DNA of 64,000 nucleotides, taken from Halocalculus aciditolerans. GTDB taxonomy: Archaea > Halobacteriota > Halobacteria > Halobacteriales > Halobacteriaceae. A program made the position numbers and the translations under genes. Positions 1-64,000 of the stretch are shown here, in pieces; the first letter of the stretch is position 1; every line of letters starts with the position of its first letter. Location: positions 124,001 to 188,000 of the forward strand of contig NZ_BMPG01000004.1 of the NCBI RefSeq assembly GCF_014647475.1. Reading direction: 5' to 3'. The notes under the pieces are model-generated. The model made no database searches. It had not been told where the DNA came from and saw only the letters and a program-made list of their open reading frames with translations.

Positions 1-2
1 GC

Positions 3-617
3 GGCCTCGCCATCTGCGGCGTGAGCGCCGCCGCCGCGGTCGCGGGCGCAATCGACACCGACGACTCCGCGCTCGCGTACGTCGCCGGGACCGTCCTCCT
101 CTTCGACGCTGTGACCCTCGTCCTCTTCCCTCTCGTGGGTCACGCGGTCGGTCTCGGCGGGCGCGAGTTCGGCATCTGGGCGGGCCTCGCGATGTTCTCG
201 ACGGGTCCTGTCGCCGCCGCCGGGTTCGCCTACGGTCCGGCCGCCGGGAAGTGGGCGACCCTGACGAAGCTGGTGCGGAACGCCTTCATCGGCGTCGTCG
301 CCCTCGGTTACGCGGTGGCGTACGGCGAGCGCGGCGACGCCTCAGTACGCGGGTTCGTGTGGACGCGCTTCCCGAAGTTCCTCCTCGGGTTCGCCGTCGT
401 CGCCGCCGTCGCCAACGCCGGGGTTCTGACGGCCGCGAACGTCGACGTCCTCTCGCGGGTCGCGGACTGGCTGTTCGCGCTCGCGTTCGCCGGCCTCGGC
501 TTCGACCTCGACGTCCGCGAGATGCGGGACGCCGGCGTCCGCCCCGTCGTCCTCGCCGCCGTTCACCTCGTCGTCGTCGCCGCCCTCGCCTACGTCGCCG
601 TGACGCTCCTCGCGTAG
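3..617 (+). CDS. YeiH/UPF0324-type membrane protein, 3' part
   Basis: The reading frame is open to the left edge, so the N-terminal half lies outside the window; 204 codons are visible. The visible part starts in a GxxICGVSAAAAVAGAI stretch typical of the conserved hypothetical 698 (YeiH) family of putative anion exporters. It contains about five hydrophobic segments (VAGTVLLFDAVTLVLF, LLGFAVVAAVANAGVL, WLFALAFAGLGF and the C-terminal VVLAAVHLVVVAALAYVAV), consistent with an inner half-bundle. The substrate is not established for archaeal members. The GTG at position 21 is internal to the family motif and is not the true start. Family assignment rests on motif recognition only. Confidence 0.75.
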   Translation, partial: GLAICGVSAAAAVAGAIDTDDSALAYVAGTVLLFDAVTLVLFPLVGHAVGLGGREFGIWAGLAMFSTGPVAAAGFAYGPAAGKWATLTKLVRNAFIGVVALGYAVAYGERGDASVRGFVWTRFPKFLLGFAVVAAVANAGVLTAANVDVLSRVADWLFALAFAGLGFDLDVREMRDAGVRPVVLAAVHLVVVAALAYVAVTLLA

Positions 618-782
618 CGAACACGCGAAGGAGAGAGAACGGAAGAGGCGATGACGTCCGAGACGGACGTGCTCGCGTAGCTGTGGAGCATCCCGGGGTG
701 GCGTGCGAATCGGTGGCGTTCGGCGCTCTATTATTCCATCTGTGTGATTAAGGGCCATACCCTCGACCTCAAACACACCGGA

Positions 783-790
783 TTTATAAT
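783..790 (+). promoter_or_regulatory. TATA box of aconitase gene
   Basis: TTTATAAT is centred about 30 nt before the aconitase ATG. This is the usual distance for a haloarchaeal promoter giving a leaderless or nearly leaderless transcript. No Shine-Dalgarno sequence lies just before the ATG, which agrees. Confidence 0.7.
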
Positions 791-815
791 CGTAGAAGGG
801 TGAGTTTCAGACGCT

Positions 816-2807
816 ATGGGAAAGACGATCACCGAGAAAATCCTCGACGACCACCTCGTTGAGGGCGAACTCGAGCCCGGCGAGGAGATCGGGATCGAGA
901 TCGACCAGGTCCTTTCGCAGGACACCACGGGTACGATGGTCTGGCTGCAGTTCGAGGCGCTCGGCCTCGACGACGTGCAGACCGAGCTGGCGGCGCAGTA
1001 CTGCGACCACCAGACGTACCAGTTCGACTTCAAGAACACGGACGACCACCGCTTCCTGCGCTCCGCGGCGGGCACCTACGGTGCGTACTTCTCCCGACCG
1101 GGTAACGGCATCTGCCACCAGGTCCATAAGGAGAACTTCGCCGCGCCCGGGAAGACCCTCCTCGGCTCCGACAGCCACACGCCGACGCCCGGCGGCCTCG
1201 GCGAGCTCGCCATCGGTGCCGGTGGCCTCGACATCGCCGTCGCCATGGGTGGCGGCGCGTACTACGTCGAGATGCCGGAGATCGTGAACGTCCAGCTCGA
1301 AGGCGAACTCCCCGAGTGGGCGACCGCGAAGGACATCGCACTCGAGATGCTGCGTCGCCTCACGGTCAAGGGCGGCGTCGGCAAGATCTTCGAGTACACC
1401 GGCGAGGGCGCAGAGTCCCTCACCATCCCCGAGCGCACCACCATCACGAACCTCGGGACGGAGCTCGGCGCGACCTCCTCCATCTTCGGGACGGACGAGA
1501 AGACGAAGGACTGGCTCTCGCGCATCGGCCGCGAGGACGAGTACGTCGAGCTCTCCGCCGACGACGACGCGGAGTACGCCGACACCATCACCGTCGACCT
1601 CTCCGAGCTCGAGCCGCTCATCGCGAAGCCGTCGATGCCGGACAACGTCGTCCCCGTCCGCGAGGTCGCGGGCCAGGACGTCGAGCAGGTCATGGTCGGC
1701 TCCTGCACGAACGGCGCGTACGAGGACATCCTCCCGGCCGCGAAGATGGTCGAGGACCGCGAAATCGCGCGCCACACCGAGATGATCGTCGCGCCCGGCT
1801 CCAAGCAGGCCAGCGAGATGCTCGCCCGCGAGGGCTGGACGGCCGAACTGATGGCCGCCGGCGTCAACTTCTCCGAGGCGACCTGCGGGGCGTGTATCGG
1901 CATCGGTCACGTCCCCGCCTCCGACTCCGTCTCGCTGCGTACCTTCAACCGGAACTTCGAAGGTCGCTCCGGCATCGAGGACGACTCCGTCTTCCTCTGC
2001 TCGCCGGAAGTCGCCGCCGCCGCCGCCATCAAGGGCGAAATCGTCGACCCGCGCGACCTCGCCGACGAACTCGGCGACCTCGAGGCCCCCGGCCTCGAGA
2101 TGGGCTCGACGTACAGCGCCGGCATGGGTCAGGACGACCCCGACATCATCAGCCCCGAGGAGGCCATCGACGACGAGCTCATCAAGGGCCCGAACATCGG
2201 TGACGTCCCGCTGAAGGACGAGCTCGACTCGGACATCGAAGGTCCCGCCCTCCTGAAGATGGAGGACAACATCACGACGGACCACATCATCCCGGCGACG
2301 TCCGACATCCTCAAGTACCGCTCGAACATCGAGAAGCTCTCGGACTTCACGCTCTCGCGTGTCGACGAGACCTTCTCGCAGCGCGCGAAGGACTCCGACG
2401 GCGGGTTCCTCGTCGCCGGCGAGAACTACGGGCAGGGCTCCTCGCGTGAGCACGCGGCCCTCTGTCCGATGTACCTCGGTATCGAGGGCGTTCTCGCGCA
2501 GTCCTTCGCCCGCATCCACAAGGCGAACCTGTTCAACTTCGGCCTCGTCCCGCTCACCATCGACGAGGACACCTACGCGAAGATCGACCAGGGCGACAAC
2601 GTCGAGATCGTCGACGACGTCGCGGAAGGCGTCCGCTCCGGCAAGGAGACCTTCACCGTGCGCGTGAACGACGACTGGGAGGCCGAGGCCCACCTCGACG
2701 CCTCCGAGCGCGAACGCCGCATTCTCGCCGCCGGCGGCAAGCTCTCCCTCACGAAGCAGCAGTACGAGGAAGACGGCAGCAGCGGCGCGACGCCCGCGGA
2801 CGACTAA
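816..2807 (+). CDS. acn: Aconitate hydratase
   Basis: 663 residues, the normal size for the short aconitase form of haloarchaea. It interconverts citrate and isocitrate in the TCA cycle in the cytoplasm. The N-terminal three domains carry the 4Fe-4S ligand cysteines: GSCTNG near residue 296 and CGACIG near 356-359. The C-terminal swivel domain has the GENYGQGSSREHAAL loop near residue 535. The DSHTPTPGGLGEL motif is also present. The ATG follows a TATA box at leaderless spacing. It is a single-gene unit on the plus strand. All key residues are present. Confidence 0.97.
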   Translation: MGKTITEKILDDHLVEGELEPGEEIGIEIDQVLSQDTTGTMVWLQFEALGLDDVQTELAAQYCDHQTYQFDFKNTDDHRFLRSAAGTYGAYFSRPGNGICHQVHKENFAAPGKTLLGSDSHTPTPGGLGELAIGAGGLDIAVAMGGGAYYVEMPEIVNVQLEGELPEWATAKDIALEMLRRLTVKGGVGKIFEYTGEGAESLTIPERTTITNLGTELGATSSIFGTDEKTKDWLSRIGREDEYVELSADDDAEYADTITVDLSELEPLIAKPSMPDNVVPVREVAGQDVEQVMVGSCTNGAYEDILPAAKMVEDREIARHTEMIVAPGSKQASEMLAREGWTAELMAAGVNFSEATCGACIGIGHVPASDSVSLRTFNRNFEGRSGIEDDSVFLCSPEVAAAAAIKGEIVDPRDLADELGDLEAPGLEMGSTYSAGMGQDDPDIISPEEAIDDELIKGPNIGDVPLKDELDSDIEGPALLKMEDNITTDHIIPATSDILKYRSNIEKLSDFTLSRVDETFSQRAKDSDGGFLVAGENYGQGSSREHAALCPMYLGIEGVLAQSFARIHKANLFNFGLVPLTIDEDTYAKIDQGDNVEIVDDVAEGVRSGKETFTVRVNDDWEAEAHLDASERERRILAAGGKLSLTKQQYEEDGSSGATPADD

Positions 2808-2980
2808 GCAACCTTCTCCCGCACCCGCGGTTCTTTTTCGCCACGCCCACCAGCCGCAGGTACACGCCCGCTATATCGTATATTCTCGTCGTTGAGCGAT
2901 AATCTAACGGTGTTCGTATCATTCTGAAAAACGGATATGGGCCGTAGGTTACATATCCTCCTGGCTGCTACGACCGGCAC

Positions 2981-3493
2981 GTGACGGCCACGCAGCGGTT
3001 CGAGCACGGGGGAATCCGGCAAGCCGTTCGCGGTGACCTACTGGACATCTTCCGCATCGAGAAGACGGTGTTCGAACAGCCGTGGCCGTTCTCGGCGTTC
3101 GAGCGCTATCTCGGCGAACCCGGGTTCTTAGTCGCCGAGGGGAACAGCACGGCCGACCCGACGGCGGGGAACGCCGGCGCGGAGAACATCGCGGGCTACA
3201 CGGTCTGCGACACCATTCCGAGCCACGGCCGCCCGCTCGGCCACGTGAAGGACCTCGCCGTCCACCCCGACCGACAGGGAGAGGGGCTCGGGCGCGCGCT
3301 CCTCGAACGCGGCCTCGCCGTGCTCGCCGCGCAGAACGTCCGCTCCGTCAAACTCGAAGTGCGCCGGTCCAACCAGGCCGCGCTCTCCCTCTACCGCGAC
3401 CACGGCTTCGAATACCTCCGGACGCTCCCGCGCTACTACTCCGACGGCGAGGACGCGTTCGTGATGATCTGCCGGCTCCCGAACCGCGACTGA
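2981..3493 (+). CDS. rimI: Ribosomal protein S18-alanine N-acetyltransferase (GNAT)
   Basis: 170 residues of the GNAT fold. Visible parts are the substrate side with IFRIEKTVFEQPWPFSAFERYL near the N terminus, the acetyl-CoA pyrophosphate loop (VHPDRQGEGLGRALL) and the C-terminal RSNQAALSLYRDHGF motif, all typical of RimI/Ard1-type protein N-terminal acetyltransferases. The GTG start is chosen because a TATA-like TTACATAT lies about 30 nt upstream. In archaea this enzyme acetylates many protein N termini, so the S18-specific name is conventional. Confidence 0.88.
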   Translation: MTATQRFEHGGIRQAVRGDLLDIFRIEKTVFEQPWPFSAFERYLGEPGFLVAEGNSTADPTAGNAGAENIAGYTVCDTIPSHGRPLGHVKDLAVHPDRQGEGLGRALLERGLAVLAAQNVRSVKLEVRRSNQAALSLYRDHGFEYLRTLPRYYSDGEDAFVMICRLPNRD

Positions 3494-3525
3494 TTCAAAG
3501 CTCGCGTGCGTGGGTCCGGATAGTT

Positions 3526-3960
3526 ATGGGATTCGCGTGTCCGGTCTGTGACGAGCACGTCCCCGACGCCGAGCACCTCGCGGACCACCTCGCGTTCGCG
3601 GCGGTGACGGGCGACAGTGAGCACGACGAGTGGCTGGACGAGCACGCGCCGGGCTGGGAGGACGCCGGCACCGAGGCGCTCGCGCCGCGCGTCACCGAGC
3701 ACGCCGACGAGGTGGCGTTCGAGGTGACGACGGAGCCGGCGCACGACCACGAGCACGAGCACGGCCACGACTCCGGGCTGCCGGGCGACACGCGCGGCGA
3801 CGTGGCGCTCGACGCGGAAGCCCAACAGATTCTCGAAGAGGCCGCGGAGATGACGCAGCAGATGTACCCAGAAGGCGAGAAGGGCGGAGAAGCCGGCGAC
3901 GACGAGGACGGGGACGGCGATGAGGACGCGGAAGCCGGGGCGGAAAGCGAAGACGAGTAG
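3526..3960 (+). CDS. Conserved haloarchaeal protein (DUF5810-like) with zinc-finger start
   Basis: 144 residues. It begins MGFACPVCDEHVPDAEHLADHLA, a Cx2C plus two-histidine pattern that looks like a C2H2 zinc finger. A second conserved patch, AQQILEEAAEMTQQMYP, sits near residues 105-122, and a very acidic tail follows. I recall this as DUF5810, which is usually found next to DUF5809, the next gene here. The His/Glu-rich middle (HDHEHEHGHD) could bind metal. Function is unknown. The longer frame upstream overlaps rimI and is not used; this ATG is the first with a family-like N terminus. Confidence 0.8.
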   Translation: MGFACPVCDEHVPDAEHLADHLAFAAVTGDSEHDEWLDEHAPGWEDAGTEALAPRVTEHADEVAFEVTTEPAHDHEHEHGHDSGLPGDTRGDVALDAEAQQILEEAAEMTQQMYPEGEKGGEAGDDEDGDGDEDAEAGAESEDE

Positions 3961-3984
3961 GGCGTTCGGGTTCGAAGCACGAGC

Positions 3985-4404
3985 ATGAGTGAGACGCAGG
4001 GGTTGCTCGCGCCGGCGACGCCGAGTGACGTCGAGGACGCGTACGTGGACGTCGGGCCGGTTGCGCAGACGGTGACGCGCGAGGTGGCGAAGGCCATGGC
4101 GTTCGATAAGGCGGAGTACGACGAGCGCGTGACGAGCGACGTCGTGGAGACGGCGCGCGACGCGCTCTTCGCCGGCCTCCTCGAAGTCGAAACCGGGACG
4201 ACGGCGGAGTTCGAGGCGTGGCGCGACGCCCACGACGACTACGAGGTGGAGTGGAACGGGAGCGAGGACGTCGACGGCGTCGCCTGGCACGTCGTCCCCT
4301 TCGAGGACACCGTCGTCGCCGCGTCCTACCAGAACGAAGCGGACGCCGCCGTGAGCACGCTCCGCCGAATCGCCTTCGGGAAGTATTATCGTCCCGTCCT
4401 GTAG
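3985..4404 (+). CDS. Conserved haloarchaeal protein (DUF5809-like)
   Basis: 139 residues with no recognised catalytic motif. The N terminus (GLLAPATPSDVEDAYVDVGP) and the segment VAKAMAFDKAEYDERVTSDV resemble the DUF5809 family. It starts 24 bp after the DUF5810-like gene on the same strand, the arrangement I associate with this pair in haloarchaea, so co-transcription is likely. It is soluble and acidic, with no signal peptide. Function is unknown. Confidence 0.8.
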   Translation: MSETQGLLAPATPSDVEDAYVDVGPVAQTVTREVAKAMAFDKAEYDERVTSDVVETARDALFAGLLEVETGTTAEFEAWRDAHDDYEVEWNGSEDVDGVAWHVVPFEDTVVAASYQNEADAAVSTLRRIAFGKYYRPVL

Positions 4405-4444
4405 AGTCGAACGAGCGAAGTAGCGGCGGCGAGACACCGCGCGT

Positions 4445-4990
4445 ATGGACCCTCGCGACTGGGACTGGCCGGTCCTCGAATCGAGCGCCGAGTACGAGAC
4501 CGGCTGGTACACGGGCGGCTACGACCGCGTCGAACAACCCGACGGCACGGAGAAGAACTACTACTGGGCGGACCTCCCCGACGCCGTCGTCGTCGTCGCG
4601 AGGAAGGGCGAAGCAGTCGTCTTCATCGAGCAGTACCGCCCCCCGATTCGTGAGCACTGCCTCGAACTGGTCGCGGGCATCGTCGAAGAAGGCGAGTCGT
4701 ACGAGGAGGCGGCGCTCCGCGAACTCCGCGAGGAGACGGGGTACGAGGCGGCGAACCCCGAGCTGCTCCAGACGTTCAACGTCGCGACGGGCGTGCTCCG
4801 CCACGAGCGCGGCATCGTCGTCGCCGACGTCACCGGGGAGAGCGAGGACGGCCGCGCGCTCGACACCAACGAGTTCATCGAGGTGACGGAGCGCCCCGCG
4901 GACGAGGCGCTCGCCGCCGCGCGCGAGCAGCCGGCGAACGACGCCACCATCGAGGGCCTCCTGCTCGCGCGGGCCGACGGCTACCTCTAA
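4445..4990 (+). CDS. Nudix hydrolase (ADP-ribose pyrophosphatase-like)
   Basis: 181 residues. A complete Nudix box runs from GIVEEGESYEEAALRELREE to the following TGYE, near residues 79-101, and gives the Mg-binding RELREE core. The preceding VVFIEQYRPPIREHCLELVAG segment is typical of the ADP-ribose pyrophosphatase group. The enzyme should split nucleoside diphosphate-X compounds in the cytoplasm; the exact substrate cannot be read from the sequence. It follows the DUF5809-like gene by 40 bp and may share its transcript. Confidence 0.85.
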   Translation: MDPRDWDWPVLESSAEYETGWYTGGYDRVEQPDGTEKNYYWADLPDAVVVVARKGEAVVFIEQYRPPIREHCLELVAGIVEEGESYEEAALRELREETGYEAANPELLQTFNVATGVLRHERGIVVADVTGESEDGRALDTNEFIEVTERPADEALAAAREQPANDATIEGLLLARADGYL

Positions 4991-5036
4991 CACCGCCAGC
5001 GTCGGGCTTATCCCTCCGAATCTCCACACTCCGGGT

Positions 5037-5396
5037 ATGGACGGCGAAATCACGCCCGAGGAAGTGAACGCCCTCACCGTGGGCGAGGACGTGCGCGTCG
5101 TGGACATCCGGATGCCGGGCGCGTACCAGCGCGGCCACATCCCCGGGAGCGAGAACATCCCCTTCCAGCAGCTCCCGCAGCGCGTCGGCGACCTCGACGG
5201 CGCGTCCCACGTCGTCACCGTCTGCCCGCACGGCAAGTCGAGCGTGCAGGCCGCGAACCTCGTCGCGTCCTACGACGGCCTCGACGACGACGCCCGCGTC
5301 CAGAGCATGCAGGGCGGCCTCTCCGCCTGGGAGTACGACCTCGAAACCCCAGAGCAGCGCGACGAAGGCCCGAGCGCGCCCGAGTCGCCCTTCTGA
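5037..5396 (+). CDS. Rhodanese-like single-domain protein
   Basis: 119 residues, one rhodanese domain. The family pattern VVDIRMPGAYQRGHIPGSENIP is at residues 22-43. The active-site cysteine is near residue 62 in TVCPHGKSS, followed by the ...AANLVASY helix and the MQGGLSAWE segment. Such domains carry persulfide sulfur or act in sulfur relay; here the catalytic Cys is present. It lies 46 bp downstream of the Nudix gene on the same strand. The partner is not known. Confidence 0.88.
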   Translation: MDGEITPEEVNALTVGEDVRVVDIRMPGAYQRGHIPGSENIPFQQLPQRVGDLDGASHVVTVCPHGKSSVQAANLVASYDGLDDDARVQSMQGGLSAWEYDLETPEQRDEGPSAPESPF

Positions 5397-5533
5397 GCGC
5401 ACACTAAGACCGGTTTTCCGTCGCTCTTCGGTCGTGAGCGACGCGTGCGTCCCGAGCGTGCTCGTCGCGCGAGCGGGTCGCTACGTAGCGTGGCGTTCGC
5501 GAAAAGTCCGAGCCGATGTGGCGTGGAAGTCGG

Positions 5534-5878
<345 letters not shown>

Positions 5879-8089
5879 TCACCACCAGTCAGGCACGGGG
5901 AGGCGGGTGTGGGCGGCGACGAACGCGCGAGCCTGCCGGGCGGCGGCGCGTGCGGCGTCGTCGTCGAGGCCGGTGCCGTAGCGGGCGCGTTCGCGGGCGG
6001 CGGCGACGGCGCGCACCGAGTCGGGGGCGCGGACGGCGTCGAGGTAGGCGCGGACGGTCTCGCCGTCGCGGCGCGGCCGGTAGGTGCGTTCGAGTACGTA
6101 CTCGACGCGGGCGAACGCGCCGATGGCGACGTCCTCGGGCGAGCCGGTGAGGCGGCGGCGCAGCCAGACGGCGCGCGCGACGCGCCCCGGGAGGCCGCTG
6201 TACTGGAGCGCGCCGACCAGCCCGCCGCCCAAGAGCCCCCAGAGCGCGAGCGTGCCGGGCGGCGGGAGCGTGACCCCGCCCGCGCCGCTCGCGGCCGTGG
6301 TGCCCGTGGCGGTGGAGTTGTTCGCGGCGTCGCGGACGCCCTCGAGGCCGCCGGGGAGACCGGTCGTGGTGGCGTTCGGCGGCGTCGTCGCGGTGTCGGT
6401 CGTCGCAGTCTCGCTCGACGCGTCGGGCGTCGTCGTGGTCGTGGTCGTAGCGGTGTCGCTGCCGAGCGCGTCGACGTTCTCCGTGCCGTTCTCGCGGGCG
6501 GTTTCGAGGCGGTCGGTTTCGGCGGTCTGCCGCGGGCCGCCGGGCGTCGGGTCGAAGCGCACCCAGCCGTACTCGGGGAAGTACGCCTCCACCCACGCGT
6601 GGGAGTCGTAGCCGCGGACGACCCACTGGTTCGCGTCGACCTGCTGGCCGGACGTGTAGCCGACGGCGAACCGCGCGGGGATGCCCTGCGTGCGGAGCAT
6701 CGTCACCATCGACGTCGCGTAGTACGTGCAGTAGCCCGTGGCGTCGTCGCTCAGGACGAAGTAGTTCACGAGGTTTCCGCGCGGGTTGGGCGCGTCGAGG
6801 TCGTACTCGCGGTTCGCGGCGAGCCACGACTCGATGGCGCGCGCCTTCCCGTACGGCGTCTCCGCGTCCGCCGTGACGTTCGCGGTGACTCGGGCGACCG
6901 CGGGGTCCGTCGTCTCGGGGACCTGGAGGTAGTTCTCGGCGACGTCCTCGGGGTAGTCGGTTCCCGCGGCGCGGAGCTGGGCGGGCGTGGCGTTCACGCG
7001 CTCGCTCTCCACGCGGTAGGTCGTCGGCGGGTCGGTGTCTTCGTCGGGGCGGAGGTTCCCGAAGCGCGTGACCGAGTAGTCGATGCCGTCGACGTCGACG
7101 GGTTCGGCGGCCGCGGGGAGCGCGTCGGCGGACCGCCGGAGCGTGATAGTCTGTTCGAGGGATTCTTCGGGGCCGGGCGGCCCGCGGAGCGAGCCGCCTT
7201 CGCTCGCGCCCGTCTGGAGCCAGCTCGTCCCCGTGAAGCGGTCGTAGGACGCGACCCGGTAGTACGGCGGGTCGCTCGCGGGCGTACAGGTGAACTCGTT
7301 CGTGCCGTTCACGGCCCGGCATCGGTAGTCGTAGCCGTCGAGGGACGCGACGAAGTTGACTTTCGGGGAGAGGCGGATGCGGCCGCCGACGGCGACGTGG
7401 TCGTCGGGCGCGGACAGGTCGGTGGTCGGCGTCGGCGGGGTGACGAGCGGCGTGCCCGCCCCACCAGGAACGGCGGTGACGACGGCGGGCGCGAGGACGC
7501 AGACGGCGACGCCGGCGGCGAGGAGTTGCGCTTGGCGTTTCCCGCCGCCGCCGTGATCGGCGATGCGGCCGCAGGCGACGGCGAGGAGCGCGGCGACCGT
7601 GCCGACGAGCGTCGCGACCGCGCCCGCGTCACCCGTGAGGACGAAGAATCCGAGCATGCCGCCGGCGACGAGCGCCGCGGCGGAGTAGTTCCGTCGGAAG
7701 CCGAAGTACCACGTGAGAAAGAGCGGCGCGGGCGTGACGGCGGTCGCCCACGCGCCGGCCTCGACGAGCCGGTAGATGGAGAAGCCGGTGAGGAGCGCGA
7801 GCGTGTCGGTCGTGACGCTCGTCGGCGTGAGCGAGTCCCGAATCGCCTCGGGGATGACGAGGAGGTAGACGGCGAACCCGGCGAGCAGAACGACGACGCC
7901 GAGCGCGAGGGCCTGCGGGCCGCTGAGGTCGCGGAGGAGCCACGCGAGCGCGAGCGCGCCGCCGGCGGCGAGCGCGAGCGTGGAGACGCCGCCGACGACG
8001 GAGACGACGCCGAGCGCGACGGCGACCCACGACGCGGAGACGGCGGCGAGCGCGGCGAGCGCACCCACACGGTAGGCCGTGGTCGTCAC
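5879..8089 (-). CDS. Membrane transglutaminase-like protein (TgpA type)
   Basis: 736 residues. An N-terminal bundle of about seven hydrophobic segments (residues 1-215) is followed by a DUF3488-like extracytoplasmic region. The transglutaminase core has the Cys in ATGYCTYYATSM, the His in YDSHAWVEAYFP and the Asp in VRFDPTPGG. A Thr-rich linker, one more membrane segment (LALWGLLGGGLVGALQY) and a cytoplasmic DUF4129-like tail end it. The full catalytic triad is present. It is the last gene of a MoxR - DUF58 - transglutaminase operon, a widespread trio of unclear role, probably in envelope-protein handling. The GTG start has GGAGGTG 5 nt upstream (see the repeat at 8084). Confidence 0.9.
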   Translation of the reverse strand: MTTTAYRVGALAALAAVSASWVAVALGVVSVVGGVSTLALAAGGALALAWLLRDLSGPQALALGVVVLLAGFAVYLLVIPEAIRDSLTPTSVTTDTLALLTGFSIYRLVEAGAWATAVTPAPLFLTWYFGFRRNYSAAALVAGGMLGFFVLTGDAGAVATLVGTVAALLAVACGRIADHGGGGKRQAQLLAAGVAVCVLAPAVVTAVPGGAGTPLVTPPTPTTDLSAPDDHVAVGGRIRLSPKVNFVASLDGYDYRCRAVNGTNEFTCTPASDPPYYRVASYDRFTGTSWLQTGASEGGSLRGPPGPEESLEQTITLRRSADALPAAAEPVDVDGIDYSVTRFGNLRPDEDTDPPTTYRVESERVNATPAQLRAAGTDYPEDVAENYLQVPETTDPAVARVTANVTADAETPYGKARAIESWLAANREYDLDAPNPRGNLVNYFVLSDDATGYCTYYATSMVTMLRTQGIPARFAVGYTSGQQVDANQWVVRGYDSHAWVEAYFPEYGWVRFDPTPGGPRQTAETDRLETARENGTENVDALGSDTATTTTTTTPDASSETATTDTATTPPNATTTGLPGGLEGVRDAANNSTATGTTAASGAGGVTLPPPGTLALWGLLGGGLVGALQYSGLPGRVARAVWLRRRLTGSPEDVAIGAFARVEYVLERTYRPRRDGETVRAYLDAVRAPDSVRAVAAARERARYGTGLDDDAARAAARQARAFVAAHTRLPVPDWW

Positions 8090-8140
8090 GCCGCCACCTC
8101 CGCGGTGGCAACCATCTCGGGCGTCACGCCGCCACCTCCG
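8084..8140. repeat. Duplicated stop/RBS/start junction (19-bp direct repeat)
   Basis: The 19-mer CGTCACGCCGCCACCTCCG occurs at 8084-8102 and again at 8122-8140, offset by 38 bp. On the minus strand each copy reads GGAGGTGGCGGCGTGACG. The upstream-gene copy uses TGA as the DUF58 stop; the other supplies the Shine-Dalgarno and GTG start of the transglutaminase gene. A 38-bp tandem duplication of what was once a GTGA stop/start overlap explains the layout. Confidence 0.8.
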
Positions 8141-9128
8141 ACGAGTCTGTCGTCTCGTCGGGCGCGCCGACGACTTCGCCGTAGCGTCGCGTCATGCCGG
8201 CCGCGGTGACGGTGACGTGGCCGCCGTCGGCGGGCGCGTTCACCGCGACGTCCGCGGGGTCGGTGGGGTCGCGGCGGACGGTGCCGCCGTCGAAGCGCGC
8301 GAGCGCGTCGAGGACGCGGCGGCGGTGGTCGTCGCCGCGCGCGGCCGAGAGGCGGGTCGTCGGCGTGTGGAGGGCGACGTCGACGCCGTGGTCGAGGCAG
8401 AAGACGGCGATGCTCGCGGCGGCCTCCGCGGCGCTGTCGACCCGCGGTCCGTCGGCGCTCACCGCGATAGTGACGGCGTTCGTCGCGCCCTCGCCCGCGT
8501 ACGTCGTGACGACGAGGTCGCCGTCGCGTTTCGCGGACACGCGCCAGTTCACGTCGCGGAGGGAGTCGCCGGCGCGGTACTCGCGGAGCGAGTCGAACTG
8601 CCCGCGCTCGTCGGTCAGGCCGACGTAGCCCGCGAGGAGCGACGCCGTCTCGTGGAGTCGGTGGACGCGCGGCTGTACGAGCACGGTCCCCTCGTTCCGC
8701 ACGGAGAACGACCGCGTCCAGAGGCCGAGCGGGTCGGACGCCGTCACGAGCGTCGGCCCCACGGTGTGTTCGCCGCGCTCGTCGAACGTCACGGCGCGCG
8801 TCGCCTCGCGGCCGTCCGCGACCGTCTCCAGCGTGCTCGCGCCCCGGATACCGTCGAGCGGGTCGACGACCGATACCGTCGGTTCGCCCGATTGCTCGAC
8901 GGAGAGCGAGAGCACGTGGCTGTCGCCGCGGCGCACCGTCTCCGGGACGCGGCGGTAGACGGACGGTCTGTCGAGCCGGCGGACGTAGACGAACGCGCCG
9001 GCGAGGACGACGAAGAGCGGGACGGCGACGGCGTTCAGCGTCCGCCCGCCGAACAGCCAGCCGGCGGCGAGCGCGGCGACGGCGAACACGAGGACCGCGA
9101 CGCCGCGGCGCGTCAGCGTGGTCTGCAT
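8124..9128 (-). CDS. DUF58 protein
   Basis: 334 residues. Two membrane segments lie at residues 12-45, followed by a domain with beta-rich repeats. The DUF58 signature REYRAGDSLRDVNWRVSAKR sits near residues 183-202, and the remainder is a von Willebrand A-like fold (VTIAVSADGPRVDSAAEAAASIA). DUF58 proteins usually work with MoxR ATPases, here encoded 6 bp upstream on the same strand. The likely role is an adaptor or target of the MoxR chaperone at the membrane. It is the middle gene of the three-gene operon. Confidence 0.9.
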   Translation of the reverse strand: MQTTLTRRGVAVLVFAVAALAAGWLFGGRTLNAVAVPLFVVLAGAFVYVRRLDRPSVYRRVPETVRRGDSHVLSLSVEQSGEPTVSVVDPLDGIRGASTLETVADGREATRAVTFDERGEHTVGPTLVTASDPLGLWTRSFSVRNEGTVLVQPRVHRLHETASLLAGYVGLTDERGQFDSLREYRAGDSLRDVNWRVSAKRDGDLVVTTYAGEGATNAVTIAVSADGPRVDSAAEAAASIAVFCLDHGVDVALHTPTTRLSAARGDDHRRRVLDALARFDGGTVRRDPTDPADVAVNAPADGGHVTVTAAGMTRRYGEVVGAPDETTDSSEVAA

Positions 9129-9134
9129 CCGGTG

Positions 9135-10109
9135 TTACTCCGGGCGGACGCGGTCGAGCGCGCGCTCGACGACCTGTTCGGCCGCGGGCCCGCCGACGCG
9201 CCCGCCTTCGTCCGCGCGGACGCGGTGCGTGAGAACCGACGACGCTTCCGTCTGGACGTCGTCCGGGAGGACGTAGTCGCGGCCGCCGAGGAGCGCGCGG
9301 CCCTGCGCGGCGTGCAAGAGCGCGATGGACGCGCGCGTGCTGACGCCGAGCGCGGCGTGCTCGCGGGTGTCGGCGGCGAGCCGCGCGACGTAGTCCCGGA
9401 CGGGCTCGGCGACCGTCACCGACGCGGCGGTCGCGCGGAGCCGGCGGAGCGTCGGGACGTCCATCACGGCTTCGACCTCGCGAACGGGGTGGTCGCCGGC
9501 GACGCGGCTGAGGATTTCGCGCTCCTCCGCCACCGACGGGTAGCCGAGCGAGAGCTGCTTCGTGAACCGGTCGATCTCGGCGAGCGGCAGGTCGTACGTC
9601 CGGTCTCGCTCGACGGCGTTCATCGTCGCGATGACGATGAACGGGTCGGGGAGCGGGTACGTCGTCCCGTCCGCCGTCACTTGTCCTTCCTCCATCGCCT
9701 CCAAGAGGGCGGCCTGCGTCTTCGGCGGCGCGCGGTTGATTTCGTCCGCGAGCACGACGTTCCCGAAGACGGGGCCTTCGCGGAAGTCGAACTCGCCGGT
9801 GGACTCGTCGAAGACGTGCGTCCCGGTCACGTCGCCCGGCAGGAGGTCCGGAGTGAACTGCACGCGCCCGAAGGAGCCGGAGACGGATTTCGCGACGGTG
9901 CGTGCGAGCATCGTCTTCCCCGTGCCCGGGACGTCCTCCAGGAGAACGTGCCCACGGCCGAGAACCGCGACGACGAGGTGTTCGATCGGCGTTCGCTTCC
10001 CGACGATAACGGTTTCGACGTTATCGACGAGGCGGGCGGCGAGGTCCGCGGCCTCGTCTGTGGAAAGTACACCCCGCTCGACGGCGGCTTCGGTGGTTGC
10101 GTCAGTCAT
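9135..10109 (-). CDS. MoxR family AAA+ ATPase
   Basis: 324 residues. Walker A is VPGTGKTMLA near residues 59-68 and Walker B is VVLADEINR near 117-125, followed by the APPKTQAALLEAMEEGQVT segment and a sensor region TMNAVE, all typical of MoxR. It should act as an ATP-driven chaperone maturing metalloprotein or vWA-domain partners in the cytoplasm. It is the first gene of the operon with DUF58 and transglutaminase-like proteins, and its ATG lies only 59 bp from the divergent-side neighbour region. Confidence 0.93.
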   Translation of the reverse strand: MTDATTEAAVERGVLSTDEAADLAARLVDNVETVIVGKRTPIEHLVVAVLGRGHVLLEDVPGTGKTMLARTVAKSVSGSFGRVQFTPDLLPGDVTGTHVFDESTGEFDFREGPVFGNVVLADEINRAPPKTQAALLEAMEEGQVTADGTTYPLPDPFIVIATMNAVERDRTYDLPLAEIDRFTKQLSLGYPSVAEEREILSRVAGDHPVREVEAVMDVPTLRRLRATAASVTVAEPVRDYVARLAADTREHAALGVSTRASIALLHAAQGRALLGGRDYVLPDDVQTEASSVLTHRVRADEGGRVGGPAAEQVVERALDRVRPE

Positions 10110-10168
10110 GTGGGCGTCCGGCTAGTAGCGAGCTATTGGCCGCCGGCGAACGAAAGCCTGTTGGTGGT

Positions 10169-10351
10169 TCACACCCGCCACTGCTTGCAGTCGCCGCAGA
10201 CGAGTCCGTTCTCGTCGCGGAACCGCCGCGGCACGCGGTCGCCGCACGCCTCGCAGGGCGCGCCCGTAGGGTCGAACGCGTACGTCGCCGCGGGCGGCGA
10301 TGGCGTCGATACCTCCCCCTCGAACTCGGTGAGTCGCGCGTCCTCGGTCAC
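10169..10351 (-). CDS. Small zinc-ribbon protein
   Basis: 60 residues if started at the GTG at 10351. That start is chosen because TTTATG lies about 27 nt upstream on the minus strand, giving a leaderless message, and because the N terminus then reads VTEDARLTEFEG, like haloarchaeal relatives (I think DUF7573). The C-terminal half is CEACGDRVPRRFRDENGLVCGDCKQW: two CxxC knuckles forming one zinc ribbon. Function is unknown. A longer start at 10435 would overlap the divergent small gene's promoter. Confidence 0.75.
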   Translation of the reverse strand: MTEDARLTEFEGEVSTPSPPAATYAFDPTGAPCEACGDRVPRRFRDENGLVCGDCKQWRV

Positions 10352-10420
10352 ACCCACACCCGGGCGCGCCGACCGCATAAATCCCACAGGGACTAAGCCC
10401 TCGCCGCCGTAAGCGCGGGT

Positions 10421-10579
10421 ATGCTCCCACTGCAACTCGACCCGACGACGCTCTTCGCCGACCCCATCGCCGCCGTCCTCCTCCTCAGCGGGGCCGTTAT
10501 CACGGGCTTCACGGTACTCGCCGGCGCGTACCTGACGCTCGGCGCGGTCGGCGACCTCGTCACGTCGAACGGCGCATAA
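10421..10579 (+). CDS. 52-residue single-span membrane protein
   Basis: This short frame starts with ATG and encodes MLPLQLDPTTLFADPIAAV, then one hydrophobic stretch to a GDLVTSNGA end. The segment of about residues 15-45 (AAVLLLSGAVITGFTVLAGAYLTLGAV) would span the membrane once or twice. It ends 3 bp before the convergent mer gene stop and is divergent from the zinc-ribbon gene. Codon-position GC and the neat fit between neighbours support it. Function is unknown. Confidence 0.6.
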   Translation: MLPLQLDPTTLFADPIAAVLLLSGAVITGFTVLAGAYLTLGAVGDLVTSNGA

Positions 10580-10582
10580 GCC

Positions 10583-11542
10583 CTAGAAGGCGTCGCCGAG
10601 CAGGTCGACGGCGGTCGCGCGGTCGGGGCCGAGCGGCGAGCCCGCGACGACGCCGTCGAGATGTTCGCGCAGCGCCGCGATTCGCGCTTCCACTTCTTCG
10701 GGCGTGCCAGCGATGCTGAACGCGTCGAGCATCGCGTCGCTCACCGCGTCGAACGCGTCCGTGAACGCGCCCGCTTCGATGGCGTCGCCGATGTCGCTCG
10801 CGCGCTCGCGGTCGATGCCGTGCCGGTCGAGCACCGGCGGTTCCGCGCCCGCCGCGATGAACGCGACCGGCGGCCGCGCGGCCTCGCGCGCCGCCGCGCC
10901 GTCCTCGGCGACGCTCACCGACGCGAACGCCGCCGACGTGAACTCGCTCGGCTCCTCGCGCTCGGCGCGGCCTTCGGCGATGCGGTCGGCCGCCCACGCC
11001 GCGTCGTCCGGGTGGCTCGCGTTCACAAGCACGCCGTCCGCGCGCTTCCCCGCCATCCGCAGCATGTGCGGGCCCTGCCCGCCGACGAACACCGGCACGT
11101 CGCCGACCGCGTAGTTCAACCCCGCGTCCCGCGCGGTGAACGTCCCGTCGTGGTCCACGCGCTCGCCCGCCCAGAGGTCGCGCGCCACCTCGAACGACTC
11201 CAGCACGCGGCGGAGCGGGCGCTCGCGCTCCACCCCGAGATTCTGCAGCGTCGACGCGTCGCCCGCCCCCACGCCGAACACCGCACGCCCGCCGGAGAGC
11301 TCGTCGAGCGTCGCCACCTGCGACGCGAGTTTCACCGGGTGAGTCTCGTAGGGGTTCGCGACACCCGGGCCGAGTCGAATTGACTCGGTGGCTGCGGCCG
11401 CCCGCGTCAACGCCGCGAACGGGTCGCGGTTGTTGTAGTGGCAGGACGCGAAGACGTGGTCGAAGCCCGCGGCCTCCGCGCGAGCCGCGAGGGCGGCGAC
11501 CTCCTCGACCGGCACCTCCGGCGTGAGTTCGACGCCCTTCAT
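10583..11542 (-). CDS. mer: F420-dependent methylene-H4MPT reductase-like (LLM) oxidoreductase
   Basis: 319 residues of the luciferase-like F420-binding TIM barrel. Motifs include GFDHVFASCHYNNRDPFAAL, the LGPGVANPYETHPVKLASQVATLDEL stretch and GRAVFGVGAGD, which closely match archaeal 5,10-methylenetetrahydromethanopterin reductase annotation. In haloarchaea the carbon carrier is a folate, so the substrate is inferred. The ATG overlaps the cofE stop by 4 bp (ATGA), so cofE and mer are translationally coupled. This pairing supports F420 as the cofactor. Confidence 0.88.
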   Translation of the reverse strand: MKGVELTPEVPVEEVAALAARAEAAGFDHVFASCHYNNRDPFAALTRAAAATESIRLGPGVANPYETHPVKLASQVATLDELSGGRAVFGVGAGDASTLQNLGVERERPLRRVLESFEVARDLWAGERVDHDGTFTARDAGLNYAVGDVPVFVGGQGPHMLRMAGKRADGVLVNASHPDDAAWAADRIAEGRAEREEPSEFTSAAFASVSVAEDGAAAREAARPPVAFIAAGAEPPVLDRHGIDRERASDIGDAIEAGAFTDAFDAVSDAMLDAFSIAGTPEEVEARIAALREHLDGVVAGSPLGPDRATAVDLLGDAF

Positions 11543-12297
11543 CGGTCGAACTCCCACTCGCGGAGCGCCTGCCGCACGAAGTCGCCGTCGAGTTCCCGAA
11601 AGAGGTTGTCGCTCCCGTCGTGGTCGCCGAAGGCCCAGTCCCGCACGACGACGACGGGGTCGCCGCCGTCGCCCTCCCCAGTGACGAGGTTCGCCGCCGA
11701 CGCCAGTTCGTCCACGACGGATTCGACGGTGACGGCGAGTTCGTGGCCGTCGCGGTCCGTCTCTCCGCGCCAATCCCGGGATGCGGAGATACCCGCCCAG
11801 CCGATGGCGACGCCGCGCTGGCCGTGGCGGAACGGCCGCCCGCACGTGTCGGTCACGACCACGGCGACGTCCGCGTCGATTCCCTCCCGGATTCGTTCGG
11901 CGCTCTCCGACGGGCGCTCGGGGAGGAGGAGGAGATCCGCGCCGCCGGTGTTCGACCGGTCGATACCGGCGTTCACGCCGACGTGTCCGAACCGCGTCTC
12001 CGTGAGGAGGAACGGCGCTTCGATGGCGAGCTCCATCGACTCCTCTAACACGGCTTGGGCGAACCGCGGGTCCTTCTCGTCGCCCGTAACCTCCTCGAGG
12101 CGCGCGGCGATCTCGCGGGCGCGCGGGCTCGGCGGGAAGTCGTCGAGGGCGTACGCGCGGCCCTCCGCCTTCGAGACGACGGTGCTGGCGACGCAGAGTA
12201 CGTCGCCGTCGTGGACGTCCCCGTGCTCCTCGATGAGCGCGGCGAGGTCGTCGCCAGCGTCGATTTCGGGGAGCCCGGGAACCGCGTTCACGTACAT
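11539..12297 (-). CDS. cofE: Coenzyme F420-0:L-glutamate ligase
   Basis: 252 residues, the usual CofE length. It adds the glutamate tail to F420-0 using GTP. Recognisable parts are the N-terminal VPGLPEIDAGDDLAALI, LCVASTVVSKAEGR near residues 35-48, the NAGIDRSN motif near 110 and the DTCGRPFRHGQ metal/nucleotide loop near 150. The start ATG (MYVNAVPGLP) is chosen over the long upstream extension, which overlaps the divergent Nudix fusion gene. It is the first gene of the cofE-mer operon. Confidence 0.93.
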   Translation of the reverse strand: MYVNAVPGLPEIDAGDDLAALIEEHGDVHDGDVLCVASTVVSKAEGRAYALDDFPPSPRAREIAARLEEVTGDEKDPRFAQAVLEESMELAIEAPFLLTETRFGHVGVNAGIDRSNTGGADLLLLPERPSESAERIREGIDADVAVVVTDTCGRPFRHGQRGVAIGWAGISASRDWRGETDRDGHELAVTVESVVDELASAANLVTGEGDGGDPVVVVRDWAFGDHDGSDNLFRELDGDFVRQALREWEFDR

Positions 12298-12396
12298 ACT
12301 CGTGGGTCGCTGGCCGCGTTGAAGAGCGCCGCGGTAGCGGACGATCTGACGCCGGTCGCCGACAGGTGGAAGGCGGCGCGTAGCGACCAGGCGAGT

Positions 12397-13647
12397 ATGG
12401 ACGAAGTGCACGTCGTCACGTGCTTCCTCCGGAGCGGCGTCGACGTCCTCCTCCTCAAGCGGAGCGAGCGCGTCGGCTCCTACCGCGGGCGGTGGGGCGC
12501 GCCTGCCGGACACGCCGAGGGCCGACCGGACGAGCAGGCGTGGCGAGAGATCGCGGAGGAGACGGGGCTCGCGGACGCCTGCGAGCGCGTCCGCGTCGGC
12601 GACCCCTTCGACGTCGTCGACGAAGACCGGGGAACGCGGTGGGTCGTCCACCCGTATCTCTTCGACTGCGCGCGCCGGGACGTCGAGCCGAACGAGGAGA
12701 CGACCGAGTGGGCGTGGGCGCAGCCGACGGCCATCCGCGACCGCGAGACCGTCCCGGACCTCTGGCGGTCGTGGCGGGCGGTCGCGCCGACGGTCGAATC
12801 CGTCGCCGACGACGACACGCACGGCTCGGCGTACGTCTCCCTGCGCGCGGTCGAAGTGCTCCGCGACGCCGCCGCCGAGGGCGCGGGAAGAGCGCGGCTC
12901 GAAGCGCTGGCGCGAGACCTCCTCGACGCGAAGCCGGGGATGGCGGCGGTGCGGAACCGCGTGAACCGCGTGCTGAGCGAGGCGGCGGGCGGGAAGGCGG
13001 ACGCGCGGGCGGTCGCGGAGCGCACGCTCGACGCGGCCGTCGACGCCGACGGGCGCGCCGCCGACCGAGCGCGCGACCTCGTCGCGGGCGAGCGAGTCGT
13101 GACGCTCTCCCGGTCAGGAACCGTCCTCGACGCGCTCACCGGGGAGCCGGGACCGGCGTCCGTCGTCGTCGCGGAGTCACGGCCGGCGTGCGAGGGCGTC
13201 GGCGTGGCGGAGGCGCTCGCGGACGCCGGCGTCGACGTCGCTCTCACGACGGACGCAAACCTCCCCGGGGTCGTCGCCGGCGCGGACGTCGTGCTCGTCG
13301 GCGCGGACACTGTTCTCCCCGACGGGCGCGTGCTGAACAAGGTCGGGACGCGGGCGGCGGCGCTCGCCGCCGAGCGCGAGGACGCCGCGTGCTACGCGGT
13401 CTGCGCGCGCGACAAGGTCAGTCCCAACGCCGACGTCCACGTCGAATCCGGTGACTCCGCGGCTGTCTACGACGGCGAGCGCGACGTCGCCGTCGAGAAC
13501 CCCCTCTTCGACGTCGCGCCGGCGGACTGCGTGACCGGCGTCGTCACCGAGGACGGCGTGCTCGACGCGACCGCCGTCGGCGAGGTCGCCGGCGCGTTCC
13601 GGTCGCTCGCGGCCTGGCAGGACGAGCAGGACGACGCACAGGAGTGA
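12397..13647 (+). CDS. Nudix domain fused to eIF2B alpha/beta/delta-like domain
   Basis: 416 residues. Residues 1-140 are a Nudix domain (VVTCFLRSGVDVLLLKRSERVGSYRGRWGAPAGH). The REIAEETGL core of the box is intact, but the conserved upstream Glu is displaced by one residue, so catalysis may differ. Residues 150-416 match the eIF2B-alpha/ribose-1,5-bisphosphate isomerase superfamily: AKPGMAAVRNRVNRVL, VVVAESRPACEGVGVA, GADTVLPDGRVLNKVGT. The fusion is known in haloarchaea; a role in nucleoside or AMP-derived sugar phosphate metabolism is inferred. It is divergent from cofE with a gap of about 100 bp. Confidence 0.85.
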   Translation: MDEVHVVTCFLRSGVDVLLLKRSERVGSYRGRWGAPAGHAEGRPDEQAWREIAEETGLADACERVRVGDPFDVVDEDRGTRWVVHPYLFDCARRDVEPNEETTEWAWAQPTAIRDRETVPDLWRSWRAVAPTVESVADDDTHGSAYVSLRAVEVLRDAAAEGAGRARLEALARDLLDAKPGMAAVRNRVNRVLSEAAGGKADARAVAERTLDAAVDADGRAADRARDLVAGERVVTLSRSGTVLDALTGEPGPASVVVAESRPACEGVGVAEALADAGVDVALTTDANLPGVVAGADVVLVGADTVLPDGRVLNKVGTRAAALAAEREDAACYAVCARDKVSPNADVHVESGDSAAVYDGERDVAVENPLFDVAPADCVTGVVTEDGVLDATAVGEVAGAFRSLAAWQDEQDDAQE

Positions 13648-13887
13648 CCGCGGGCGGGGCGTCGTCCGTTCCGAACCGGACCGCCCGCGGCTGTCAGTCA
13701 GCGCACGCCACTGGGTCGCCGCGTCCTCCGAGATGAACGTTCGGAAAGGCCTATGGACGCGGGCGGTCTCCTCCCGGTAGGGCGGCGGTGACGAGGAGTT
13801 ACCCCCACCGAGCCCCTTCTGACGAGGAACTCCAGACCGAGTCGCCCTTTCGCAAGATTGAATCAGCGATACGCGGTAGCGACAGCC

Positions 13888-14814
13888 GTGAACATCGAGC
13901 ATCTCGGCGTACACGACTCAATCAGCGCCGTCTTCCCCCCGGAACGCCTCGTGGACGCGCTCGCCTCCGTCGACCCGAACGTCTCCATCGTGCGTGACGG
14001 CGAGTACGACGACATCGACGCCGTCGTGACGTTCGCGCACGACGACGCCTACTTCGGGCAGGTCGAGTGGGTGCACTGCGCTCGCGCGGGCTACGACGAC
14101 TTCCCCGTCGAGCGGTTCGAGGAGACCGGGACGATACTGACGAACTCGTCGGGCATCCACGGGGCGAGCGTCGGCGAGACCGCGGTCGGGATGATGCTCT
14201 CGCTCGCGCGCTGCCTCCACGTCGCCCGGGACGCGCAGAACCGCGGCGAGTGGTCGCGGCCGGAGTGGGACCGCCCGTTCACGCTCTTCGACCAGCGCGT
14301 CACCGTCGTCGGCCTCGGCACGCTCGGACAGGGCATCGCGCGGCGCGCCGACGGCCTCGGAATGCGCGTTTCGGGCGTTCGCCGCACGCCCGCGCGCCCC
14401 CCGCACGTCCGCGAAGTCTACACGCCCGTCGACCTCCACGACGCCATCGCGGACGCGAAGTTCGTCGCGCTCACCACGCCGCTCACGGAGGAGACAGCGC
14501 ACATGTTCGGCGCGGAGGAGTTCGACGTCATGCGCGACGACGCCTACCTCGTGAACGTCGCGCGCGGCGGCGTCGTCGACCAGGACGCGCTCGTCGACGC
14601 GCTCGAAAGCGGGGACATCGCCGGCGCGGGCCTCGACGTCTTCGAAGAAGAACCCCTCCCCGAATCCTCGCCGCTCTGGGAGATGGACGACGTCGTCGTC
14701 ACCCCGCACGTCGGCGCGGCGGACAGGAACTACTACCAGGACATCGCGGCGCTCGTCCGGCAGAACGTCCTGCACGCGAGCGCGGACGAGGAGTTCGTCA
14801 ACCGCGTCGCGTAG
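13888..14814 (+). CDS. D-2-hydroxyacid dehydrogenase
   Basis: 308 residues with the two-domain formate/glycerate dehydrogenase fold. The NAD(P) loop is VVGLGTLGQGIA near residue 141. The catalytic trio is Arg in LVNVARGGVVD, Glu in FEEEPLPE and His in TPHVGAA. It reduces 2-keto acids to D-2-hydroxyacids. The GTG start (VNIEHLGVHDSI) is preferred to an ATG 10 codons upstream because it matches haloarchaeal homologues as I remember them. Its stop lies 13 bp from the convergent histidine kinase gene. Confidence 0.9.
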   Translation: MNIEHLGVHDSISAVFPPERLVDALASVDPNVSIVRDGEYDDIDAVVTFAHDDAYFGQVEWVHCARAGYDDFPVERFEETGTILTNSSGIHGASVGETAVGMMLSLARCLHVARDAQNRGEWSRPEWDRPFTLFDQRVTVVGLGTLGQGIARRADGLGMRVSGVRRTPARPPHVREVYTPVDLHDAIADAKFVALTTPLTEETAHMFGAEEFDVMRDDAYLVNVARGGVVDQDALVDALESGDIAGAGLDVFEEEPLPESSPLWEMDDVVVTPHVGAADRNYYQDIAALVRQNVLHASADEEFVNRVA

Positions 14815-14827
14815 GCTGAACGGGGAA

Positions 14828-16273
14828 TTAGGCCTTCGGGAGGCGGACGTGGAAGGCCGCGCCGCCGCCGTCGCCGGCCGCGTCGCGGTTCTCCGCCCAG
14901 ACTTCGCCGCCGAAGCCGTCGACGAGGCGGCGAACGAGGAACAACCCCATTCCCGTCCCGCCGCTCTCCAGTCCCTTCTCGCCTTCCGCGAAGAGCCGCC
15001 GCGACAGCTCCTCGGGGAGGCCGGGGCCGTTGTCGGCGACGGTGACGACGACGCTCTCTGATTCGTCGGCGACGCTGATTTCGACCGACGGCGACGGGTC
15101 GTCGTTGTGCTGGACGGCGTTGTTGAGGAGGTTCCGGAAGACGGACGCGAGCATCTCGTTCCCCGCGACCTCGACGTCCGGAATCTCACCGTCGACGGAG
15201 AAGGACGCTTCCGGGAAGGATTCGCGGCGGAGCGAGATTTCGGTTTCGAGGACGTACCGGAGCGGCGTCGGCTTCACCGCCATCGCGTCGCCGTTCGTCA
15301 CGGTCTCGACGTAGTCGCGGACGCTGTTCGTCAGGTCGACGACCTGCTCGCCGCTCGCGAGAATCTTCTCGAGGTACTCCACGCCCGTCTCGTCTACGTG
15401 GTCTTCGAGGAGTTCCGCCCACCCGAGGATGATGGTCATGTCGTTTCGGATGTCGTGGCGGACGACGCGGTTCAGCGTCTCCAGTTTCGCCGCCGTCTCC
15501 TCGATGCGCGACTGGTACTCTTTCATCTCCGTGATGTCGGACGCGACGCCGATCTGCGCGGTCACGTCGCCGTCGGCGTCGCGCTCCCACGAGATCTGAT
15601 CGCGAATCCACCGGACGTCGCCGCCCCGCGTCACGAGCCGGTAGTCGATACTGTCCGCCGCGTGGTCGGCCTGGAGGCGGCGCAGCTCGTCGAGGACGAA
15701 CTCGCGGTCGTCCGGGTGGATTGCGTCCTCGAAGCGCGTCGGGTCGCTCGTCCACTCCTCGGGCGTGTAGCCCGTGATTTCCTCGATGGTGTCGTTGACG
15801 TACGTCGTGTCGAGCGTCACCGGGTCGGCGCGGTAGACGATTGCGGACACCCCCTCGGTGAGCGACTGGAACCGCCGTCGTTCGGCTTCCAGTTCGGCTT
15901 CGCGGCGTTTCCGCTCCGTGATGTCGCGCGTGCTGACGACGAATCCGTCGACGGCGGACTCCGGATAGACGCTCCCCGTGGACTCCACCCACACCCAGGT
16001 GTCGCCGCCGCGGGCGAACCGGTACTCCACCGGCTCGATGACGTCCTCGGAGTCGTCGAGCACGCGCTCGAACGCCGTCCACACCCGCTCGCGGTCGTCC
16101 GGGTGGATGGAGTCGAAGGCGTTCGTATCGACGAGGTCGTCCGGCTCGTAGCCGAGCACGCGCTCGACGCTCGGGCTGACGTAGCGAATCGTCCCGTCCA
16201 TCGCCAACACGGAGACGACGTCTGACGTATACCGGATGAGTGACTCGTACTTCTCGCCCTCGCTCTCGTTCAT
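14828..16273 (-). CDS. Soluble PAS-PAS sensor histidine kinase
   Basis: 481 residues. PAS domain 1 covers about residues 8-120 and PAS domain 2 about 135-255; each ends with a PAC-like DITE segment. The phosphoacceptor His is in VVRHDIRNDMTIILGW near 277. The ATPase domain has the N box NLLNNAVQH, G1 DNGPGLP and G2 GTGMGLFLV. There is no membrane segment, so it senses a cytoplasmic signal. No response regulator lies adjacent, as is common for haloarchaeal kinases. Confidence 0.93.
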   Translation of the reverse strand: MNESEGEKYESLIRYTSDVVSVLAMDGTIRYVSPSVERVLGYEPDDLVDTNAFDSIHPDDRERVWTAFERVLDDSEDVIEPVEYRFARGGDTWVWVESTGSVYPESAVDGFVVSTRDITERKRREAELEAERRRFQSLTEGVSAIVYRADPVTLDTTYVNDTIEEITGYTPEEWTSDPTRFEDAIHPDDREFVLDELRRLQADHAADSIDYRLVTRGGDVRWIRDQISWERDADGDVTAQIGVASDITEMKEYQSRIEETAAKLETLNRVVRHDIRNDMTIILGWAELLEDHVDETGVEYLEKILASGEQVVDLTNSVRDYVETVTNGDAMAVKPTPLRYVLETEISLRRESFPEASFSVDGEIPDVEVAGNEMLASVFRNLLNNAVQHNDDPSPSVEISVADESESVVVTVADNGPGLPEELSRRLFAEGEKGLESGGTGMGLFLVRRLVDGFGGEVWAENRDAAGDGGGAAFHVRLPKA

Positions 16274-16377
16274 TCGGTTAGAGACATCTACTCTAGCCGG
16301 AGCACGCCGATAAGTATGCCGCTGACCCGGTTCAGATAGCTAACAGATACGGCGGTGCGACGAGCGCTCGCCGCGTG

Positions 16378-16995
16378 TCAGAAGAACTTCTTCAGGTCGT
16401 CGCGCTTCGCGGCTTCGAGGTGCGCGCGCACCGCCTGTTCGAGCGGCTCGATCTGCCCCTGCTTCGCCGTAATCGGCGCGATAGTGTCCTGCCACTGCTT
16501 CCACGGCGGCAACAGCCCGAAGCGGTCCGCGACGTCGTCGAGGCGCTCGTCCGCGTCGTCGACTTTATCCATCTTGTTCACCGCGAGCACCGCGGGAATG
16601 TCGAGCTCACGCAGGAGGTGGTAGAGTTCGACCGTGTGCGGGATCTCCTCCTCGTTCGTGTGCCGGTCGATGATGTCGATGGCGGCCTTCCCGTCGAGGA
16701 CGACGACGCCCGCGAGAACGTTCGGCGCGTGCTCCTCGAGATACCGCACGATGTTCGTCTTAATCTGCTCTCGCTGCTCGCCCGGCACGCCCGACATAAA
16801 CCCGAACCCCGGGAGGTCCGTGACGACGAAATCCTCGCTCGCCCAGTCGTAGTGGTTCGGGCTGCGCGTCACGCCGGGCTTCCCGCCCGTGTTGAACTGG
16901 TGGCCCGTAATCTCGCGCATCAGCGTCGACTTCCCCACGTTGGACCGGCCGAGGAGAACGACTTCCGCGTCCCGGTCGGGACGGTTCTCGAACAT
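16378..16995 (-). CDS. engB: EngB family GTP-binding protein
   Basis: 205 residues. G1 is GRSNVGKST near residues 16-24, the G2 region is [15 protein letters not shown]3 is DLPGFGF near 60, and G4 is NKMD near 140; the order and spacing fit TrmE-Era-EngA-EngB-Septin class EngB. Members help assemble ribosomes. The protein starts 9 residues before the G1 beta strand, as expected. It is a single gene between the kinase and the SIMPL lipoprotein gene, all on the minus strand but with gaps of about 60-100 bp. Confidence 0.93.
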
Positions 16996-17058
16996 ACCTC
17001 TCGTAGCGCGCCAGAGAGGGTAGGCGTTACGCTCTCCGCGAAGAGACCGAGCGTCGCG

Positions 17059-17778
17059 TTAGCTCGCGTCGTACGTCACCGTCACCGTCGCCGTCACCGA
17101 GACCGGCCCCGGCGAGAACGACGTCGACGCACCGCCGCTGTCCGCCGACGCGTACGTCACCGGCGACGGCGTGTGACTCGACGTCGACACCGACCGCACG
17201 CCCGTCACCGTCAGCCCGCCCGCCTCAGCGACGACGTCCGCGTCAGCACGCGCGTTCTCCATCGCCGCCCGGAGCGCCTCCGCGCGGAGGTCCGCCCGCG
17301 CCTCGTCGCTCAGCGTGAACTGCACGCTCGACACCCGGTTCGCGCCGTTCGACGTCGCGAGGTCGACGATTTCACCCGCGCGCTCCGTCCCGTTGAGCGT
17401 CACGCGGAACGCGTGCACCGCGCGGTACTCGCTCGTCGACCCGTCCGACCGCGAGACTTCGTGCAGCGAGTAGTAACTCGTCACGACCGCGTCCGACGGA
17501 ATCCCCGCCTCCGTCAGCGCCGCCGTCAGCGAACTCGCGTTCGCCGCCACGCGCTCACGCGCCGTCTCCGCGTCGTCAGCCGTCGCCGTCACCGCCAGCG
17601 ACACCACCGCCTGGTCCGGCGCGGCCGACACCGACCCCGTCCCCGACGTCGTCACCGTCTGCGACGCCGACGCGTTCGCGCTCGACCCGTCCGCAATCCC
17701 GCCGACACACCCCGCCGACACGACTGCCACAGCAACCACTACCAGTGCAATCGACCGCCGAGAGAGTCTCGATACCAT
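17059..17778 (-). CDS. SIMPL-domain (DUF541) lipoprotein
   Basis: 239 residues. The N terminus has a Sec-type hydrophobic stretch ending in the lipobox VSAGC near residue 22, so it should be lipid-anchored outside the membrane. The mature part is a SIMPL domain: TSGTGSVSAAPDQAVVSLAVTATADDAETARERV, then LTAALTEAGIPSDAVVTSYYSLHEV and the ALRAAMENARADADVVAEAGGL helix. Function in archaea is not known; bacterial relatives are periplasmic oligomers. Confidence 0.88.
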   Translation of the reverse strand: MVSRLSRRSIALVVVAVAVVSAGCVGGIADGSSANASASQTVTTSGTGSVSAAPDQAVVSLAVTATADDAETARERVAANASSLTAALTEAGIPSDAVVTSYYSLHEVSRSDGSTSEYRAVHAFRVTLNGTERAGEIVDLATSNGANRVSSVQFTLSDEARADLRAEALRAAMENARADADVVAEAGGLTVTGVRSVSTSSHTPSPVTYASADSGGASTSFSPGPVSVTATVTVTYDAS

Positions 17779-18164
17779 ACCCGACTACTCGGCCCCACGC
17801 GGCATCAACCTCTCGCGGACACAAACCGCTACTTGACTCTCACCACGCCCGCGAACCCGCACTCAACACCGGCCCGCCCCGCCGTCGCTGCTCCGACCGT
17901 GCCCGCGCGAACACGGTGCGTCCCGCTGGCTCGTCGTTTACGCGGTCGCGCTGGCCCGCGTGTCGCTCCCGCTCGCCCTAACGCGGATTCTCGCGCGAGT
18001 GCTAACGAGTACGAGCAGCACGTCGCGGAACGCGACGGAACGAGCGAGCGCCGCAGGCGCGAGCAGGGAGGAACTTGTTCCGACCGTGCTCACTCCTCCC
18101 TGCGGTCGTCGTTCCGAACCGCGTCGTCCGAACGCTTTTCTCGCCGCCACGAGTCGGTGAGATA
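17779..18164. other. 386-bp intergenic region with one long hairpin
   Basis: No supported gene was found on either strand between two divergent genes. It holds a 10-bp perfect inverted repeat, GCAGGGAGGA at 18063-18072 with TCCTCCCTGC at 18094-18103 (21-nt loop). The rest is GC-rich and rich in short GCGAG-type words common in haloarchaeal spacers. Promoters of both flanking genes must lie here, but I see no convincing TATA box for the TIGR00341 gene. Confidence 0.5.
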
Positions 18165-19463
18165 GTGCGACTCGTTCAGGTCACGATTCCCGCCGGGAAG
18201 CGGCGGGCGATACTCGGCGAGCTCGACGACGAGGGCATCGACTACGTCGTCACGGACGAGACGAGCGGCCGCGAGTACACGGGCGTCGTCTACTTCCCGC
18301 TGCCGACGGGCGCGGTGGAGGACGTGCTGTCGAAGCTCCGGGAGGTCGGCGTCGACGACCAGGCGTACACGGTCGTGTTGGACGCGGAGACGGTGGTGTC
18401 GCGGAAGTTCGACGCGCTGGAAGCGGACTACGCGGAGGAGGAAGGGACGGACGAACGCATCGCGCGCGAGGAGTTGCGGACGCGGGCCGAAGACCTCGCG
18501 TCCTCCCGTGTAGTGTACTCGGTGATGACGGTGGTGTCGGCGGTCATCGCAACGGCGGGGCTCCTCCTCGACTCGCCGGCGACGGTGGTCGGGTCGATGG
18601 TCATCGCGCCGCTCATCGGGCCGGCGATGGCGGCGTCCGTCGGGACGGTCATCGACGAGCGCGACCTCTTCCGGCGGGGCGTGCGGATGCAGGCGCTCGG
18701 CGTCGCGCTCGCCGTTCTCTCGTCGGCGGTGTTCGCGTTCGGGATACGCCACCTCTACCTCGTGCCGCCGGGCATCGATCCGACGACGCTGACGCAAGTG
18801 AGAGAGCGGCTCGCGCCGGATTTCCTGTCGCTCGTCGTCGCGCTCGGCGCGGGGGTGGCGGGCGTGGTGAGCCTCGCGACCGGCGTGTCGACGGCGCTCG
18901 TCGGCGTCATGATCGCCGTGGCGCTCATCCCGCCCGCGGCCACGGTCGGCATCGGCATCGCGTTCGGGATGCCGGCGGTCGCGCTCGGCTCCGGCGTCCT
19001 CGTCGCCGTCAACATCCTCTCCATCAACCTCGCCGCGCTCGTCGTCCTCTGGTACGCCGGCTACCGCCCCGAGTCCTGGTTCCGCGAGTCGGAGGCGCGG
19101 AAGACGACGGTGAAGCGCGTCGCCGTGCTCGCCGTCGCCATCGCCGTGCTCTCCGTCTTCCTCGGCGGCGTCACGTACGCGAGCTACCAGCACGCGCAGT
19201 TCGAGGAATCCGTCACCACCGGCATCAACGGCGCGCTCGCCGACGGCGAGTACGAGAACCTCAACCTCCGCACGCTCGACGTCGAGTACGAGCAGCCGCT
19301 GACGCCGCTCTCCTCTCCGGTGAGCGTGCACGTCGTCGTCGGCCGACCCGCCGACGCCGCGTACGCCGGCCTCGCCGAGCGCATCCACGAGGTCATCGAG
19401 GACCGAACCGGCCACGACGTCGCCGTCGAAGTCGAGTTCGTCGAAACCCAACACGCGAGCTGA
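18165..19463 (+). CDS. TIGR00341/DUF389 family membrane protein
   Basis: 432 residues. A soluble N-terminal region (about residues 1-120, starting VRLVQVTIPAGKRRAIL) precedes six or so membrane spans with the family motif DSPATVVGSMVIAPLIGPAMA near 140-160, GVSTALVGVMIAVALIPPAATVGIGIA and a span near 310-335. A C-terminal soluble domain ends it. DUF389 proteins are widespread and uncharacterised. The GTG start begins the conserved N terminus; the in-frame upstream ATG would run through the hairpin region. Confidence 0.9.
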   Translation: MRLVQVTIPAGKRRAILGELDDEGIDYVVTDETSGREYTGVVYFPLPTGAVEDVLSKLREVGVDDQAYTVVLDAETVVSRKFDALEADYAEEEGTDERIAREELRTRAEDLASSRVVYSVMTVVSAVIATAGLLLDSPATVVGSMVIAPLIGPAMAASVGTVIDERDLFRRGVRMQALGVALAVLSSAVFAFGIRHLYLVPPGIDPTTLTQVRERLAPDFLSLVVALGAGVAGVVSLATGVSTALVGVMIAVALIPPAATVGIGIAFGMPAVALGSGVLVAVNILSINLAALVVLWYAGYRPESWFRESEARKTTVKRVAVLAVAIAVLSVFLGGVTYASYQHAQFEESVTTGINGALADGEYENLNLRTLDVEYEQPLTPLSSPVSVHVVVGRPADAAYAGLAERIHEVIEDRTGHDVAVEVEFVETQHAS

Positions 19464-19595
19464 AGCCACCGGAGAGCTGGAAGAACCGGGAAACGACAGG
19501 AGCGGAGAGAAGCGGAGAGATCGAGAGGGCGGAGAGGGGGAAGCAGGAGGGAGAGAACGGGGAGCAGCGGCGCGGCGCGCGTCGCGGAGTCGTGG
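19464..19595. other. Purine-rich spacer between convergent genes
   Basis: The spacer between two convergent stops is strongly purine-biased on the plus strand from about 19478 to 19565, with repeated GGAGAG, GAAGC and GGGAG words. No open frame or stable hairpin is seen. It may act as a shared termination zone (pyrimidine-rich on the minus-strand transcript), but this is inference. Confidence 0.35.
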
Positions 19596-20564
19596 TTACT
19601 CTTTCCGGGAGGGCGGGAGGTCGGCTTCGAAGCCGATGGCGTCGACGGCGGCGTCGAGGACGGTGTCGAGGTTCTCGTCGTTCTCGATGCTCATGTAGTA
19701 GTCGGCGGCGGTATCGGTCGAGAGGTCGCTCTTGTTGCAGACGGTGATGACGGGGACGTCGTCGAAGATGGCCTCGATATCGTTCAGGAGCGCCTGCTGG
19801 TCTTCGAGTTCGTAGCCGCAGGTCTCGGAGGCGTCGATGAAGAAGAGGACGGCGTCGGCGAGATGCGTGATGGCGGAGACCGCCTGGTTCTCGATGTCGT
19901 TGCGTTCGTCGGCCGGCCGGTCGAGGAGGCCGGGGGTGTCGACGAGCTGGTAGCGGATGTGGTCGCGCTCGACGTGGCCGACCCGGACCTCCTTAGTAGT
20001 AAACGGGTAGGACGCGGTCTCGTTGCGGGCGTTCGTGAGCGTGTTCACGAACGAGGATTTCCCGACGTTCGGGTAGCCGGCGACGACGATGGCGGGTTCG
20101 TCGGGGCGGATGTCCGGGAACTTGTTGAGGTCGTTGCGGACGTCGTTCAGGAACTGGAGGTCGTCGGCGACCTCGTCCATCACGGAGCCCATGCGGGCGA
20201 ACCCCTGCTTGCGGACCTTCCGCGCGGCGTCGAGGTCGCCGCGGGGGAGTTTCCCCTGGTAGTCGCGGCCGAGTTCCTTCGTCTTCCGGGACGCCCACGC
20301 GACCTCGCTCAGGCTCGCGCGGATGTCGTCGACGCCCGCGACCGCGTCCGCGAGCTCGTAGTAGAACGGGTCGACCTCGTCGAAGTCCGGCCACGCCGTC
20401 ACGACGTTCATCAGGTTGTCCGAGAGAATGTTCGACGACGTCTGCAGCATCGACTGCTGGGCCTCCAAGCCCGATTTCGCTCGCCCCGCTCGCGCCGCCC
20501 GCGAGAACGCCTTGTCGAGGAGCTCGTCGGACGTCGGCGTAGTGGGGAGGTCCTCGAAAATCAT
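19596..20564 (-). CDS. Nog1-like GTPase (Obg-HflX superfamily)
   Basis: 322 residues. An N-terminal helical domain (MIFEDLPTTPTSDELLDKAF, then ARKVRKQGFARMGSVMDEV) is followed by a G domain with G1 GYPNVGKSSFVN near residue 166, G3 DTPGLLDRP near 212 and G4 NKSD near 285. This layout matches archaeal NOG1, which acts in large-subunit ribosome maturation. The ATG at 20564 gives the family N terminus; the longer frame upstream adds unrelated sequence. Confidence 0.92.
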   Translation of the reverse strand: MIFEDLPTTPTSDELLDKAFSRAARAGRAKSGLEAQQSMLQTSSNILSDNLMNVVTAWPDFDEVDPFYYELADAVAGVDDIRASLSEVAWASRKTKELGRDYQGKLPRGDLDAARKVRKQGFARMGSVMDEVADDLQFLNDVRNDLNKFPDIRPDEPAIVVAGYPNVGKSSFVNTLTNARNETASYPFTTKEVRVGHVERDHIRYQLVDTPGLLDRPADERNDIENQAVSAITHLADAVLFFIDASETCGYELEDQQALLNDIEAIFDDVPVITVCNKSDLSTDTAADYYMSIENDENLDTVLDAAVDAIGFEADLPPSRKE

Positions 20565-20657
20565 ACTCGTATCCAGGAGTGCGGGACGTAAAAGGGCGTT
20601 TATCCGGTCGCGAGGCGGCGACGCGTGCGGCGACACGCGCGGCGACGACCAGTCGGG

Positions 20658-21506
20658 CTAGCTCGTGAACTCGAGAATCGCCCCGTCGTCCCCGACGGTG
20701 ACGATGCGTTCGCGGCCGCCGATGGCGTAGAGCGAGGTTTCGCGGTCCGTCTCGAACTCGCGCCAGCCGCTCTCGTCGTAGGCGTGAACGCGGCCGTTCT
20801 CGGTGACGACGAGCACCTGGTCGCCGCGCGTCGCGAGGTCCATCACGGTGTCGTTCGCGAGCTCGTACGCCGTCCAGTCGTCGCCGTCGGGGACGTAGAC
20901 GGCGTCCTCGCTCCCGAAGAACACGCCGTCGGTCGTCGCGACGGCGACGGCGAGGAGGTCCGGGCTCTCGATACCGACGTCCTCCCAGCCGTACTCGCCG
21001 CGGACGTACGCGACGCCGTTCTCCGACGTGACGACGGGGCGACCGGGCGCGTAGACGACGTCGTAGAGCGTCTCGCCGTCGCCGGGAACGTCGCGCTCCC
21101 ACGCCCAGTCGTCGCCGTCGGGCGTGCCGTGGTGGACGACGCCGTCGTCGTCGACCGCCCAGACGACCTCGCGGCCCGCCGGCCCGGCGACCGCGAGACT
21201 CCGGAAGTCCGCCGTTCCCGAGGGAATCGCGTACGCGTGCGTCTCCTCGTTCCCGACGTCCCAGTAGCCCGCCGTGCCGTCCTCGCCGGCGACCCAGACG
21301 CGCCGCCCGTCGTCGGTCGGTGCCGCGGCGTAGAGCGTGTCACCGTCGTACGCGCCGTGCGTGACGACGCGCCACTCGCCGTCGCGCGGGCTGACGATGG
21401 TGCCGTCGTCCCCGACGGCCGCGAGGACGCCGCGTCCGGCGGCGACGTCGCGCAGTGCCTCGCCGGTCACGGCGGCCGCGACCGAGCGGAACGCTCGTCC
21501 GTGCAT
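20658..21506 (-). CDS. Beta-propeller-like protein, paralogue A
   Basis: 282 residues made of repeated short beta segments such as VLAAVGDDGTIVSP, RRVWVAGEDGTAGYWD, VVWAVDDDGVVHHGTP and IVTVGDDGAILEF; the aspartate-glycine turns and about 45-residue spacing suggest a six- or seven-bladed propeller (WD40/YCF48-like). No signal peptide is seen. The start at 21506 is chosen because it aligns with the next gene, gives exactly the same length, and has TTTATC about 27-32 nt upstream. No catalytic motif is visible. The role could be protein binding or a regulatory scaffold. Confidence 0.75.
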   Translation of the reverse strand: MHGRAFRSVAAAVTGEALRDVAAGRGVLAAVGDDGTIVSPRDGEWRVVTHGAYDGDTLYAAAPTDDGRRVWVAGEDGTAGYWDVGNEETHAYAIPSGTADFRSLAVAGPAGREVVWAVDDDGVVHHGTPDGDDWAWERDVPGDGETLYDVVYAPGRPVVTSENGVAYVRGEYGWEDVGIESPDLLAVAVATTDGVFFGSEDAVYVPDGDDWTAYELANDTVMDLATRGDQVLVVTENGRVHAYDESGWREFETDRETSLYAIGGRERIVTVGDDGAILEFTS

Positions 21507-21558
21507 ACCCACCGAGTACGCCGTCACGCCCGATAAAGGACCGCGTCCACCGAGAGAA

Positions 21559-22407
21559 TCAGTGTTCGACGATGGTTCCTTCGTCGCCGACCGCGACGAC
21601 GTGGTCGCGGGCGACGACGGCGTTCAGCGCGACGTCGACGTCGACGTCGACGGTCGACCAGTCGCCGTTCGTCCGGTGGAGGAGGTCGCCGTCGCCGGTC
21701 GTCGCGAACACCTGGTCGCCGCGCGACCCGAGGTTCGTCACGGTGTCCTCGGCGACGTGCTCGGCCGTCCAGCCGTCCTCGGTCGGCGCGTAGACGTACT
21801 CGTCGCTCCCGAAGAAGGGGCCGTCGCCCGTCGCCGCGACGGACGTGAGCGCGTCGACCGCGCCGACGCCGAGGTCCTGCCAGCCGTCGTCCGTGTGGAC
21901 GAACGCCGTGCCGTCCTCCGCCGTCGCGACCGGGACGCCCGGCGCGTACTTGATGTCCGTGAAGCTCGCGTCCGACCCCGGCATGTCCTGCTCCCACTCC
22001 CACGCCGCTTCCTCCTCGCCCGTCGGCGAGCCGTGGTAGATGGTGCCGTTGTCGTCGACCGCCCAGACGACCTCCTGGTCGGCCGGCCCGGAGACCGCGA
22101 CGCTCCGGTAGTCGTGTTCGTCCGCCGTAATCTCGTACTCGACCGTCTCCTCCGCGTCCGCGTCGAAGTAACCGGCAGCGCCGCTGCCGCCCGCGAACCA
22201 GACGCGTTTCCCGTCGTCCGTCGCCGACGTCCCGTAGAGGGTGTTCCCGCCGTCGAACTCCTTCTCGACGGGCTCCCAGGTGCGCTGACGCCGCACCACG
22301 AGGCCGTCCTCTCCGACCGCGAACACGCCGCTCTTCGAGACGGTGACGTCGTGGAACGCCGCATCCACGGGGATGTCTTCGACCACGCTGAACTCCTTCC
22401 CGTTCAT
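21559..22407 (-). CDS. Beta-propeller-like protein, paralogue B
   Basis: 282 residues, the same length as paralogue A just downstream. Blocks align along the whole chain: GVFAVGEDGLVVRR, KRVWFAGGSGAAGYFD, SVAVSGPADQEVVWAVDDNGTIYHGSP, GPFFGSDEYVYAP and VVAVGDEGTIVEH. Conservation is strongest in VSGPADxEVVWAVDD and FFGSxxxVYxP. It has its own leaderless promoter (TTTATA at 22433-22438). No signal peptide or enzyme motif is seen. It probably arose with A by tandem duplication. Confidence 0.78.
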   Translation of the reverse strand: MNGKEFSVVEDIPVDAAFHDVTVSKSGVFAVGEDGLVVRRQRTWEPVEKEFDGGNTLYGTSATDDGKRVWFAGGSGAAGYFDADAEETVEYEITADEHDYRSVAVSGPADQEVVWAVDDNGTIYHGSPTGEEEAAWEWEQDMPGSDASFTDIKYAPGVPVATAEDGTAFVHTDDGWQDLGVGAVDALTSVAATGDGPFFGSDEYVYAPTEDGWTAEHVAEDTVTNLGSRGDQVFATTGDGDLLHRTNGDWSTVDVDVDVALNAVVARDHVVAVGDEGTIVEH

Positions 22408-22432
22408 ACACGCATTCGACAGCCTCCACTCG

Positions 22433-22438
22433 TATAAA
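22433..22438 (-). promoter_or_regulatory. TATA box of propeller gene B
   Basis: TTTATA on the minus strand lies 26-31 nt before the ATG of the propeller gene, consistent with a leaderless start. No Shine-Dalgarno sequence lies between. Confidence 0.6.
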
Positions 22439-22487
22439 TGCCGGCACTGACGGGGAGAAAAAAACGGGCGGCGAAGGGCGGGACGCG

Positions 22488-22856
22488 CTACCGACGCCGC
22501 GCGAGTTCGTCCAGCAGGTCGTCGACGTCCACGTCCGCCATCGACAGCGTCACGAGGAGGTGGTAGACGAGGTCCGCGGACTCAGCCGCGAGCTCCGCGT
22601 CCTCGCCGTCTTTCGCCGCGAGGATGACCTCCGTCGCCTCCTCGCCGACCTTCTCCAACACCGCGTTCACGCCTTTCTCGTGCGTGAACAGAGAAGTCGT
22701 ATACGACCCCTCGGGGAGGTTCGCTTTTCTGTCTTCGATGACGTCGAAGAGCTCGCGCAGTACCTCGTCCGCGCTCTCCCGGTCGCCCTCGCCACCGCTG
22801 TGCCCCTCGCCGCCGCCGTCAGCGTTCTCGCCGGCGTCGTCGAAGTCGTCGCTCAT
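22488..22856 (-). CDS. hisE: Phosphoribosyl-ATP diphosphatase
   Basis: 122 residues: an acidic, glycine-rich N-terminal tail of about 30 residues, then the HisE fold. Motifs are FDVIEDRKANLPEGSYTTSLF, EKVGEEATEVILAAK (the EExxE metal site) and ESADLVYHLLVTL (ExxD). It converts phosphoribosyl-ATP to phosphoribosyl-AMP in histidine synthesis. Its ATG overlaps the stop of the DUF151 gene by 4 bp, so the order pdxT - DUF151 - hisE is a tight operon. Confidence 0.95.
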   Translation of the reverse strand: MSDDFDDAGENADGGGEGHSGGEGDRESADEVLRELFDVIEDRKANLPEGSYTTSLFTHEKGVNAVLEKVGEEATEVILAAKDGEDAELAAESADLVYHLLVTLSMADVDVDDLLDELARRR

Positions 22857-23371
22857 AGCGCCACCTCGCGGATGTCATCGAAGTCGTCGAACTCCTCCCG
22901 CGGCCGCCGCGCCGACTCGAAGACCTCCACGGCGACCTCGATGGGCGCGTCCGTCCGCGAGACCAGCGCGAGCGCGTCGCTCGGCCGCGAGTCCACGACC
23001 GTCGCCTCGCGGGGCGTGTCGAGGTGGAGGTCCGCGAAGAACGTCCCCGACTCCTCGCGCGTGACGACCGCGCGCCGCACCCGCCCGCCGAGTTCTTCGA
23101 CGACGTCGAGAAAGAGGTCGTGCGTGAGCGGCCGGCCGACGTCCATCGCGTCCACGCCGCGCGCGATGCTCAACGCCTCCTCGAACCCGATGAATATCGG
23201 AACGACGTCCGTCTCGTGCCCGACGTCGACGAGCACGACCGGCATCGGACCGCTCTCGGAGCCCGCGACGCGCACGCTCTCCACCGACGCCTCGAGGAAC
23301 TCTCGCGCCTCGCTCGCGTCCTCCTCGCGCTCGTCGACCGCGTCGCCGTCCCCGCCGTCGGACGCGCTCAC
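22853..23371 (-). CDS. Bifunctional nuclease family (DUF151) protein
   Basis: 172 residues. After an acidic start of about 25 residues the domain carries VVLVDVGHETDVVPIFIGFEEALSIA, LTHDLFLDVVEELGGRVRRAVV and DSRPSDALALVSRTDAPI, the classic DUF151 blocks. A bacterial relative is called bifunctional nuclease; a plant one acts in defence. Function here is not known. The GTG start overlaps the pdxT stop (GTGA), and the stop overlaps hisE. Confidence 0.9.
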   Translation of the reverse strand: MSASDGGDGDAVDEREEDASEAREFLEASVESVRVAGSESGPMPVVLVDVGHETDVVPIFIGFEEALSIARGVDAMDVGRPLTHDLFLDVVEELGGRVRRAVVTREESGTFFADLHLDTPREATVVDSRPSDALALVSRTDAPIEVAVEVFESARRPREEFDDFDDIREVAL

Positions 23372-23967
23372 GCCGACGCCCCCGGCTCCGCGAAGAACGC
23401 GAGGTCGTGGATTCGTGAGTCCGCCGTCAGCTCGGGGTGGAACGAGGTGCCGACGACGTTCCCGTCCCGCACCGCCACCGGCCGGTCGTCCCACTCGGCG
23501 AGCACCGCCACGTCGTCGCCGACCGCGTCGATGGCCGGCGCGCGGATGAACACCGCCGGGAACGGCTCGTCTAAGCCCGTCACGTCCAGCGGCGCTTCGA
23601 AGGAGTCCTTCTGCCGGCCGAACGCGTTCCGGTCCACCGACACGTCGAGGACGTCCAGCGTCTCCACGCGGTCGTCCTTCGCGTCCCGCGACGCCACGAT
23701 GAGCCCCGCACACGTCGCCAGCACGGGCTTCCCGGACTCCGCGAACGCCCGGATCTCCTCGTCGATACCCTCGCGCGACAGCAGGCGCGAAATCGCCGTC
23801 GACTCCCCGCCCGGGAGCAAGAGCAGGTCGCAGGACGGCACCGCTCCCGCCTCCCGAATCTCCACGACCTCGGCCTCCCGGCCGTGGTTCGCCGCCGCGC
23901 GCCGAATCGCGTCCGCGTGCTCCGACACGTCGCCCTGCACCGCGACGACGCCCGCTTTCACAGTCAT
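23368..23967 (-). CDS. pdxT: Pyridoxal 5'-phosphate synthase glutaminase subunit
   Basis: 199 residues, standard PdxT length. It releases ammonia from glutamine for PdxS to make pyridoxal phosphate. The class I amidotransferase triad is visible: Cys in LATCAGLIV near residue 86 and the His-x-Glu in SFHPEL near 176-178. LLLPGGESTAISRLL near residues 49-63 is the oxyanion region. The partner pdxS is not in this window. It is the first gene of the operon with DUF151 and hisE. Confidence 0.95.
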   Translation of the reverse strand: MTVKAGVVAVQGDVSEHADAIRRAAANHGREAEVVEIREAGAVPSCDLLLLPGGESTAISRLLSREGIDEEIRAFAESGKPVLATCAGLIVASRDAKDDRVETLDVLDVSVDRNAFGRQKDSFEAPLDVTGLDEPFPAVFIRAPAIDAVGDDVAVLAEWDDRPVAVRDGNVVGTSFHPELTADSRIHDLAFFAEPGASA

Positions 23968-24043
23968 ACCCAACGCTTGGGCGTCACCCGCTAAAAACGT
24001 GGAGATTCCACATCCGCCGTGCTTCCGTCGGGCGCGCGGAGCG

Positions 24044-24205
24044 CTACGCCGTGGCGGTTTCGTCCTCGGAGAACGAGTGGAAGCACCGGAAACACCGATA
24101 GTACTTCTCGACGCTCCCGCTCTCGGTTCGCGGGTAGCCGTGGGTTCGCAGTCGAACCACGAGGAACGCGCTCCCACACTCCGGACAGGGAGGCGTGCCG
24201 AACAT
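24044..24205 (-). CDS. 53-residue zinc-ribbon protein
   Basis: A short frame beginning MFGTPPCPECGSAFLVV and containing YYRCFRCFHSF: two CxxC knuckles at residues 7-10 and 38-41, separated by 27 residues, which should form one zinc ribbon. The length and cysteine layout match many small haloarchaeal zinc-finger proteins. It is divergent from the MazG-like gene, about 106 bp away. Function is unknown; such proteins often influence stress responses or biofilm in haloarchaea, but that cannot be inferred here. Confidence 0.7.
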   Translation of the reverse strand: MFGTPPCPECGSAFLVVRLRTHGYPRTESGSVEKYYRCFRCFHSFSEDETATA

Positions 24206-24311
24206 ACTGGAACTGTGGGCGCGGACCGCGTTATCGCTTGGGGTGGCTGCGCTGTCGGGTGACGAGCAGCGTATCGGGCGATTTCAAAGCCGCGCGACGG
24301 GACGTCCGCGT

Positions 24312-24620
24312 GTGACGCGAGAGTACGATAAACTCGTCCGCGACGGAATTCCCGGCATCATCGAGGAGGAGGGGGAGACGCCGGTGACGCACGTCGCCGA
24401 CGGCGACGAGTACGAAGACCGCCTGCTCGACGAGGAAGCCGCCGAGTACCGAGAGAGCGGCGACGTCGAAGAACTCGCCGACGTCCTCGAAGTCGTCCAC
24501 GCGCTCCGCGACCTCGAAGGCCGCTCGCGCGACGAGCTCGAAACAATGCGGGCGGAGAAGGCCGAAGAACGAGGGCGGTTCAGCGAGGGAGTCGTCCTCG
24601 AACGCGTCGAAGACGACTAA
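24312..24620 (+). CDS. MazG/HisE-like NTP pyrophosphohydrolase
   Basis: 102 residues. The N terminus EYDKLVRDGIPGIIEEEGE is typical of the phosphoribosyl-ATP pyrophosphohydrolase-like branch of all-alpha NTP pyrophosphatases. EEAAEYRESGDVEELADVLEVVHAL gives the ExxE...ExxD-type metal ligands. It probably cleans up abnormal nucleotides. The GTG start places the conserved YDKLVRD at residues 5-11 as in relatives; the longer upstream ATG frame runs through non-conserved sequence. Confidence 0.82.
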   Translation: MTREYDKLVRDGIPGIIEEEGETPVTHVADGDEYEDRLLDEEAAEYRESGDVEELADVLEVVHALRDLEGRSRDELETMRAEKAEERGRFSEGVVLERVEDD

Positions 24621-24965
24621 TCAGACCACAGCGACGGAGAGCAACCGGACGAGGCGTCAAGGAGAGGTGAGTGACCACGACAAGCATCCGCGAGCGAACG
24701 GTTCGAAGTCCGCGCGAACGGAGTGAGTGCGGGCAAGCGGGACCGGAGGTCCCGCCAAGAACCTGAGCAGGGTGGGACGCTTTGCGTCCCGCTTGCTGTA
24801 CGGGCGACTCACGGGTCGCCCGTACAACGAAGCGGTTCACCGCGACGAACAGAGTGAGTCGCGGGCCGACGACTGAGGGACCGCAGGGACCGGAGGAGGA
24901 GCGCTTTCGGTGCAGATCTTTATCGAGCGGGTCGCCGTGCGACCCGCTCGCAATAAAAAGGTGCG
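24621..24965. other. 345-bp spacer with four perfect hairpins
   Basis: No gene was found between convergent stops. There are four perfect inverted repeats: 24737-24744/24748-24755 (8 bp, loop 3), 24774-24780/24784-24790 (7 bp, loop TTT), 24797-24808/24815-24826 (12 bp, loop 6) and 24924-24935/24939-24950 (12 bp, loop 3), the last followed by CAATAAAAAG. A structured RNA, a processing site or a set of terminators are all possible. Confidence 0.6.
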
Positions 24966-25487
24966 TTAGAAAACCTCGCGCTGGCAGCTGCCGCAGAGGG
25001 TTTCCTCTTTGAGGTCGACTTCGCGGACGGTGGGGGAGAAGCTCATGGCGCAGCGGGAGTTGTCGCAGTGTTCGAGGCCGAGGGTGTGGCCGATTTCGTG
25101 GACGACTTCCTTTCTCACTCGGTCGGCGAAGATGTCTTCTTGAGGTTTCTGCGAGAGGCCGCCGTCGGAGGAGGTGTTGAGGCGGTGGGTGGAGACGACG
25201 CAGCCGCGGCCGTCGAGGTAGGCGAGGCCGAAGACGTAGTTGCGGCGTCGGTAGTAGAGGTCGACGGGGGTGAGGGCGATGGTGCGGTCGCCGCCGCCTT
25301 CGCGGGCGGCGAGGTCGATGAAGGCTTCGGCGCGGTATTGGCCGCGGGCGTCGTCGTAGGCGTCTCGGGGGAGCGGTTGGTCTCCGGCGACGGAGACGTC
25401 GCAGTCGTAGATGGTGCGCAGTCCCGCGGAGGCCTCGCGTTTGACGGTGGCGGGGACGTCTCCGATAGGGACGATGTCGACGCGCAT
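24966..25487 (-). CDS. amzA: Archaemetzincin metalloprotease
   Basis: 173 residues. The zinc site is HEIGHTLGLEHC near residues 130-141 with the Met-turn-like CAMSF a little later. The extra cysteines CDNSRCAM...CGSC form the second, structural zinc site seen in archaemetzincins. The N-terminal part IVPIGDVPATVKREASAGL is also typical. It should be a cytoplasmic peptidase. The start ATG has TTTATGC 24-30 nt upstream (leaderless), inside a 39-bp gap shared with the divergent UPF0146 gene. Confidence 0.93.
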   Translation of the reverse strand: MRVDIVPIGDVPATVKREASAGLRTIYDCDVSVAGDQPLPRDAYDDARGQYRAEAFIDLAAREGGGDRTIALTPVDLYYRRRNYVFGLAYLDGRGCVVSTHRLNTSSDGGLSQKPQEDIFADRVRKEVVHEIGHTLGLEHCDNSRCAMSFSPTVREVDLKEETLCGSCQREVF

Positions 25488-25526
25488 GGGAAGGCGTATG
25501 CTGTCCCGACGCATAAACACCACGGC

Positions 25527-25910
25527 GTGTCAAGGGCTCAGAGGGTCAGTGCGGTGCTCGCGGCGTACGAGTCACTCGTGGAGGTCGGGGTGGGTGAGCG
25601 CGCCGAGTTGGCTGGCGAGCTCGCGGAGCGCGGGTGTCGCGTGGTGGCGACGGACGTCGTTGAGCGCGAGGTCCCCGCGGGCGTCGAGTTCGTCGTGGAC
25701 GACGTGACCGACCCCGACCTGTCGGTGTATCGCGGCGCGGACGCGGTGTACGCGCGCCGCGTGCCGCCGGAGCTCCAGCGGTCGGTCCTCGCGGTCGCGC
25801 GCGAGGTGGACGCGGCGTGTCTGTTCACGACCCTCGGCGGCGACCCGGTCGTCGTCGACGCGCGGCCGGTGACGGTCGCCGAGGGAACGGTGTACGTCGC
25901 GCGGGAGTAG
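25527..25910 (+). CDS. UPF0146 family protein
   Basis: 127 residues of a Rossmann-like fold. LVEVGVGERAELAGELAERGCRVVATDV resembles an AdoMet-binding motif I and its following strand, and FVVDDVTDPDLSVYRGADAVYARRVPPEL is the second conserved block. Family members look like reduced methyltransferases without a known substrate. The GTG start gives the family N terminus and lies only 39 bp from the divergent archaemetzincin start. The HAD gene follows 48 bp downstream. Confidence 0.88.
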   Translation: MSRAQRVSAVLAAYESLVEVGVGERAELAGELAERGCRVVATDVVEREVPAGVEFVVDDVTDPDLSVYRGADAVYARRVPPELQRSVLAVAREVDAACLFTTLGGDPVVVDARPVTVAEGTVYVARE

Positions 25911-25958
25911 GGCGGTGAGACCGTAACCGACTACCCGTTCGGGGCGGAGGGAGAGAGT

Positions 25959-26822
25959 ATGAACGTTGACGCCGTGGTGCTCGACGTGGACGGCGTGCTC
26001 GTGGACGTCGCGGACTCCTATCGGCGGGCGATTGTCGAGTCGATCGACGTCGTCTACGGCGACACCATCGAGAAGGCGGAGATACAGCTGTTCAAGGACG
26101 CTGGCGGGTTCAACAACGACTGGGCGCTGACGGACGCCGCGGCGCTCTTCGTGCTCGCCGACCGGGACGGCCTCGCGATGGGCATCGAGGAGTTCACCGC
26201 GGAGATCGAGAAGCGCGGAGGCGGCCTCGACGCCGCGGAAGCCGTCGTTGACGCCGCGCTCGACGACGACGCCGCGGCGCGCGTGTTCGACGCGTGGGAC
26301 CCGACGGAGCTCCGTGAAGTCTTCCAGGCGCTCTATCTCGGAAGCGAGCGCTACGTCGAACTCGAAGGCGCGGAGCCGCCCATCGACGCGCCCGGCTTCA
26401 TCGCCGAGGAACCCATCATCCTGGAGGGCTCGACGATTGACGCGCTCGCCGAGTTCTGCGTCTGCGTGCTCACCGGCCGCCCCGAGGCGGAAGCCGAGTT
26501 CGCGCTCGACCGCGTCGGCCTCGACGTCCCCCCGGAGCGCCGATTCACGATGGACGACTGGGAGGAAGGAAAACCCCACCCGCGCGCGCTCGTCGCGCTC
26601 GCCGACCGCTGCGACGCCGACTCGGTCGCGTTCGTCGGCGACACCCTCGACGACATCGAGACGACCGTGAACGCCCGCGACGCCGACCCCGACACCGACT
26701 ACTACGCCGTCGGCGTCCTCACCGGCGGCCTCACCGGCGACGAGGGCCGCGAGAAGTACGACGCCGCCGGCGCGGACGTCGTTCTCGACTCCGTGAACGA
26801 CCTCCCCGACATCCTCGAGTAA
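25959..26822 (+). CDS. HAD-superfamily phosphatase (TIGR01548 type)
   Basis: 287 residues. Motif I is [11 protein letters not shown] at residues 6-16 (catalytic Asp pair), followed by [17 protein letters not shown], a signature I associate with TIGR01548. Motif II is [13 protein letters not shown] near 168 and motif IV is [13 protein letters not shown] near 225. The cap domain is larger than in phosphoglycolate phosphatases. The substrate is not known. It follows UPF0146 on the same strand and may share a transcript. Confidence 0.88.
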
Positions 26823-26837
26823 ACAGCAAGTCTCGAC

Positions 26838-26854
26838 CGGTTCGGCAGACGAGA
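26838..26854 (+). repeat. CCGGTTCGGCAGACG 3' element, single copy
   Basis: A 17-bp match to the unit that forms tandem arrays at 54787, 57502 and 63445 begins 15 nt after the HAD-gene stop codon and in the same orientation as the gene. Only one unit is clear here. Confidence 0.5.
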
Positions 26855-26910
26855 GAGTCGACGGCCGTGCGGCCACCAGTATTTTTCTCGCTGCGTTTCA
26901 GGCCACGTGT

Positions 26911-27234
26911 ATGGTCGACGTGAGAATGCGACTGTTGAAGCAGGATAGTGGCCCCGTGAGCGTCGAAGTCGACGACGAGTGGGAGCACGAGCTCGACTTG
27001 GCGGGCGTCGACGAGGAGCCGGGCGGGCTGCACGGGCGGGCGCGCGACCGCGCGGCCGACGACGTCCTCTACCGGTTCGTCACGCCGGACGGCGAGGAGA
27101 CGCCGGTCTACCTCGAACGCCGGCACGCGCGGGACGCCGCGGAGACGAAGCCCGGCGAGGTGAAGCCGGAGGCCGGCGACTGGGAGCGGCTCGGCGAAGT
27201 CACCGACGTCGCCGTCGAGACGAACATCGGCTGA
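26911..27234 (+). CDS. Uncharacterised 107-residue protein
   Basis: Acidic soluble protein starting MVDVRMRLLKQDSGPVSVEV with a beta-rich N-terminal half and DDVLYRFVTPDGEETPVYLERR near residues 50-71. No cysteine pair, membrane segment or known motif is seen. GC and codon use match the neighbours. A TATA-like TATTTTTC about 29 nt upstream supports the ATG. I do not recognise the family. Confidence 0.7.
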   Translation: MVDVRMRLLKQDSGPVSVEVDDEWEHELDLAGVDEEPGGLHGRARDRAADDVLYRFVTPDGEETPVYLERRHARDAAETKPGEVKPEAGDWERLGEVTDVAVETNIG

Positions 27235-27390
27235 CCCGACGTCCGGCCGTCGCCTCGGTTCCGGTGCGCGTCCGACGGCGGTTCGGTTTCTCCGCCGGGG
27301 GACGCCGGCAGTTCTTGGAGTCGCCCCGGCGTTCCCGCGGCGTTCTCCGGTCGCACAACGCTTATTCGCCAGCCACCACTCTCGGCGAGT

Positions 27391-28059
27391 ATGCGAATCG
27401 CGTTACTCGGCGGCACCGGCGACATCGGCGAAGGCCTCGCGCTCCGCTGGGCCTACGACACGAATCACGAGGTCGTCGTCGGCTCCCGCGACCCGGACAA
27501 AGCCCGCGCGAAAGCCGAGGAGTACGAGACCGAACTCGACTCCCGCGGCGTCGACTGCAAGATCACGGGCTTCGAGAACGAGATGGCGGCCGACCGCGCC
27601 GACGTCGTCGTCTTCGCCGTCCCGCCCTACCACATCCGCGGCGTCATCGAGGACGTCGCCGGCGTGCTCGACGACGACACCATCGTCGTCACGCCCGCCG
27701 TCGGCATGAACCGCGACGACGACGGCATGCATTACTCCCCGCCGAACGTGGGGAGCGTCACCGCGCTCGTCCGCGACACCGTCCCCGACGCCGTCCCCGT
27801 CGTCGGCGCGTTCCACAACCTCGCCGCCGACCGCCTCGCCAACCTCGACGTCGAGCTCGCCCTCGACACCCTCGTCGTCGGCGACGACCTCGACGCCAAG
27901 GACATCGTCGTCCGCCTCGCCACCGACATCGACGGCCTCACTGTCCACGACGCCGGCGGCATCGCCAACGCCCCCGAAGTCGAATCCCTCACTCCGCTCC
28001 TCATCAACCTCGCGATGAACAACGACGGCCTCCACGACGTCGGCATCACCTTCCACTGA
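27391..28059 (+). CDS. npdG: NADPH-dependent F420 reductase (F420H2:NADP oxidoreductase)
   Basis: 222 residues. The N terminus MRIALLGGTGDIGEGLALRWA is the NADP-binding motif, followed by VVGSRDPDKARAKAEEY, VVFAVPPYH and VVGAFHNLAADRLANL, all typical of Fno/NpdG. It transfers hydride between NADPH and F420, linking the F420 pool to the cell's NADP pool. With cofE and mer 15 kb away it shows active F420 metabolism. The last 14 bp overlap the convergent thiDN remnant. Confidence 0.95.
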   Translation: MRIALLGGTGDIGEGLALRWAYDTNHEVVVGSRDPDKARAKAEEYETELDSRGVDCKITGFENEMAADRADVVVFAVPPYHIRGVIEDVAGVLDDDTIVVTPAVGMNRDDDGMHYSPPNVGSVTALVRDTVPDAVPVVGAFHNLAADRLANLDVELALDTLVVGDDLDAKDIVVRLATDIDGLTVHDAGGIANAPEVESLTPLLINLAMNNDGLHDVGITFH

Positions 28060-28261
28060 CGGCGTCGGCGACGGCGGGGGTTTTCTCCACGATATCGACG
28101 CCGGACGCGCCGAGCACGCGACACATCGGCTCCTCGCCGACCGCGCCGGCGTCGACGACAGCGTGGCGCGCGGTCACGGCGAACGCCTTCGAGTCCGCGG
28201 CGACGCCCGCGCCGCCGCCGGTGTCGGTCCCGGCGACCGTCAGCGCCACCGGTCGCGCCAT
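28046..28261 (-). pseudogene. thiDN remnant with large in-frame internal deletion
   Basis: A 71-codon frame. The first about 27 residues ([24 protein letters not shown]) are the substrate/ATP-binding start of HMP(-P) kinase ThiD. Without a break it continues as HAVVDAGAVGEEPMCRVLG plus a short tail, which resembles the extreme C terminus of the ThiN thiamine-phosphate synthase domain. A full ThiDN is about 440 residues, so roughly 370 codons seem lost in frame. The piece cannot be a kinase or synthase. It follows thi4 with a TGATG stop/start overlap, the position expected for a thi4-thiDN operon. Confidence 0.7.
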
Positions 28262-29190
28262 CAGTCGTCCGCGGGCGCGGGGTTCGTCCCGGGGAGCGAG
28301 ACGGTCGGGGCGTCGACGCCGAGCTCGTCGAGGGCGGCCTGCGCGGCGGCCTTCCCGGAGACGAGCATCGCGCCGAACGTCGGTCCCATCCGGGTGAGGC
28401 CGTGCGTCGTTGCGGTCGCGAGGCCGGCGGCGACGAGGCCGTCGTGGACGCGGCCCGTGTGTTCGACGACGCGGTCCTCGGAGTCCGCGACCCACATGGA
28501 GTCGTGACCGGGAGAGTCGTGGCCGGGCGCGCCGTACTCGCCGTCCGCCGTCTGGTCCATGCCGGTGTTGTGCTCGCTCGCGTGCTCGATTCCGGGCGCG
28601 TCGAGGACGCCGCGCTCCTGGAGTTTCGAGACGACGACGGCCTCGTGGCCGGTGGCGTCGATGACGAGGTCGCTCTCCGCGGCAATCGGGTCGACGCACG
28701 TGAGCTCTCGCGGGAGCGCGTGCACCGGCGTCCAGTTCATCACGACGCCGGCGACGCGGTGGCCGTCGCGGACGACGACGTCCGTGAACTCCGTCATGTT
28801 CTGGATCTTCACGCCGGCGTCACACGCCGCTCGGATGAGCGCAGAGCAGGCGTGGGGGCCGTCGGCGACGTGGAGTCCGGGCGTCTCCTCGGCCTCTTCG
28901 TAGGGGACGTCGAGGTCGTCGAGGATCTCCTCGGCGGGTTCGCGAACGGTGAGTTTGTTCATGAGGAAGCCGCCGAGCCAGAATCCGCCGCCGAGGTAGT
29001 TGTTCTTCTCGACGATCATCGTGTCGACGCCGCGGTCGGCGAGTTCCTTCGCCGCCGTCAGCCCGGAGGGACCGCCGCCGACGACGATGACGTCCGTGTC
29101 GGTGAAGTCGAGGAACTCGTCGCTCCACGATTCCGTGATCGCGTTCGTGACCTGTGCTTCGTCCGCCTGAGTGAAGCCGTCGAACCGCAT
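28261..29190 (-). CDS. thi4: Thiamine thiazole synthase
   Basis: 309 residues. The FAD/NAD-binding motif [17 protein letters not shown] is at residues 34-50, and the Thi4 blocks [31 protein letters not shown] and [16 protein letters not shown] are all present. The cysteine at residue 165 in RELTCVDP matches the position of the sulfur-donor cysteine known from Haloferax volcanii Thi4 and yeast, so the suicide-type reaction is likely. It makes the thiazole of thiamine. The promoter TTTAAC lies 25-30 nt upstream. Confidence 0.95.
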
Positions 29191-29214
29191 ACCAGCTAGT
29201 GTTACAACCCAGTA

Positions 29215-29220
29215 GTTAAA
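29215..29220 (-). promoter_or_regulatory. TATA box of thi4
   Basis: TTTAAC on the minus strand lies 25-30 nt before the thi4 ATG, giving a leaderless message. There is no room for a TPP riboswitch between it and the start. Confidence 0.6.
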
Positions 29221-29343
29221 TCTTGGCGTCGCGAGAGCGCACCCGCTGCTCGTCGAGTGATTGCGACCGAGAAGCCACGGAGAACCGAGAGCGGGAGCTA
29301 CGCGGGCGGGATTACGGGAGAACGACAGTCGAGCAGTCGGTTT

Positions 29344-29613
29344 CTAGGCTCCGGCCTGTTTCAGCGCGTCTTCGAGTTTCTCGCGCTGGGTGACGCCGAC
29401 GAAGCGTTCGACGACGCCGTCGTCGTTCTCGACGACGATAGTGGGGATGGAGCGGACCTGGTACTCGTTGGCGACGTCCTGCTCTTCGTCGACGTCGATT
29501 TTCTCGAAGGAGACGGAGCCCTCGTAGTCCTCTTCGAGCTCTTCGAGAATCGGGTCTTGCGTCTTGCAGGGACCACACCAGTCGGCGTAGAAGTCCTTCA
29601 GGGTGACCGTCAT
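29344..29613 (-). CDS. trxA: Thioredoxin
   Basis: 89 residues, a compact thioredoxin. The redox site WCGPCK is at residues 12-17, the cis-proline segment is RSIPTIVV near 55-62, and the C-terminal helix is [11 protein letters not shown]. It reduces protein disulfides in the cytoplasm. The ATG at 29613 is chosen over an extension that would reach into the Sec61-beta gene. It is slightly shorter than typical at the N terminus but contains all core strands. Confidence 0.93.
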
Positions 29614-29721
29614 GGTTCTACTTCCTCTAGGCTTCGCTGGTGGGATAAGGGTTTCCGACGGGACGCTGCTTGCCGGGGTCGGGTCGAAAGGTTTACGCGG
29701 CGCGAGCGGGCAGTAGACGGT

Positions 29722-29883
29722 ATGAGCAAGGGCCAGAACTCCGGCGGGCTGATGTCGAGCGCCGGCCTCGTCCGTTACTTCGACTCCGAGGACCCGAACG
29801 CGCTGCGTATCGACCCGCGAACCATCGTCGCGTTCGGCGCGTTCTTCGGGCTGCTCGTCCTCCTCCTCACCGCCCTCGCTTGA
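29722..29883 (+). CDS. Preprotein translocase Sec61-beta subunit
   Basis: 53 residues. The sequence [24 protein letters not shown] is the conserved cytoplasmic start of archaeal Sec61-beta, followed by the single C-terminal membrane span [19 protein letters not shown]. It is the small, non-essential part of the SecYE-beta channel. A TATA-like TTTACG lies about 30 nt upstream. It is divergent from thioredoxin and followed by a hairpin. Confidence 0.93.
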
Positions 29884-29892
29884 CATCCCCCT

Positions 29893-29906
29893 CGCCCTTC
29901 AGGGCG
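29893..29906 (+). terminator. Hairpin after Sec61-beta gene
   Basis: CGCCCT/AGGGCG with a 2-nt loop, flanked by further C/G runs, begins 9 nt after the stop and is followed by a T-rich stretch (CTTTCCCCTTTATT). It could terminate the short transcript. The same hairpin word is also common at the ends of IS200/IS605-type elements, but no transposase remains here. Confidence 0.4.
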
Positions 29907-30054
29907 GGGCTTTCCCCTTTATTCTCCGTGATTCTCTGGTGACGCGAGCGGCGTCCGCTTACGGCGACCAGCGGCGGAATCGTCGCTCGCGGGGCGTGGC
30001 CACGGGACGGACTATCTCGGAAGTGTTATCCGTGGGTGGGCACTTCGATGTGGT

Positions 30055-30249
30055 ATGGCAAAAGGTAAAGTTGATTTCTTCAACGACACCGGCGGCTACG
30101 GTTTCATCGAAACGGACGACGCGGACGAGGACGTCTTCTTCCACATGGAAGACATCGGCGGCCCGGACCTCGAGGAAGGGCAGGAAGTCGAGTTCGAGAT
30201 CGAGGACGCCCCCAAGGGCCCTCGCGCGAAGAACCTCGAGCGCCTGTAA
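30055..30249 (+). CDS. cspA: Cold-shock domain protein
   Basis: 64 residues: one cold-shock (OB-fold) domain. RNP1-like GGYGFIET and RNP2-like VFFHMED motifs are at residues 13-20 and 27-33. It binds single-stranded nucleic acid and should act as an RNA chaperone. A TATA-like TTATCC lies about 27 nt before the ATG. Monocistronic. Confidence 0.95.
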
Positions 30250-30547
30250 GCGCGTTTTAAACTAATTACCTTCTTTCGACGCCACACCGAACAGCGACGC
30301 GTCCGCCCGTAGAAGGGGACGGGCGAGTCGTCGACGAGCGACGGCGTCGTCGCTCGCAGCGTGATACGATGCGAGCACGGTGAACGACAGGGAGCGGCGA
30401 CAGCCACCGCGGAGCGCGAGCGTCTCAGTGGCGCTCGCGCTCCCCGGTAGAATCCACACAGAACGTGTCGCGTCCGTCAGGGCGCGACCCTGGCGGACGT
30501 GAAGAGGGCGAGGCGAAGCGCTCGGAGGCGCGTTCGCCGAGGGTTTT
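30250..30547. other. 298-bp convergent spacer with two strong hairpins
   Basis: No gene is seen. GGAGCGCGAGCG at 30411-30422 pairs perfectly with 30432-30443 (12 bp, loop 9). CGTCCGTCAGGG at 30471-30482 pairs with 30488-30499 (12 bp, one G-U or mismatch, loop 5). Both lie between the convergent cspA and RLI stops and could serve either transcript or belong to a small RNA. Confidence 0.5.
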
Positions 30548-32416
30548 CTACTGCGTGTAGTAGTATTCGCCGTCGCGTTTCTGCTGTTTGTCCTTCTGGC
30601 TGCCGGGTTTGTTGATGCGGGGGCGGCCGAGGTTCTCGTCGCGGCGGAAGGTGACGTCGAGGTTGGCGAGGAACTCGTTCATGCCGGCGCGCATCTCTTT
30701 CGGGTCCGTCGCGTGGCCGTGGTGGGCGGGTTCGCCGTCGAAGACCATGAGGCGGTCGGCGAGGAGGTCGATGGTGTAGATGTCGTGGTCGATGACCATG
30801 ACGGTGGCCTCGTGGTTCTCGGCGTAGCGGCGGACGGCGCGCGTCGCGAGGACGCGCTGTTCGACGTCGAGGTGGGCCGAGGGTTCGTCGAGGAGGTAGA
30901 GGTCGGCGTCCTTCGAGAGCGTCGCGGCGATGGCGACGCGCTGGCGCTCCCCGCCGGAGAGCTCGGTGAGGTTCTGCTCCATGATGCGCTCCAGCTGGAG
31001 GGGCTGGGCGATTTCGGTGTTCCAGTAGGAGGAGCCGAAGTCCTCGGTGATGGAGGAGAGGAAGGCGTCGACGCGGATTGGCTGGTCGGCCTCGACGTAC
31101 TGGGGTTTGTAGGCGATGTCGAGGTCGAGGTCGAAGTCGCCGGCCTCGGATTGGACGTCGAGGTCCGCTTCCCCGTCCGTTCCGTCGGGTTCGAGTTCAC
31201 CCGTGAGGAGTTTCGCGAAGGTGGATTTCCCGATGCCGTTCGGACCGACGATGCCGAGCACCTCGTTGCGGTTGATTTCGCCGGCGTCGACCTCGAGGGC
31301 GAACTCGCCCTCGCCGTAGGACTTCGTCATCGCGGGGTACTCCACGAGGGTCTCGGACTCCGTGCTGGGTCGGGGCGCGTGCGCTTCGAACTCGATGGCT
31401 TCCGGGCGGATCCGCATGTTCTCGGCGTCGAGATACCCCCGGAGGTATTCGTTGATGCCGTTCTTCACGGACTTCGGCGAGGTGACGACACCGTACGCGG
31501 AGGGTTCACCGTAGGCGACGTGGAGGCTGTCGGCGACGAGGTCGAGGATGGCGAGGTCGTGTTCGACGACGAGCATCGCGCGGTCTTCCTCCTCGGCGAG
31601 TTCGTGGATGAGGCGCGCGGCGGTGACGCGCTGCCCGATGTCGAGGTAGGGCGTGATCTCGTCGAGGAAGTAGAAGTCGGCGTCCCGAGCGAGGGTGGCG
31701 GCGAGGGCGACGCGCTGGAGTTCGCCGCCGGAGAGGTTCTCGATGGACTGCTCCATGACGGGGCGGAGCGAGAGGCGTTCGACGAGCTCGTCGAGCGCGT
31801 CGCGTTCGTCCGTCGCTTCGAGGAGCTGGCGGGTGTTCCCGTCGAAGGATTCGGGAATCTGGTCGACGTACTGCGGTTTCCGCGCGACGTCGATGTCGCC
31901 GTCGCGCACGCCTTCGAGGTAGTTCTGGAGCTCCGTACCGCGGAACTGGTCGATGACTTCCTCCCAGGACGGCTCGTCGCCGTGGCGGCCGAGGTTCGGC
32001 GTGATTTCGCCCGCGAGAATCTTCACGGCCGTACTTTTCCCGATGCCGTTCGGGCCGAGGAGGCCCGTGACCTTCCCGGATTCCGGGATGGGGAGGCCGT
32101 AGAGGGAGAAGGCGTTCTCGCCGTAGCGGTGGGTCGGCGACTCGTCCAGCTCCTCCGGGAGGTTGATGATCTCGATGGCGTCGAACGGGCATTTCTCGAC
32201 GCAGATCCCGCAGGTCTCGCCGAGACAGATCTCCTCGGAGATCTGGACCTGGTCGGGGCCGCCCTCGAAGGGCTCGTCCTCGTCGTAGATCTCGCCGCGC
32301 GTCTGGATGCACTCCTTTCCCGTTCTGTTCGGCGGGCAGTAGTTCGCGCACTCGTAGTTACAGCGGTCGGGCGAACACCTGTCGAGGTCGACGACCGCGA
32401 TGCTGTCCCCGGCCAT
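30548..32416 (-). CDS. Ribosome-recycling ATPase RLI (ABCE1)
   Basis: 622 residues. The N-terminal iron-sulfur domain has CSPDRCNYECANYC and CLGETCGICVEKCPFDAI, eight cysteines for two 4Fe-4S clusters. Two ABC domains follow, each with Walker A GPNGIGKST (near residues 124 and 399) and signatures LSGGELQRVA and LSGGERQRVA. It splits 70S ribosomes after termination. The end KRDGEYYYTQ is typical. It lies 2 bp after the EMC6-like gene, so the two are co-transcribed. Confidence 0.97.
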   Translation of the reverse strand: MAGDSIAVVDLDRCSPDRCNYECANYCPPNRTGKECIQTRGEIYDEDEPFEGGPDQVQISEEICLGETCGICVEKCPFDAIEIINLPEELDESPTHRYGENAFSLYGLPIPESGKVTGLLGPNGIGKSTAVKILAGEITPNLGRHGDEPSWEEVIDQFRGTELQNYLEGVRDGDIDVARKPQYVDQIPESFDGNTRQLLEATDERDALDELVERLSLRPVMEQSIENLSGGELQRVALAATLARDADFYFLDEITPYLDIGQRVTAARLIHELAEEEDRAMLVVEHDLAILDLVADSLHVAYGEPSAYGVVTSPKSVKNGINEYLRGYLDAENMRIRPEAIEFEAHAPRPSTESETLVEYPAMTKSYGEGEFALEVDAGEINRNEVLGIVGPNGIGKSTFAKLLTGELEPDGTDGEADLDVQSEAGDFDLDLDIAYKPQYVEADQPIRVDAFLSSITEDFGSSYWNTEIAQPLQLERIMEQNLTELSGGERQRVAIAATLSKDADLYLLDEPSAHLDVEQRVLATRAVRRYAENHEATVMVIDHDIYTIDLLADRLMVFDGEPAHHGHATDPKEMRAGMNEFLANLDVTFRRDENLGRPRINKPGSQKDKQQKRDGEYYYTQ

Positions 32417-32418
32417 CG

Positions 32419-32718
32419 TTAGAGGGAGACGTTACTCGTCAGGAGGATGCCCCACGTCACGAACCAGAGAGAGAACGTCATGAACGCGGTGTAGAGGTGG
32501 TCTTTCGCCGAGAAGTCGTCGACGTCGACGCCGAGCACGCGAACGACGCCGAGGTTGAGGAGGAACGCGCCGACGACCACCACGGCACCGGTCGTGTCCG
32601 TGGCGCTCGACGCGAGCGCGCTCGTCACCAGCCCCGCAGCCACGCCGGTGAGGCAGGCGACGGTCGTCACCGTCACCCCCCGCCGGTGGGATTGGCGGCG
32701 GTCTGCGGTCTCAGTCAT
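32419..32718 (-). CDS. EMC6-like membrane protein
   Basis: 99 residues. Three hydrophobic spans are visible: VTVTTVACLTGVAAGLVTSALA, TTGAVVVVGAFLLNLGVVRVL and YTAFMTFSLWFVTWGILLTS. The length and DDFSAKDHLYTAFMTFSLWFVTW motif fit the haloarchaeal EMC6-like proteins, distant relatives of the eukaryotic ER membrane complex subunit 6. A role in membrane-protein insertion is plausible. The start ATG (MTETADRR) is used; a longer frame adds Arg-rich sequence. It directly precedes the RLI gene. Confidence 0.75.
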   Translation of the reverse strand: MTETADRRQSHRRGVTVTTVACLTGVAAGLVTSALASSATDTTGAVVVVGAFLLNLGVVRVLGVDVDDFSAKDHLYTAFMTFSLWFVTWGILLTSNVSL

Positions 32719-32841
32719 GCGTAGAGGTCCTCGCCGCGCGCTCAAAAGCAGTTCGCTTCCCCGCCGAGACGCGTCGAGTCGCGCGGGCCGTGCGAGCATC
32801 TCCCGCACCTTTATGCTGATGTAGTGTTTCGATTCGTAACG

Positions 32842-33117
32842 ATGGGAAGCGAGTCAGAGCACGCCCTCGAGGACCTCCCGCCGAGCGCGAAACTCGTCTA
32901 CAAGGTTCTGGAGTACGACGGCCCGAAGACCCAGAAAGGCATCGTCGAGGAGTCCATGCTGTCCGCGCGAACGGTCAGGTACGCCCTCGAACGCCTCGAA
33001 AACCGCGACGTCGTCGACGAGGACATCTACTTCGCCGACGCCCGACAGAGCCTCTACCGCCTCACCGCGGGCGAGGAGGGCGAGGACGTCGAAGCCGAGA
33101 CGGAAACCGCACACTAA
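32842..33117 (+). CDS. MarR-like winged-helix protein
   Basis: 91 residues. ELPPSAKLVYKVL-type start (LEDLPPSAKLVYKVLEYDG), then KTQKGIVEESMLSARTVRYALERLENRDVV, which reads as helix-turn-helix plus recognition helix, and the wing YFADARQSLYRL. A common small haloarchaeal transcription regulator. It is divergent from the EMC6-like gene and overlaps the convergent SAM hydrolase stop by 4 bp. Confidence 0.85.
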   Translation: MGSESEHALEDLPPSAKLVYKVLEYDGPKTQKGIVEESMLSARTVRYALERLENRDVVDEDIYFADARQSLYRLTAGEEGEDVEAETETAH

Positions 33118-33878
33118 TCGAGCTCGACCGAGTCGCCGACGCCGACCGCGAACGCGTCCGCGCCGCGGCCTCTATTCGCTGCTAACTCCGCGTAGCCGTG
33201 GCTCCCGACCGTCACGAGCCGGTCGCCCGCGTCGACGTTCGCGTACGCGGGTTCGACGGGCGCGCGCGTCCCGTTCACCGAGACGGCGTCGCGACCGTCG
33301 AGGAAGCCACCGGGGATGTTCGTGATGGCGTTCCCGAAGTCGTCGACGACGAGGACTTCGCCCCACGCGCGGTCGTCGCCGACGTCGGGTTCCGGGAAGG
33401 CGAGGTCGACGGCGTCGTCGATTCGTGAGATAGCGTCGACCTCGTAGAGGGCCGCCGCGCCTCGTTCGTGGATTTCGGCGGCGGCGGGCGCGAAGACGTC
33501 GCGGCCGTGGAACGTCGTGCTCTCGGTCGCGTCGTCCGCGTAGTGGTACTCGTAGCACTCGACGTCCGCCGCACCGCCGTCGGCGAGCGCGCGGGCCGCG
33601 GGGCGGACGAGGCCGTTGTCGGGCGCGACGAGGACGTGGTCGCCGGCGCGGACGACGAGCGCGCGGCGGTCCGTGCCGACGCCGGGGTCGACGACGGCGA
33701 GGTGGACGGCGGGCGGGAACTGAGGGAGCGTCTCGCGCAGCCAGAACGCGGCGGTGCGGACGTCCTGTCTCGGGAAGTCGTGGGCGACGTCGACGAGTCG
33801 TGCGTCCGTGCGCTGGAGGATGACGCCCTTCATCGCGGCCGGGTAGGGCGTCCCGAAGTCGCTCGCGAGCGTGAGCAT
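33114..33878 (-). CDS. SAM hydrolase (SAM hydroxide adenosyltransferase, DUF62)
   Basis: 254 residues. The N terminus MLTLASDFGTPYPAAMKGV carries the conserved Asp. VHLAVVDPGVGTDRRALVV near residues 58-76 and TTFHGRDVFAPAAA near 140-153 supply the D-R-H set used to activate water. EVLVVDDFGNAITNI near 195-209 starts the C-terminal domain. It splits S-adenosylmethionine to adenosine and methionine; fluorinase relatives have a 21-residue insertion that is absent here. Confidence 0.9.
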   Translation of the reverse strand: MLTLASDFGTPYPAAMKGVILQRTDARLVDVAHDFPRQDVRTAAFWLRETLPQFPPAVHLAVVDPGVGTDRRALVVRAGDHVLVAPDNGLVRPAARALADGGAADVECYEYHYADDATESTTFHGRDVFAPAAAEIHERGAAALYEVDAISRIDDAVDLAFPEPDVGDDRAWGEVLVVDDFGNAITNIPGGFLDGRDAVSVNGTRAPVEPAYANVDAGDRLVTVGSHGYAELAANRGRGADAFAVGVGDSVELD

Positions 33879-33928
33879 AGTCGCGACTCAGGGGCGCGAG
33901 AGGCTTCGGGTTTCGGAAAGCGAGCCGC

Positions 33929-34057
33929 TCAGAAGAGGCCGCCGGAGACGAGCGCGAGGGCGGTGACGACGACGGGGAGGAGGATGGCCGGCCACACGGA
34001 CTGGTTCATGCTGTCGCGTCGGTACTGCATCTCGGCGTTGACCTGCTCGGGTGTCAT
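33929..34057 (-). CDS. 42-residue membrane microprotein
   Basis: Short frame: MTPEQVNAEMQYRRDSMNQS, then one membrane span VWPAILLPVVVTALALVSGG. The amphipathic start plus C-terminal anchor is a common plan for membrane-associated regulatory peptides. A weak TATA-like TACTTACA lies about 28 nt upstream. Codon-position GC looks coding. Function unknown. Confidence 0.5.
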   Translation of the reverse strand: MTPEQVNAEMQYRRDSMNQSVWPAILLPVVVTALALVSGGLF

Positions 34058-34279
34058 TACACACTCGTAGGCCCGCCGGTACTGTAAGTATTGTGAGGTT
34101 CGAGATACCATGGGCGCAGTACACACGCTCCTGCGGCCGTGATACCGCGACTCACGACATTCTCGTCTACATAGAGGATGTGTCTCACGGGGTGGCGTGA
34201 CAGGGCGCATGGGCGTCACTGCAGTTGATGGAGAAATCGCGAAACGACGGGGAAGGGAGGAAGGCGAGTGCGACGGGGC

Positions 34280-35332
34280 TCAGACGAGGACGGCGTCGTC
34301 GGGGCGGAAGCCGAGGGTCGCGGTCGCGCGTTCCTCGGGGGGGGCGTCGGTGGTGACGACGACGTCGCGGTCGTCCCAGGCGGCGTGGACGGTGGTGCGT
34401 GCGCCCTGGAACTCCGCGGTCCCCACAGTGACCTCGAACTGGTTCGCGTCGACGGCGACGTCGAGGTGTTCGGGGCGGACGCAGACGGTGACAGCGTCGC
34501 CGACCGAGGCGTCGCGGTCGGAGCGCACGCGGAAGGCGTGGTCGTCGACGGCGACCGTGACGGTTTGGCCGCCCTCGTCCGGCGCGTCGACGGCGGTGAC
34601 GGTGCCGTCGAAGAGGTTGTTCTCGCCGACGAAGGACGCGACGAATCGCGTCTCGGGCGCGCGATAGACCTCGCGGGGCGTGCCGACCTGTTCGACGCGG
34701 CCGCCGTGCATGACGGCGACGCGGTCCGAGACCGCGAGCGCCTCCGCCTGGTCGTGTGTCACGTAGACGGTCGTCACGCCGAGGTCGCGCTGAATCTCCT
34801 TGACGTTGCGGCGGAGGCGGTCGCGGAGGCGCGCGTCGAGCGCGCTCATCGGCTCGTCGAGCAGGAGGAGGTCCGGGCCGGGCGCGAGGGCGCGGGCGAG
34901 CGCGACGCGTTGCTGTTGACCGCCGGAGAGTTCGCCGGGGTCGCGCTCTTCGAACCCCGCGAGGTCGACGAGGTCGAGGAGGTCGGCGACGCGCTCCGCT
35001 TCCGTCGACCCGTCGGGGGGGTCGTGGAACCGCAGGCCGTAGGCGACGTTCTCCGCGACGGTCATGTGTTCGAAGAGCGCGTACTGCTGGAAGACGAGGC
35101 CGACCCCGCGCTCCTCGACGGGGACGCCGGCGACGTCCGCGCCGTCGAACCGAATCGTGCCCCGCGTCGGGGGTTCGAGGCCCGCGATGGCGCGGAGCGT
35201 CGTCGTCTTCCCACAGCCCGAGGGGCCGACGAGCGAGAAGAACTCGCCGTCTCGGACGCTGAGCGAAACGTCGTCGAGCGCGGTCGCTCCGTCGAACTCT
35301 TTCGAGACCCCGTCGACGTCGACGCTACCCAC
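34280..35332 (-). CDS. Orphan ABC ATPase (PotA/FbpC-like)
   Basis: 350 residues. Walker A GPSGCGKTT at residues 36-44, Q-loop FQQYALF, signature LSGGQQQRVALARAL, Walker B LLLLDEP and H-loop THDQAEA. A C-terminal TOBE domain of about 110 residues has the VRPEHLDVAV motif. This group energises import of ferric iron, polyamines, sulfate or sugars. No permease or binding-protein gene is adjacent, so the substrate is open and its permease must be elsewhere. Confidence 0.88.
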   Translation of the reverse strand: MGSVDVDGVSKEFDGATALDDVSLSVRDGEFFSLVGPSGCGKTTTLRAIAGLEPPTRGTIRFDGADVAGVPVEERGVGLVFQQYALFEHMTVAENVAYGLRFHDPPDGSTEAERVADLLDLVDLAGFEERDPGELSGGQQQRVALARALAPGPDLLLLDEPMSALDARLRDRLRRNVKEIQRDLGVTTVYVTHDQAEALAVSDRVAVMHGGRVEQVGTPREVYRAPETRFVASFVGENNLFDGTVTAVDAPDEGGQTVTVAVDDHAFRVRSDRDASVGDAVTVCVRPEHLDVAVDANQFEVTVGTAEFQGARTTVHAAWDDRDVVVTTDAPPEERATATLGFRPDDAVLV

Positions 35333-35395
35333 GCGAACCCACCGTCATTACCCGGTTGTTCAACGTGGTGGTCAATAGGCGCGTCGGTTACAATC

Positions 35396-35518
35396 CGACC
35401 CGAGCGACAGCCGGGTCGGTCCCGGGGCGACCCGAGCGGCAGCCGGATCGGTTGACGGGCCTCCGACGCGACGGCCGGATTAGTCGCAGAACACCGATGC
35501 GACGGCCGGAATGGCCGG
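35396..35518 (-). repeat. Four-unit degenerate tandem array, period 31-32 bp
   Basis: Read on the minus strand, units starting CCGGCNG begin at 35509, 35478, 35446 and 35414, spaced 31, 32 and 32 bp. The two distal units share a 23-bp match with two differences (35397-35419 and 35429-35451). The array begins about 36 nt after the stop of the PIN-ATPase gene, in the gene's orientation. Confidence 0.6.
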
Positions 35519-35544
35519 AGGAACGGCGAGAAGGCGCGTGTTGG

Positions 35545-37425
35545 TTACTGCACCGAGACGGTGATCATGTGTTCGCGGTCGATAGCGCGTTCGAGTTCTT
35601 CGGCGATGGCGCTCCCGCGGGAGACCTTGATCTCGCCGCCGCGACCGACGGTCGCGGTGAAGAGGTATTCGCCGTCCGCCTGGACTTCCACTGTTTGGCC
35701 GGGTTCGGCGTTGTCGACGGGGACGATGATGTGCCGCGAGGTGATCTCGGGGGTCGCGATGTCGCCCTCCCGGGCGCTCCCGCCGGCCCCGCTCGAACTC
35801 CCGCCGCGCGACTCGGTCGTCCCGCTACTGGCGTTTCCCGGGTATTCGTCGAGCGTGCGGACGTCGATGCTGACGCCGAGGCGGTTCTCGATGTCGGAGA
35901 TGCGGCCGCCGCCCTTCCCGATGACGTGGCTGATGTCGCTCTCCGAGACGTAGACGATGGCTCTGTTGCCGCCCTGAATCTCGACCTCGACGGGGCCGCG
36001 CGTCGCGGCCTGAATCTCGCGTTCGATCTCGTTCTTCGCGAGCTTGTCGACGCCGGACTCCTGCGTGCCGCCGCTCTCCTCGTCGAGCGGGACGGTGACG
36101 ACCTGGCGGTTGAACGTGTAGATCTCGTAGGCCGGTTTCCCGGTCTCGAAGTCGGCCACCTGGATGACGGGGCGCGCGAGGTCCTCCTCCATGAGGCCCT
36201 CGGGCACCTTCACCTCCGTCTTCACGTCGTAGACCGTCTCGATGTCACCGGCTTCGATATACACCACAGTGTCGACGATCTGCGGAATCATGCCGAGCTC
36301 GACGCGGCCGACGAGGCGCTGGAGCGCGTCGATGGGTCGCGTCGCGTGCACGACGCCGATCATGCCGACGCCGGCGAGTCGCATGTCCGCGAAGACCTCG
36401 AAGTCGTCCGTCTTCCGGACTTCGTCGTAGATGGTGTAGTCCGGGCGGACCATGAGGAGGGAGTCCGCGGTGTTCTCCATGGAGCCGCCGAGTTCCGTGT
36501 ACTGCGTGATGCGCTCGTCGACCTGGAGGTCGCGCGGCTTCTCCATCGTCTTCACGACCTGGTCGTGGCCCGCGAGGAACTCCGCCACCGCCTGTCCGAA
36601 CGTGGATTTCCCCGCGCCCGGCGCGCCGGCGATGAGGACCCCGCGGTCGCGTTCGAGGAGGCGTTCTTCGAGTTCGCCCGCGAACGAGTAGTCGTCCATC
36701 GTCGTCTTCACGACCGGGCGCACGGCCGTGATTTCGTAGCCGTCCGCGAACGGCGGCTCCGCGATGGCGATACGCATATCGCGGACCTGCGCGATGGTCA
36801 TCCCGCGCTCTCTGAGCTCGATGAACGCGTCGTCGTCGCGCTTCGCGACGTCCATGATCTCCGACGCGAACTCCTTCAGCTCCGCCACGGTGAGTTCGGC
36901 GTCACCGACCGGCTCGTAGTGGACGTCGCCGACGCTCCCGCGTTTCGCCATCGGCACGACGCCCTCGCGGAGGTGGACGCTCATCGTCTCGTCGTCGAAG
37001 AACTCCTCGACGGCGAGCGCGCCGCGCTCGCGCTCCCTCGGTTCGAGGTATTCGACGTCGATCTGCTTCGCCTCCGCGACCTCCGCCTGCACGATGTCGC
37101 TCGTCACGAACGTCGCGCCCTCCGCCTGCGCGATGTCGCGGATGAGGGCGTCGATAGCGCCCGCGGCCGCCCGCTCGATGTCCGGCTCGGTCGCGCGCTC
37201 GCCGACGTACCGGAGTTCGATCTCTCCGTCGTCCGCGAGCTCCGCGAGCCGCTGGAGCTCCGAGAGGGCGTCCCAGCCGATCTCTCTCCCACTGTTCGCC
37301 TGCGCCTCGACTTCGCCGACGACGGCTTCCGGAACGATAACCGTGGCCCCGGCGTACTCGCCGCTCTCCACCAGCTCGGAGATGCGGCCGTCGACGACCA
37401 CGCTCGTGTCCGGGACGATCTTCAT
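35545..37425 (-). CDS. PIN domain - ATPase - KH protein
   Basis: 626 residues. The N terminus is a PIN domain (MKIVPDTSVVVDGRI, with acidic residues near 6, 38 and 92). A type II/IV secretion-like ATPase follows with Walker A LIAGAPGAGKSTF near residue 273 and RPDYTIYDEVRKTDDFEVFADMRLAG. A KH domain has HVIGKGGGRISDIE near 506, and a TRAM-like end contains VPVDNAEPGQTVEVQADGEYLFTA. It probably processes RNA; the family is conserved in archaea but not well characterised. Confidence 0.92.
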   Translation of the reverse strand: MKIVPDTSVVVDGRISELVESGEYAGATVIVPEAVVGEVEAQANSGREIGWDALSELQRLAELADDGEIELRYVGERATEPDIERAAAGAIDALIRDIAQAEGATFVTSDIVQAEVAEAKQIDVEYLEPRERERGALAVEEFFDDETMSVHLREGVVPMAKRGSVGDVHYEPVGDAELTVAELKEFASEIMDVAKRDDDAFIELRERGMTIAQVRDMRIAIAEPPFADGYEITAVRPVVKTTMDDYSFAGELEERLLERDRGVLIAGAPGAGKSTFGQAVAEFLAGHDQVVKTMEKPRDLQVDERITQYTELGGSMENTADSLLMVRPDYTIYDEVRKTDDFEVFADMRLAGVGMIGVVHATRPIDALQRLVGRVELGMIPQIVDTVVYIEAGDIETVYDVKTEVKVPEGLMEEDLARPVIQVADFETGKPAYEIYTFNRQVVTVPLDEESGGTQESGVDKLAKNEIEREIQAATRGPVEVEIQGGNRAIVYVSESDISHVIGKGGGRISDIENRLGVSIDVRTLDEYPGNASSGTTESRGGSSSGAGGSAREGDIATPEITSRHIIVPVDNAEPGQTVEVQADGEYLFTATVGRGGEIKVSRGSAIAEELERAIDREHMITVSVQ

Positions 37426-37536
37426 ACGTCCGCCCTAACGGCGGGGCACGCAAAAGGCTACCTTCTTCAGCGAGCCGTGGCGTCTCTCGGTCGGTTCGAC
37501 CGAACCCGTATCCGATATTCCGCCGTATCTGTTCGT

Positions 37537-37743
37537 ATGAGCACTGGGCGTGAGATTCGGCTCGTCGAGGAGGACGACGGGTGGTGGTCCGCAATCGACG
37601 AGGCAGCCGGGGTCGCCAGTCAGGGGGAGACCCGCCGGGAGGCGCTCGCGGATCTCGACGAGGCCGTCGCGGTGACCGAAGACGCTCGCACGGACGACAC
37701 GCCGGCTCCGGAGCCGGACGCCCCGTGGTTCGACGACGAGTAA
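37537..37743 (+). CDS. hicB: HicB-like antitoxin
   Basis: 68 residues. A HicB half-RNase H-like fold: REIRLVEEDDGWWSAIDEAAGVASQGETRREALADLDEAV, where WxAxxxxxGVASQGxTxxEA is the family pattern. The tail is Asp/Pro-rich (DTPAPEPDAPWFDDE), which may neutralise the toxin. Its stop is followed directly by the hicA ATG, so the pair is one transcript with the antitoxin first. Confidence 0.88.
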   Translation: MSTGREIRLVEEDDGWWSAIDEAAGVASQGETRREALADLDEAVAVTEDARTDDTPAPEPDAPWFDDE

Positions 37744-37989
37744 ATGGTTTCGCGTGATGTCTCTGGGCGAGACATCGTCGCAGTTCTCCAGGCGTTCGGC
37801 TACCGTCACGACCGGACCCGTGGTGACCACGCAGTCTTGAAGTACACGCACCCGGAGACGGGTGAGAAGCGGACAGTGACTGTTCCGCCCCACGACCGCG
37901 TCCGTATCGGGACGCTGCAGGGCATCGCCGAGCAGTGCGGCGCGAACGATTTCCGGGAGTGGTGCCGGTGGATCGACGAACACCGCTGA
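37744..37989 (+). CDS. hicA: HicA-like mRNA interferase toxin
   Basis: 81 residues, a dsRBD-like fold. SGRDIVAVLQAFGYRHDRTRGDHAVLKY contains the conserved Gly-Asp-His motif with the catalytic His near residue 29, and VTVPPHDRVRIGTLQGIAEQCG is the C-terminal block. It should cleave mRNA when free. It abuts hicB with no spacing. Both sit between the PIN-ATPase and an ABC exporter, with no transposase nearby. Confidence 0.88.
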   Translation: MVSRDVSGRDIVAVLQAFGYRHDRTRGDHAVLKYTHPETGEKRTVTVPPHDRVRIGTLQGIAEQCGANDFREWCRWIDEHR

Positions 37990-38007
37990 GCGGGACCGAC
38001 AGCCGAG

Positions 38008-39954
38008 TCAGTCCTGCGTCGGAGTCGTTTCTTCGTCGTCGGCGTCGTAGTCGTCGACGTCGACCTGGCTCGTGCGTTCGGTGGCGCGCTCGATGAACTC
38101 CTCGGGGAGTTCGTCGATTTCGCCCGCTTGGACGCCCCAGAGGTTCGCGTAGAGGCCGTCCTCGGCGAGGAGGGCTTCGTGGCTGCCGTGCTCGACGATG
38201 CGGCCGTCCTCTAACACGACGATCTGGTCGGCGTCCTTGATCGTGGAGAGGCGGTGGGCGATGGAGAAGGTGGTGCGGTTCTCCGTGAGTTCGTCGAGGC
38301 TGCGCTGGATGAGCATCTCCGTCTCGGTGTCGACGTCGCTCGTCGCCTCGTCGAGGATGAGGATGTCGGGGTCTTTCAGGATGGCGCGCGCGATGTCGAT
38401 GCGCTGGCGCTGCCCGCCCGAGAGTTTCACCCCTCTCTCGCCGACCATCGTGTCGTAGCCGTCCGGGAGGTTCGTGATGAACTCGTGGGCTTCCGCGGCC
38501 TTCGCCGCCTCGACGATGTCCTCCTTCTCCGCGTCGAACGTCCCGTACCGGATGTTGTCCTCGACGGTGCCGTAGAAGAGGAAGGTGTCCTGACTCACGT
38601 AGCCGACGGCCTGCCGGAGGCTCGGCAGCGTCACGTTCCGGATGTCCTGCCCGTCGATGCGGATGTCGCCCTCGTCGGGGTCGTACATCCGCAAGAGGAG
38701 CTTCAACACCGTCGACTTCCCCGCGCCCGTCGGGCCGACGAGCGCGAGCGTGTCCCCGCCCGGCACCTCGAAGGAGACGTCCTCGATGATGGCCTCGTCG
38801 TCGTACCCGAACGTGACGTCGTCGTAGACGACTTTGCCGTCTTCGACGTCGAGTTCCTGCGCGTTCGGGTCCTCGACGATTCGGGAGGGCTGGTCCATCA
38901 GTCCGAAGATGCGCTCGCTCGACGCCCGCGCCCGCTGATACATGTTGATGATCTGCCCGAACTGCGCCATCGGCCAGATGAACTGCTGGCTGAGCTGGAT
39001 GAAGATGACGAAATCCCCGATGGAGAGCGAGCCCGCGAGGCCGAACGGTCCGCCGAAGACCGCCCAGTAACCGCCGACGAAGAAGGTGAGGACGAAGCCG
39101 ACGCCGGAGATGATGCGGAGCGCCGGGAAGAAGCGGATGCGAATCCGAATCGCCCCCCAGTTCGCGTCGAAGTAGCCCTGGCTCACGTCCTCGACGCGCT
39201 CGCCCTCGAAGTCCTCCGTGTTCGAGGTCTTGATGACCTGGATGCCGCCGAGGTTGTTCTCCAGCCGCGAGTTCATCTGCCCCACGGAGGAGCGGACGTC
39301 CTGGTACTCCGGCTGGATGTTCTTCACGAACCGGTAGGTGAACCAGGCGATGACGGGGACGGGAAGCATCGTGATGATGGCGAGCTTCCAGTTGATGGTG
39401 AAGAGGACGACGGCGACGGCGAGCACCATCACGCTGAGCCGGAACGCCGAGTTCATCCCGTCGTTCAGGAAGCGCTCCAGGCGATTCACGTCGTTCGAGA
39501 GGATGGACATCATCTCGCCCGTCTGCTTCGACGCGAAGAAATCCATGTTCAGCCGCTGCATCTTGTCGTACGTGTCCGTCCGCACCGCGTGCTGGATGTG
39601 CTGGCTGAACGAGTTCCACCCCCAGTTCCGCAGCCAGTGGAAGCCCGCGCCGACGAGGAACGCACCGGCGATGACCACGGCGGCGACGACGAGTTCACCC
39701 TGCCGCGTCGCCGGCTGGACGGACGCCGGGAGGAACCCGAAGAACGTCCCATCCTGATTGAGGATTGTGTCGATGGCGTACCCGAGCATCAACATCGGTA
39801 CGAGGTCCAAGACCCGCGCGAAGATGCTCGCGAGAACACCGGTCGCGAACGCTTTCTTGTTGTCGGACCCGTATTCGAGGAACAGCCGCTTCATGGCCTG
39901 TCCGGACTCCTCCCGGACGTCCTCGAAGGGGTCGTCGTCAGACCCGAAACTCAT
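38008..39954 (-). CDS. ABC exporter (fused permease-ATPase)
   Basis: 648 residues. Six membrane spans lie in residues 35-330 (YAIDTILNQ, VVAAVVIAGAFLVGAGFHW, LSVMVLAVAVVLFTI, FALTFFVGG-like). The ATPase domain has Walker A VGPTGAGKSTVLKLL near 408, signature LSGGQRQRIDIARAI, Walker B ILILDEATSDVDTETE and H-loop AHRLSTI. A half-transporter that should dimerise, of the MsbA/BmrA type. The long acidic C-terminal tail (DVDDYDADDEETTP) is typical for halophiles. The substrate is unknown. Confidence 0.93.
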   Translation of the reverse strand: MSFGSDDDPFEDVREESGQAMKRLFLEYGSDNKKAFATGVLASIFARVLDLVPMLMLGYAIDTILNQDGTFFGFLPASVQPATRQGELVVAAVVIAGAFLVGAGFHWLRNWGWNSFSQHIQHAVRTDTYDKMQRLNMDFFASKQTGEMMSILSNDVNRLERFLNDGMNSAFRLSVMVLAVAVVLFTINWKLAIITMLPVPVIAWFTYRFVKNIQPEYQDVRSSVGQMNSRLENNLGGIQVIKTSNTEDFEGERVEDVSQGYFDANWGAIRIRIRFFPALRIISGVGFVLTFFVGGYWAVFGGPFGLAGSLSIGDFVIFIQLSQQFIWPMAQFGQIINMYQRARASSERIFGLMDQPSRIVEDPNAQELDVEDGKVVYDDVTFGYDDEAIIEDVSFEVPGGDTLALVGPTGAGKSTVLKLLLRMYDPDEGDIRIDGQDIRNVTLPSLRQAVGYVSQDTFLFYGTVEDNIRYGTFDAEKEDIVEAAKAAEAHEFITNLPDGYDTMVGERGVKLSGGQRQRIDIARAILKDPDILILDEATSDVDTETEMLIQRSLDELTENRTTFSIAHRLSTIKDADQIVVLEDGRIVEHGSHEALLAEDGLYANLWGVQAGEIDELPEEFIERATERTSQVDVDDYDADDEETTPTQD

Positions 39955-40007
39955 ACGCTAGGCGATTGACAGCCTGTAACAAAAGGATTCCTACGTTTCG
40001 AAACATG

Positions 40008-40484
40008 CTAGCGCGGGCCGTAGATGGCCGTCACGCGGTCGCCGGCGTCGACGCCGCGCGCCGACGCCCACCCCCGAGGCACCTCCAACACCCACTTCGC
40101 CCGCCCGCGGTACTTCTCGTACGGCGGTTCTTCGGTCGCCGCGTGATGGATGACCGTAATCCGGCCGTCAGCGCCCACGAAGACGATGTCCAGCGGGTAG
40201 TTCACGTCCCGCATCACGAACGCCCGCGACGCCTCCTCCTCGAACACGAACCACATCCCCGACCCGTTTTCGAGCGACGCCGTGTTCGACAGCCCGCGAT
40301 ACCGCTCCTGCGGCGTATCCGCCACGCGCGCCGACACCACGCCGAGCGTCGTCCCGTTCGCGTCGCTCACCGTCACCGTCGCGTTCTCGGCGTCGCCGCC
40401 GAACCCTCCGCCAACCCACCAGACACCGACCGCCACGAGCGCACACCCCACGACGACCGCGACGACTCCGGAACGGGAACGCAT
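40008..40484 (-). CDS. DUF192 exported protein
   Basis: 158 residues from the ATG (a GTG one codon earlier is an alternative). An N-terminal membrane anchor (SGVVAVVVGCALVAVGVWWVGG) is followed by the DUF192 domain: VRVADTPQERYRGLSNTASLENGSGMWFVFEE, AFVMRDVNYPLDIVFVGADGRI and EPPYEKYRGRAKWVLEVPRGWA. Family members are often membrane-anchored and their role is unknown. It lies beside a tRNA gene and is convergent with nothing. Confidence 0.9.
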   Translation of the reverse strand: MRSRSGVVAVVVGCALVAVGVWWVGGGFGGDAENATVTVSDANGTTLGVVSARVADTPQERYRGLSNTASLENGSGMWFVFEEEASRAFVMRDVNYPLDIVFVGADGRITVIHHAATEEPPYEKYRGRAKWVLEVPRGWASARGVDAGDRVTAIYGPR

Positions 40485-40547
40485 CACTCCTACCCACTCA
40501 CGCGAACGGTAAACGTTTTCCCGAGCGCGCGGCGAGGTAGAGGTACT

Positions 40548-40620
40548 GGGTCCGTGGTCTAGTGGTTATGACGCTTCCCTTACAAGGAAGAGGTCGGTGG
40601 TTCAAATCCGCCCGGACCCA
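40548..40620 (+). tRNA. tRNA-Val (UAC)
   Basis: 73 nt. The acceptor stem GGGTCCG pairs with CGGACCC and the discriminator is A. The anticodon arm is CTTCC-CTTACAA-GGAAG with anticodon TAC. The T arm is GGTGG-TTCAAAT-CCGCC. CCA is not encoded. There is no intron. A second copy of the last 24 nt lies 98 bp downstream. Confidence 0.95.
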
Positions 40621-40650
40621 TCCTGCGACGAACGAACGTGAGGAGCGGAT

Positions 40651-40718
40651 GGTCCGCGGATTTGAAGCAGGGAGTGGAGCGAAGCGGAACGACCGTGGTT
40701 CAAATCCGCCCGGACCCA
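40651..40718 (+). repeat. tRNA-Val 3'-end copy within an inverted repeat
   Basis: 40695-40718 is a perfect 24-bp copy of the tRNA-Val 3' end (40597-40620). Its TTCAAATCCGCCCGGACC (40699-40716) also pairs with GGTCCGCGGATTTGAA at 40651-40666, leaving a 2-nt bulge. It may be the far attachment site of a lost integrated element. Confidence 0.65.
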
Positions 40719-40897
40719 TGAGCATTTTCGACGAGCGAAGCGAGGAGAAAACGCGCAATGGAGGACGGATTTGAACTCGGGAGCGACTTCGCCGCGACCA
40801 AAGTTCACATCCGCCCAATCCACTTCTGACGAACTGCGTCGACGGCCAGAGAGAGTATCGAGAAGGTCGGAGGTAGTGCGTCGGTGAGCGGGCGGCG

Positions 40898-41101
40898 TCA
40901 GGCGTCGTCGCCGGCGGACCGCTGGAGGAAGAGCCAGAGGAGGATGCAGAGGCCTTCGAGGCGGGCGGCGGCGTAGACCCAAGAGCGGAGTTCGACGTCT
41001 TGGCCGCCTTTCGCGGCGAGGCGCATCCAGAAGTCGACGAGTTTCTTCGGGCGGAGCAGTTCGAGGACGCCGATGGCGAGCAGGGCGGATCGGAGTACCA
41101 T
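40898..41101 (-). CDS. 67-residue membrane-associated protein
   Basis: Short protein: MVLRSALLAIGVLELLRPKKLVDFWMRLA, then ARLEGLCILLWLFLQR near the C terminus. Two weak hydrophobic segments flank a basic/polar middle. The family is common in haloarchaea as an unnamed protein. The ATG is preceded by an AACTTTGC TATA-like word about 28 nt away. Function is unknown. Confidence 0.6.
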   Translation of the reverse strand: MVLRSALLAIGVLELLRPKKLVDFWMRLAAKGGQDVELRSWVYAAARLEGLCILLWLFLQRSAGDDA

Positions 41102-41215
41102 ACGCGTGATTAGGTCCGCGGCGCGCAAAGTTGTACCGACGGATGCGACGACCTCCCTGCCGCCCGCGGGGATTCGAAATCCTTTTTCCCTTCCTCCGCG
41201 TCGGTTCGGATGCAC

Positions 41216-41289
41216 GCCGCCTTAGCTCAGACTGGGAGAGCACTCGACTGAAGATCGAGCTGTCCCCGGTTCAAATCCGGGAGGCGGCA
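41216..41289 (+). tRNA. tRNA-Phe (GAA)
   Basis: 74 nt. The acceptor GCCGCCT pairs with AGGCGGC, discriminator A. The D arm is GCTC...GAGC. The anticodon arm is CTCGA-CTGAAGA-TCGAG with anticodon GAA. The T arm is CCCGG-TTCAAAT-CCGGG. Its 3' end is the left attachment site of the integrated element, and the gene remains intact. Confidence 0.96.
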
Positions 41290-41290
41290 T
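41268..41290 (+). repeat. attL of the integrated element
   Basis: GGTTCAAATCCGGGAGGCGG plus CAT (23 bp) covers the T loop to the 3' end of tRNA-Phe and is repeated exactly at 46374-46396. Confidence 0.9.
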
Positions 41291-41646
41291 CCTGCTACCG
41301 GTCGATTGATGACCGAGAGATGTGACGCCGTCCTGCGATTCGGATTCGCCTCGTGCGAAGGCAACCGGTCACTGGACGCACCCCGTCACTTCCGGCGTTC
41401 TGCAATTACCGAAACGTATCGGGGAACCTAGAGTCTTTCGGCCCGAAGTCGCGTACTGCTGTAAATCGAGGGCACAAGCCTTGAGCGGCGTGTTTTCTTT
41501 TTAAGAGCGCGACGAACTCGCTCCACAGAGGGAGGCCACCCCGACTCCGAAAATATGCCTGCTCTGAAACCAGACATATGCGCTCGCTGGTCAGTGAGAG
41601 ACTTCACCGAGTGCGCCTCGCATCTCGGAAACAACCTAGTGGAACT
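41291..41646. other. Left end of the element, no gene
   Basis: About 450 bp separate attL from the first element gene. The stretch before repeat copy A shows no supported gene on either strand. It includes TTTTCTTTTTAAGAGCG near 41489, a possible promoter or terminator. Confidence 0.4.
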
Positions 41647-41706
41647 CGCCCGATTGTCATAGGATTGTATGGAGGGGTAGGAGACAGCGGAATAGCACAG
41701 GTGGGG
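41647..41706 (+). repeat. Bipartite element repeat, copy A
   Basis: Half 1 at 41647-41676 (begins CGCCCGATTGTCATAGGATT), then half 2 at 41683-41706 (GACAGCGGAATAGCACAGGT plus GGGG). It lies 38 bp before the AT-rich gene. Half 1 is 29/30 identical to copy B and its first 25 bp are identical to copy C. Confidence 0.85.
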
Positions 41707-41743
41707 GAAAGTAACTTGATGGTCACTCTACTTGGACTGAACA

Positions 41744-43072
41744 ATGGCAGGGTGGTTGTCAAATCAAAGGGGAATATGGCTTGTAAGAATTGCAATGGCC
41801 AACTCGATTGTTTCATTTACATCCTTACAACTATTCAATGAATTTTCTAATAACGCCCAATCATCAATCACATTTAGTTTATTGACTGGTGTTATATCTG
41901 GATCTATATTAATTATCTTTGTTTGGTCTATACTCCCTCAAGACGGACCACCATTCAAAAAGCCCGAAAACGAAGTAGATTTTCACACACCTCAAGAGAC
42001 GTGGATGGGTAGCGAACTAATGGTTGATTTAGGATTCTATTATATTTCTTGGTATTTTACAGTTCCATTTTTTGCGGCCTTTGGTGCAGTTACATTCTCA
42101 ATTTTTACCATTGGGTGGCTTGGACCGGTTCTCGGTGCTGTAATTGGAGGAGTGATTGCGGATTACCGTATTTGGAATTTCAAAATACCAAAATTATTTC
42201 CTGACGAATTTCTTGATGAATATGAAGGAGAAATATCATCACCACTAAAACGAATGAGAAATGCAGTAATATCTATCATTATCGGTATAGCGGTCTCTAT
42301 CGTAGCCGGCGAATTAACAAAAAGCGGATTTAGTGCGACAATTAATAAGATTCTTGAATCATCAAATGAAATATCGTTTGATCCGTCACTGTTTGGCGTG
42401 ATTTTCTTGACTACATCTGTATTTATTGGGGGAATTGCGCTCGGTACAATCGCTGGTTATCTGCTTGCAGTATTGTTGACAGATTTGTATAAAGAAGGGT
42501 TCGCGCCTCATCCAATTCAGGGAACCTCCTTGGCTAATGTTGCTAAATATTATGACATAAAATTAGTAAAGGCTTGGTTCTTATATTACATAGTATGTTT
42601 ATGTAACCATATGTTTGATAATGAGGATATGATTAAATCAAAGCAGAATCATATAAGAGGATTAACAGTAAAATTAATTTCGATAATAGTCGTTCCTTTG
42701 GTTTCTTTTGGGATTATAACATTTTATTTCAGTGAATATTATATCTTCAACCCATTTCTTATTGAAGCGATTCTAAAACCTCTAAATCCATTACCATCTT
42801 TCTTGATAGGTTTGTTTATGTGGGCTGCATTACTAATACCTGTGTTGATTTATCAAGCCAATTCGTTTATGTGGCCGGGACTTAAGATAGGAGAGAAGTT
42901 CTTGTCTATAAAAATCACTTTGTTCGTATCATTAGTTTATACCTTCATTTTTCCGTTCCCAGCATTTGCATCACTTATAATAATGTATATATTATTTAAA
43001 ATACATACGTTAGATGAGGAGGTTGAGTTTAGGTTGGTTCTCAATATGAATTGGAAAGAAATGCCCTTGTGA
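41744..43072 (+). CDS. AT-rich unknown polytopic membrane protein
   Basis: 442 residues with nine or ten hydrophobic segments, roughly at 41-64, 98-121, 122-139, 174-190, 215-245, 277-289, 308-329, 351-370 and 390-420. A soluble, charged loop lies at 141-172 (YRIWNFKIPKLFPDEFLDEY). Base composition (about 35% GC by eye) and use of ATA, TTA and AGA codons are unlike anything else in the window, so recent transfer from a low-GC source is likely. No transporter or enzyme motif is recognised. It is flanked by direct copies A and B of the bipartite repeat, like a cassette. Confidence 0.85.
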   Translation: MAGWLSNQRGIWLVRIAMANSIVSFTSLQLFNEFSNNAQSSITFSLLTGVISGSILIIFVWSILPQDGPPFKKPENEVDFHTPQETWMGSELMVDLGFYYISWYFTVPFFAAFGAVTFSIFTIGWLGPVLGAVIGGVIADYRIWNFKIPKLFPDEFLDEYEGEISSPLKRMRNAVISIIIGIAVSIVAGELTKSGFSATINKILESSNEISFDPSLFGVIFLTTSVFIGGIALGTIAGYLLAVLLTDLYKEGFAPHPIQGTSLANVAKYYDIKLVKAWFLYYIVCLCNHMFDNEDMIKSKQNHIRGLTVKLISIIVVPLVSFGIITFYFSEYYIFNPFLIEAILKPLNPLPSFLIGLFMWAALLIPVLIYQANSFMWPGLKIGEKFLSIKITLFVSLVYTFIFPFPAFASLIIMYILFKIHTLDEEVEFRLVLNMNWKEMPL

Positions 43073-43095
43073 AACTTTCCAACCGGACAATTGAG

Positions 43096-43201
43096 CGCCC
43101 GATTGTCATAGGATTATATGGAGGGATTGGACAAGTGATGCCGTATATAGAAAACACCTCGTGTACCTCGGCCGATGACCGACGGGATAACACAGGTGGG
43201 G
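43096..43201 (+). repeat. Bipartite element repeat, copy B
   Basis: Half 1 at 43096-43125 (one difference from copy A) and half 2 at 43181-43201 (GACGGGATAACACAGGTGGGG), with a 55-bp spacer containing TATATAGAAAACACC. It starts 24 bp after the AT-rich gene and ends 27 bp before the 3' end of the primase gene. Confidence 0.85.
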
Positions 43202-43227
43202 TGTGAAGTGAATACACCCTCGAACAC

Positions 43228-44175
43228 CTACACTTTCTCGACGTACCCTCCTCCGAAGGTGTCGCTGTTGGTTCGGCAGACCTTCCGTATGGTCATCTCC
43301 CCATACGTGGCTCCGTCAGAAGAGTGTACCTCATCCCACTTCTGTCGCATCCGCCCAGAGGCTCGGAAACACTCGTCCATCAACTGCTGGTCACCCTTGC
43401 ACCAGTAGTAGAGTTGCTTCACGAAGGCCATATCTGCCTCCGATGCAGACGGTCGCCCTTCATCGCTCCCTTGCCACAGTCGAAGTACCTCTTGGTCGAC
43501 GTCCCACTCGCTGTGCTTGACGCAGGCTCGGATGGTTCGCCGTACCTGCTCGGGAGTCGCATCCGTCTCCTCTCCGTCGAACTCCTGTTCACTCACAGGC
43601 TTCTGCTGGCTCGTGAAGGAGAACTTCTGGCATTCGGGGAGATAGTCGCCCTGCACCTCTCCGACGACTGTGGGCCTGCTCTCGACCGAGGTGGAGCCGT
43701 CGTACACGTCTCCCGTGAGGACGAAGTACTGCCCATCGTCGTACACTTCGAGGTGTCCTGCCTCGGATAAGTTGCCTCGATGCTTGTGGTCATCCGAGTG
43801 GTCACCTTCTGCGATGACGTGTAGCCCTGCCCCTGAACTCGATACCTCGGTGTAGGAGTCGAGCAGTCGCACGATTCCGAGTGCCTCGCTAGTAAACTCG
43901 CCGTCTACCTTCACATCATCGAGGTCGAAGCCGATGAAGGGACCACTCTCGGTGAAGACGAAGGCTACCTCTCCACCGAGTTGCTCGGCCTTGTCTCGCG
44001 CCTCGGTGAAGGTGAGCAGATTCACCAACTTCTGCCACCCCTTCGACGGAGCGACCGGCTTCTTGTCCTGTGTCACGAGCCACTGGTCGTGGTCTTTCAG
44101 CCGACTGGGGAAACGGTCACCACAACCTGTGTTATCCTCGCTGTCCTGCTGGAAGGTGAAGTCGAAGCGACTCAT
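43228..44175 (-). CDS. Archaeo-eukaryotic type primase-polymerase (PrimPol)
   Basis: 315 residues. The AEP core is visible: motif 1 FIGFDLDDV (residues 80-88, catalytic acids), motif 2 SSSGAGLHV (His 119) and motif 3 region VYDDGQYFVLTGD near 144-156. The C-terminal part (LRLWQGSDEGRPSASEADMAFVKQL, then CFRASGRMRQKWDE) matches the helix bundle found in NrS-1-like and plasmid PrimPols. There is no helicase domain. It should prime or copy the element's DNA. Its ATG overlaps the upstream gene's stop by 4 bp. Confidence 0.85.
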   Translation of the reverse strand: MSRFDFTFQQDSEDNTGCGDRFPSRLKDHDQWLVTQDKKPVAPSKGWQKLVNLLTFTEARDKAEQLGGEVAFVFTESGPFIGFDLDDVKVDGEFTSEALGIVRLLDSYTEVSSSGAGLHVIAEGDHSDDHKHRGNLSEAGHLEVYDDGQYFVLTGDVYDGSTSVESRPTVVGEVQGDYLPECQKFSFTSQQKPVSEQEFDGEETDATPEQVRRTIRACVKHSEWDVDQEVLRLWQGSDEGRPSASEADMAFVKQLYYWCKGDQQLMDECFRASGRMRQKWDEVHSSDGATYGEMTIRKVCRTNSDTFGGGYVEKV

Positions 44176-44732
44176 CGGCCCTCACCTCCGTACTTGTCCC
44201 ACACGTACTTGACCAACTGCTCGCCATCTACATCGAGCATCTCCTCGGCTACGTCTACCAGATAGGAGTCTTTCACTTCCTCCACATCGTCGTACTTGTA
44301 GAGGGTGGCGAAGCCGAGTGCGGCTCCGTCGATGCCCTCGTAGAAGCGGCTAAAGCCTTGGAGTGGCTCTCGAATCACGCGACTGCGGGCCTGTTCTTTC
44401 ACGAGCGTCTCGCTCTCGGCTTGGGAGAGGATGACACTGGCTCGTCGGTGGGTGAAGACGTGTTCCTGTCGCACACGCTGGCCGTCCCATCCCTCGTAGG
44501 TATGGCCGCGACCGTGATGGAGGACGAAGAACCGTTCGTACCGTTCGGTGTTCCACGCCTCCCGTGCGTAGAACGTCGTACGAGCCTTCGAGCAGGCTGG
44601 AAAGGTCGGCTGGAAGTCGTACTGATGCTTGTCCTTCTGCACCTCGTCCCACGACTTCGAGCCTGTGTCGAGTCGCTCCTCTAACGCGATGGGTTGCCCT
44701 CCATCGGTTTCTGGTCCGTCCTTGCTACTCAT
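44172..44732 (-). CDS. Element protein of unknown function, 186 residues
   Basis: Soluble protein starting MSSKDGPETDGGQPIALEER, then YDFQPTFPACSKARTTFYAREAWNTERYERFFVLHHGRGHTYEG, rich in His, Arg and aromatic residues, and ending in an acidic helix. No family is recognised. It overlaps both neighbours (8 bp with the 60-residue gene upstream, 4 bp with the PrimPol), so all three are translated from one mRNA and likely act together in replication. Confidence 0.72.
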   Translation of the reverse strand: MSSKDGPETDGGQPIALEERLDTGSKSWDEVQKDKHQYDFQPTFPACSKARTTFYAREAWNTERYERFFVLHHGRGHTYEGWDGQRVRQEHVFTHRRASVILSQAESETLVKEQARSRVIREPLQGFSRFYEGIDGAALGFATLYKYDDVEEVKDSYLVDVAEEMLDVDGEQLVKYVWDKYGGEGR

Positions 44733-44907
44733 CCTTGGAACCTCCCATACTGGTGATGGGCTTCCATCCGACGAGTCGCTGGATAGCCCTCTCCCGATAA
44801 CAGGCCATCCTGTTTTTGAGAGTGGGTGTTTCTTTGTCCACATCCACGCCCTCCTCGGACGCTTCCCTGTCTTCCTGATTGCCAGAGTCGTTGCTGTTCG
44901 TTGGCAT
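44725..44907 (-). CDS. Element microprotein, 60 residues
   Basis: MPTNSNDSGNQEDREASEEG, an acidic disordered start, then a basic helix-rich end TLKNRMACYRERAIQRLVGW. The size and charge split would suit a DNA-binding regulator or primase cofactor, but no motif is certain. First gene of the operon; overlap with the next gene supports its translation. Confidence 0.55.
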   Translation of the reverse strand: MPTNSNDSGNQEDREASEEGVDVDKETPTLKNRMACYRERAIQRLVGWKPITSMGGSKDE

Positions 44908-45178
44908 ATCTGGTCACCACGCAAGTCAGACCCATCGCTCAAGAGCCGTCCTGCACAGTTCTACGACTGGCAGACCCACTGCTCAGACCACCGTCTACAC
45001 AGACACCCTCAGCAGGAGAAGTGGCTACTCAGCGAGCGATACGTTTCTGACTTCCTTACACTATTGTTCGGGAGATTAGTACTTAAAGGTGGCGACCAAT
45101 TCTATCCCTGTTTTCTGGACACTGATTCGTTATTGGACGCTTTCTCTAGACGAACGTGGACAGCACATCACTCTTAAA
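44908..45178. other. Element spacer upstream of replication operon
   Basis: No supported gene. It is AT-richer than the chromosome (for example AGTACTTAAAGGTGG near 45080 and CTTAAACC near 45174). It should hold the operon promoter and perhaps the origin. Repeat copy C closes it on the right. Confidence 0.4.
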
Positions 45179-45269
45179 CCCCACTGTGTTATCCCTGCTG
45201 TCTGTCATACAAGCGAAGGGTGTTTACCACTCCCTTCACCCTCTCATACAATCCTATGACAATCGGGCG
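45179..45269 (-). repeat. Bipartite element repeat, copy C (inverted)
   Basis: On the minus strand, half 1 is 45269-45245 (25 bp identical to copy A) and half 2 is 45202-45179 (GACAGCAGGGATAACACAGT plus GGGG). It begins directly after the integrase stop codon. The spacer contains GAAGGG...CCCTTC, a small hairpin. Confidence 0.85.
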
Positions 45270-45270
45270 G

Positions 45271-46284
45271 TCACATCGAGTCGAGGTACTCCCTCCGTTG
45301 CTCCATCTTCTCCTCCTCGGTCAGTTGGGAGTAGTGCTTTTCGAGCGTTTCAGGCGAGGAGTTCACACGGTCGGACACCACCTGCTTGGGCACGTCGTTT
45401 CGTAGCAGGTGGGTGATGGCTCCCCTCCGAACGTCGTGCGGTGACACGCTGGACGGACACTTGCTCGCGTGGGTGTAGGTAGCCGCCTCACAGGAGTTCG
45501 GGTCACGACCGTGCGGGCACTCCTGACCGTAGGCACACGGACGAGTCACGGCATACACCATCTCCCGAATCTTCGACCGGTGCATCCGACCGTACCGAGT
45601 CGTGAACAGTGGTTCTCGCCCGTAGTCGTCGGTCACGTCGTCACGAGTCACGGTGACGTAGTCCTGCAACACCTCGCAGACGTCTTCCGAGAGGGCACAG
45701 ATACGCTCGCCCGACTGTTTGTTCTTCAGGTTGGTTTCGGTATCGGGCCGATGGCGTATTTCGAGTGCCTGCTCCTCTGCATCGAAGTCAGAGACATCGA
45801 GGGAGTGTGCGGCTCCCATCCGACAACCAGTATGCCACAGCACGGTGAGGAGTGCGTGTCGTTTCGAGGCGTACTCGTACTTCCCGAGGTAGTTGAGGAC
45901 TTGCTCTGCCCTCTCCGCTTCGAGGATGCTGTCACTGACCGCTTCCTCGTCTTCGACCGAAGGAATGAGCATCTTGTCGTGCAAGCCCTGCTCGACGCCG
46001 TCGATGGATTCGAGGAACTTCACGAACACTCGCAGGGTCGAGAGTTGTCCCTTGAGAGTGATGGTTTTCAGGTCGCCGTCCTCCTTGCGCCAGAGCCGGT
46101 ACTCGTGGAGTGAGCGGGCCGTGAGTTCGTTGAGTTTCGTGATGCTCTCCTGCTCGCACCACTTCACGAACGGCTTGAGACGGTAGTGATAGCCCTGTAG
46201 CGTTGCTTCTGCAACCTCGTCACGCCGTTGTGCGAGGAACATCTCTTTCGCTTCTGCGGGAGCGATGGGTTCGAGTTCTGCCAT
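45271..46284 (-). CDS. Tyrosine recombinase / integrase
   Basis: 337 residues from the ATG at 46284, which has GGAGAG 6 nt upstream; a TTG 17 codons earlier is less likely. N-terminal SAM-like domain residues 1-100 (YHYRLKPFVKWCEQESITKLNEL). Catalytic core: Arg in HTGCRMGAAHSLDV near 160, HxxR in SPHDVRRGAITHLL near 290 and Tyr in LEKHYSQLTEEEK near 320. An insert with several Cys and His (CAYGQECPHGRD...CPSS) near 250-280 may bind zinc. The gene lies 90 bp from attR. Confidence 0.92.
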   Translation of the reverse strand: MAELEPIAPAEAKEMFLAQRRDEVAEATLQGYHYRLKPFVKWCEQESITKLNELTARSLHEYRLWRKEDGDLKTITLKGQLSTLRVFVKFLESIDGVEQGLHDKMLIPSVEDEEAVSDSILEAERAEQVLNYLGKYEYASKRHALLTVLWHTGCRMGAAHSLDVSDFDAEEQALEIRHRPDTETNLKNKQSGERICALSEDVCEVLQDYVTVTRDDVTDDYGREPLFTTRYGRMHRSKIREMVYAVTRPCAYGQECPHGRDPNSCEAATYTHASKCPSSVSPHDVRRGAITHLLRNDVPKQVVSDRVNSSPETLEKHYSQLTEEEKMEQRREYLDSM

Positions 46285-46373
46285 TGTTTGCTCTCCGCAG
46301 AACACCGGATTGTGGGTCGGGGAAGCGTCGTCCAATCGCCCGACAGCACGTTATTTTCGCGTCGTCTTCCCGA

Positions 46374-46396
46374 GGTTCAAATCCGGGAGGCGGCAT
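46374..46396 (+). repeat. attR of the integrated element
   Basis: Exact 23-bp copy of attL. Beyond it the chromosome resumes with spacer sequence containing a T-arm-like inverted repeat (46436-46475). Confidence 0.9.
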
Positions 46397-46579
46397 TTTC
46401 CTGCGAACGAAGCGAGCAGTGGAAACGCTCCCGAGCGGGTTTGAACCGGGGAGCGAGTCTCGGATTCGCGGTGGTTCAGCTCTCCGAGCGGAGCGAGGAA
46501 ATCTGCCACTGCGGTATGTCTGTACTGCTAATCGGCAATGAGCACGTCCGACAGAGAGCGTCAGCGAATCGTCTACGTC

Positions 46580-47161
46580 TCAGAGGTCTTCGAGGTCCCA
46601 GCCGACGAACGGTTGTTCGGGTTCGACGTCGAGGGCTTGGAGGAGGCGGGCGAGGCCGAGGTAGCAGCCGGCGAGGGCGGTGACGCCGACGATAGTCGGG
46701 TCGTTGTAGTGGGTGGCGAGGCGGTCGTAGCGGGCGTCGGTGACAGCGCCGTCGACGAACTGTTCGACGTAGGCGGCGAGGGCGGCGTGTTCGTCGGCGA
46801 GGTGAGTGTGTTCTTCGCGGGAGATGGCGAGGACGGTGTCGACGTCGAGGCCGGCGTCGAGGGCGACGCGGACGTGTTGGTGCCATTCGTAGGCGCAGTC
46901 GGCGTGGAAGGAGGCGGCGAGGATGACGACTTCGCGTTCGTGGGGGGTGAGGCCGCTCTCCGCCCAGACGCGGCCGGCGTAGGTTCGGAAGGCGTCGAGG
47001 AGGGGAGGGTTTTGGCCGATGGCGCGGTAGACGTTGAGCGTGCCGCCTTCGAGGGAGTGGCGGCGGTCCTCGTCGGGGACGTCCTCGCCGGAGAGAGTGT
47101 CGAGGAGGTCGCGTTTCTCGGCCGGGAAGTCGTCGGGGTCGACGTACGGGATGCGTGCCAT
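46580..47161 (-). CDS. Carboxymuconolactone decarboxylase family protein
   Basis: 193 residues. All-alpha AhpD-like fold: GGTLNVYRAIGQNPPLLDAFRTYAGRVW, LTPHEREVVILAASFHADCAYEWHQHVRVAL with a single Cys near 89 in DCAYEWHQH, and VDTVLAISR. The usual CxxC redox pair is reduced to one Cys plus His, so peroxidase activity is doubtful. The start ATG (MARIPYVDPDD) is taken over a longer frame. Confidence 0.85.
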   Translation of the reverse strand: MARIPYVDPDDFPAEKRDLLDTLSGEDVPDEDRRHSLEGGTLNVYRAIGQNPPLLDAFRTYAGRVWAESGLTPHEREVVILAASFHADCAYEWHQHVRVALDAGLDVDTVLAISREEHTHLADEHAALAAYVEQFVDGAVTDARYDRLATHYNDPTIVGVTALAGCYLGLARLLQALDVEPEQPFVGWDLEDL

Positions 47162-47293
47162 ACCCGTCTCATTCGACCGCAGGTATGTAGGTGTAGGCGG
47201 CGAGGGGAGCGAGACCGAGAGGCGGGACGGAGGAGCGGCGGGAGGAGGGCGACGCGGAAAGCGCTTTGTGGCGGCCGGTCGAGGTGTGGAGTG

Positions 47294-47746
47294 ATGGTCG
47301 GCGTATCCGGGGACGCGGCGGGTCGAGTCGAGCGGGGGTTGCTCTACGTGATGAGTGCGCTCTACGTGGGTGCGGGCGTGATGCATTTCGTCGCGCCGCG
47401 GTCGTTCGAGCGCATCGTGCCGCCGGGGTTCCCGAACCCGCGGGGGCTCGTCTACCTGTCGGGGGTGGCGGAGGTCGCGCTCGGGCTCGGCGTGCTGGTG
47501 CGGCGGACGCGGCGGGCGTCGGCGTGGGGGCTGGTGGCGTTGCTGGCGGCGGTCTTCCCGGCGAACGTCTACATGGCCGTCGACGACGTGGCGGCGGCGC
47601 TCGTGCCGGACGAACACCGGCGCGCGGCGCAGATTGCGGCGTGGGTGCGTCTGCCGCTCCAGGGCGTCTTGATGCTCTGGGCGTGGTGGTACACGCGAAC
47701 GCGCTCGGGTTCGGGTGCGGATTCCGAGCGCTCGACCGCGGAGTGA
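47294..47746 (+). CDS. DoxX-like membrane protein
   Basis: 150 residues, four membrane spans: LLYVMSALYVGAGVMHFVAP, GLVYLSGVAEVALGLGVLV, SAWGLVALLAAVFPANVYMAVDD and LQGVLMLWAWWY. The MHFVAPxxFERIVPPGFPNPRGLVYLSG block is the DoxX/DUF417-like family pattern. Physiological role not known in archaea. The ATG follows GTGGAGTG. Confidence 0.85.
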   Translation: MVGVSGDAAGRVERGLLYVMSALYVGAGVMHFVAPRSFERIVPPGFPNPRGLVYLSGVAEVALGLGVLVRRTRRASAWGLVALLAAVFPANVYMAVDDVAAALVPDEHRRAAQIAAWVRLPLQGVLMLWAWWYTRTRSGSGADSERSTAE

Positions 47747-47790
47747 GGAGCCACCACGCCTACCGGTGTGGGCGAGCGAGTACGGGCGAG

Positions 47791-47916
47791 ATGAAGCAGT
47801 CGAATCCGGTTCTCACGGTCGGCGCGGCGTTGTTCGTGCTCCCGGTTCCGGGGACGTTCGTGACCGGTGCACTCGTGCTCGTCGCCGGGCTGGTCGCGCG
47901 CTGGTTCGGTCGGTAG
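47791..47916 (+). CDS. 41-residue hydrophobic microprotein
   Basis: MKQSNPVLTVGAALFVLPVPG, then TFVTGALVLVAGLVARWFGR: two short hydrophobic segments around a Pro-Gly turn, likely a hairpin in the membrane. It lies between the DoxX gene and an unknown gene on the same strand. Length and ending look like conserved haloarchaeal small membrane proteins. Confidence 0.55.
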   Translation: MKQSNPVLTVGAALFVLPVPGTFVTGALVLVAGLVARWFGR

Positions 47917-47955
47917 GTCCAGTACGTTCTTAGTCGGCGTCGCCGAACCCCGTGT

Positions 47956-48336
47956 ATGAGCGGGTCGCGCGACGCCGTGTACGAGGGTGAAGTGTCGGGG
48001 CGGGTCGCCCGGCACGGCGTCGAGGAGTTCGGGTTCGACGTCGACACCGGCGTGACCGTCGAGTACGCGTTCCGCGTGCGGTCAGGGCCGAACGCGGACG
48101 TCGTCGTGGTCGACGCGGCGAACATGGCGACGTGGCGCGCGGGGACGGCGACGTCGTACTACTCGCATCTCTCCGCGCTCGACGTCCGGGACGCCTCGCG
48201 GTCGGGATCGCTCCCGGCGGGCGAGTACGTCGTCGCCGTCGACAACACCGCGATGGGGCAGGCGCGCCCGCCGCTCACGGGGTCCGACGACGCCGCCGCA
48301 GTCGTGTTCGATCTTCGATACGTCGTCTCCAGATAG
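47956..48336 (+). CDS. Uncharacterised 126-residue protein
   Basis: Beta-rich protein: VSGRVARHGVEEFGFDVDTGVTVEYAFRVRSGPNADVVVVD, YYSHLSALDVRDASRSGSLPAGEYVVAVDNTAMGQARPP. The plan, ending in a strand with GEYVVAVDNT, resembles extracellular pre-peptidase or emp24-like beta sandwiches, but no signal peptide is present. Function unknown. Confidence 0.65.
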   Translation: MSGSRDAVYEGEVSGRVARHGVEEFGFDVDTGVTVEYAFRVRSGPNADVVVVDAANMATWRAGTATSYYSHLSALDVRDASRSGSLPAGEYVVAVDNTAMGQARPPLTGSDDAAAVVFDLRYVVSR

Positions 48337-48411
48337 ATATCGCCGCGGAGAGGCGTGGCCGACACGGTTATTCCACCGGAGCGAGAGTGAACGACAAGCC
48401 AGAGGCACAGT

Positions 48412-48945
48412 ATGGAACGGAAACGAATCGGCGTCGTCGCCGTCGCGGTAATCGTGGTCGTCGCCGCGGGCGCGTACGCGGTGTTCATGGGTGTCGGTCC
48501 CGTTCCCGGCGGGGGCGGTGACGGGAACGTGTCCGGCTATCCGACCGCGTCCGACGGGAACACGTACAACGGGACGGACGACGGCGGGATGGCCGGCGGG
48601 CCGCCGTTCACGTTCAGCGTCGACGAGATAACGCAGTGCGGGCAGACCTGCCGGAACGTCACCGTCACCCTCAACAACGAGCAGTCGACGGCGGCGAAGA
48701 ACGTCACCGTCTACAGCCGCATCTACGCGGGGAACAACACGAACCCCGACAACCGCGTGTGGAGCGGGAGACAGCAGGTCGGACAGATCGCCGCCAACAG
48801 CTCCTACACGGACACGCAGACGGTGAAGCTCTCCTACTCCGAGGGGTACGCCGTCCAGCAGCACGACGGCTGGATCACCATCCTCACCACGGTCAAATCC
48901 GAGGGAGAAACGGTGACGTTCAAGATGCAGCGGGACGCCACCTGA
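48412..48945 (+). CDS. Membrane-anchored beta-sandwich protein
   Basis: 177 residues. An N-terminal anchor (RIGVVAVAVIVVVAAGAYAVFMGV), a Gly/Asp/Asn linker, and an external domain with a CGQTC disulfide candidate (residues 76-80) followed by RNVTVTLNNEQSTAAKNVTVYSRIYAGN. The many NxT/NxS sites suit N-glycosylation outside the cell. I recall similar haloarchaeal proteins with no known function. Confidence 0.7.
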   Translation: MERKRIGVVAVAVIVVVAAGAYAVFMGVGPVPGGGGDGNVSGYPTASDGNTYNGTDDGGMAGGPPFTFSVDEITQCGQTCRNVTVTLNNEQSTAAKNVTVYSRIYAGNNTNPDNRVWSGRQQVGQIAANSSYTDTQTVKLSYSEGYAVQQHDGWITILTTVKSEGETVTFKMQRDAT

Positions 48946-48960
48946 TTCGGTCCGGTCGGC

Positions 48961-49266
48961 GTGACTGCAGTGGCGAGCGACGTCGCGCATCTCGGCTACC
49001 CCCTCTTTCCACCGCTCGCCGCCGCGTCAGACTCGCTCTTCACACGCCGGCACGCTTGGGAGTTCCCGTGGGGCGTCCCGGGCGCGCTCACCATCGGTCC
49101 GGGAGCCGGCTGGCTCGCTACCGTCATCGTCTCCACCAGCTACCGGCCCTCAGAGGGCGCGTTCACCGTCCCACCCGCCGTCTACGCGATGAACGTCGCC
49201 GTGTCGAGCACGCTCGCCGCCCCGCTCTACGCCGGCTGGCAGCGATACCGGTGGCGGCGACCCTGA
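48961..49266 (+). CDS. Uncharacterised 101-residue protein
   Basis: GTG-initiated; weakly hydrophobic with segments WGVPGALTIGPGAGWLATVIVS and VYAMNVAVSSTLAAPLYAGW that may span the membrane, and a basic end (RYRWRRP). It follows the anchored protein by 15 bp and ends 1 bp before the convergent HerA-like gene. No family is recognised; its length and fit between genes support it moderately. Confidence 0.5.
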   Translation: MTAVASDVAHLGYPLFPPLAAASDSLFTRRHAWEFPWGVPGALTIGPGAGWLATVIVSTSYRPSEGAFTVPPAVYAMNVAVSSTLAAPLYAGWQRYRWRRP

Positions 49267-49267
49267 G

Positions 49268-50944
49268 CTACGCGCGCCACTGCTCGTGGAGTTCGCCGAG
49301 GTGCGCGCGCGTGTCCGACTCGACGAGCGAGGCGAGCGCGTTCACGTCGAAGGAGTACTGCAGGTCGCCGTTCCGCCGGACGAGTTCGCGCGCCCGGAGG
49401 CCCGCGAGGAGGCTGTGCACCGCCTCGACGGACCGCCCCGTCCGGTCGGCGATGTCGTGCGCCGACACCGGCGCGTCCGAGACGAGGACCTCGTAGATGC
49501 GTTCCGCCGTCCGCTCGTTGCACTGTGACTCCCGGCGCGCCGCCTGCAGGCGCACCGCCACCGCGGGCTCCGTGAGGAAGTCGTCGTCCGACCACTCCTC
49601 GCCCGCCAGCCCCTCCGCTTCCGCCGTCTCGACGACTTCCGCGCCGTCCTCGGGGACGAGCGACCGCGTCTCCTCGCGGGCTTCCACGCCCGAGGAGTCG
49701 GGGACTTCGACCGCGCTCGGCGCGTTCCGCGCGGCCGCCGCCGTCTCCAACTCCCGCTCGCGCTCTAGCTCTGTCTCCAACTCCTCGATGCGCTCCTCTA
49801 ACTCCGCGACGGCCGCGGGCGCGCCCTCGTCGGCGGCGTCAGCGTCACCGTCGGCGGCGTTCGCGCCGGCGGTCGGGAGCTGTGACTGGATGGCGTCCGG
49901 CGCGCCGTGCGCCATCGCGTTCGCGAGCTTCCGCGCGGCATCGGAGACGTCCTTCGCCTGCGACAGTTCGTTCTCCAGTTCGGCGATGCGCTGCTCGCGG
50001 TTCTCCAGCTTCCGCTCTAAGTCCGCGATGCGGTCCTCGCGTTGCTCTTTCACCTCCGAAATCTCGCCGAGGTCCTCGACGAGCGCGTCGCTCACCGACT
50101 TCAACTCCGGGCGCTCGAAATCGTCCAGCCCCGGGGTCGCGCCCGCGTCGAACGTCCGCTTGCGCTTGAAGCGGAAGCGACTCACCTCCGCGTCCGCCCA
50201 GTCGAACTGCACGAACGCCTCGCCGGGTTCGAGGTCGGACACCGCCGACCCGTACTCGTCGCCGACGATTCGCCCCACGACCTTCGTGTCGTTCTCCCAC
50301 GTGAGGCGGTGCCAGACGAGCCAGTTCGCCTGCGTGATGAAGTCCTTCTTCACGTCCGCCGGCCGCTGGCTGATGCCGACGATGCCGAGGCCGTGTTTCC
50401 GCCCGCGCTTCCCGACCTTGATGAGCATTCGTCCTGTCTCGCCCATCCCGCCGCCCTCCGGGATGTACTCGTGGCACTCCTCGATGACGAGCAGGAAGGG
50501 CTTCTTCAGCTTCTTCTCCTTCGCGAAGAGGTGGCGAGCCGTCTCCCGGACCAGCTCGTCGGATGCCTCCTCGTCGAGGAAGCCGGAGACGTCGAGAATG
50601 ACGGGAACGTTCTCCTCGAGGGCGAGCGTCGCGAGTTTCTCCGCGTGCTCGGGGAGCACCTGAATGTCGCACTCCTCGTCCGCGCCCGCGTGCAGGAGTT
50701 CGTACTCCTCCTTGAGGCCGTAGTACTCGCCGTCCGTGTCGACGACGAGCACCGGATACCCCTTCTCGAGGAGTTCCTCCATCACGACGCTCGTCGTGTT
50801 ACTCTTTCCCGACCCGCTCTTCCCGGTGACGAACCCGCGGCCGGTGAGGACTTCGACGACGGGGAGGTCGACGGGGTCGCCCTCCGAGGTCTCGCCGACG
50901 CGGATGGTCTGCTCGTCACCGTCGGCGCTCGATGAAGAACCCAT
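49268..50944 (-). CDS. HerA-like ATPase with coiled coil and winged helix
   Basis: 558 residues. The DUF87/HerA ATPase covers residues 20-270 with Walker A GFVTGKSGSGKSNTTSV near 35-51, Walker B PFLLVIEECHEYIPEGGG near 150 and the VGKRGRKHGLGIVGISQRPADVKK segment. A coiled coil near 295-345 and a second (AELEERIEELETELERERELE) near 395-415 follow. The end (NERTAERIYEVLVSD, APVSAHDIADRTGRSVEAVHSLL) is a winged helix. HerA relatives translocate DNA in repair or conjugation; this layout with a C-terminal DNA-binding domain is haloarchaeal. Confidence 0.88.
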   Translation of the reverse strand: MGSSSSADGDEQTIRVGETSEGDPVDLPVVEVLTGRGFVTGKSGSGKSNTTSVVMEELLEKGYPVLVVDTDGEYYGLKEEYELLHAGADEECDIQVLPEHAEKLATLALEENVPVILDVSGFLDEEASDELVRETARHLFAKEKKLKKPFLLVIEECHEYIPEGGGMGETGRMLIKVGKRGRKHGLGIVGISQRPADVKKDFITQANWLVWHRLTWENDTKVVGRIVGDEYGSAVSDLEPGEAFVQFDWADAEVSRFRFKRKRTFDAGATPGLDDFERPELKSVSDALVEDLGEISEVKEQREDRIADLERKLENREQRIAELENELSQAKDVSDAARKLANAMAHGAPDAIQSQLPTAGANAADGDADAADEGAPAAVAELEERIEELETELERERELETAAAARNAPSAVEVPDSSGVEAREETRSLVPEDGAEVVETAEAEGLAGEEWSDDDFLTEPAVAVRLQAARRESQCNERTAERIYEVLVSDAPVSAHDIADRTGRSVEAVHSLLAGLRARELVRRNGDLQYSFDVNALASLVESDTRAHLGELHEQWRA

Positions 50945-51006
50945 TCGTTGAGAGGACTCACGCGGCCGGGGGCGAAGAAACTTACCGTCGCCCGAGGGAT
51001 TCGGGG

Positions 51007-52353
51007 CTACCGGCGGGCCGGGTGGTCGGCGGGCAGACGGTCGCTCCCCGTGAGCGTCCCGCGGAGCGTCGCACCGGCTGTCTCGCGCATCAGGCCGCGT
51101 TCGCGGAGTTCGGGGACGACGAGGTCGACGAAGTCGCGGAGGCCGTCGGGGCGCACGACCTCCTTCACGTTGAAGCCGTCGACGCCGACCTCGGTGTACC
51201 AGCGCTCGATCTCGTCCGCGACCTGCTCGGGCGTTCCGACGACGACCGGGCTCGTGGTGCCGAGGCCGGCGTACTGCGCCATCTCGCGTACCGTCCACTC
51301 GCGGTCGTCGTTCTTCGTGAAGGCGTTCACGACGCCCTGCATCGCCTGGGTCTCGATGTGCTCGACCGTCTGGTCCGGGTCCAGCTCGGAGAGGTCCATA
51401 TCCACGAACCCGGAGAGGAGCGTGAGAACGCCCTCGACGTCGATTCCCTCCTTGTAGGATTCGTGTTTCGCCTCGGCGATTTCCGCCGTTTCGCCGACGA
51501 TAGGGACGATACCCGGGAAGAACTTGAGCGAGTCCGGGTCGCGGCCGTAGGACTCCGCGCGCGCTTCGAGGTCCTCGATGTAGTCCATCACGGCCCGCTC
51601 GTTCGGCTGACTCACGAAGACGGCCTCCGCGTGCTTCGCGGCGAACTCCCGGCCGCGGTCGCTGGAGCCGGCTTGGTAGATGACGGGCGAGCGCTGCGGG
51701 CTCGGCTCGCAGCCGTGCGGCCCCGGCACCCGGAAATAGTCACCGTCGAAGTCGATGCCGTGCACCTTCTCGGGGTCGGTGTAGACGTCGGACTCGCGGT
51801 CCGCGACGACGGCGTCGTCCTCCCAGGAGTCCTCCCAGAGGCGGTAGACGACCTCCATGAACTCGTCGGCGCGGTCGTAGCGCTCGTCGTGCTCGATCAT
51901 CCCCTCCAAGCCGAGGTTGGCGGCCGCGGACTCCAGGTAGGACGTGACGACGTTCCACGCCACCCGGCCGTCCGTGACGTGGTCGAGCGTCGAGAACTCC
52001 CGCGCGAGCTGGTAGGGGTGGTTGTACGACGTCGACTTCGTGATGGCGAACCCGAGGTCGTCGGTGACCTCGGCCATCGCGGGCACGACGTACGCCGGGT
52101 CGTTCGACGGCGTCTGCACGGCCTTCTCGATGGCGGGGTCGCGAGAGTCGTCGAAGACGTCGTAGATGCCGCGGACGTCCGCGAAGAACACGCCGTCGAA
52201 CCCGCCGCGCTCCGCGGTGCGCGCGACCTCCGTCCAGTAGTCGGTGTCGGTGTAGCGGGTCGACTGGTCGCCGGGGTAGCGCCAGCTCCCGACGGAGACG
52301 TGCTCGACCGCGTTCATCGTGAAGAGATTGAGATGAATCCCGTCGTCACTCAT
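51007..52353 (-). CDS. FMN-dependent monooxygenase (NtaA/SnaA/DszA family)
   Basis: 448 residues. LLM-class TIM barrel: IHLNLFTMNAVEHVSVGSWRYPGDQS at the start, TDYWTEVARTAERGGFDGVFFADVRGIYDVFDD and GRVAWNVVTSYLESAAANLGLEGMIEHDERYDRADEF are close to nitrilotriacetate and dibenzothiophene monooxygenase types. It should oxidise an N- or S-containing compound with a separate flavin reductase. No reductase is adjacent, so the substrate is unknown. Confidence 0.9.
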   Translation of the reverse strand: MSDDGIHLNLFTMNAVEHVSVGSWRYPGDQSTRYTDTDYWTEVARTAERGGFDGVFFADVRGIYDVFDDSRDPAIEKAVQTPSNDPAYVVPAMAEVTDDLGFAITKSTSYNHPYQLAREFSTLDHVTDGRVAWNVVTSYLESAAANLGLEGMIEHDERYDRADEFMEVVYRLWEDSWEDDAVVADRESDVYTDPEKVHGIDFDGDYFRVPGPHGCEPSPQRSPVIYQAGSSDRGREFAAKHAEAVFVSQPNERAVMDYIEDLEARAESYGRDPDSLKFFPGIVPIVGETAEIAEAKHESYKEGIDVEGVLTLLSGFVDMDLSELDPDQTVEHIETQAMQGVVNAFTKNDDREWTVREMAQYAGLGTTSPVVVGTPEQVADEIERWYTEVGVDGFNVKEVVRPDGLRDFVDLVVPELRERGLMRETAGATLRGTLTGSDRLPADHPARR

Positions 52354-52788
52354 ACCGAGAGGGAGGCGAAGGAGACCCTAAGCGGGACGGGACGCGGCGA
52401 ATACGTGGGGTGTTCTCACCGCTCCGTCACCGAGACCGGCAAGCTTCGCTGGGTGTGGGCTGACAGGCGACGCCGCTTCCTCGGGCCGGCGCGTCACACA
52501 CCCGCCTCGACCGGGCCCGAGCACTCCTCACAGCATACAGCGACTTCGCCGCGCTATCGCACTTGAACTCTCGGCGAGAGCAGGGTGGGGAGCCGCCCGC
52601 GTGAATCGGCTGTTGGTCCGACTCTCAGGGGTGGGAATTCGGAAGGGGCGGTCGCGTCGCGTGTCTCTTCGGCGGCCCCTATCCCGAACGCCGGTGAGGG
52701 ATATGCCGGCGAGAGCGCGCGAGGCGGCCGGGGCTTTCGGAGGCGGCGGAGTCGGTTGGAGAGTGGATTGCGGTCCTGGAGTGGTCTA
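52354..52788. other. 435-bp spacer, no supported gene
   Basis: A GTG frame at 52601-52792 encodes an Arg/Gly-rich sequence with no domain and is judged spurious. The region has no long inverted repeat. It follows the head of the monooxygenase gene and precedes the tail of the ATP-grasp gene. Confidence 0.4.
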
Positions 52789-54030
52789 CTAGCAGGCGCA
52801 GTAGTACTCTCGCGTGCCGAGTTTGGCTTGGAGGACGTCGTAGGCGGGTTCGGGGTCGTCGGGACGGTAGACGCCGGCGACGGTTCTGGCGTTCTCGTCG
52901 CCGCTCATGAGCGCGAGCCAGTCGGATTTGGCGAGGACGTCGTGGGTCTGATTGGTGGCGAGGCTGTCGAGGTAGTCGGGGAGGTAGACCCACTGTTCGG
53001 TGTCGGTCTCCTCGGACTGGTAGTCGGCGTCGACGGCGTCAGCGTCGACGGCGTCGGCGTAGGCGGCGTAGGGGAGGTTGCGGCCGGCGGCGACGGGGAG
53101 GCCGATCCACTTCCAGGGGCGGGTGTTGACGTCGAGGAGGACGTAGTCCTCGCGCTCGGCGTCGTAGACGAACTCGGCCTCGCTGATGCCGTGATACCCG
53201 GTTTCGTCGAGGACGGCGAGGGCGCGGTCTTCGATGTCGGGTCGGTCGACGGTTTCGACGACGCAGGAGGTGCCGAAGCCGAAGGGGTGGCGGACTTTCG
53301 GGTTGCCGACGACGGCGAGGGCGTCGTCAGTGCCTGATTCGGGGACGTAGGAGGCGAGCGAGCAGTCTTCGCCGACGGCGACGTCGACTTTCTCCTGCGC
53401 CATGATCTGGATGTCGTGGTCGCGGGCGGTCGCGATGGCGTCGGCGAGCTGGTCGCGGTCCTCGACCTCGATGACGTTCGTGCCGGCGGCCTCTTCGAGT
53501 TCGCGCTTGTAGGCGGGCTTGATGACGAGCGGGAGGTCGAGTTCCGCGGCGAGGTCGTCGGGGTCGGTGTCGGCGTCGATGGGAATCGTATCGGGGTAGG
53601 GGACGCCGAGGTCGTCGGCGACCTCGTAGAGCGAGGATTTGTCGAGGACGCTGTCGACGATATCGAAGTCGGCGAAGGGGAGTCGGACGCCCTCGGGGTC
53701 GGCTTCGGCGAAGGCGAGCGCCCACTCGTCCATGCAGCCGAAGGCAACAGGCGCGTGGTCGAGTTCGGCGGCGAGGGTTTCGACGTCGGCGGTGAAGCCG
53801 GCGAGGTCGTCGAGGGGGTAGGTGACTTGGCCGGCGTAGTCGACGGCGTCGCTACCGGAGGCCGCACCGGTGCCCGTTCGGTCGATGGCGACGACGGGGA
53901 CGCCGTGCTGGCTGAGGGCGCGCGCGACGCCGAGACCGGTGACGTGGGCGTTCGCGACGAAGGCGGGCGGCTGGTCGAACTCGGCGTCCGCGAGCGCGTC
54001 GCGGAGGCCGTCGAAGTCGAGGAAGCTCAT
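52789..54030 (-). CDS. ATP-grasp carboxylate-amine ligase
   Basis: 413 residues. N-terminal preATP-grasp domain (AFVANAHVTGLGVARALSQHGVPVVAIDR), central ATP-binding region with LPLVIKPAYKRELEEA near 161-176 and VGEDCSLASYVPESG, and VLLDVNTRPWKW near 305, the metal-binding Asn-Arg pair typical of ATP-grasp. A protein of this shape joins a carboxylate to an amine; haloarchaeal members are not assigned. Monocistronic. The TGCGCC end (YYCAC) is unusual in having two cysteines at the C terminus. Confidence 0.85.
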   Translation of the reverse strand: MSFLDFDGLRDALADAEFDQPPAFVANAHVTGLGVARALSQHGVPVVAIDRTGTGAASGSDAVDYAGQVTYPLDDLAGFTADVETLAAELDHAPVAFGCMDEWALAFAEADPEGVRLPFADFDIVDSVLDKSSLYEVADDLGVPYPDTIPIDADTDPDDLAAELDLPLVIKPAYKRELEEAAGTNVIEVEDRDQLADAIATARDHDIQIMAQEKVDVAVGEDCSLASYVPESGTDDALAVVGNPKVRHPFGFGTSCVVETVDRPDIEDRALAVLDETGYHGISEAEFVYDAEREDYVLLDVNTRPWKWIGLPVAAGRNLPYAAYADAVDADAVDADYQSEETDTEQWVYLPDYLDSLATNQTHDVLAKSDWLALMSGDENARTVAGVYRPDDPEPAYDVLQAKLGTREYYCAC

Positions 54031-54163
54031 ACGCGTGCTTGCGGCCCTCGCGGGCTAAAGCGCACGGAAAGTCACGCAGGCTCGCCGGTAGTCGAGACAC
54101 AGGAGAGCGCCGCCCTCGCGGGCGACACGGCAGACCTTTACGGGGTGTTCGCCACGGTTTCGT

Positions 54164-54775
54164 ATGGATTACGCGGCGCGGTTAGAGCGGGCGATGGCGG
54201 CGACGCCGGATTTCACTGCGGAGCACGACCGGCTTGACGTCCCGGAGCCGACGGCGCAGCGGGACGGGGCGTTCACGCGGCTGACGAACCTCGGGGACAT
54301 CGCGGACGCGCTCTCGCGCGACGCCGAGCACGTCCACTCCATCATTCAGCGGGAGCTGGGGACGGCGGGGCAGTTCGAGGGCGAGTGGGCGCGGTACAAC
54401 GGGAACTTCTCGCCGTCGGACTTTCAGGAGGCGCTCGACGCGTACGTCGCGGAGTTCGTGACGTGCTCGGAGTGCGGGCTGCCGGACACGAAGCTCGTGA
54501 TGGAGAACCGCAACCGGATGCTGCGGTGTGAGGCCTGCGGGGCGTTCCGGCCGGTGAAGAAGCGGTCGTCGGCGACGAAGCAGCGCCAGCAGGAGGCCGT
54601 GGAGGAGGGCCGGACGTACGAAGTGGAGATTACGGGCACCGGGAGAAAGGGCGACGGGACGGCGGAGCGCGGGAAGTACACGATGTTCGTTCCGGGCGCG
54701 CAGGAGGGCGACGTCTGCCGGGTCTACGTGGAGAACGTCAGCGGGACGCTCGCGTTCACGCGCCGCGTCGAGTAA
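54164..54775 (+). CDS. Translation initiation factor aIF2 beta subunit with TRAM domain
   Basis: 203 residues. The central domain DYAARLERAMAATPDFTAEHDRLDV, RLTNLGDIADALSRDAEHVHSIIQRELGT is followed by the zinc ribbon CSECGLPDTKLVMENRNRML to CEACG near residues 103-125, then a TRAM domain (YEVEITGTGRKGDGTAERGKYTMFVPGAQ) found in haloarchaeal versions. It helps bring initiator tRNA to the ribosome. TATA-like TTTACG lies 28 nt upstream. Confidence 0.93.
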   Translation: MDYAARLERAMAATPDFTAEHDRLDVPEPTAQRDGAFTRLTNLGDIADALSRDAEHVHSIIQRELGTAGQFEGEWARYNGNFSPSDFQEALDAYVAEFVTCSECGLPDTKLVMENRNRMLRCEACGAFRPVKKRSSATKQRQQEAVEEGRTYEVEITGTGRKGDGTAERGKYTMFVPGAQEGDVCRVYVENVSGTLAFTRRVE

Positions 54776-54786
54776 GACACGCTGCC

Positions 54787-54870
54787 CCGGTTCGGCAGAC
54801 GGGCAGTGAAAATCGCTTCTCCGGTTCGACAGACGGGGAAGTGGAACTGCTGCTCCGGTTCCGCGCGGGG
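54787..54870 (+). repeat. Three-unit tandem array, period 34 bp
   Basis: Units starting CCGGTTCG lie at 54787, 54821 and 54855 (the third is degenerate). They begin 11 nt after the aIF2-beta stop in the same orientation and run up to the convergent MscS stop. Confidence 0.65.
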
Positions 54871-55950
54871 TTAGCGGCGGTGGAAGTCCGCGTCGGCGTT
54901 GTGGTCGGCGCGGTTTTGGAATTCGACTTCGCGCGTGGGGCTGGGGAGGTCGATGCCGTCCTGTTCGTAGCGTTTGTAGAGCGCGCGGAGGAGTTCGTGT
55001 TCCGCGCGTTCGTCGCTGAGGGGAGAGCGCACCCAGCAGCGGAGTTCGTAGTCGAGGGCGTAGTCGCCGAACTCGCGGAAGCGCATGCGGGGGGCGGGGG
55101 TGTCGACGACGAGGTCTTCGCGTTCGGCGACTTCGAGCGTCGCGGCTTCGAAGTAGTCGATGTCGGTGCCGAAGGCGGGGGCGATGTCGAGGGTGATGCG
55201 GGTTTTCGGGCGGGGTGCGGATTCGTTCTGGATGCTCGTGGAGTTGAGGACGGAGTTGGGGACGGTGATGACTTTGTCCTCGCGGGTGAGGAGTTCGGTC
55301 GAGCGGATGGAGATATCGAGTACGGTGCCTTCGCGGCCGTCCTCTAAGACGACGTAGTCGCCGACGGTGTAGGTGTCGTCGAAGTAGAGGGCGACGGAGC
55401 CGAAGAAGTTCGCGATGGCGTCCTTCGCGGCGAAGCCGAGGGCGACGGAGATGAGGCCGGCGGACGCGAGGATGGGGGTGACGTCGACGTTCCAGATGCC
55501 GAGGACGGCGGCGGCGGCGACGAGGAGGAGGACGAAGGTGAGGAGGTTCTCGAAGATGGGGGCGAAGTCCTCGACGAGGTCGGACTGGCGGCCGGCGGCG
55601 ACGAGGATGCGGTCGGCGAGGCGGAGGACGGCGCGCGTCCAGACGATGACGACGACGGTGAGCGCGCCGGCGTGGAGGTAGCGGGCGAGCGGGTCGGCGA
55701 GGGCGAGGTGCGTCGCGGCGGCGATGACGCCGGTGAGCGCGACGGTGGTGAAGACGGGGAGGCGGAGTTCTTCGTAGAGGATGACGTCGTACTGGGTGTC
55801 GGTGCTGTGGACGACGCGGCGGACGACGTGCACGCCGAAGAGCGTGACGAGCCACGTCGCGAGGCCGGAGGCGGCGACGACGCCGGCGAGCTTCGCCCAC
55901 GTCGGGAGCGCGAGGAGCCAGTCGACGAGCGGTTGGACCGAACCCACCAT
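54871..55950 (-). CDS. Small-conductance mechanosensitive channel (MscS family)
   Basis: 359 residues. Four membrane spans in residues 20-180; the pore helix is ILASAGLISVALGFAAKDAIANFFGSV near 150-178 with the family Gly/Ala pattern. The beta domain DTYTVGDYVVLEDGREGTVLDISIRSTEL and the C-terminal domain follow. It releases solutes when turgor rises, important in a halophile. A TAATATT box lies 28 nt before the ATG. Confidence 0.92.
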   Translation of the reverse strand: MVGSVQPLVDWLLALPTWAKLAGVVAASGLATWLVTLFGVHVVRRVVHSTDTQYDVILYEELRLPVFTTVALTGVIAAATHLALADPLARYLHAGALTVVVIVWTRAVLRLADRILVAAGRQSDLVEDFAPIFENLLTFVLLLVAAAAVLGIWNVDVTPILASAGLISVALGFAAKDAIANFFGSVALYFDDTYTVGDYVVLEDGREGTVLDISIRSTELLTREDKVITVPNSVLNSTSIQNESAPRPKTRITLDIAPAFGTDIDYFEAATLEVAEREDLVVDTPAPRMRFREFGDYALDYELRCWVRSPLSDERAEHELLRALYKRYEQDGIDLPSPTREVEFQNRADHNADADFHRR

Positions 55951-56070
55951 ATATTTTCATAGAACGTTTGGAAGAATATTAGTCCTGTGGGCGAGCGACG
56001 GGGCCGCGTCGCCTCGTCGGCGCTTCGAAGGCTTTAACCCCTGCGTACCCCTCAGACTCGGGTAGTAACC

Positions 56071-56607
56071 ATGTCGGACAATCCGGCTTCCATGTACCGG
56101 GAGATCTCGAAGCCCTCGTACACGCGACGCGACTACGTCACGGGCATCCCCGGGTCCAAGATTGCACAGCACAAGATGGGCGACCTCCACAAGGAGCCGG
56201 AGGAGTACCCCGTCCAGATTAGCCTCGTCGCCGACGAGGAGTGTCAGCTCCGCCACGGTTCCCTCGAGGCCTCCCGCCTCTCCGCGAACCGTCACCTCAT
56301 CAAGACGCTCGGCGAGGGCAACTACAAGATGATCCTCCGCAAGTTCCCGCACCAGATCCTCCGCGAGAACAAGCAGGCGACGGGCGCGGGAGCGGACCGT
56401 GTCTCCGACGGGATGCGCCAGGCGTTCGGCGTGCCGGTCGGCACGGCCGCTCGCATCTACCCCGGCGAGCGCCTCTTCACCGCGTGGTGTGACGTCGAGC
56501 AGGCCGCCGAAGTGAAGGAGGCCTTCCGCCGCGCGTACAACAAGATCACGCCCCCGTGCAAGATCGACGTCGAACGCGGCGAGGAGCTCCTCACCCGCCT
56601 CGACTAA
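56071..56607 (+). CDS. rpl10e: Large ribosomal subunit protein uL16/L10e
   Basis: 178 residues, typical archaeal L10e: [60 protein letters not shown] and the C-terminal [21 protein letters not shown]. It binds 5S rRNA region and the A-site finger. GGCTTTAACC about 38 nt upstream is the likely TATA region. The RimK-like gene follows 21 bp downstream. Confidence 0.96.
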
Positions 56608-56628
56608 CTCCCTTCTCACCACCCGCTC

Positions 56629-57474
56629 GTGCGACTCGCGGTCGCGAACGACACCGAAACCCTCCACCGGCTCTCCGACCCCCTCGCCGAGCGCGACATT
56701 TACGCCGAACACGTCTCTCTCAGCAGGACGGTGACGGCGCTCTCCGACCCCGGCGTCGACGACTTCGACGCGGGGTTCGTCTTCCCCGGTCGCATCCCGG
56801 AGGGCGGCGTGTTGCAGAGCGTGCTCGGCGTGCCGTGGCTGAACTCCCGCGAGGCCGTTCTCACCTCTCGGAATAAGGCCGCGGTGACGGCGCGGCTCGC
56901 CCGCGCCGGCGTCCCCGTCCCGGACAGCGTCGTCGTCTCCCACCCGACAGAGACGGAAGACCTCACGGCGGCCGTCGAGCGGTTCGACCCGCCCGTGGTC
57001 ATCAAGCCGAACTCCGCGACGCGCGGCGTCGGCGTCGCGAAAGTCCACGACACCGACTCGCTGCTCGGCGTCGCGGACTACCTCGACCTCGTCCACGACT
57101 ACCGCGCGACGGCGGACAAGACCTTCCTCGTGCAGGAGTTTCTTCCAGACGCCGTCGACTACCGCGTCATGGTCCTCGACGGCGAATACGCCGGCGCGGT
57201 GAAGCGCGAACTCCCCGCGGAGGCGGAGGGCTGGAAGCACAACGTCCACCGCGGCGCGACCGCGACCGCCGTCGACCTCGACGACGACCTCCGCGACCTC
57301 GCGGAATCCGTCGCGGACGTCCTCGACATCGACTTCCTCGGCGTCGACCTCCTCGTCAGCGACGACCGCGCGGTCGTCACGGAGACGAACGCCCGACCGA
57401 CCGTCGACAGCTTCGAGAAGTACGAACCCGACTTCCTCGACCGGCTCGTCGACCTCCTCCGCGACCTCCCCTGA
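56629..57474 (+). CDS. RimK-like ATP-grasp ligase
   Basis: 281 residues, GTG start. ATP-grasp fold: TSRNKAAVTARLARAGVPVPDSVVV (preATP), PVVIKPNSATRGVGVAKV near 122-139, TFLVQEFLPDAVDYRVMVLDGEYAGAVKRE near 165-194, and VVTETNARPTVDSFEKY near 246-262 with the metal-binding Glu/Asn. RimK relatives add glutamate to S6 or to F420 or pterin cofactors. Its position 21 bp after L10e may indicate ribosomal protein modification; a role in F420 polyglutamylation cannot be excluded. Confidence 0.85.
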   Translation: MRLAVANDTETLHRLSDPLAERDIYAEHVSLSRTVTALSDPGVDDFDAGFVFPGRIPEGGVLQSVLGVPWLNSREAVLTSRNKAAVTARLARAGVPVPDSVVVSHPTETEDLTAAVERFDPPVVIKPNSATRGVGVAKVHDTDSLLGVADYLDLVHDYRATADKTFLVQEFLPDAVDYRVMVLDGEYAGAVKRELPAEAEGWKHNVHRGATATAVDLDDDLRDLAESVADVLDIDFLGVDLLVSDDRAVVTETNARPTVDSFEKYEPDFLDRLVDLLRDLP

Positions 57475-57501
57475 CCCGCCCGCGGCACGCTGCGGTACGA
57501 G

Positions 57502-57560
57502 CCGGTTCGTCAGACGGCGAGGTATCGGGACGAGCCGGTTCGTCAGACGGCGAGGTCCCG
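57502..57560 (+). repeat. Two-unit tandem array, period 33 bp
   Basis: CCGGTTCGTCAGACGGCGAG starts at 57502 and again at 57535, 27 nt after the RimK-like stop and in the same orientation. The two copies of this 20-mer are identical. A GATGGAC word then repeats three times (57567-57602). Confidence 0.7.
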
Positions 57561-57643
57561 GCACCGATGGACGCGTGTTGATGGACACGCAGACTGATGG
57601 ACGCAGGGGTTTTTGCGTGCGCGTCACGTTTCTCGGTGTAGCT

Positions 57644-57679
57644 ATGCGCGCCGAGGATTCGACAGCGGTGAGCGCCTGA
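57644..57679 (+). CDS. 11-codon leader ORF before the copper oxidase
   Basis: ATG at 57644 encodes MRAEDSTAVSA and ends in a TGA whose last base is the first base of the oxidase ATG (TGATG). A T-rich TATA-like GTTTTTGCG about 30 nt upstream would start the transcript close to this ATG, making it a leaderless upstream ORF coupled to the main gene. The short peptide has no domain. Confidence 0.5.
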   Translation: MRAEDSTAVSA

Positions 57680-59112
57680 TGGCGTTCTCCCGGCGGTTGT
57701 TCGCGAAGGCGCTCGTGGGCGCTGGGTCGATTCCGCTCGCGGGGATGGCGCTCGACGCTATGCGGGGCGCAGGAGACGACGCGCCGAGCGCGGGCGACCG
57801 GAGCGCGAGCACCGCGGGCCGCGCCGACGTGACGAGCGACAGTCCGGGCGAGCCGCGGAATCAGCCGTCGTCGCCGGCGGATCGGACCTTCTCGCTGGGC
57901 GCGCGCCGCGCCGGCGAGGGCGGGACGCCGCTCGACTCGACGACGCAGTACCTCTACAACCGCCGGTATCCCGCGCCCGAACTCCGCGTGCCCGCGGGCG
58001 ACACGATACAGGTAGCGGTGGAGAACGACCTGCCGAAGGGAACGGGGACGACGGTGCACTGGCACGGCGTCCCCGTGCCGAACGAGATGGACGGCGTCCC
58101 CGGCGTGACGCAGGACCCGATTCCGCGCGGGGAGTCGATGACGTACGCCTACGAGGCGAGCCCGCCGGGCACCTACATGTACCACAGCCACGTCGCCCAG
58201 CAGATGGACCGCTCGCTGTTCGGGCCGCTCGTCGTCGAGGAGGAAGAGCCGCGGCTCGACTACGACCGGGAGGTCGTCGTGTTCGTCGACGACTACCTCG
58301 CCGCGACGCCCCCGACAGAGGAGAATCCGGACGTCCCGCTCTACGACGGTATCGTGGTGAACGGGAGGCTCCCGGACGACCCCCAGGAGGTCGGCGTGAC
58401 GGCGGGCGAGCGCGTACGTTTCCGCTTCATCAACGGCGCGAGCGCGGGCGTCTTCGACCTGCGGCTCGCCGGCCACACGCTGAAGGTGACGCACGCGGAC
58501 GGGCGGCCCGTCGACCCCGTGCAGGTCGATTTCCTCCGGTTCGGCTCGGCGGAGCGCTACGACGCCGTCGTCGAGTTCGACAACCCCGGCGCGTGGGAGT
58601 TAGCGGCGACCCCAGTGAACGCCGGCGACCTCGGAGATCCGGAGTGGGGACGGCTCGTCGTCGACTACGAGCAGTCCTCGGCCAGCCCGCAGAGCCCGCG
58701 GGGGTCGCCGACGCGCCTCGACCGCTCGATGCTCCGCGCCGTCGAACGCTACGGCCACGTCCGGGGGTCGCCCGACCGCGAGTACGGGCTCACGCTCTCC
58801 CCCGGCGACGACGGCGCGTGGCTGATGGGCGGGCAGAGGTATCCAGACGCCGACCCGCTCAGCGTCTCCCCCGGCGACCACGTCCGCGTGACGATGCGGA
58901 ACGAGAGCGAGATGTACCACCCGATGCACCTCCACGGCCACTTCTTCAAAGTCGGCCACGCCGTCAGGGACACCGCCCTCGTCGCCCCCGGCCAGCAGGT
59001 CACCTTCGACGTCTACGCCGACAATCCGGGAGAGTGGTTCTTCCACTGCCACAACCAGTACCACCTCGCCTCCGGCATGGCGCGCGTCGTCTCCTACGAC
59101 CGGCAGGCCTGA
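57679..59112 (+). CDS. Tat-exported multicopper oxidase
   Basis: 477 residues. The N terminus SRRLFAKALVGAGSIPLAG is a twin-arginine signal (S-R-R-x-F-x-K). Copper motifs are THWHGVP-type HWHG near 130, MYHSHVAQQ near 172, HPMHLHGHFF near 415 and HCHNQYHLASGM near 455, giving types 1, 2 and 3 sites. It should oxidise phenols or metal ions outside the cell, or act in nitrite/denitrification context as in haloarchaeal LccA-like laccases. The start overlaps the leader ORF stop. Confidence 0.92.
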   Translation: MAFSRRLFAKALVGAGSIPLAGMALDAMRGAGDDAPSAGDRSASTAGRADVTSDSPGEPRNQPSSPADRTFSLGARRAGEGGTPLDSTTQYLYNRRYPAPELRVPAGDTIQVAVENDLPKGTGTTVHWHGVPVPNEMDGVPGVTQDPIPRGESMTYAYEASPPGTYMYHSHVAQQMDRSLFGPLVVEEEEPRLDYDREVVVFVDDYLAATPPTEENPDVPLYDGIVVNGRLPDDPQEVGVTAGERVRFRFINGASAGVFDLRLAGHTLKVTHADGRPVDPVQVDFLRFGSAERYDAVVEFDNPGAWELAATPVNAGDLGDPEWGRLVVDYEQSSASPQSPRGSPTRLDRSMLRAVERYGHVRGSPDREYGLTLSPGDDGAWLMGGQRYPDADPLSVSPGDHVRVTMRNESEMYHPMHLHGHFFKVGHAVRDTALVAPGQQVTFDVYADNPGEWFFHCHNQYHLASGMARVVSYDRQA

Positions 59113-59300
59113 GCCGCCCGAGACAGGGTATCCTGGGCGGGGCAGCCCGATTACGTGACCGACGAGCGAGAGAGTTCTGGTTCTGAAGGGTCTCACGAGG
59201 GCGAGGGGGGAGGTCTTCCGAAACGCCGCGGCTGTGTGGTTCGCTACCGCTATCGCTCACCAGAACGCGAGAAGAACGAGAGATGATGGAGAAACCGGGG

Positions 59301-59684
59301 TTATTCGAAGGTGATGTCGGCGGAGTCCTCGGCGCGGTCGAAGGTGACTTCGAGGACGCCGTTGTTGTAGGTCGCGTTCGCGGAGCGTTCGTCGACGCGG
59401 ACGGGGAGCGTGATGCGGTCCTCGTACTCGCGGGTGTCGCTGACGGCGTTGATGGTGAGGACGTCGCCGTCGCACTGGAGGGAGATGTCCTCTTTCTCGA
59501 GGCCGGGGATGTCGGCGACGACGCGGAGTTCCTCTTCGAACTCGTGGACGTCGACGTGGATGTCGCTCCCGAAGCCGTTCTCGTCGAGGTCGCCGGGGCC
59601 GTTCGTGCCCGTCATCTCGTCCATCATGCGTTCGATCTCCCGGAAGAACTCGTCGAAGGGGTCGTCCCGGTCGTCTCTCCTCAT
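59301..59684 (-). CDS. Hsp20/alpha-crystallin small heat-shock protein
   Basis: 127 residues. Core alpha-crystallin domain VDVHEFEEELRVVADIPGLEKEDISLQCDGDVLTINAV, REYEDRITLPVRVDERSANATYNNGVLEVTF. The usual IxI tail motif appears to be absent; the end is ADITFE. It binds unfolding proteins without ATP. The N-terminal region FDEFFREIERMMDEMTG is typical of archaeal Hsp20. Confidence 0.92.
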   Translation of the reverse strand: MRRDDRDDPFDEFFREIERMMDEMTGTNGPGDLDENGFGSDIHVDVHEFEEELRVVADIPGLEKEDISLQCDGDVLTINAVSDTREYEDRITLPVRVDERSANATYNNGVLEVTFDRAEDSADITFE

Positions 59685-59753
59685 TACGCTCTCCGGTTAG
59701 GGAGACACGCAGGTAAGGTTTCGGGGTAGCCCCGAATTCGCCTCTTCCGGGTG

Positions 59754-60953
59754 TCAGTCGCCGGCGGAGGCGTGGCCGGCGCTGGCGTTCGCGCGGAGGC
59801 CGTCGCGGATGTCGCTGCCGCGGACGAGGAGGTAGAGGGTGCCGGCGAGGACGACGGCGGCGGCGAGGTAGAAGGGGGTGGCGAGGCCGTAGGTCTGACC
59901 GAGGTAGCCGGCGAGAACGGGGGCGACGGCCGCGCCCGCCCAGCGCAGGCAGTTGTAGGCGGCGGAGGAGACAGCGCGAGAGTGCGGGCTGGACTCGATG
60001 GCGAGCGTGGTGAAGAGGGCGTTGGCGACGCCGCAGCAGACGCCGGAGAGGACGATGACGGCGAGGAGAGCGGTTGTGCCGACGGTGAGGCCGGCGGCGG
60101 CGAGGACGGCCATCATGCCGACGAGGGTGCCGCCGAGGGTGGGGATTTCGCCGAACCGGCGGATGAGGGCGGTGGAGAGAAAGACGGAGGAGACGGCGAC
60201 GAGCGCGCCCCACGCGAAGTAGACGACGCCGAGTTGGACGCTGGTGAGGTCGGCGACGGTGAGCGGCGAGTAGGCGAGGATGGTGAAGAAGCCGAAGGAG
60301 TAGGTGAGGCCGACGAGGGCGTTCGTGCGGAGGGCGTCGGAGCGGTAGCCGGCGAGGACGTCGCGGACGGTCTGTTTCTCCTCACGGGTTTCGGGGTCGG
60401 AGACGGTGGCGTAGGTGGTGAGGAAGCCGACGGCCATGAGGACGGCGGTGCCGAAGAAGGGGATGCGCCAGGAGGCGGAGCCGAGGACGCCGCCGAGGAG
60501 GGGGCCGGCGGCGATGCCGAGGCCGAGCGCGGCCTCGTAGAGGAGGATGGCTTCGGCGACCTCGGTGGAGAGGCCGACGATGATGGCGAGCGCGGTGCTG
60601 GTGAAGAGGGCGTTCCCGAAGCCCCAGCCGCCGCGGAGGACGGCGAGCGCGAGGACGTCCGGGGCGAGCCCGCAGAGCGCGGCGAAGCCGGCGACGAGCG
60701 CCATGCCGAGGAGGACCGTGTTCTTGCTGCCGATGCGCGTGGAGAGCGCGCCGGAGACGAGCATGGCGAGCGCCATCACGAGGATGTAGCTGCTGAAGAG
60801 GAGTTCGACCATCGCGTGGGACGCGCCCATCTGCTGTCCGATCTTCGGGAGGATGGGGTCGACGACGCCGATGCCGAGGAAGGCGACGAACGTCGCGAAG
60901 GCGGTGGCGAGGACGGGGGTCGGGTAGGCGTCGAGCCGGCCGGTCAGGGACAC
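59754..60953 (-). CDS. MFS transporter
   Basis: 399 residues, twelve hydrophobic segments. Motif A-like GALSTRIGSKNTVLLGM near residue 67, and GRxxD-like elements in loop 2-3; AALGLGIAAGPLLGGVLG near 142 is the antiporter motif C type. It begins MSLTGRLDAYPTPVLATAFATFVAFLGIGVVDPILP. The substrate is probably a drug or small metabolite, not identifiable. It is monocistronic, 105 bp from the GAPDH stop. Confidence 0.9.
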   Translation of the reverse strand: MSLTGRLDAYPTPVLATAFATFVAFLGIGVVDPILPKIGQQMGASHAMVELLFSSYILVMALAMLVSGALSTRIGSKNTVLLGMALVAGFAALCGLAPDVLALAVLRGGWGFGNALFTSTALAIIVGLSTEVAEAILLYEAALGLGIAAGPLLGGVLGSASWRIPFFGTAVLMAVGFLTTYATVSDPETREEKQTVRDVLAGYRSDALRTNALVGLTYSFGFFTILAYSPLTVADLTSVQLGVVYFAWGALVAVSSVFLSTALIRRFGEIPTLGGTLVGMMAVLAAAGLTVGTTALLAVIVLSGVCCGVANALFTTLAIESSPHSRAVSSAAYNCLRWAGAAVAPVLAGYLGQTYGLATPFYLAAAVVLAGTLYLLVRGSDIRDGLRANASAGHASAGD

Positions 60954-61058
60954 GAGAACATCACTACCGGTGGGGAGGTCGCGGAGGGGTAAACGACCGG
61001 CGAACAGCGGAGGCGTGTTCCGGGACCGACAGGGACCAGTAGGCGCGTTTACTTCGGG

Positions 61059-62084
61059 TTACTCGCCGCCGAGGTCGACGCCCATGGCCTGGTTGGTGGT
61101 GCGGACGCTCTCTTCGGCCGTGGTGTCGGCGTCGGTGACGGCGCGGATGGCGTCGACGTTCTCCGGGACGACGTCGGACTCCTGGTGGATGGCTTCGAAG
61201 AGGTAGAGGTCGCGGCCTTCGGTGTTGACGGACTCCGTCCAGACGGCGTTCTCCCAGACGTCGCCGCGGGGGCGGCCGCGGTCCATCGCGTACTCCTTCG
61301 CGTCCGCGGTGGTCTCGATGCCCAGCGAGTCGTCGATGAGCCAGAGGCGGGGTTCGCCGCGGAGGGCGTCGCGGACGGCCTCGGCGTCGACGTCCTCGGC
61401 GAGCGTGACGTTCACGGAGTGCATGTGCATGAGGGTCGCGGGGACCTTGAGGCCGAGCGTGTCGATGTCGACGTCGGGGATGACGGTGTTGACGTCGGGG
61501 CCGTGGTGGCTCGGGACGGTGATGGGGTCGGGGACGATGTCGTTGATGGGGCCGCGGTCGCTCTGCGTGGGGTCGCCGCCGCGGCGGACGAGGGTCGCGC
61601 GGACTTTCTCCACGCCGAACTGTTCTTTCAGGGGCGTGATGAGGCGGGAGAGCCCGGTGGTGTTACAGGAGACGACGCGGACGTGGTCGGCGTCGCGCGC
61701 GGCGTCGAAGTTCGCGCGAGCGTTGAAGGAGACGTCGGCGACCTCCGCGTCCTCGCCGCCCTGGTAGAGCGCGGGCGTGTCGTACTCCTCGTAGAGCGCG
61801 CGGTTCTCCGCGCCGACACCGGAGGGCGTGGCGTCGACGACGACGTCGCTCTGCGCGACGAGCTCGTCGACGAGGCCGGCGGTCTCCAGCCCCGACTCCG
61901 CGAACTGGTGCGCGCGGTCCTCGATGGCGGCGTAGAGGTCGTAGCCGCGCTCGACGGCCTGTTCGGCTTCGAAGTTCGGCCGCGTCTTCGCGACGCCGAC
62001 GACCTCCATATCCGGCTGGTCGCGGACGGCGTCCGCGACGCGCTTCCCGATAGTCCCGTATCCGTTGATGCCGACGCGAATCAT
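61059..62084 (-). CDS. gap: Type II glyceraldehyde-3-phosphate dehydrogenase
   Basis: 341 residues, archaeal type. NAD(P) motif [20 protein letters not shown] at residues 1-20, catalytic Cys in [10 protein letters not shown] near 140, DxPSG-like DATPSGVG near 78 and [12 protein letters not shown] near 194. It works in the lower (gluconeogenic) Embden-Meyerhof direction in haloarchaea, oxidising or forming 1,3-bisphosphoglycerate. A hairpin GGAACTCC/GGAGTCC lies just upstream of the start. Confidence 0.95.
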
Positions 62085-62451
62085 ACGCGGAACTCCTCAC
62101 GGAGTCCGGTTAACGGTTTCGAGAACGTGTCTGAAAGAGTAACTACTGGGAGAGTGAACGACTGGGGCCACCGACGGCGGAGCCTACGAGGAGAGTCCAA
62201 GCAGGCGAACGCTCCGAGCTAGAGATTCATCGTGGATGACGCGCTATCACTAGCTGAACAACGATGTCGAACACCCGTGACGAGGCTCCGAACGGCCACC
62301 ACTCGCACAAAGCGCCGTCGTCCGTTCGGTCGCTACTGCGCCGAATCAGGTTCAAGCCGCCGCGTTCGTCCGAAACGCCGGACGAGTAACGCCGAGTCTG
62401 CGTCTTCGCGAGACGGTAAGGGCTAACTAGCGGCCGAGAGAACTCTGTGGT
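62085..62451. other. 367-bp spacer between divergent genes
   Basis: It holds both divergent promoters. Apart from a short imperfect hairpin just before the GAPDH ATG (62092-62110) I see no RNA gene or supported open frame. A minus-strand frame of about 70 residues runs from here but has no domain and no start. Confidence 0.4.
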
Positions 62452-63396
62452 ATGACGACGCTCGCGGAGGCGGCGGAGACGGCGGTCGTACAGTGCCTCG
62501 GGCTCGAAGCGGGCGAGTCCTGCGTGGTCGTGACGGACGACACGCGCGAGGCTATCGGCGAGGCGCTCTACGAGGTCGCGTCGGGGATTACGGGCGAGGC
62601 GAGCATCATTCGGTATCCGCCGGGGGCGCAGCACGGGTCGGAGCCGCCCGCGCCGGTCGCGGCGGCGATGCGGGACGCGGACGTGTTTCTCGCGCCGACG
62701 ACGAAGAGCCTGAGTCACACGCGCGCTCGCTCGAAGGCGAGCGAAGCGGGAGCGCGCGGTGCGACCCTCCCCGGCATCACGGAGGAGGTTTTCACGGCCG
62801 GTCTCGACGCGGATTACGCGGCGATTCGCCGGCACTGCGCGGACGTCCTCGAACAGGTCGAGGGAGCGGAGGAGGTCCGCGTGACGACGGAGTCGGGGAC
62901 GGACATCACCTTCGAACCGGGCGAGCGCGAGTGGCTCCAGGACACCGGGATGGTGCACGAGCCCGGCGACTTCTCCAACCTTCCGGCGGGCGAGGTGTTC
63001 GTCGCGCCGGCGGACGCGAACGGCACGTACGTCGTCGACGGGACGATGATGCCGCACGGCCGCCTCCGCGGGGAGAAGCTCCGGTTCGACGTCGAGGACG
63101 GCTACGTGACGGGTATCTCGGACCCGGACATCCGCCAGCAGGTCGAGGACGCCGCGGACGAAGTCGGTGACGCGGCGTACAATCTCGCGGAGCTCGGCAT
63201 CGGGACGAACGTCGCCGTCACCGAGCTCGTGGGGAGCGTCCTCCTCGACGAGAAGGCCGCCGGCACGGTGCACATCGCCATCGGCGACGACGCGGGCATC
63301 GGCGGCGACACCGACGCCCCCCTCCACCTCGACGGCATCATCGAGGAGCCGACCGTCTACGCGGACGGCGAGGTCGTGCGGCTCCCCGAGCCGTAG
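62452..63396 (+). CDS. M29-like leucyl aminopeptidase
   Basis: 314 residues, a compact relative of thermophilic aminopeptidases (M29/AmpS). TTESGTDITFEPGEREWLQDTG near 142-163, NLPAGEVFVAPADANGTYVVDGTM near 176-199 and AELGIGTNVAV near 247 are typical; the expected zinc ligands (Glu and His) include GTVHIAIGDD near 276. The N-terminal half is shorter than the classic M29. It should release N-terminal residues from peptides. Confidence 0.85.
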   Translation: MTTLAEAAETAVVQCLGLEAGESCVVVTDDTREAIGEALYEVASGITGEASIIRYPPGAQHGSEPPAPVAAAMRDADVFLAPTTKSLSHTRARSKASEAGARGATLPGITEEVFTAGLDADYAAIRRHCADVLEQVEGAEEVRVTTESGTDITFEPGEREWLQDTGMVHEPGDFSNLPAGEVFVAPADANGTYVVDGTMMPHGRLRGEKLRFDVEDGYVTGISDPDIRQQVEDAADEVGDAAYNLAELGIGTNVAVTELVGSVLLDEKAAGTVHIAIGDDAGIGGDTDAPLHLDGIIEEPTVYADGEVVRLPEP

Positions 63397-63444
63397 ACCT
63401 CGGAACAGTAAACGGGAGGAGCGACCCTCGACCGAGCGTCACGG

Positions 63445-63505
63445 CTCGGTTCGGCGGACGGGTCAGTCGCAGTGTGGCCCGGTTCGGCGGACGGGTCACT
63501 CGGCG
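63445..63505 (+). repeat. Two-unit tandem array, period 33 bp
   Basis: Units begin at 63445 (CTCGGTTCGGCGGACGGGTC) and 63478 (CCCGGTTCGGCGGACGGGTC), 48 nt after the aminopeptidase stop, same orientation. The match covers at least 20 bp with one difference. Confidence 0.65.
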
Positions 63506-63705
63506 GTGTTGGTCTCGTGGAGAATCGGGGCGGGTGGGCTGTTCCGGGGTGGTTCGGTCGGAGACAGCCGAGTTCGTACTCCCCCTCTGGACCGAAACGC
63601 GCGAGTCGACCCTCCCCCCTACGGGAGTCAAGATCCACGCGTGCCGGTCCACCCGGTAGTTGGGGTCCTGCACCGATACCGCTTTTACTTGGTCCACCAA
63701 CGGCT

Positions 63706-64000
63706 TTAAGAGTAGTCGGGGGCGCGGAGGGTGTTGTCGACGAGCGTGCGGATGGCGCGGCGGAGGCGTTCGGTGACCGCCTGGTCGGAGACGCCGAGTT
63801 CGTCGGCGAGATCCTGCGTGGAGATGCGGCGGGGGATGTCGTAGTAGCCGCGGTCGCGGGCGAGGAGGAGCGTCTCGTACTGGGGGTCTGAGAGGCCGTA
63901 CCACGGGCCGGCTTCGGGGCGCGTCGGGTTGTAGAGGCCGCAGACCTCGAAGTCGATGCCGGCGTCCTCGCAGCGGTCGGCGAACGCCGAGAGCGCGTCG
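63706..64000 (-). CDS. Bacterio-opsin activator-type HTH regulator, 3' part
   Basis: The frame runs off the right edge; 97 residues of the C terminus are visible. EVCGLYNPTRPEAGPWYGLSDPQYETLLLARDRGYYDIP, followed by a helix-turn-helix (STQDLADELGVSDQAVTERL) and RRAIRTLVDNTLRAPDYS, are the HTH-10 (Bat-type) signature found only in haloarchaea. It should regulate transcription; the sensor half is outside the window. Nothing nearby identifies its target. Confidence 0.9.
   Translation of the reverse strand, partial: DALSAFADRCEDAGIDFEVCGLYNPTRPEAGPWYGLSDPQYETLLLARDRGYYDIPRRISTQDLADELGVSDQAVTERLRRAIRTLVDNTLRAPDYS

Follow-up and report, generated by a model that had tools for sequence, protein, structure and literature searches.

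A 5.1-kb element occupies a tRNA-Phe gene of the haloarchaeon Halocalculus aciditolerans. It is a real, exact insertion that is absent from three other genomes (loci L126, L122 and L121). The stretch of DNA that we analysed, hereafter the window, comprises 64,000 nucleotides of contig NZ_BMPG01000004.1 (positions 124,001 to 188,000), and positions given below count from its first letter. The element encodes a tyrosine integrase, a protein that we call ORF2, a helicase-less primase-polymerase (PrimPol) and one AT-rich cargo gene, and it carries several copies of a composite repeat, R (Table 1). As judged from alignments with related elements, R marks the boundaries of the modules, namely the left end, RNase HI, cargo, PrimPol and integrase. 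From this architecture, which is directly evident, we infer a function for R. We lean slightly towards a minimal integrative replicon, i.e. a cryptic integrative plasmid, in which the R sites serve replication by ORF2 and PrimPol and also provide seams for module exchange. The element is one of a family of very small mobile elements, apparently not yet described, that share one replication kit and one repeated signal and carry mostly different passenger genes.

Insertion site and limits of the element

The direct repeat GGTTCAAATCCGGGAGGCGGCAT bounds the element on both sides without a mismatch, as an earlier note on this DNA had claimed, and consists of the last 22 bp of the tRNA-Phe gene plus one base. 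The note also proposed a comparison with strains in which the tRNA-Phe site is empty. Three family genomes (L126, L122 and L121) have such a site: there, tRNA-Phe joins directly to the sequence found past attR in the window, with 91-95% identity over 120-133 nt. The insertion is therefore precise. With a tRNA 3'-end repeat at both ends, an integrase within and an empty site in relatives, this is a tRNA-targeting integrative element, and the note's description of a compact, tRNA-integrated 5.1-kb element with a PrimPol and a single cargo gene is borne out.

The integrase was correctly placed beside attR in the same note and contains Phage_integrase (4e-12) and Phage_int_SAM_1 (1e-8) domains. 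It is intact, unlike in SSV-type (suicidal) elements, where the integrase gene is split on integration. At the opposite side, the non-coding left end is conserved among relatives, across tRNA-Phe and tRNA-Tyr elements, and contains inverted-repeat-like blocks; it is a candidate origin.

Outside the element, the 3'-end sequence of a tRNA-Val gene (40547-40623), GGTTCAAATCCGCCCGGACCCAT, occurs again at 40697, a possible trace of another integration (40547-40790).

Table 1. Features of the element and its target gene in the window
Feature	Position	Strand	Evidence
tRNA-Phe gene, integration target	41216-41289	+	ARAGORN, Rfam
attL, 23-bp repeat	41268-41290	+	identical to 46374-46396
Non-coding left end, candidate origin region	41291-41646	no strand	alignment of relatives
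R1, short type (boxA 41647-41671, boxB 41688-41706)	41647-41706	+	repeat search/alignment
Cargo gene, 442 aa, at least 7 hydrophobic segments, orphan membrane protein	41744-43072	+	ORF call, GC, genome search
R2, long type (boxA 43096-43120, boxB 43183-43201)	43096-43201	+	repeat search/alignment
PrimPol, 315 aa, AEP domain and helix-bundle domain, no helicase	43228-44175	-	domain and PDB matches
boxB-only copy, inside the 5' end of PrimPol coding sequence	44120-44145	-	repeat search, frame comparison
ORF2 core, 187 aa, no known family	44172-44735	-	ORF call, domain searches
~112-nt insertion splitting ancestral ORF2, limits approximate	44724-44836	-	alignment with four relatives
ORF1, 60 aa, first 24 aa equivalent to the N-terminus of relatives' ORF2	44725-44907	-	comparison with relatives
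R3, integrase/leader type (boxA 45245-45269, boxB 45184-45202)	45184-45269	-	repeat search/alignment
Tyrosine integrase, 338 aa	45271-46287	-	ORF call, domain search
attR, 23-bp repeat	46374-46396	+	repeat identity, empty-site comparison

A stand-alone PrimPol paired with ORF2

ORF2 and PrimPol form the constant core among the element's relatives. PrimPol clearly matches the NrS-1 type (phage NrS-1 polymerase; PF22763; phrog_1829), in which AEP motifs are followed by a helix-bundle domain (HBD). It aligns to the NrS-1 HBD (PF22763) at 1e-22 and to solved NrS-1 primase fragments at about 5e-29, in an alignment that spans FDLDDV, SGAGLHV and LEVYDDGQY. The C-terminal helicase domain of the full-length NrS-1 enzyme is missing. 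Since the 315-aa protein stops after the HBD, the label 'helicase-less' that it had been given is right, and intact close relatives are of similar length (307-314 aa). It further differs from NrS-1 polymerase in being paired with ORF2 and in residing in an archaeal integrative element.

ORF2 had no match in Pfam, NCBIfam or PHROG and no homologue among plasmid or phage records. It was found in nine of 362 genomes, and only at sites that also bear the compact PrimPol. Predicted structures had a pLDDT of 35.6 for ORF2 and 40.3 for the cargo protein.

The earlier note described a three-gene overlapping operon. Three overlapping frames can indeed be read, but in Halobellus (L075), Halosimplex (L076), Halovenus (L062) and G312 (L063) one uninterrupted frame of ~216 aa takes the place of ORF1 and ORF2. 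Alignment with four relatives revealed that an insertion of ~112 nt shifts the frame in the window and adds a stop. Because this insertion cuts ORF2, the operon is better read as two ancestral genes, of which the first is split. The inserted sequence is single-copy in the genome, and we found no source for it.

Related elements and their cargo

PrimPol relatives of 65-80% identity lie in the same arrangement in several haloarchaeal genera, alongside many remnants. The same gene order, for which the note had suggested a search, was found in Halovenus rubra, Halobellus, Halosimplex and G312, with decayed copies elsewhere. The target gene is mostly tRNA-Phe or tRNA-Tyr, and a single remnant was found close to tRNA-Ala. 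The canonical layout of these elements runs from the tRNA with attL through a non-coding left end of about 350 nt, R, RNase HI, cargo, R, PrimPol, ORF2, leader, R and integrase to attR. The RNase HI gene is present in many relatives and absent from the window element. In L066, L072, L074, L080, L081, L082 and L116, only the C-terminal part of PrimPol is kept, often together with the adjacent R.

The split ORF2, the missing RNase HI and the many remnants among relatives would all fit a decayed copy that has lost the ability to move or replicate. We consider this rather unlikely for the window element, as its integrase, PrimPol and ORF2 core are open, its att repeats are perfect and RNase HI may not be essential.

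Relatives mostly differ in the gene that fills the slot bounded by the left end or RNase HI on one side and by PrimPol on the other. In the window this is the AT-rich cargo gene already recognised in the note (35.1% GC). Across the elements, cargo genes have 35-53% GC inside loci of 53-67% GC. The window cargo has no homologue in 392 genomes and matches no known defence family (best E-value 0.075). Relatives carry FkbM-type and DUF268 methyltransferases, a sulfatase, an Mrr nuclease, a macro domain, membrane proteins and unknowns; a third methyltransferase-like protein and a sulfatase-like protein were recognised by eye. The Mrr nucleases of L066 and L112 are related to each other. Variation in haloarchaeal surface glycans may affect virus sensitivity, as PMC5867893 suggests. 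A change in the host surface or protection of the host is the probable effect of the cargo, and the family offers orphan genes with a possible action on viruses or the cell surface.

The composite repeat R

R consists of boxA (CGCCCGATTGTCATAGGATTRTATG) and boxB (about ACAGNNGAGANAACACRGNGG), joined by a middle that varies by position (integrase side, tRNA side, PrimPol 3' end, or short type). The window contains three composite copies and one boxB-only copy within PrimPol. The earlier note mentioned neither these nor the RNase HI gene of relatives, and it also missed what is most unusual here, the modules bounded by repeats and the variable cargo slot. Searches with boxA gave 25 matches in 17 of 392 genomes, against two for the reversed control, and in the window's own genome boxA is found in this element only. 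This rules out R as a common host repeat. Searches with boxB alone gave 32 matches, against five for the reversed control, and yielded two further elements, L132 and L150; the other matches that we read look like chance.

Distant elements, whose PrimPols are 36-42% identical, have no boxA and carry boxB on both sides of ORF2-PrimPol. At 28 loci of longer PrimPols, there was one weak boxB match. The boxB in the PrimPol 5' end lies in frame 0 in the near group and in frame 1 in four distant relatives, and is missing near the PrimPol start in one distant relative (L073). Since the reading frame differs and the encoded peptides are unrelated, boxB is kept as nucleic acid and not as protein.

The orientation of boxB is polar. 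Across 12 loci, 23 copies are sense and 5' of PrimPol, 18 are antisense and 3', none is antisense and 5', and two are weak exceptions. Thus 41 of the 43 copies point toward PrimPol and the reversed pattern gives four matches, although these counts are not independent events because the copies share ancestry. A structured RNA was rejected: over 155-210 columns the consensus folds have weak energies of -8 to -24 kcal/mol, and compensatory changes are few. R also has no Rfam match, and we therefore treat it mainly as a DNA site.

In the replicon that we favour, the integrase would excise and insert the element. In the circle, ORF2, as initiator or accessory factor, and the helicase-less PrimPol would start DNA synthesis with the assistance of host helicase and polymerase. 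R, and boxB in particular, would be a polar cis site to which the two proteins bind or at which they prime. The boxB sites would line two replication arms, both of which begin near the att/left-end region and converge on PrimPol. RNase HI, where present, would remove RNA primers or hybrids. We propose boxB as the PrimPol/ORF2 site because HBD PrimPols recognise GTG/GTGG-type template motifs (PMC8718748) and boxB often holds GTGG, frequently at its end. Against this, GTGG is not invariant, boxB is longer than known primase motifs, and boxA is the part that the distant group lacks. As a candidate recognition site, the conserved R is directly testable in a group with good genetics.

R or boxB could instead be operator or mRNA-level sites through which an element protein, perhaps ORF2, tunes RNase HI, cargo and ORF2-PrimPol. 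R does lie directly upstream of RNase HI, the window cargo and ORF2, boxB lies within the PrimPol 5' end, and R copies that abut gene ends could be regulatory. This seems unlikely, given that R2 runs antisense to PrimPol and in L065, L116 and L062 is followed by no gene in its own orientation, and that predicted RNA folding is weak. The TATA-like box of ORF2 also lies well downstream of R3, which rules out R as the main ORF2 promoter.

Module boundaries and mosaicism

At the R copies of the PrimPol end, homology on the cargo side breaks off exactly where boxA starts: pairs of elements are 22-26% identical up to the base that precedes boxA and 71-79% identical within it. Towards the integrase, comparison of elements of different tRNA type gives ~60% identity in the body of that gene and 96-98% over a stretch made up of its final ~40 nt and the beginning of R. 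Between the window and L075, these values are about 60% for the body and 94% for the integrase tail with R. The exchange point lies ~45 nt inside the integrase gene. The window and Halovenus elements share 95% identity in the integrase and 73% in PrimPol.

The R copy before the window cargo is a hybrid, in which a tRNA-side left flank is fused to a short-type right half. The same junction is found in L113, and in L065 RNase HI is flanked by an R of each type. Such a hybrid is exactly what loss or exchange of RNase HI at R would produce. We infer that modules are exchanged at R, which, as short shared homology at module edges, would be the seam where co-resident elements swap integrase, RNase HI and cargo. 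A very small element would thereby exchange its cargo at a boundary that is sharp to the nucleotide.

The sharp boxA boundary, the hybrid R in the window and L113, and cargo stop codons within a few bases of boxA (L064, L072 and L076) could also point to an integron-like, site-specific recombination site that captures single cargo genes. Like integron cassettes, the cargo genes are variable single genes that are bounded by a repeat and whose ends abut it, a likeness at the level of sequence boundaries. We regard this reading as improbable: no cassette integrase is evident, the exchange point inside the integrase gene is as expected of homologous recombination, and boxB is tied to ORF2-PrimPol, also within PrimPol, even in elements without boxA. 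Equally improbable is the active form of this idea, in which the integrase, or ORF2/PrimPol-driven copying between R sites, swaps single AT-rich genes. If true, haloarchaea would have integron-like cargo exchange within a replicon of 5 kb, with ORF2 as a new initiator.

A second, C-terminal PrimPol fragment lies between a short-type and a long-type R in Halosimplex (L076:8001-12219), where there is also a second integrase (11176-12219), as if two tandem elements had partly fused. PrimPol C-terminal remnants at L076:9047, L109:6826 and L111:7443 are truncated at similar positions and fused to a short-type boxA, which may reflect either common ancestry or a preferred breakpoint.

Relation to known elements

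Of the two options raised in the earlier note, a cryptic plasmid or a virus satellite, the cryptic integrative plasmid fits best. A satellite packaged by a helper virus would likewise be small, with an integrase, a PrimPol and no capsid genes, but it is very improbable and lacks positive support, as no viral contig in IMG/VR has a close relative or R, phage records contain no ORF2 and the element has no structural genes. Neither the compact PrimPol nor R was found in IMG/VR, and the viral contigs, phages and plasmids searched held no close relatives of PrimPol, ORF2, cargo or R.

The plasmids pRN1 and pSSVx (ORF904) are also small archaeal replicons that rely on a PrimPol with an HBD. In these, the PrimPol is fused to a helicase and a wHTH domain; here there is no such fusion, and the element has ORF2, the R repeats and, in many relatives, RNase HI. 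The small integrated arCOG07809 elements, in the consulted part of PMC4158269, are similar in being archaeal, encoding a PrimPol-related protein and lacking capsid genes. They differ in encoding primase-helicase-HTH-Zn finger proteins and endonucleases, and that part describes no repeat-bounded modules. The pL6-family plasmids and betapleolipovirus-like elements are small cryptic haloarchaeal replicons too, but their replicases are of the Rep-Arvir/DUF7845 type or related (PMC13107129, PMC11431627) and not PrimPols. Among the genes of our element there is no DUF7845 or other rolling-circle Rep.

The note's impression that the combination is little described holds for the family itself, as we found no description of it, of ORF2 or of the repeat-bounded modules in the open-access literature. 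Small PrimPol elements of archaeal genomes are known in kind (PMC4158269). With an integrase, ORF2, a helicase-less PrimPol, often RNase HI, and one cargo gene, the family represents an archaeal mobile replicon close to the minimal set and illustrates the construction and reassortment of a minimal genetic parasite.

One locus with a weak boxA match, L108, was set aside as a different small element. It has a DUF7845 (Rep-Arvir type) gene near tRNA-Val (L108:7866-9494) and a related integrase (39%).
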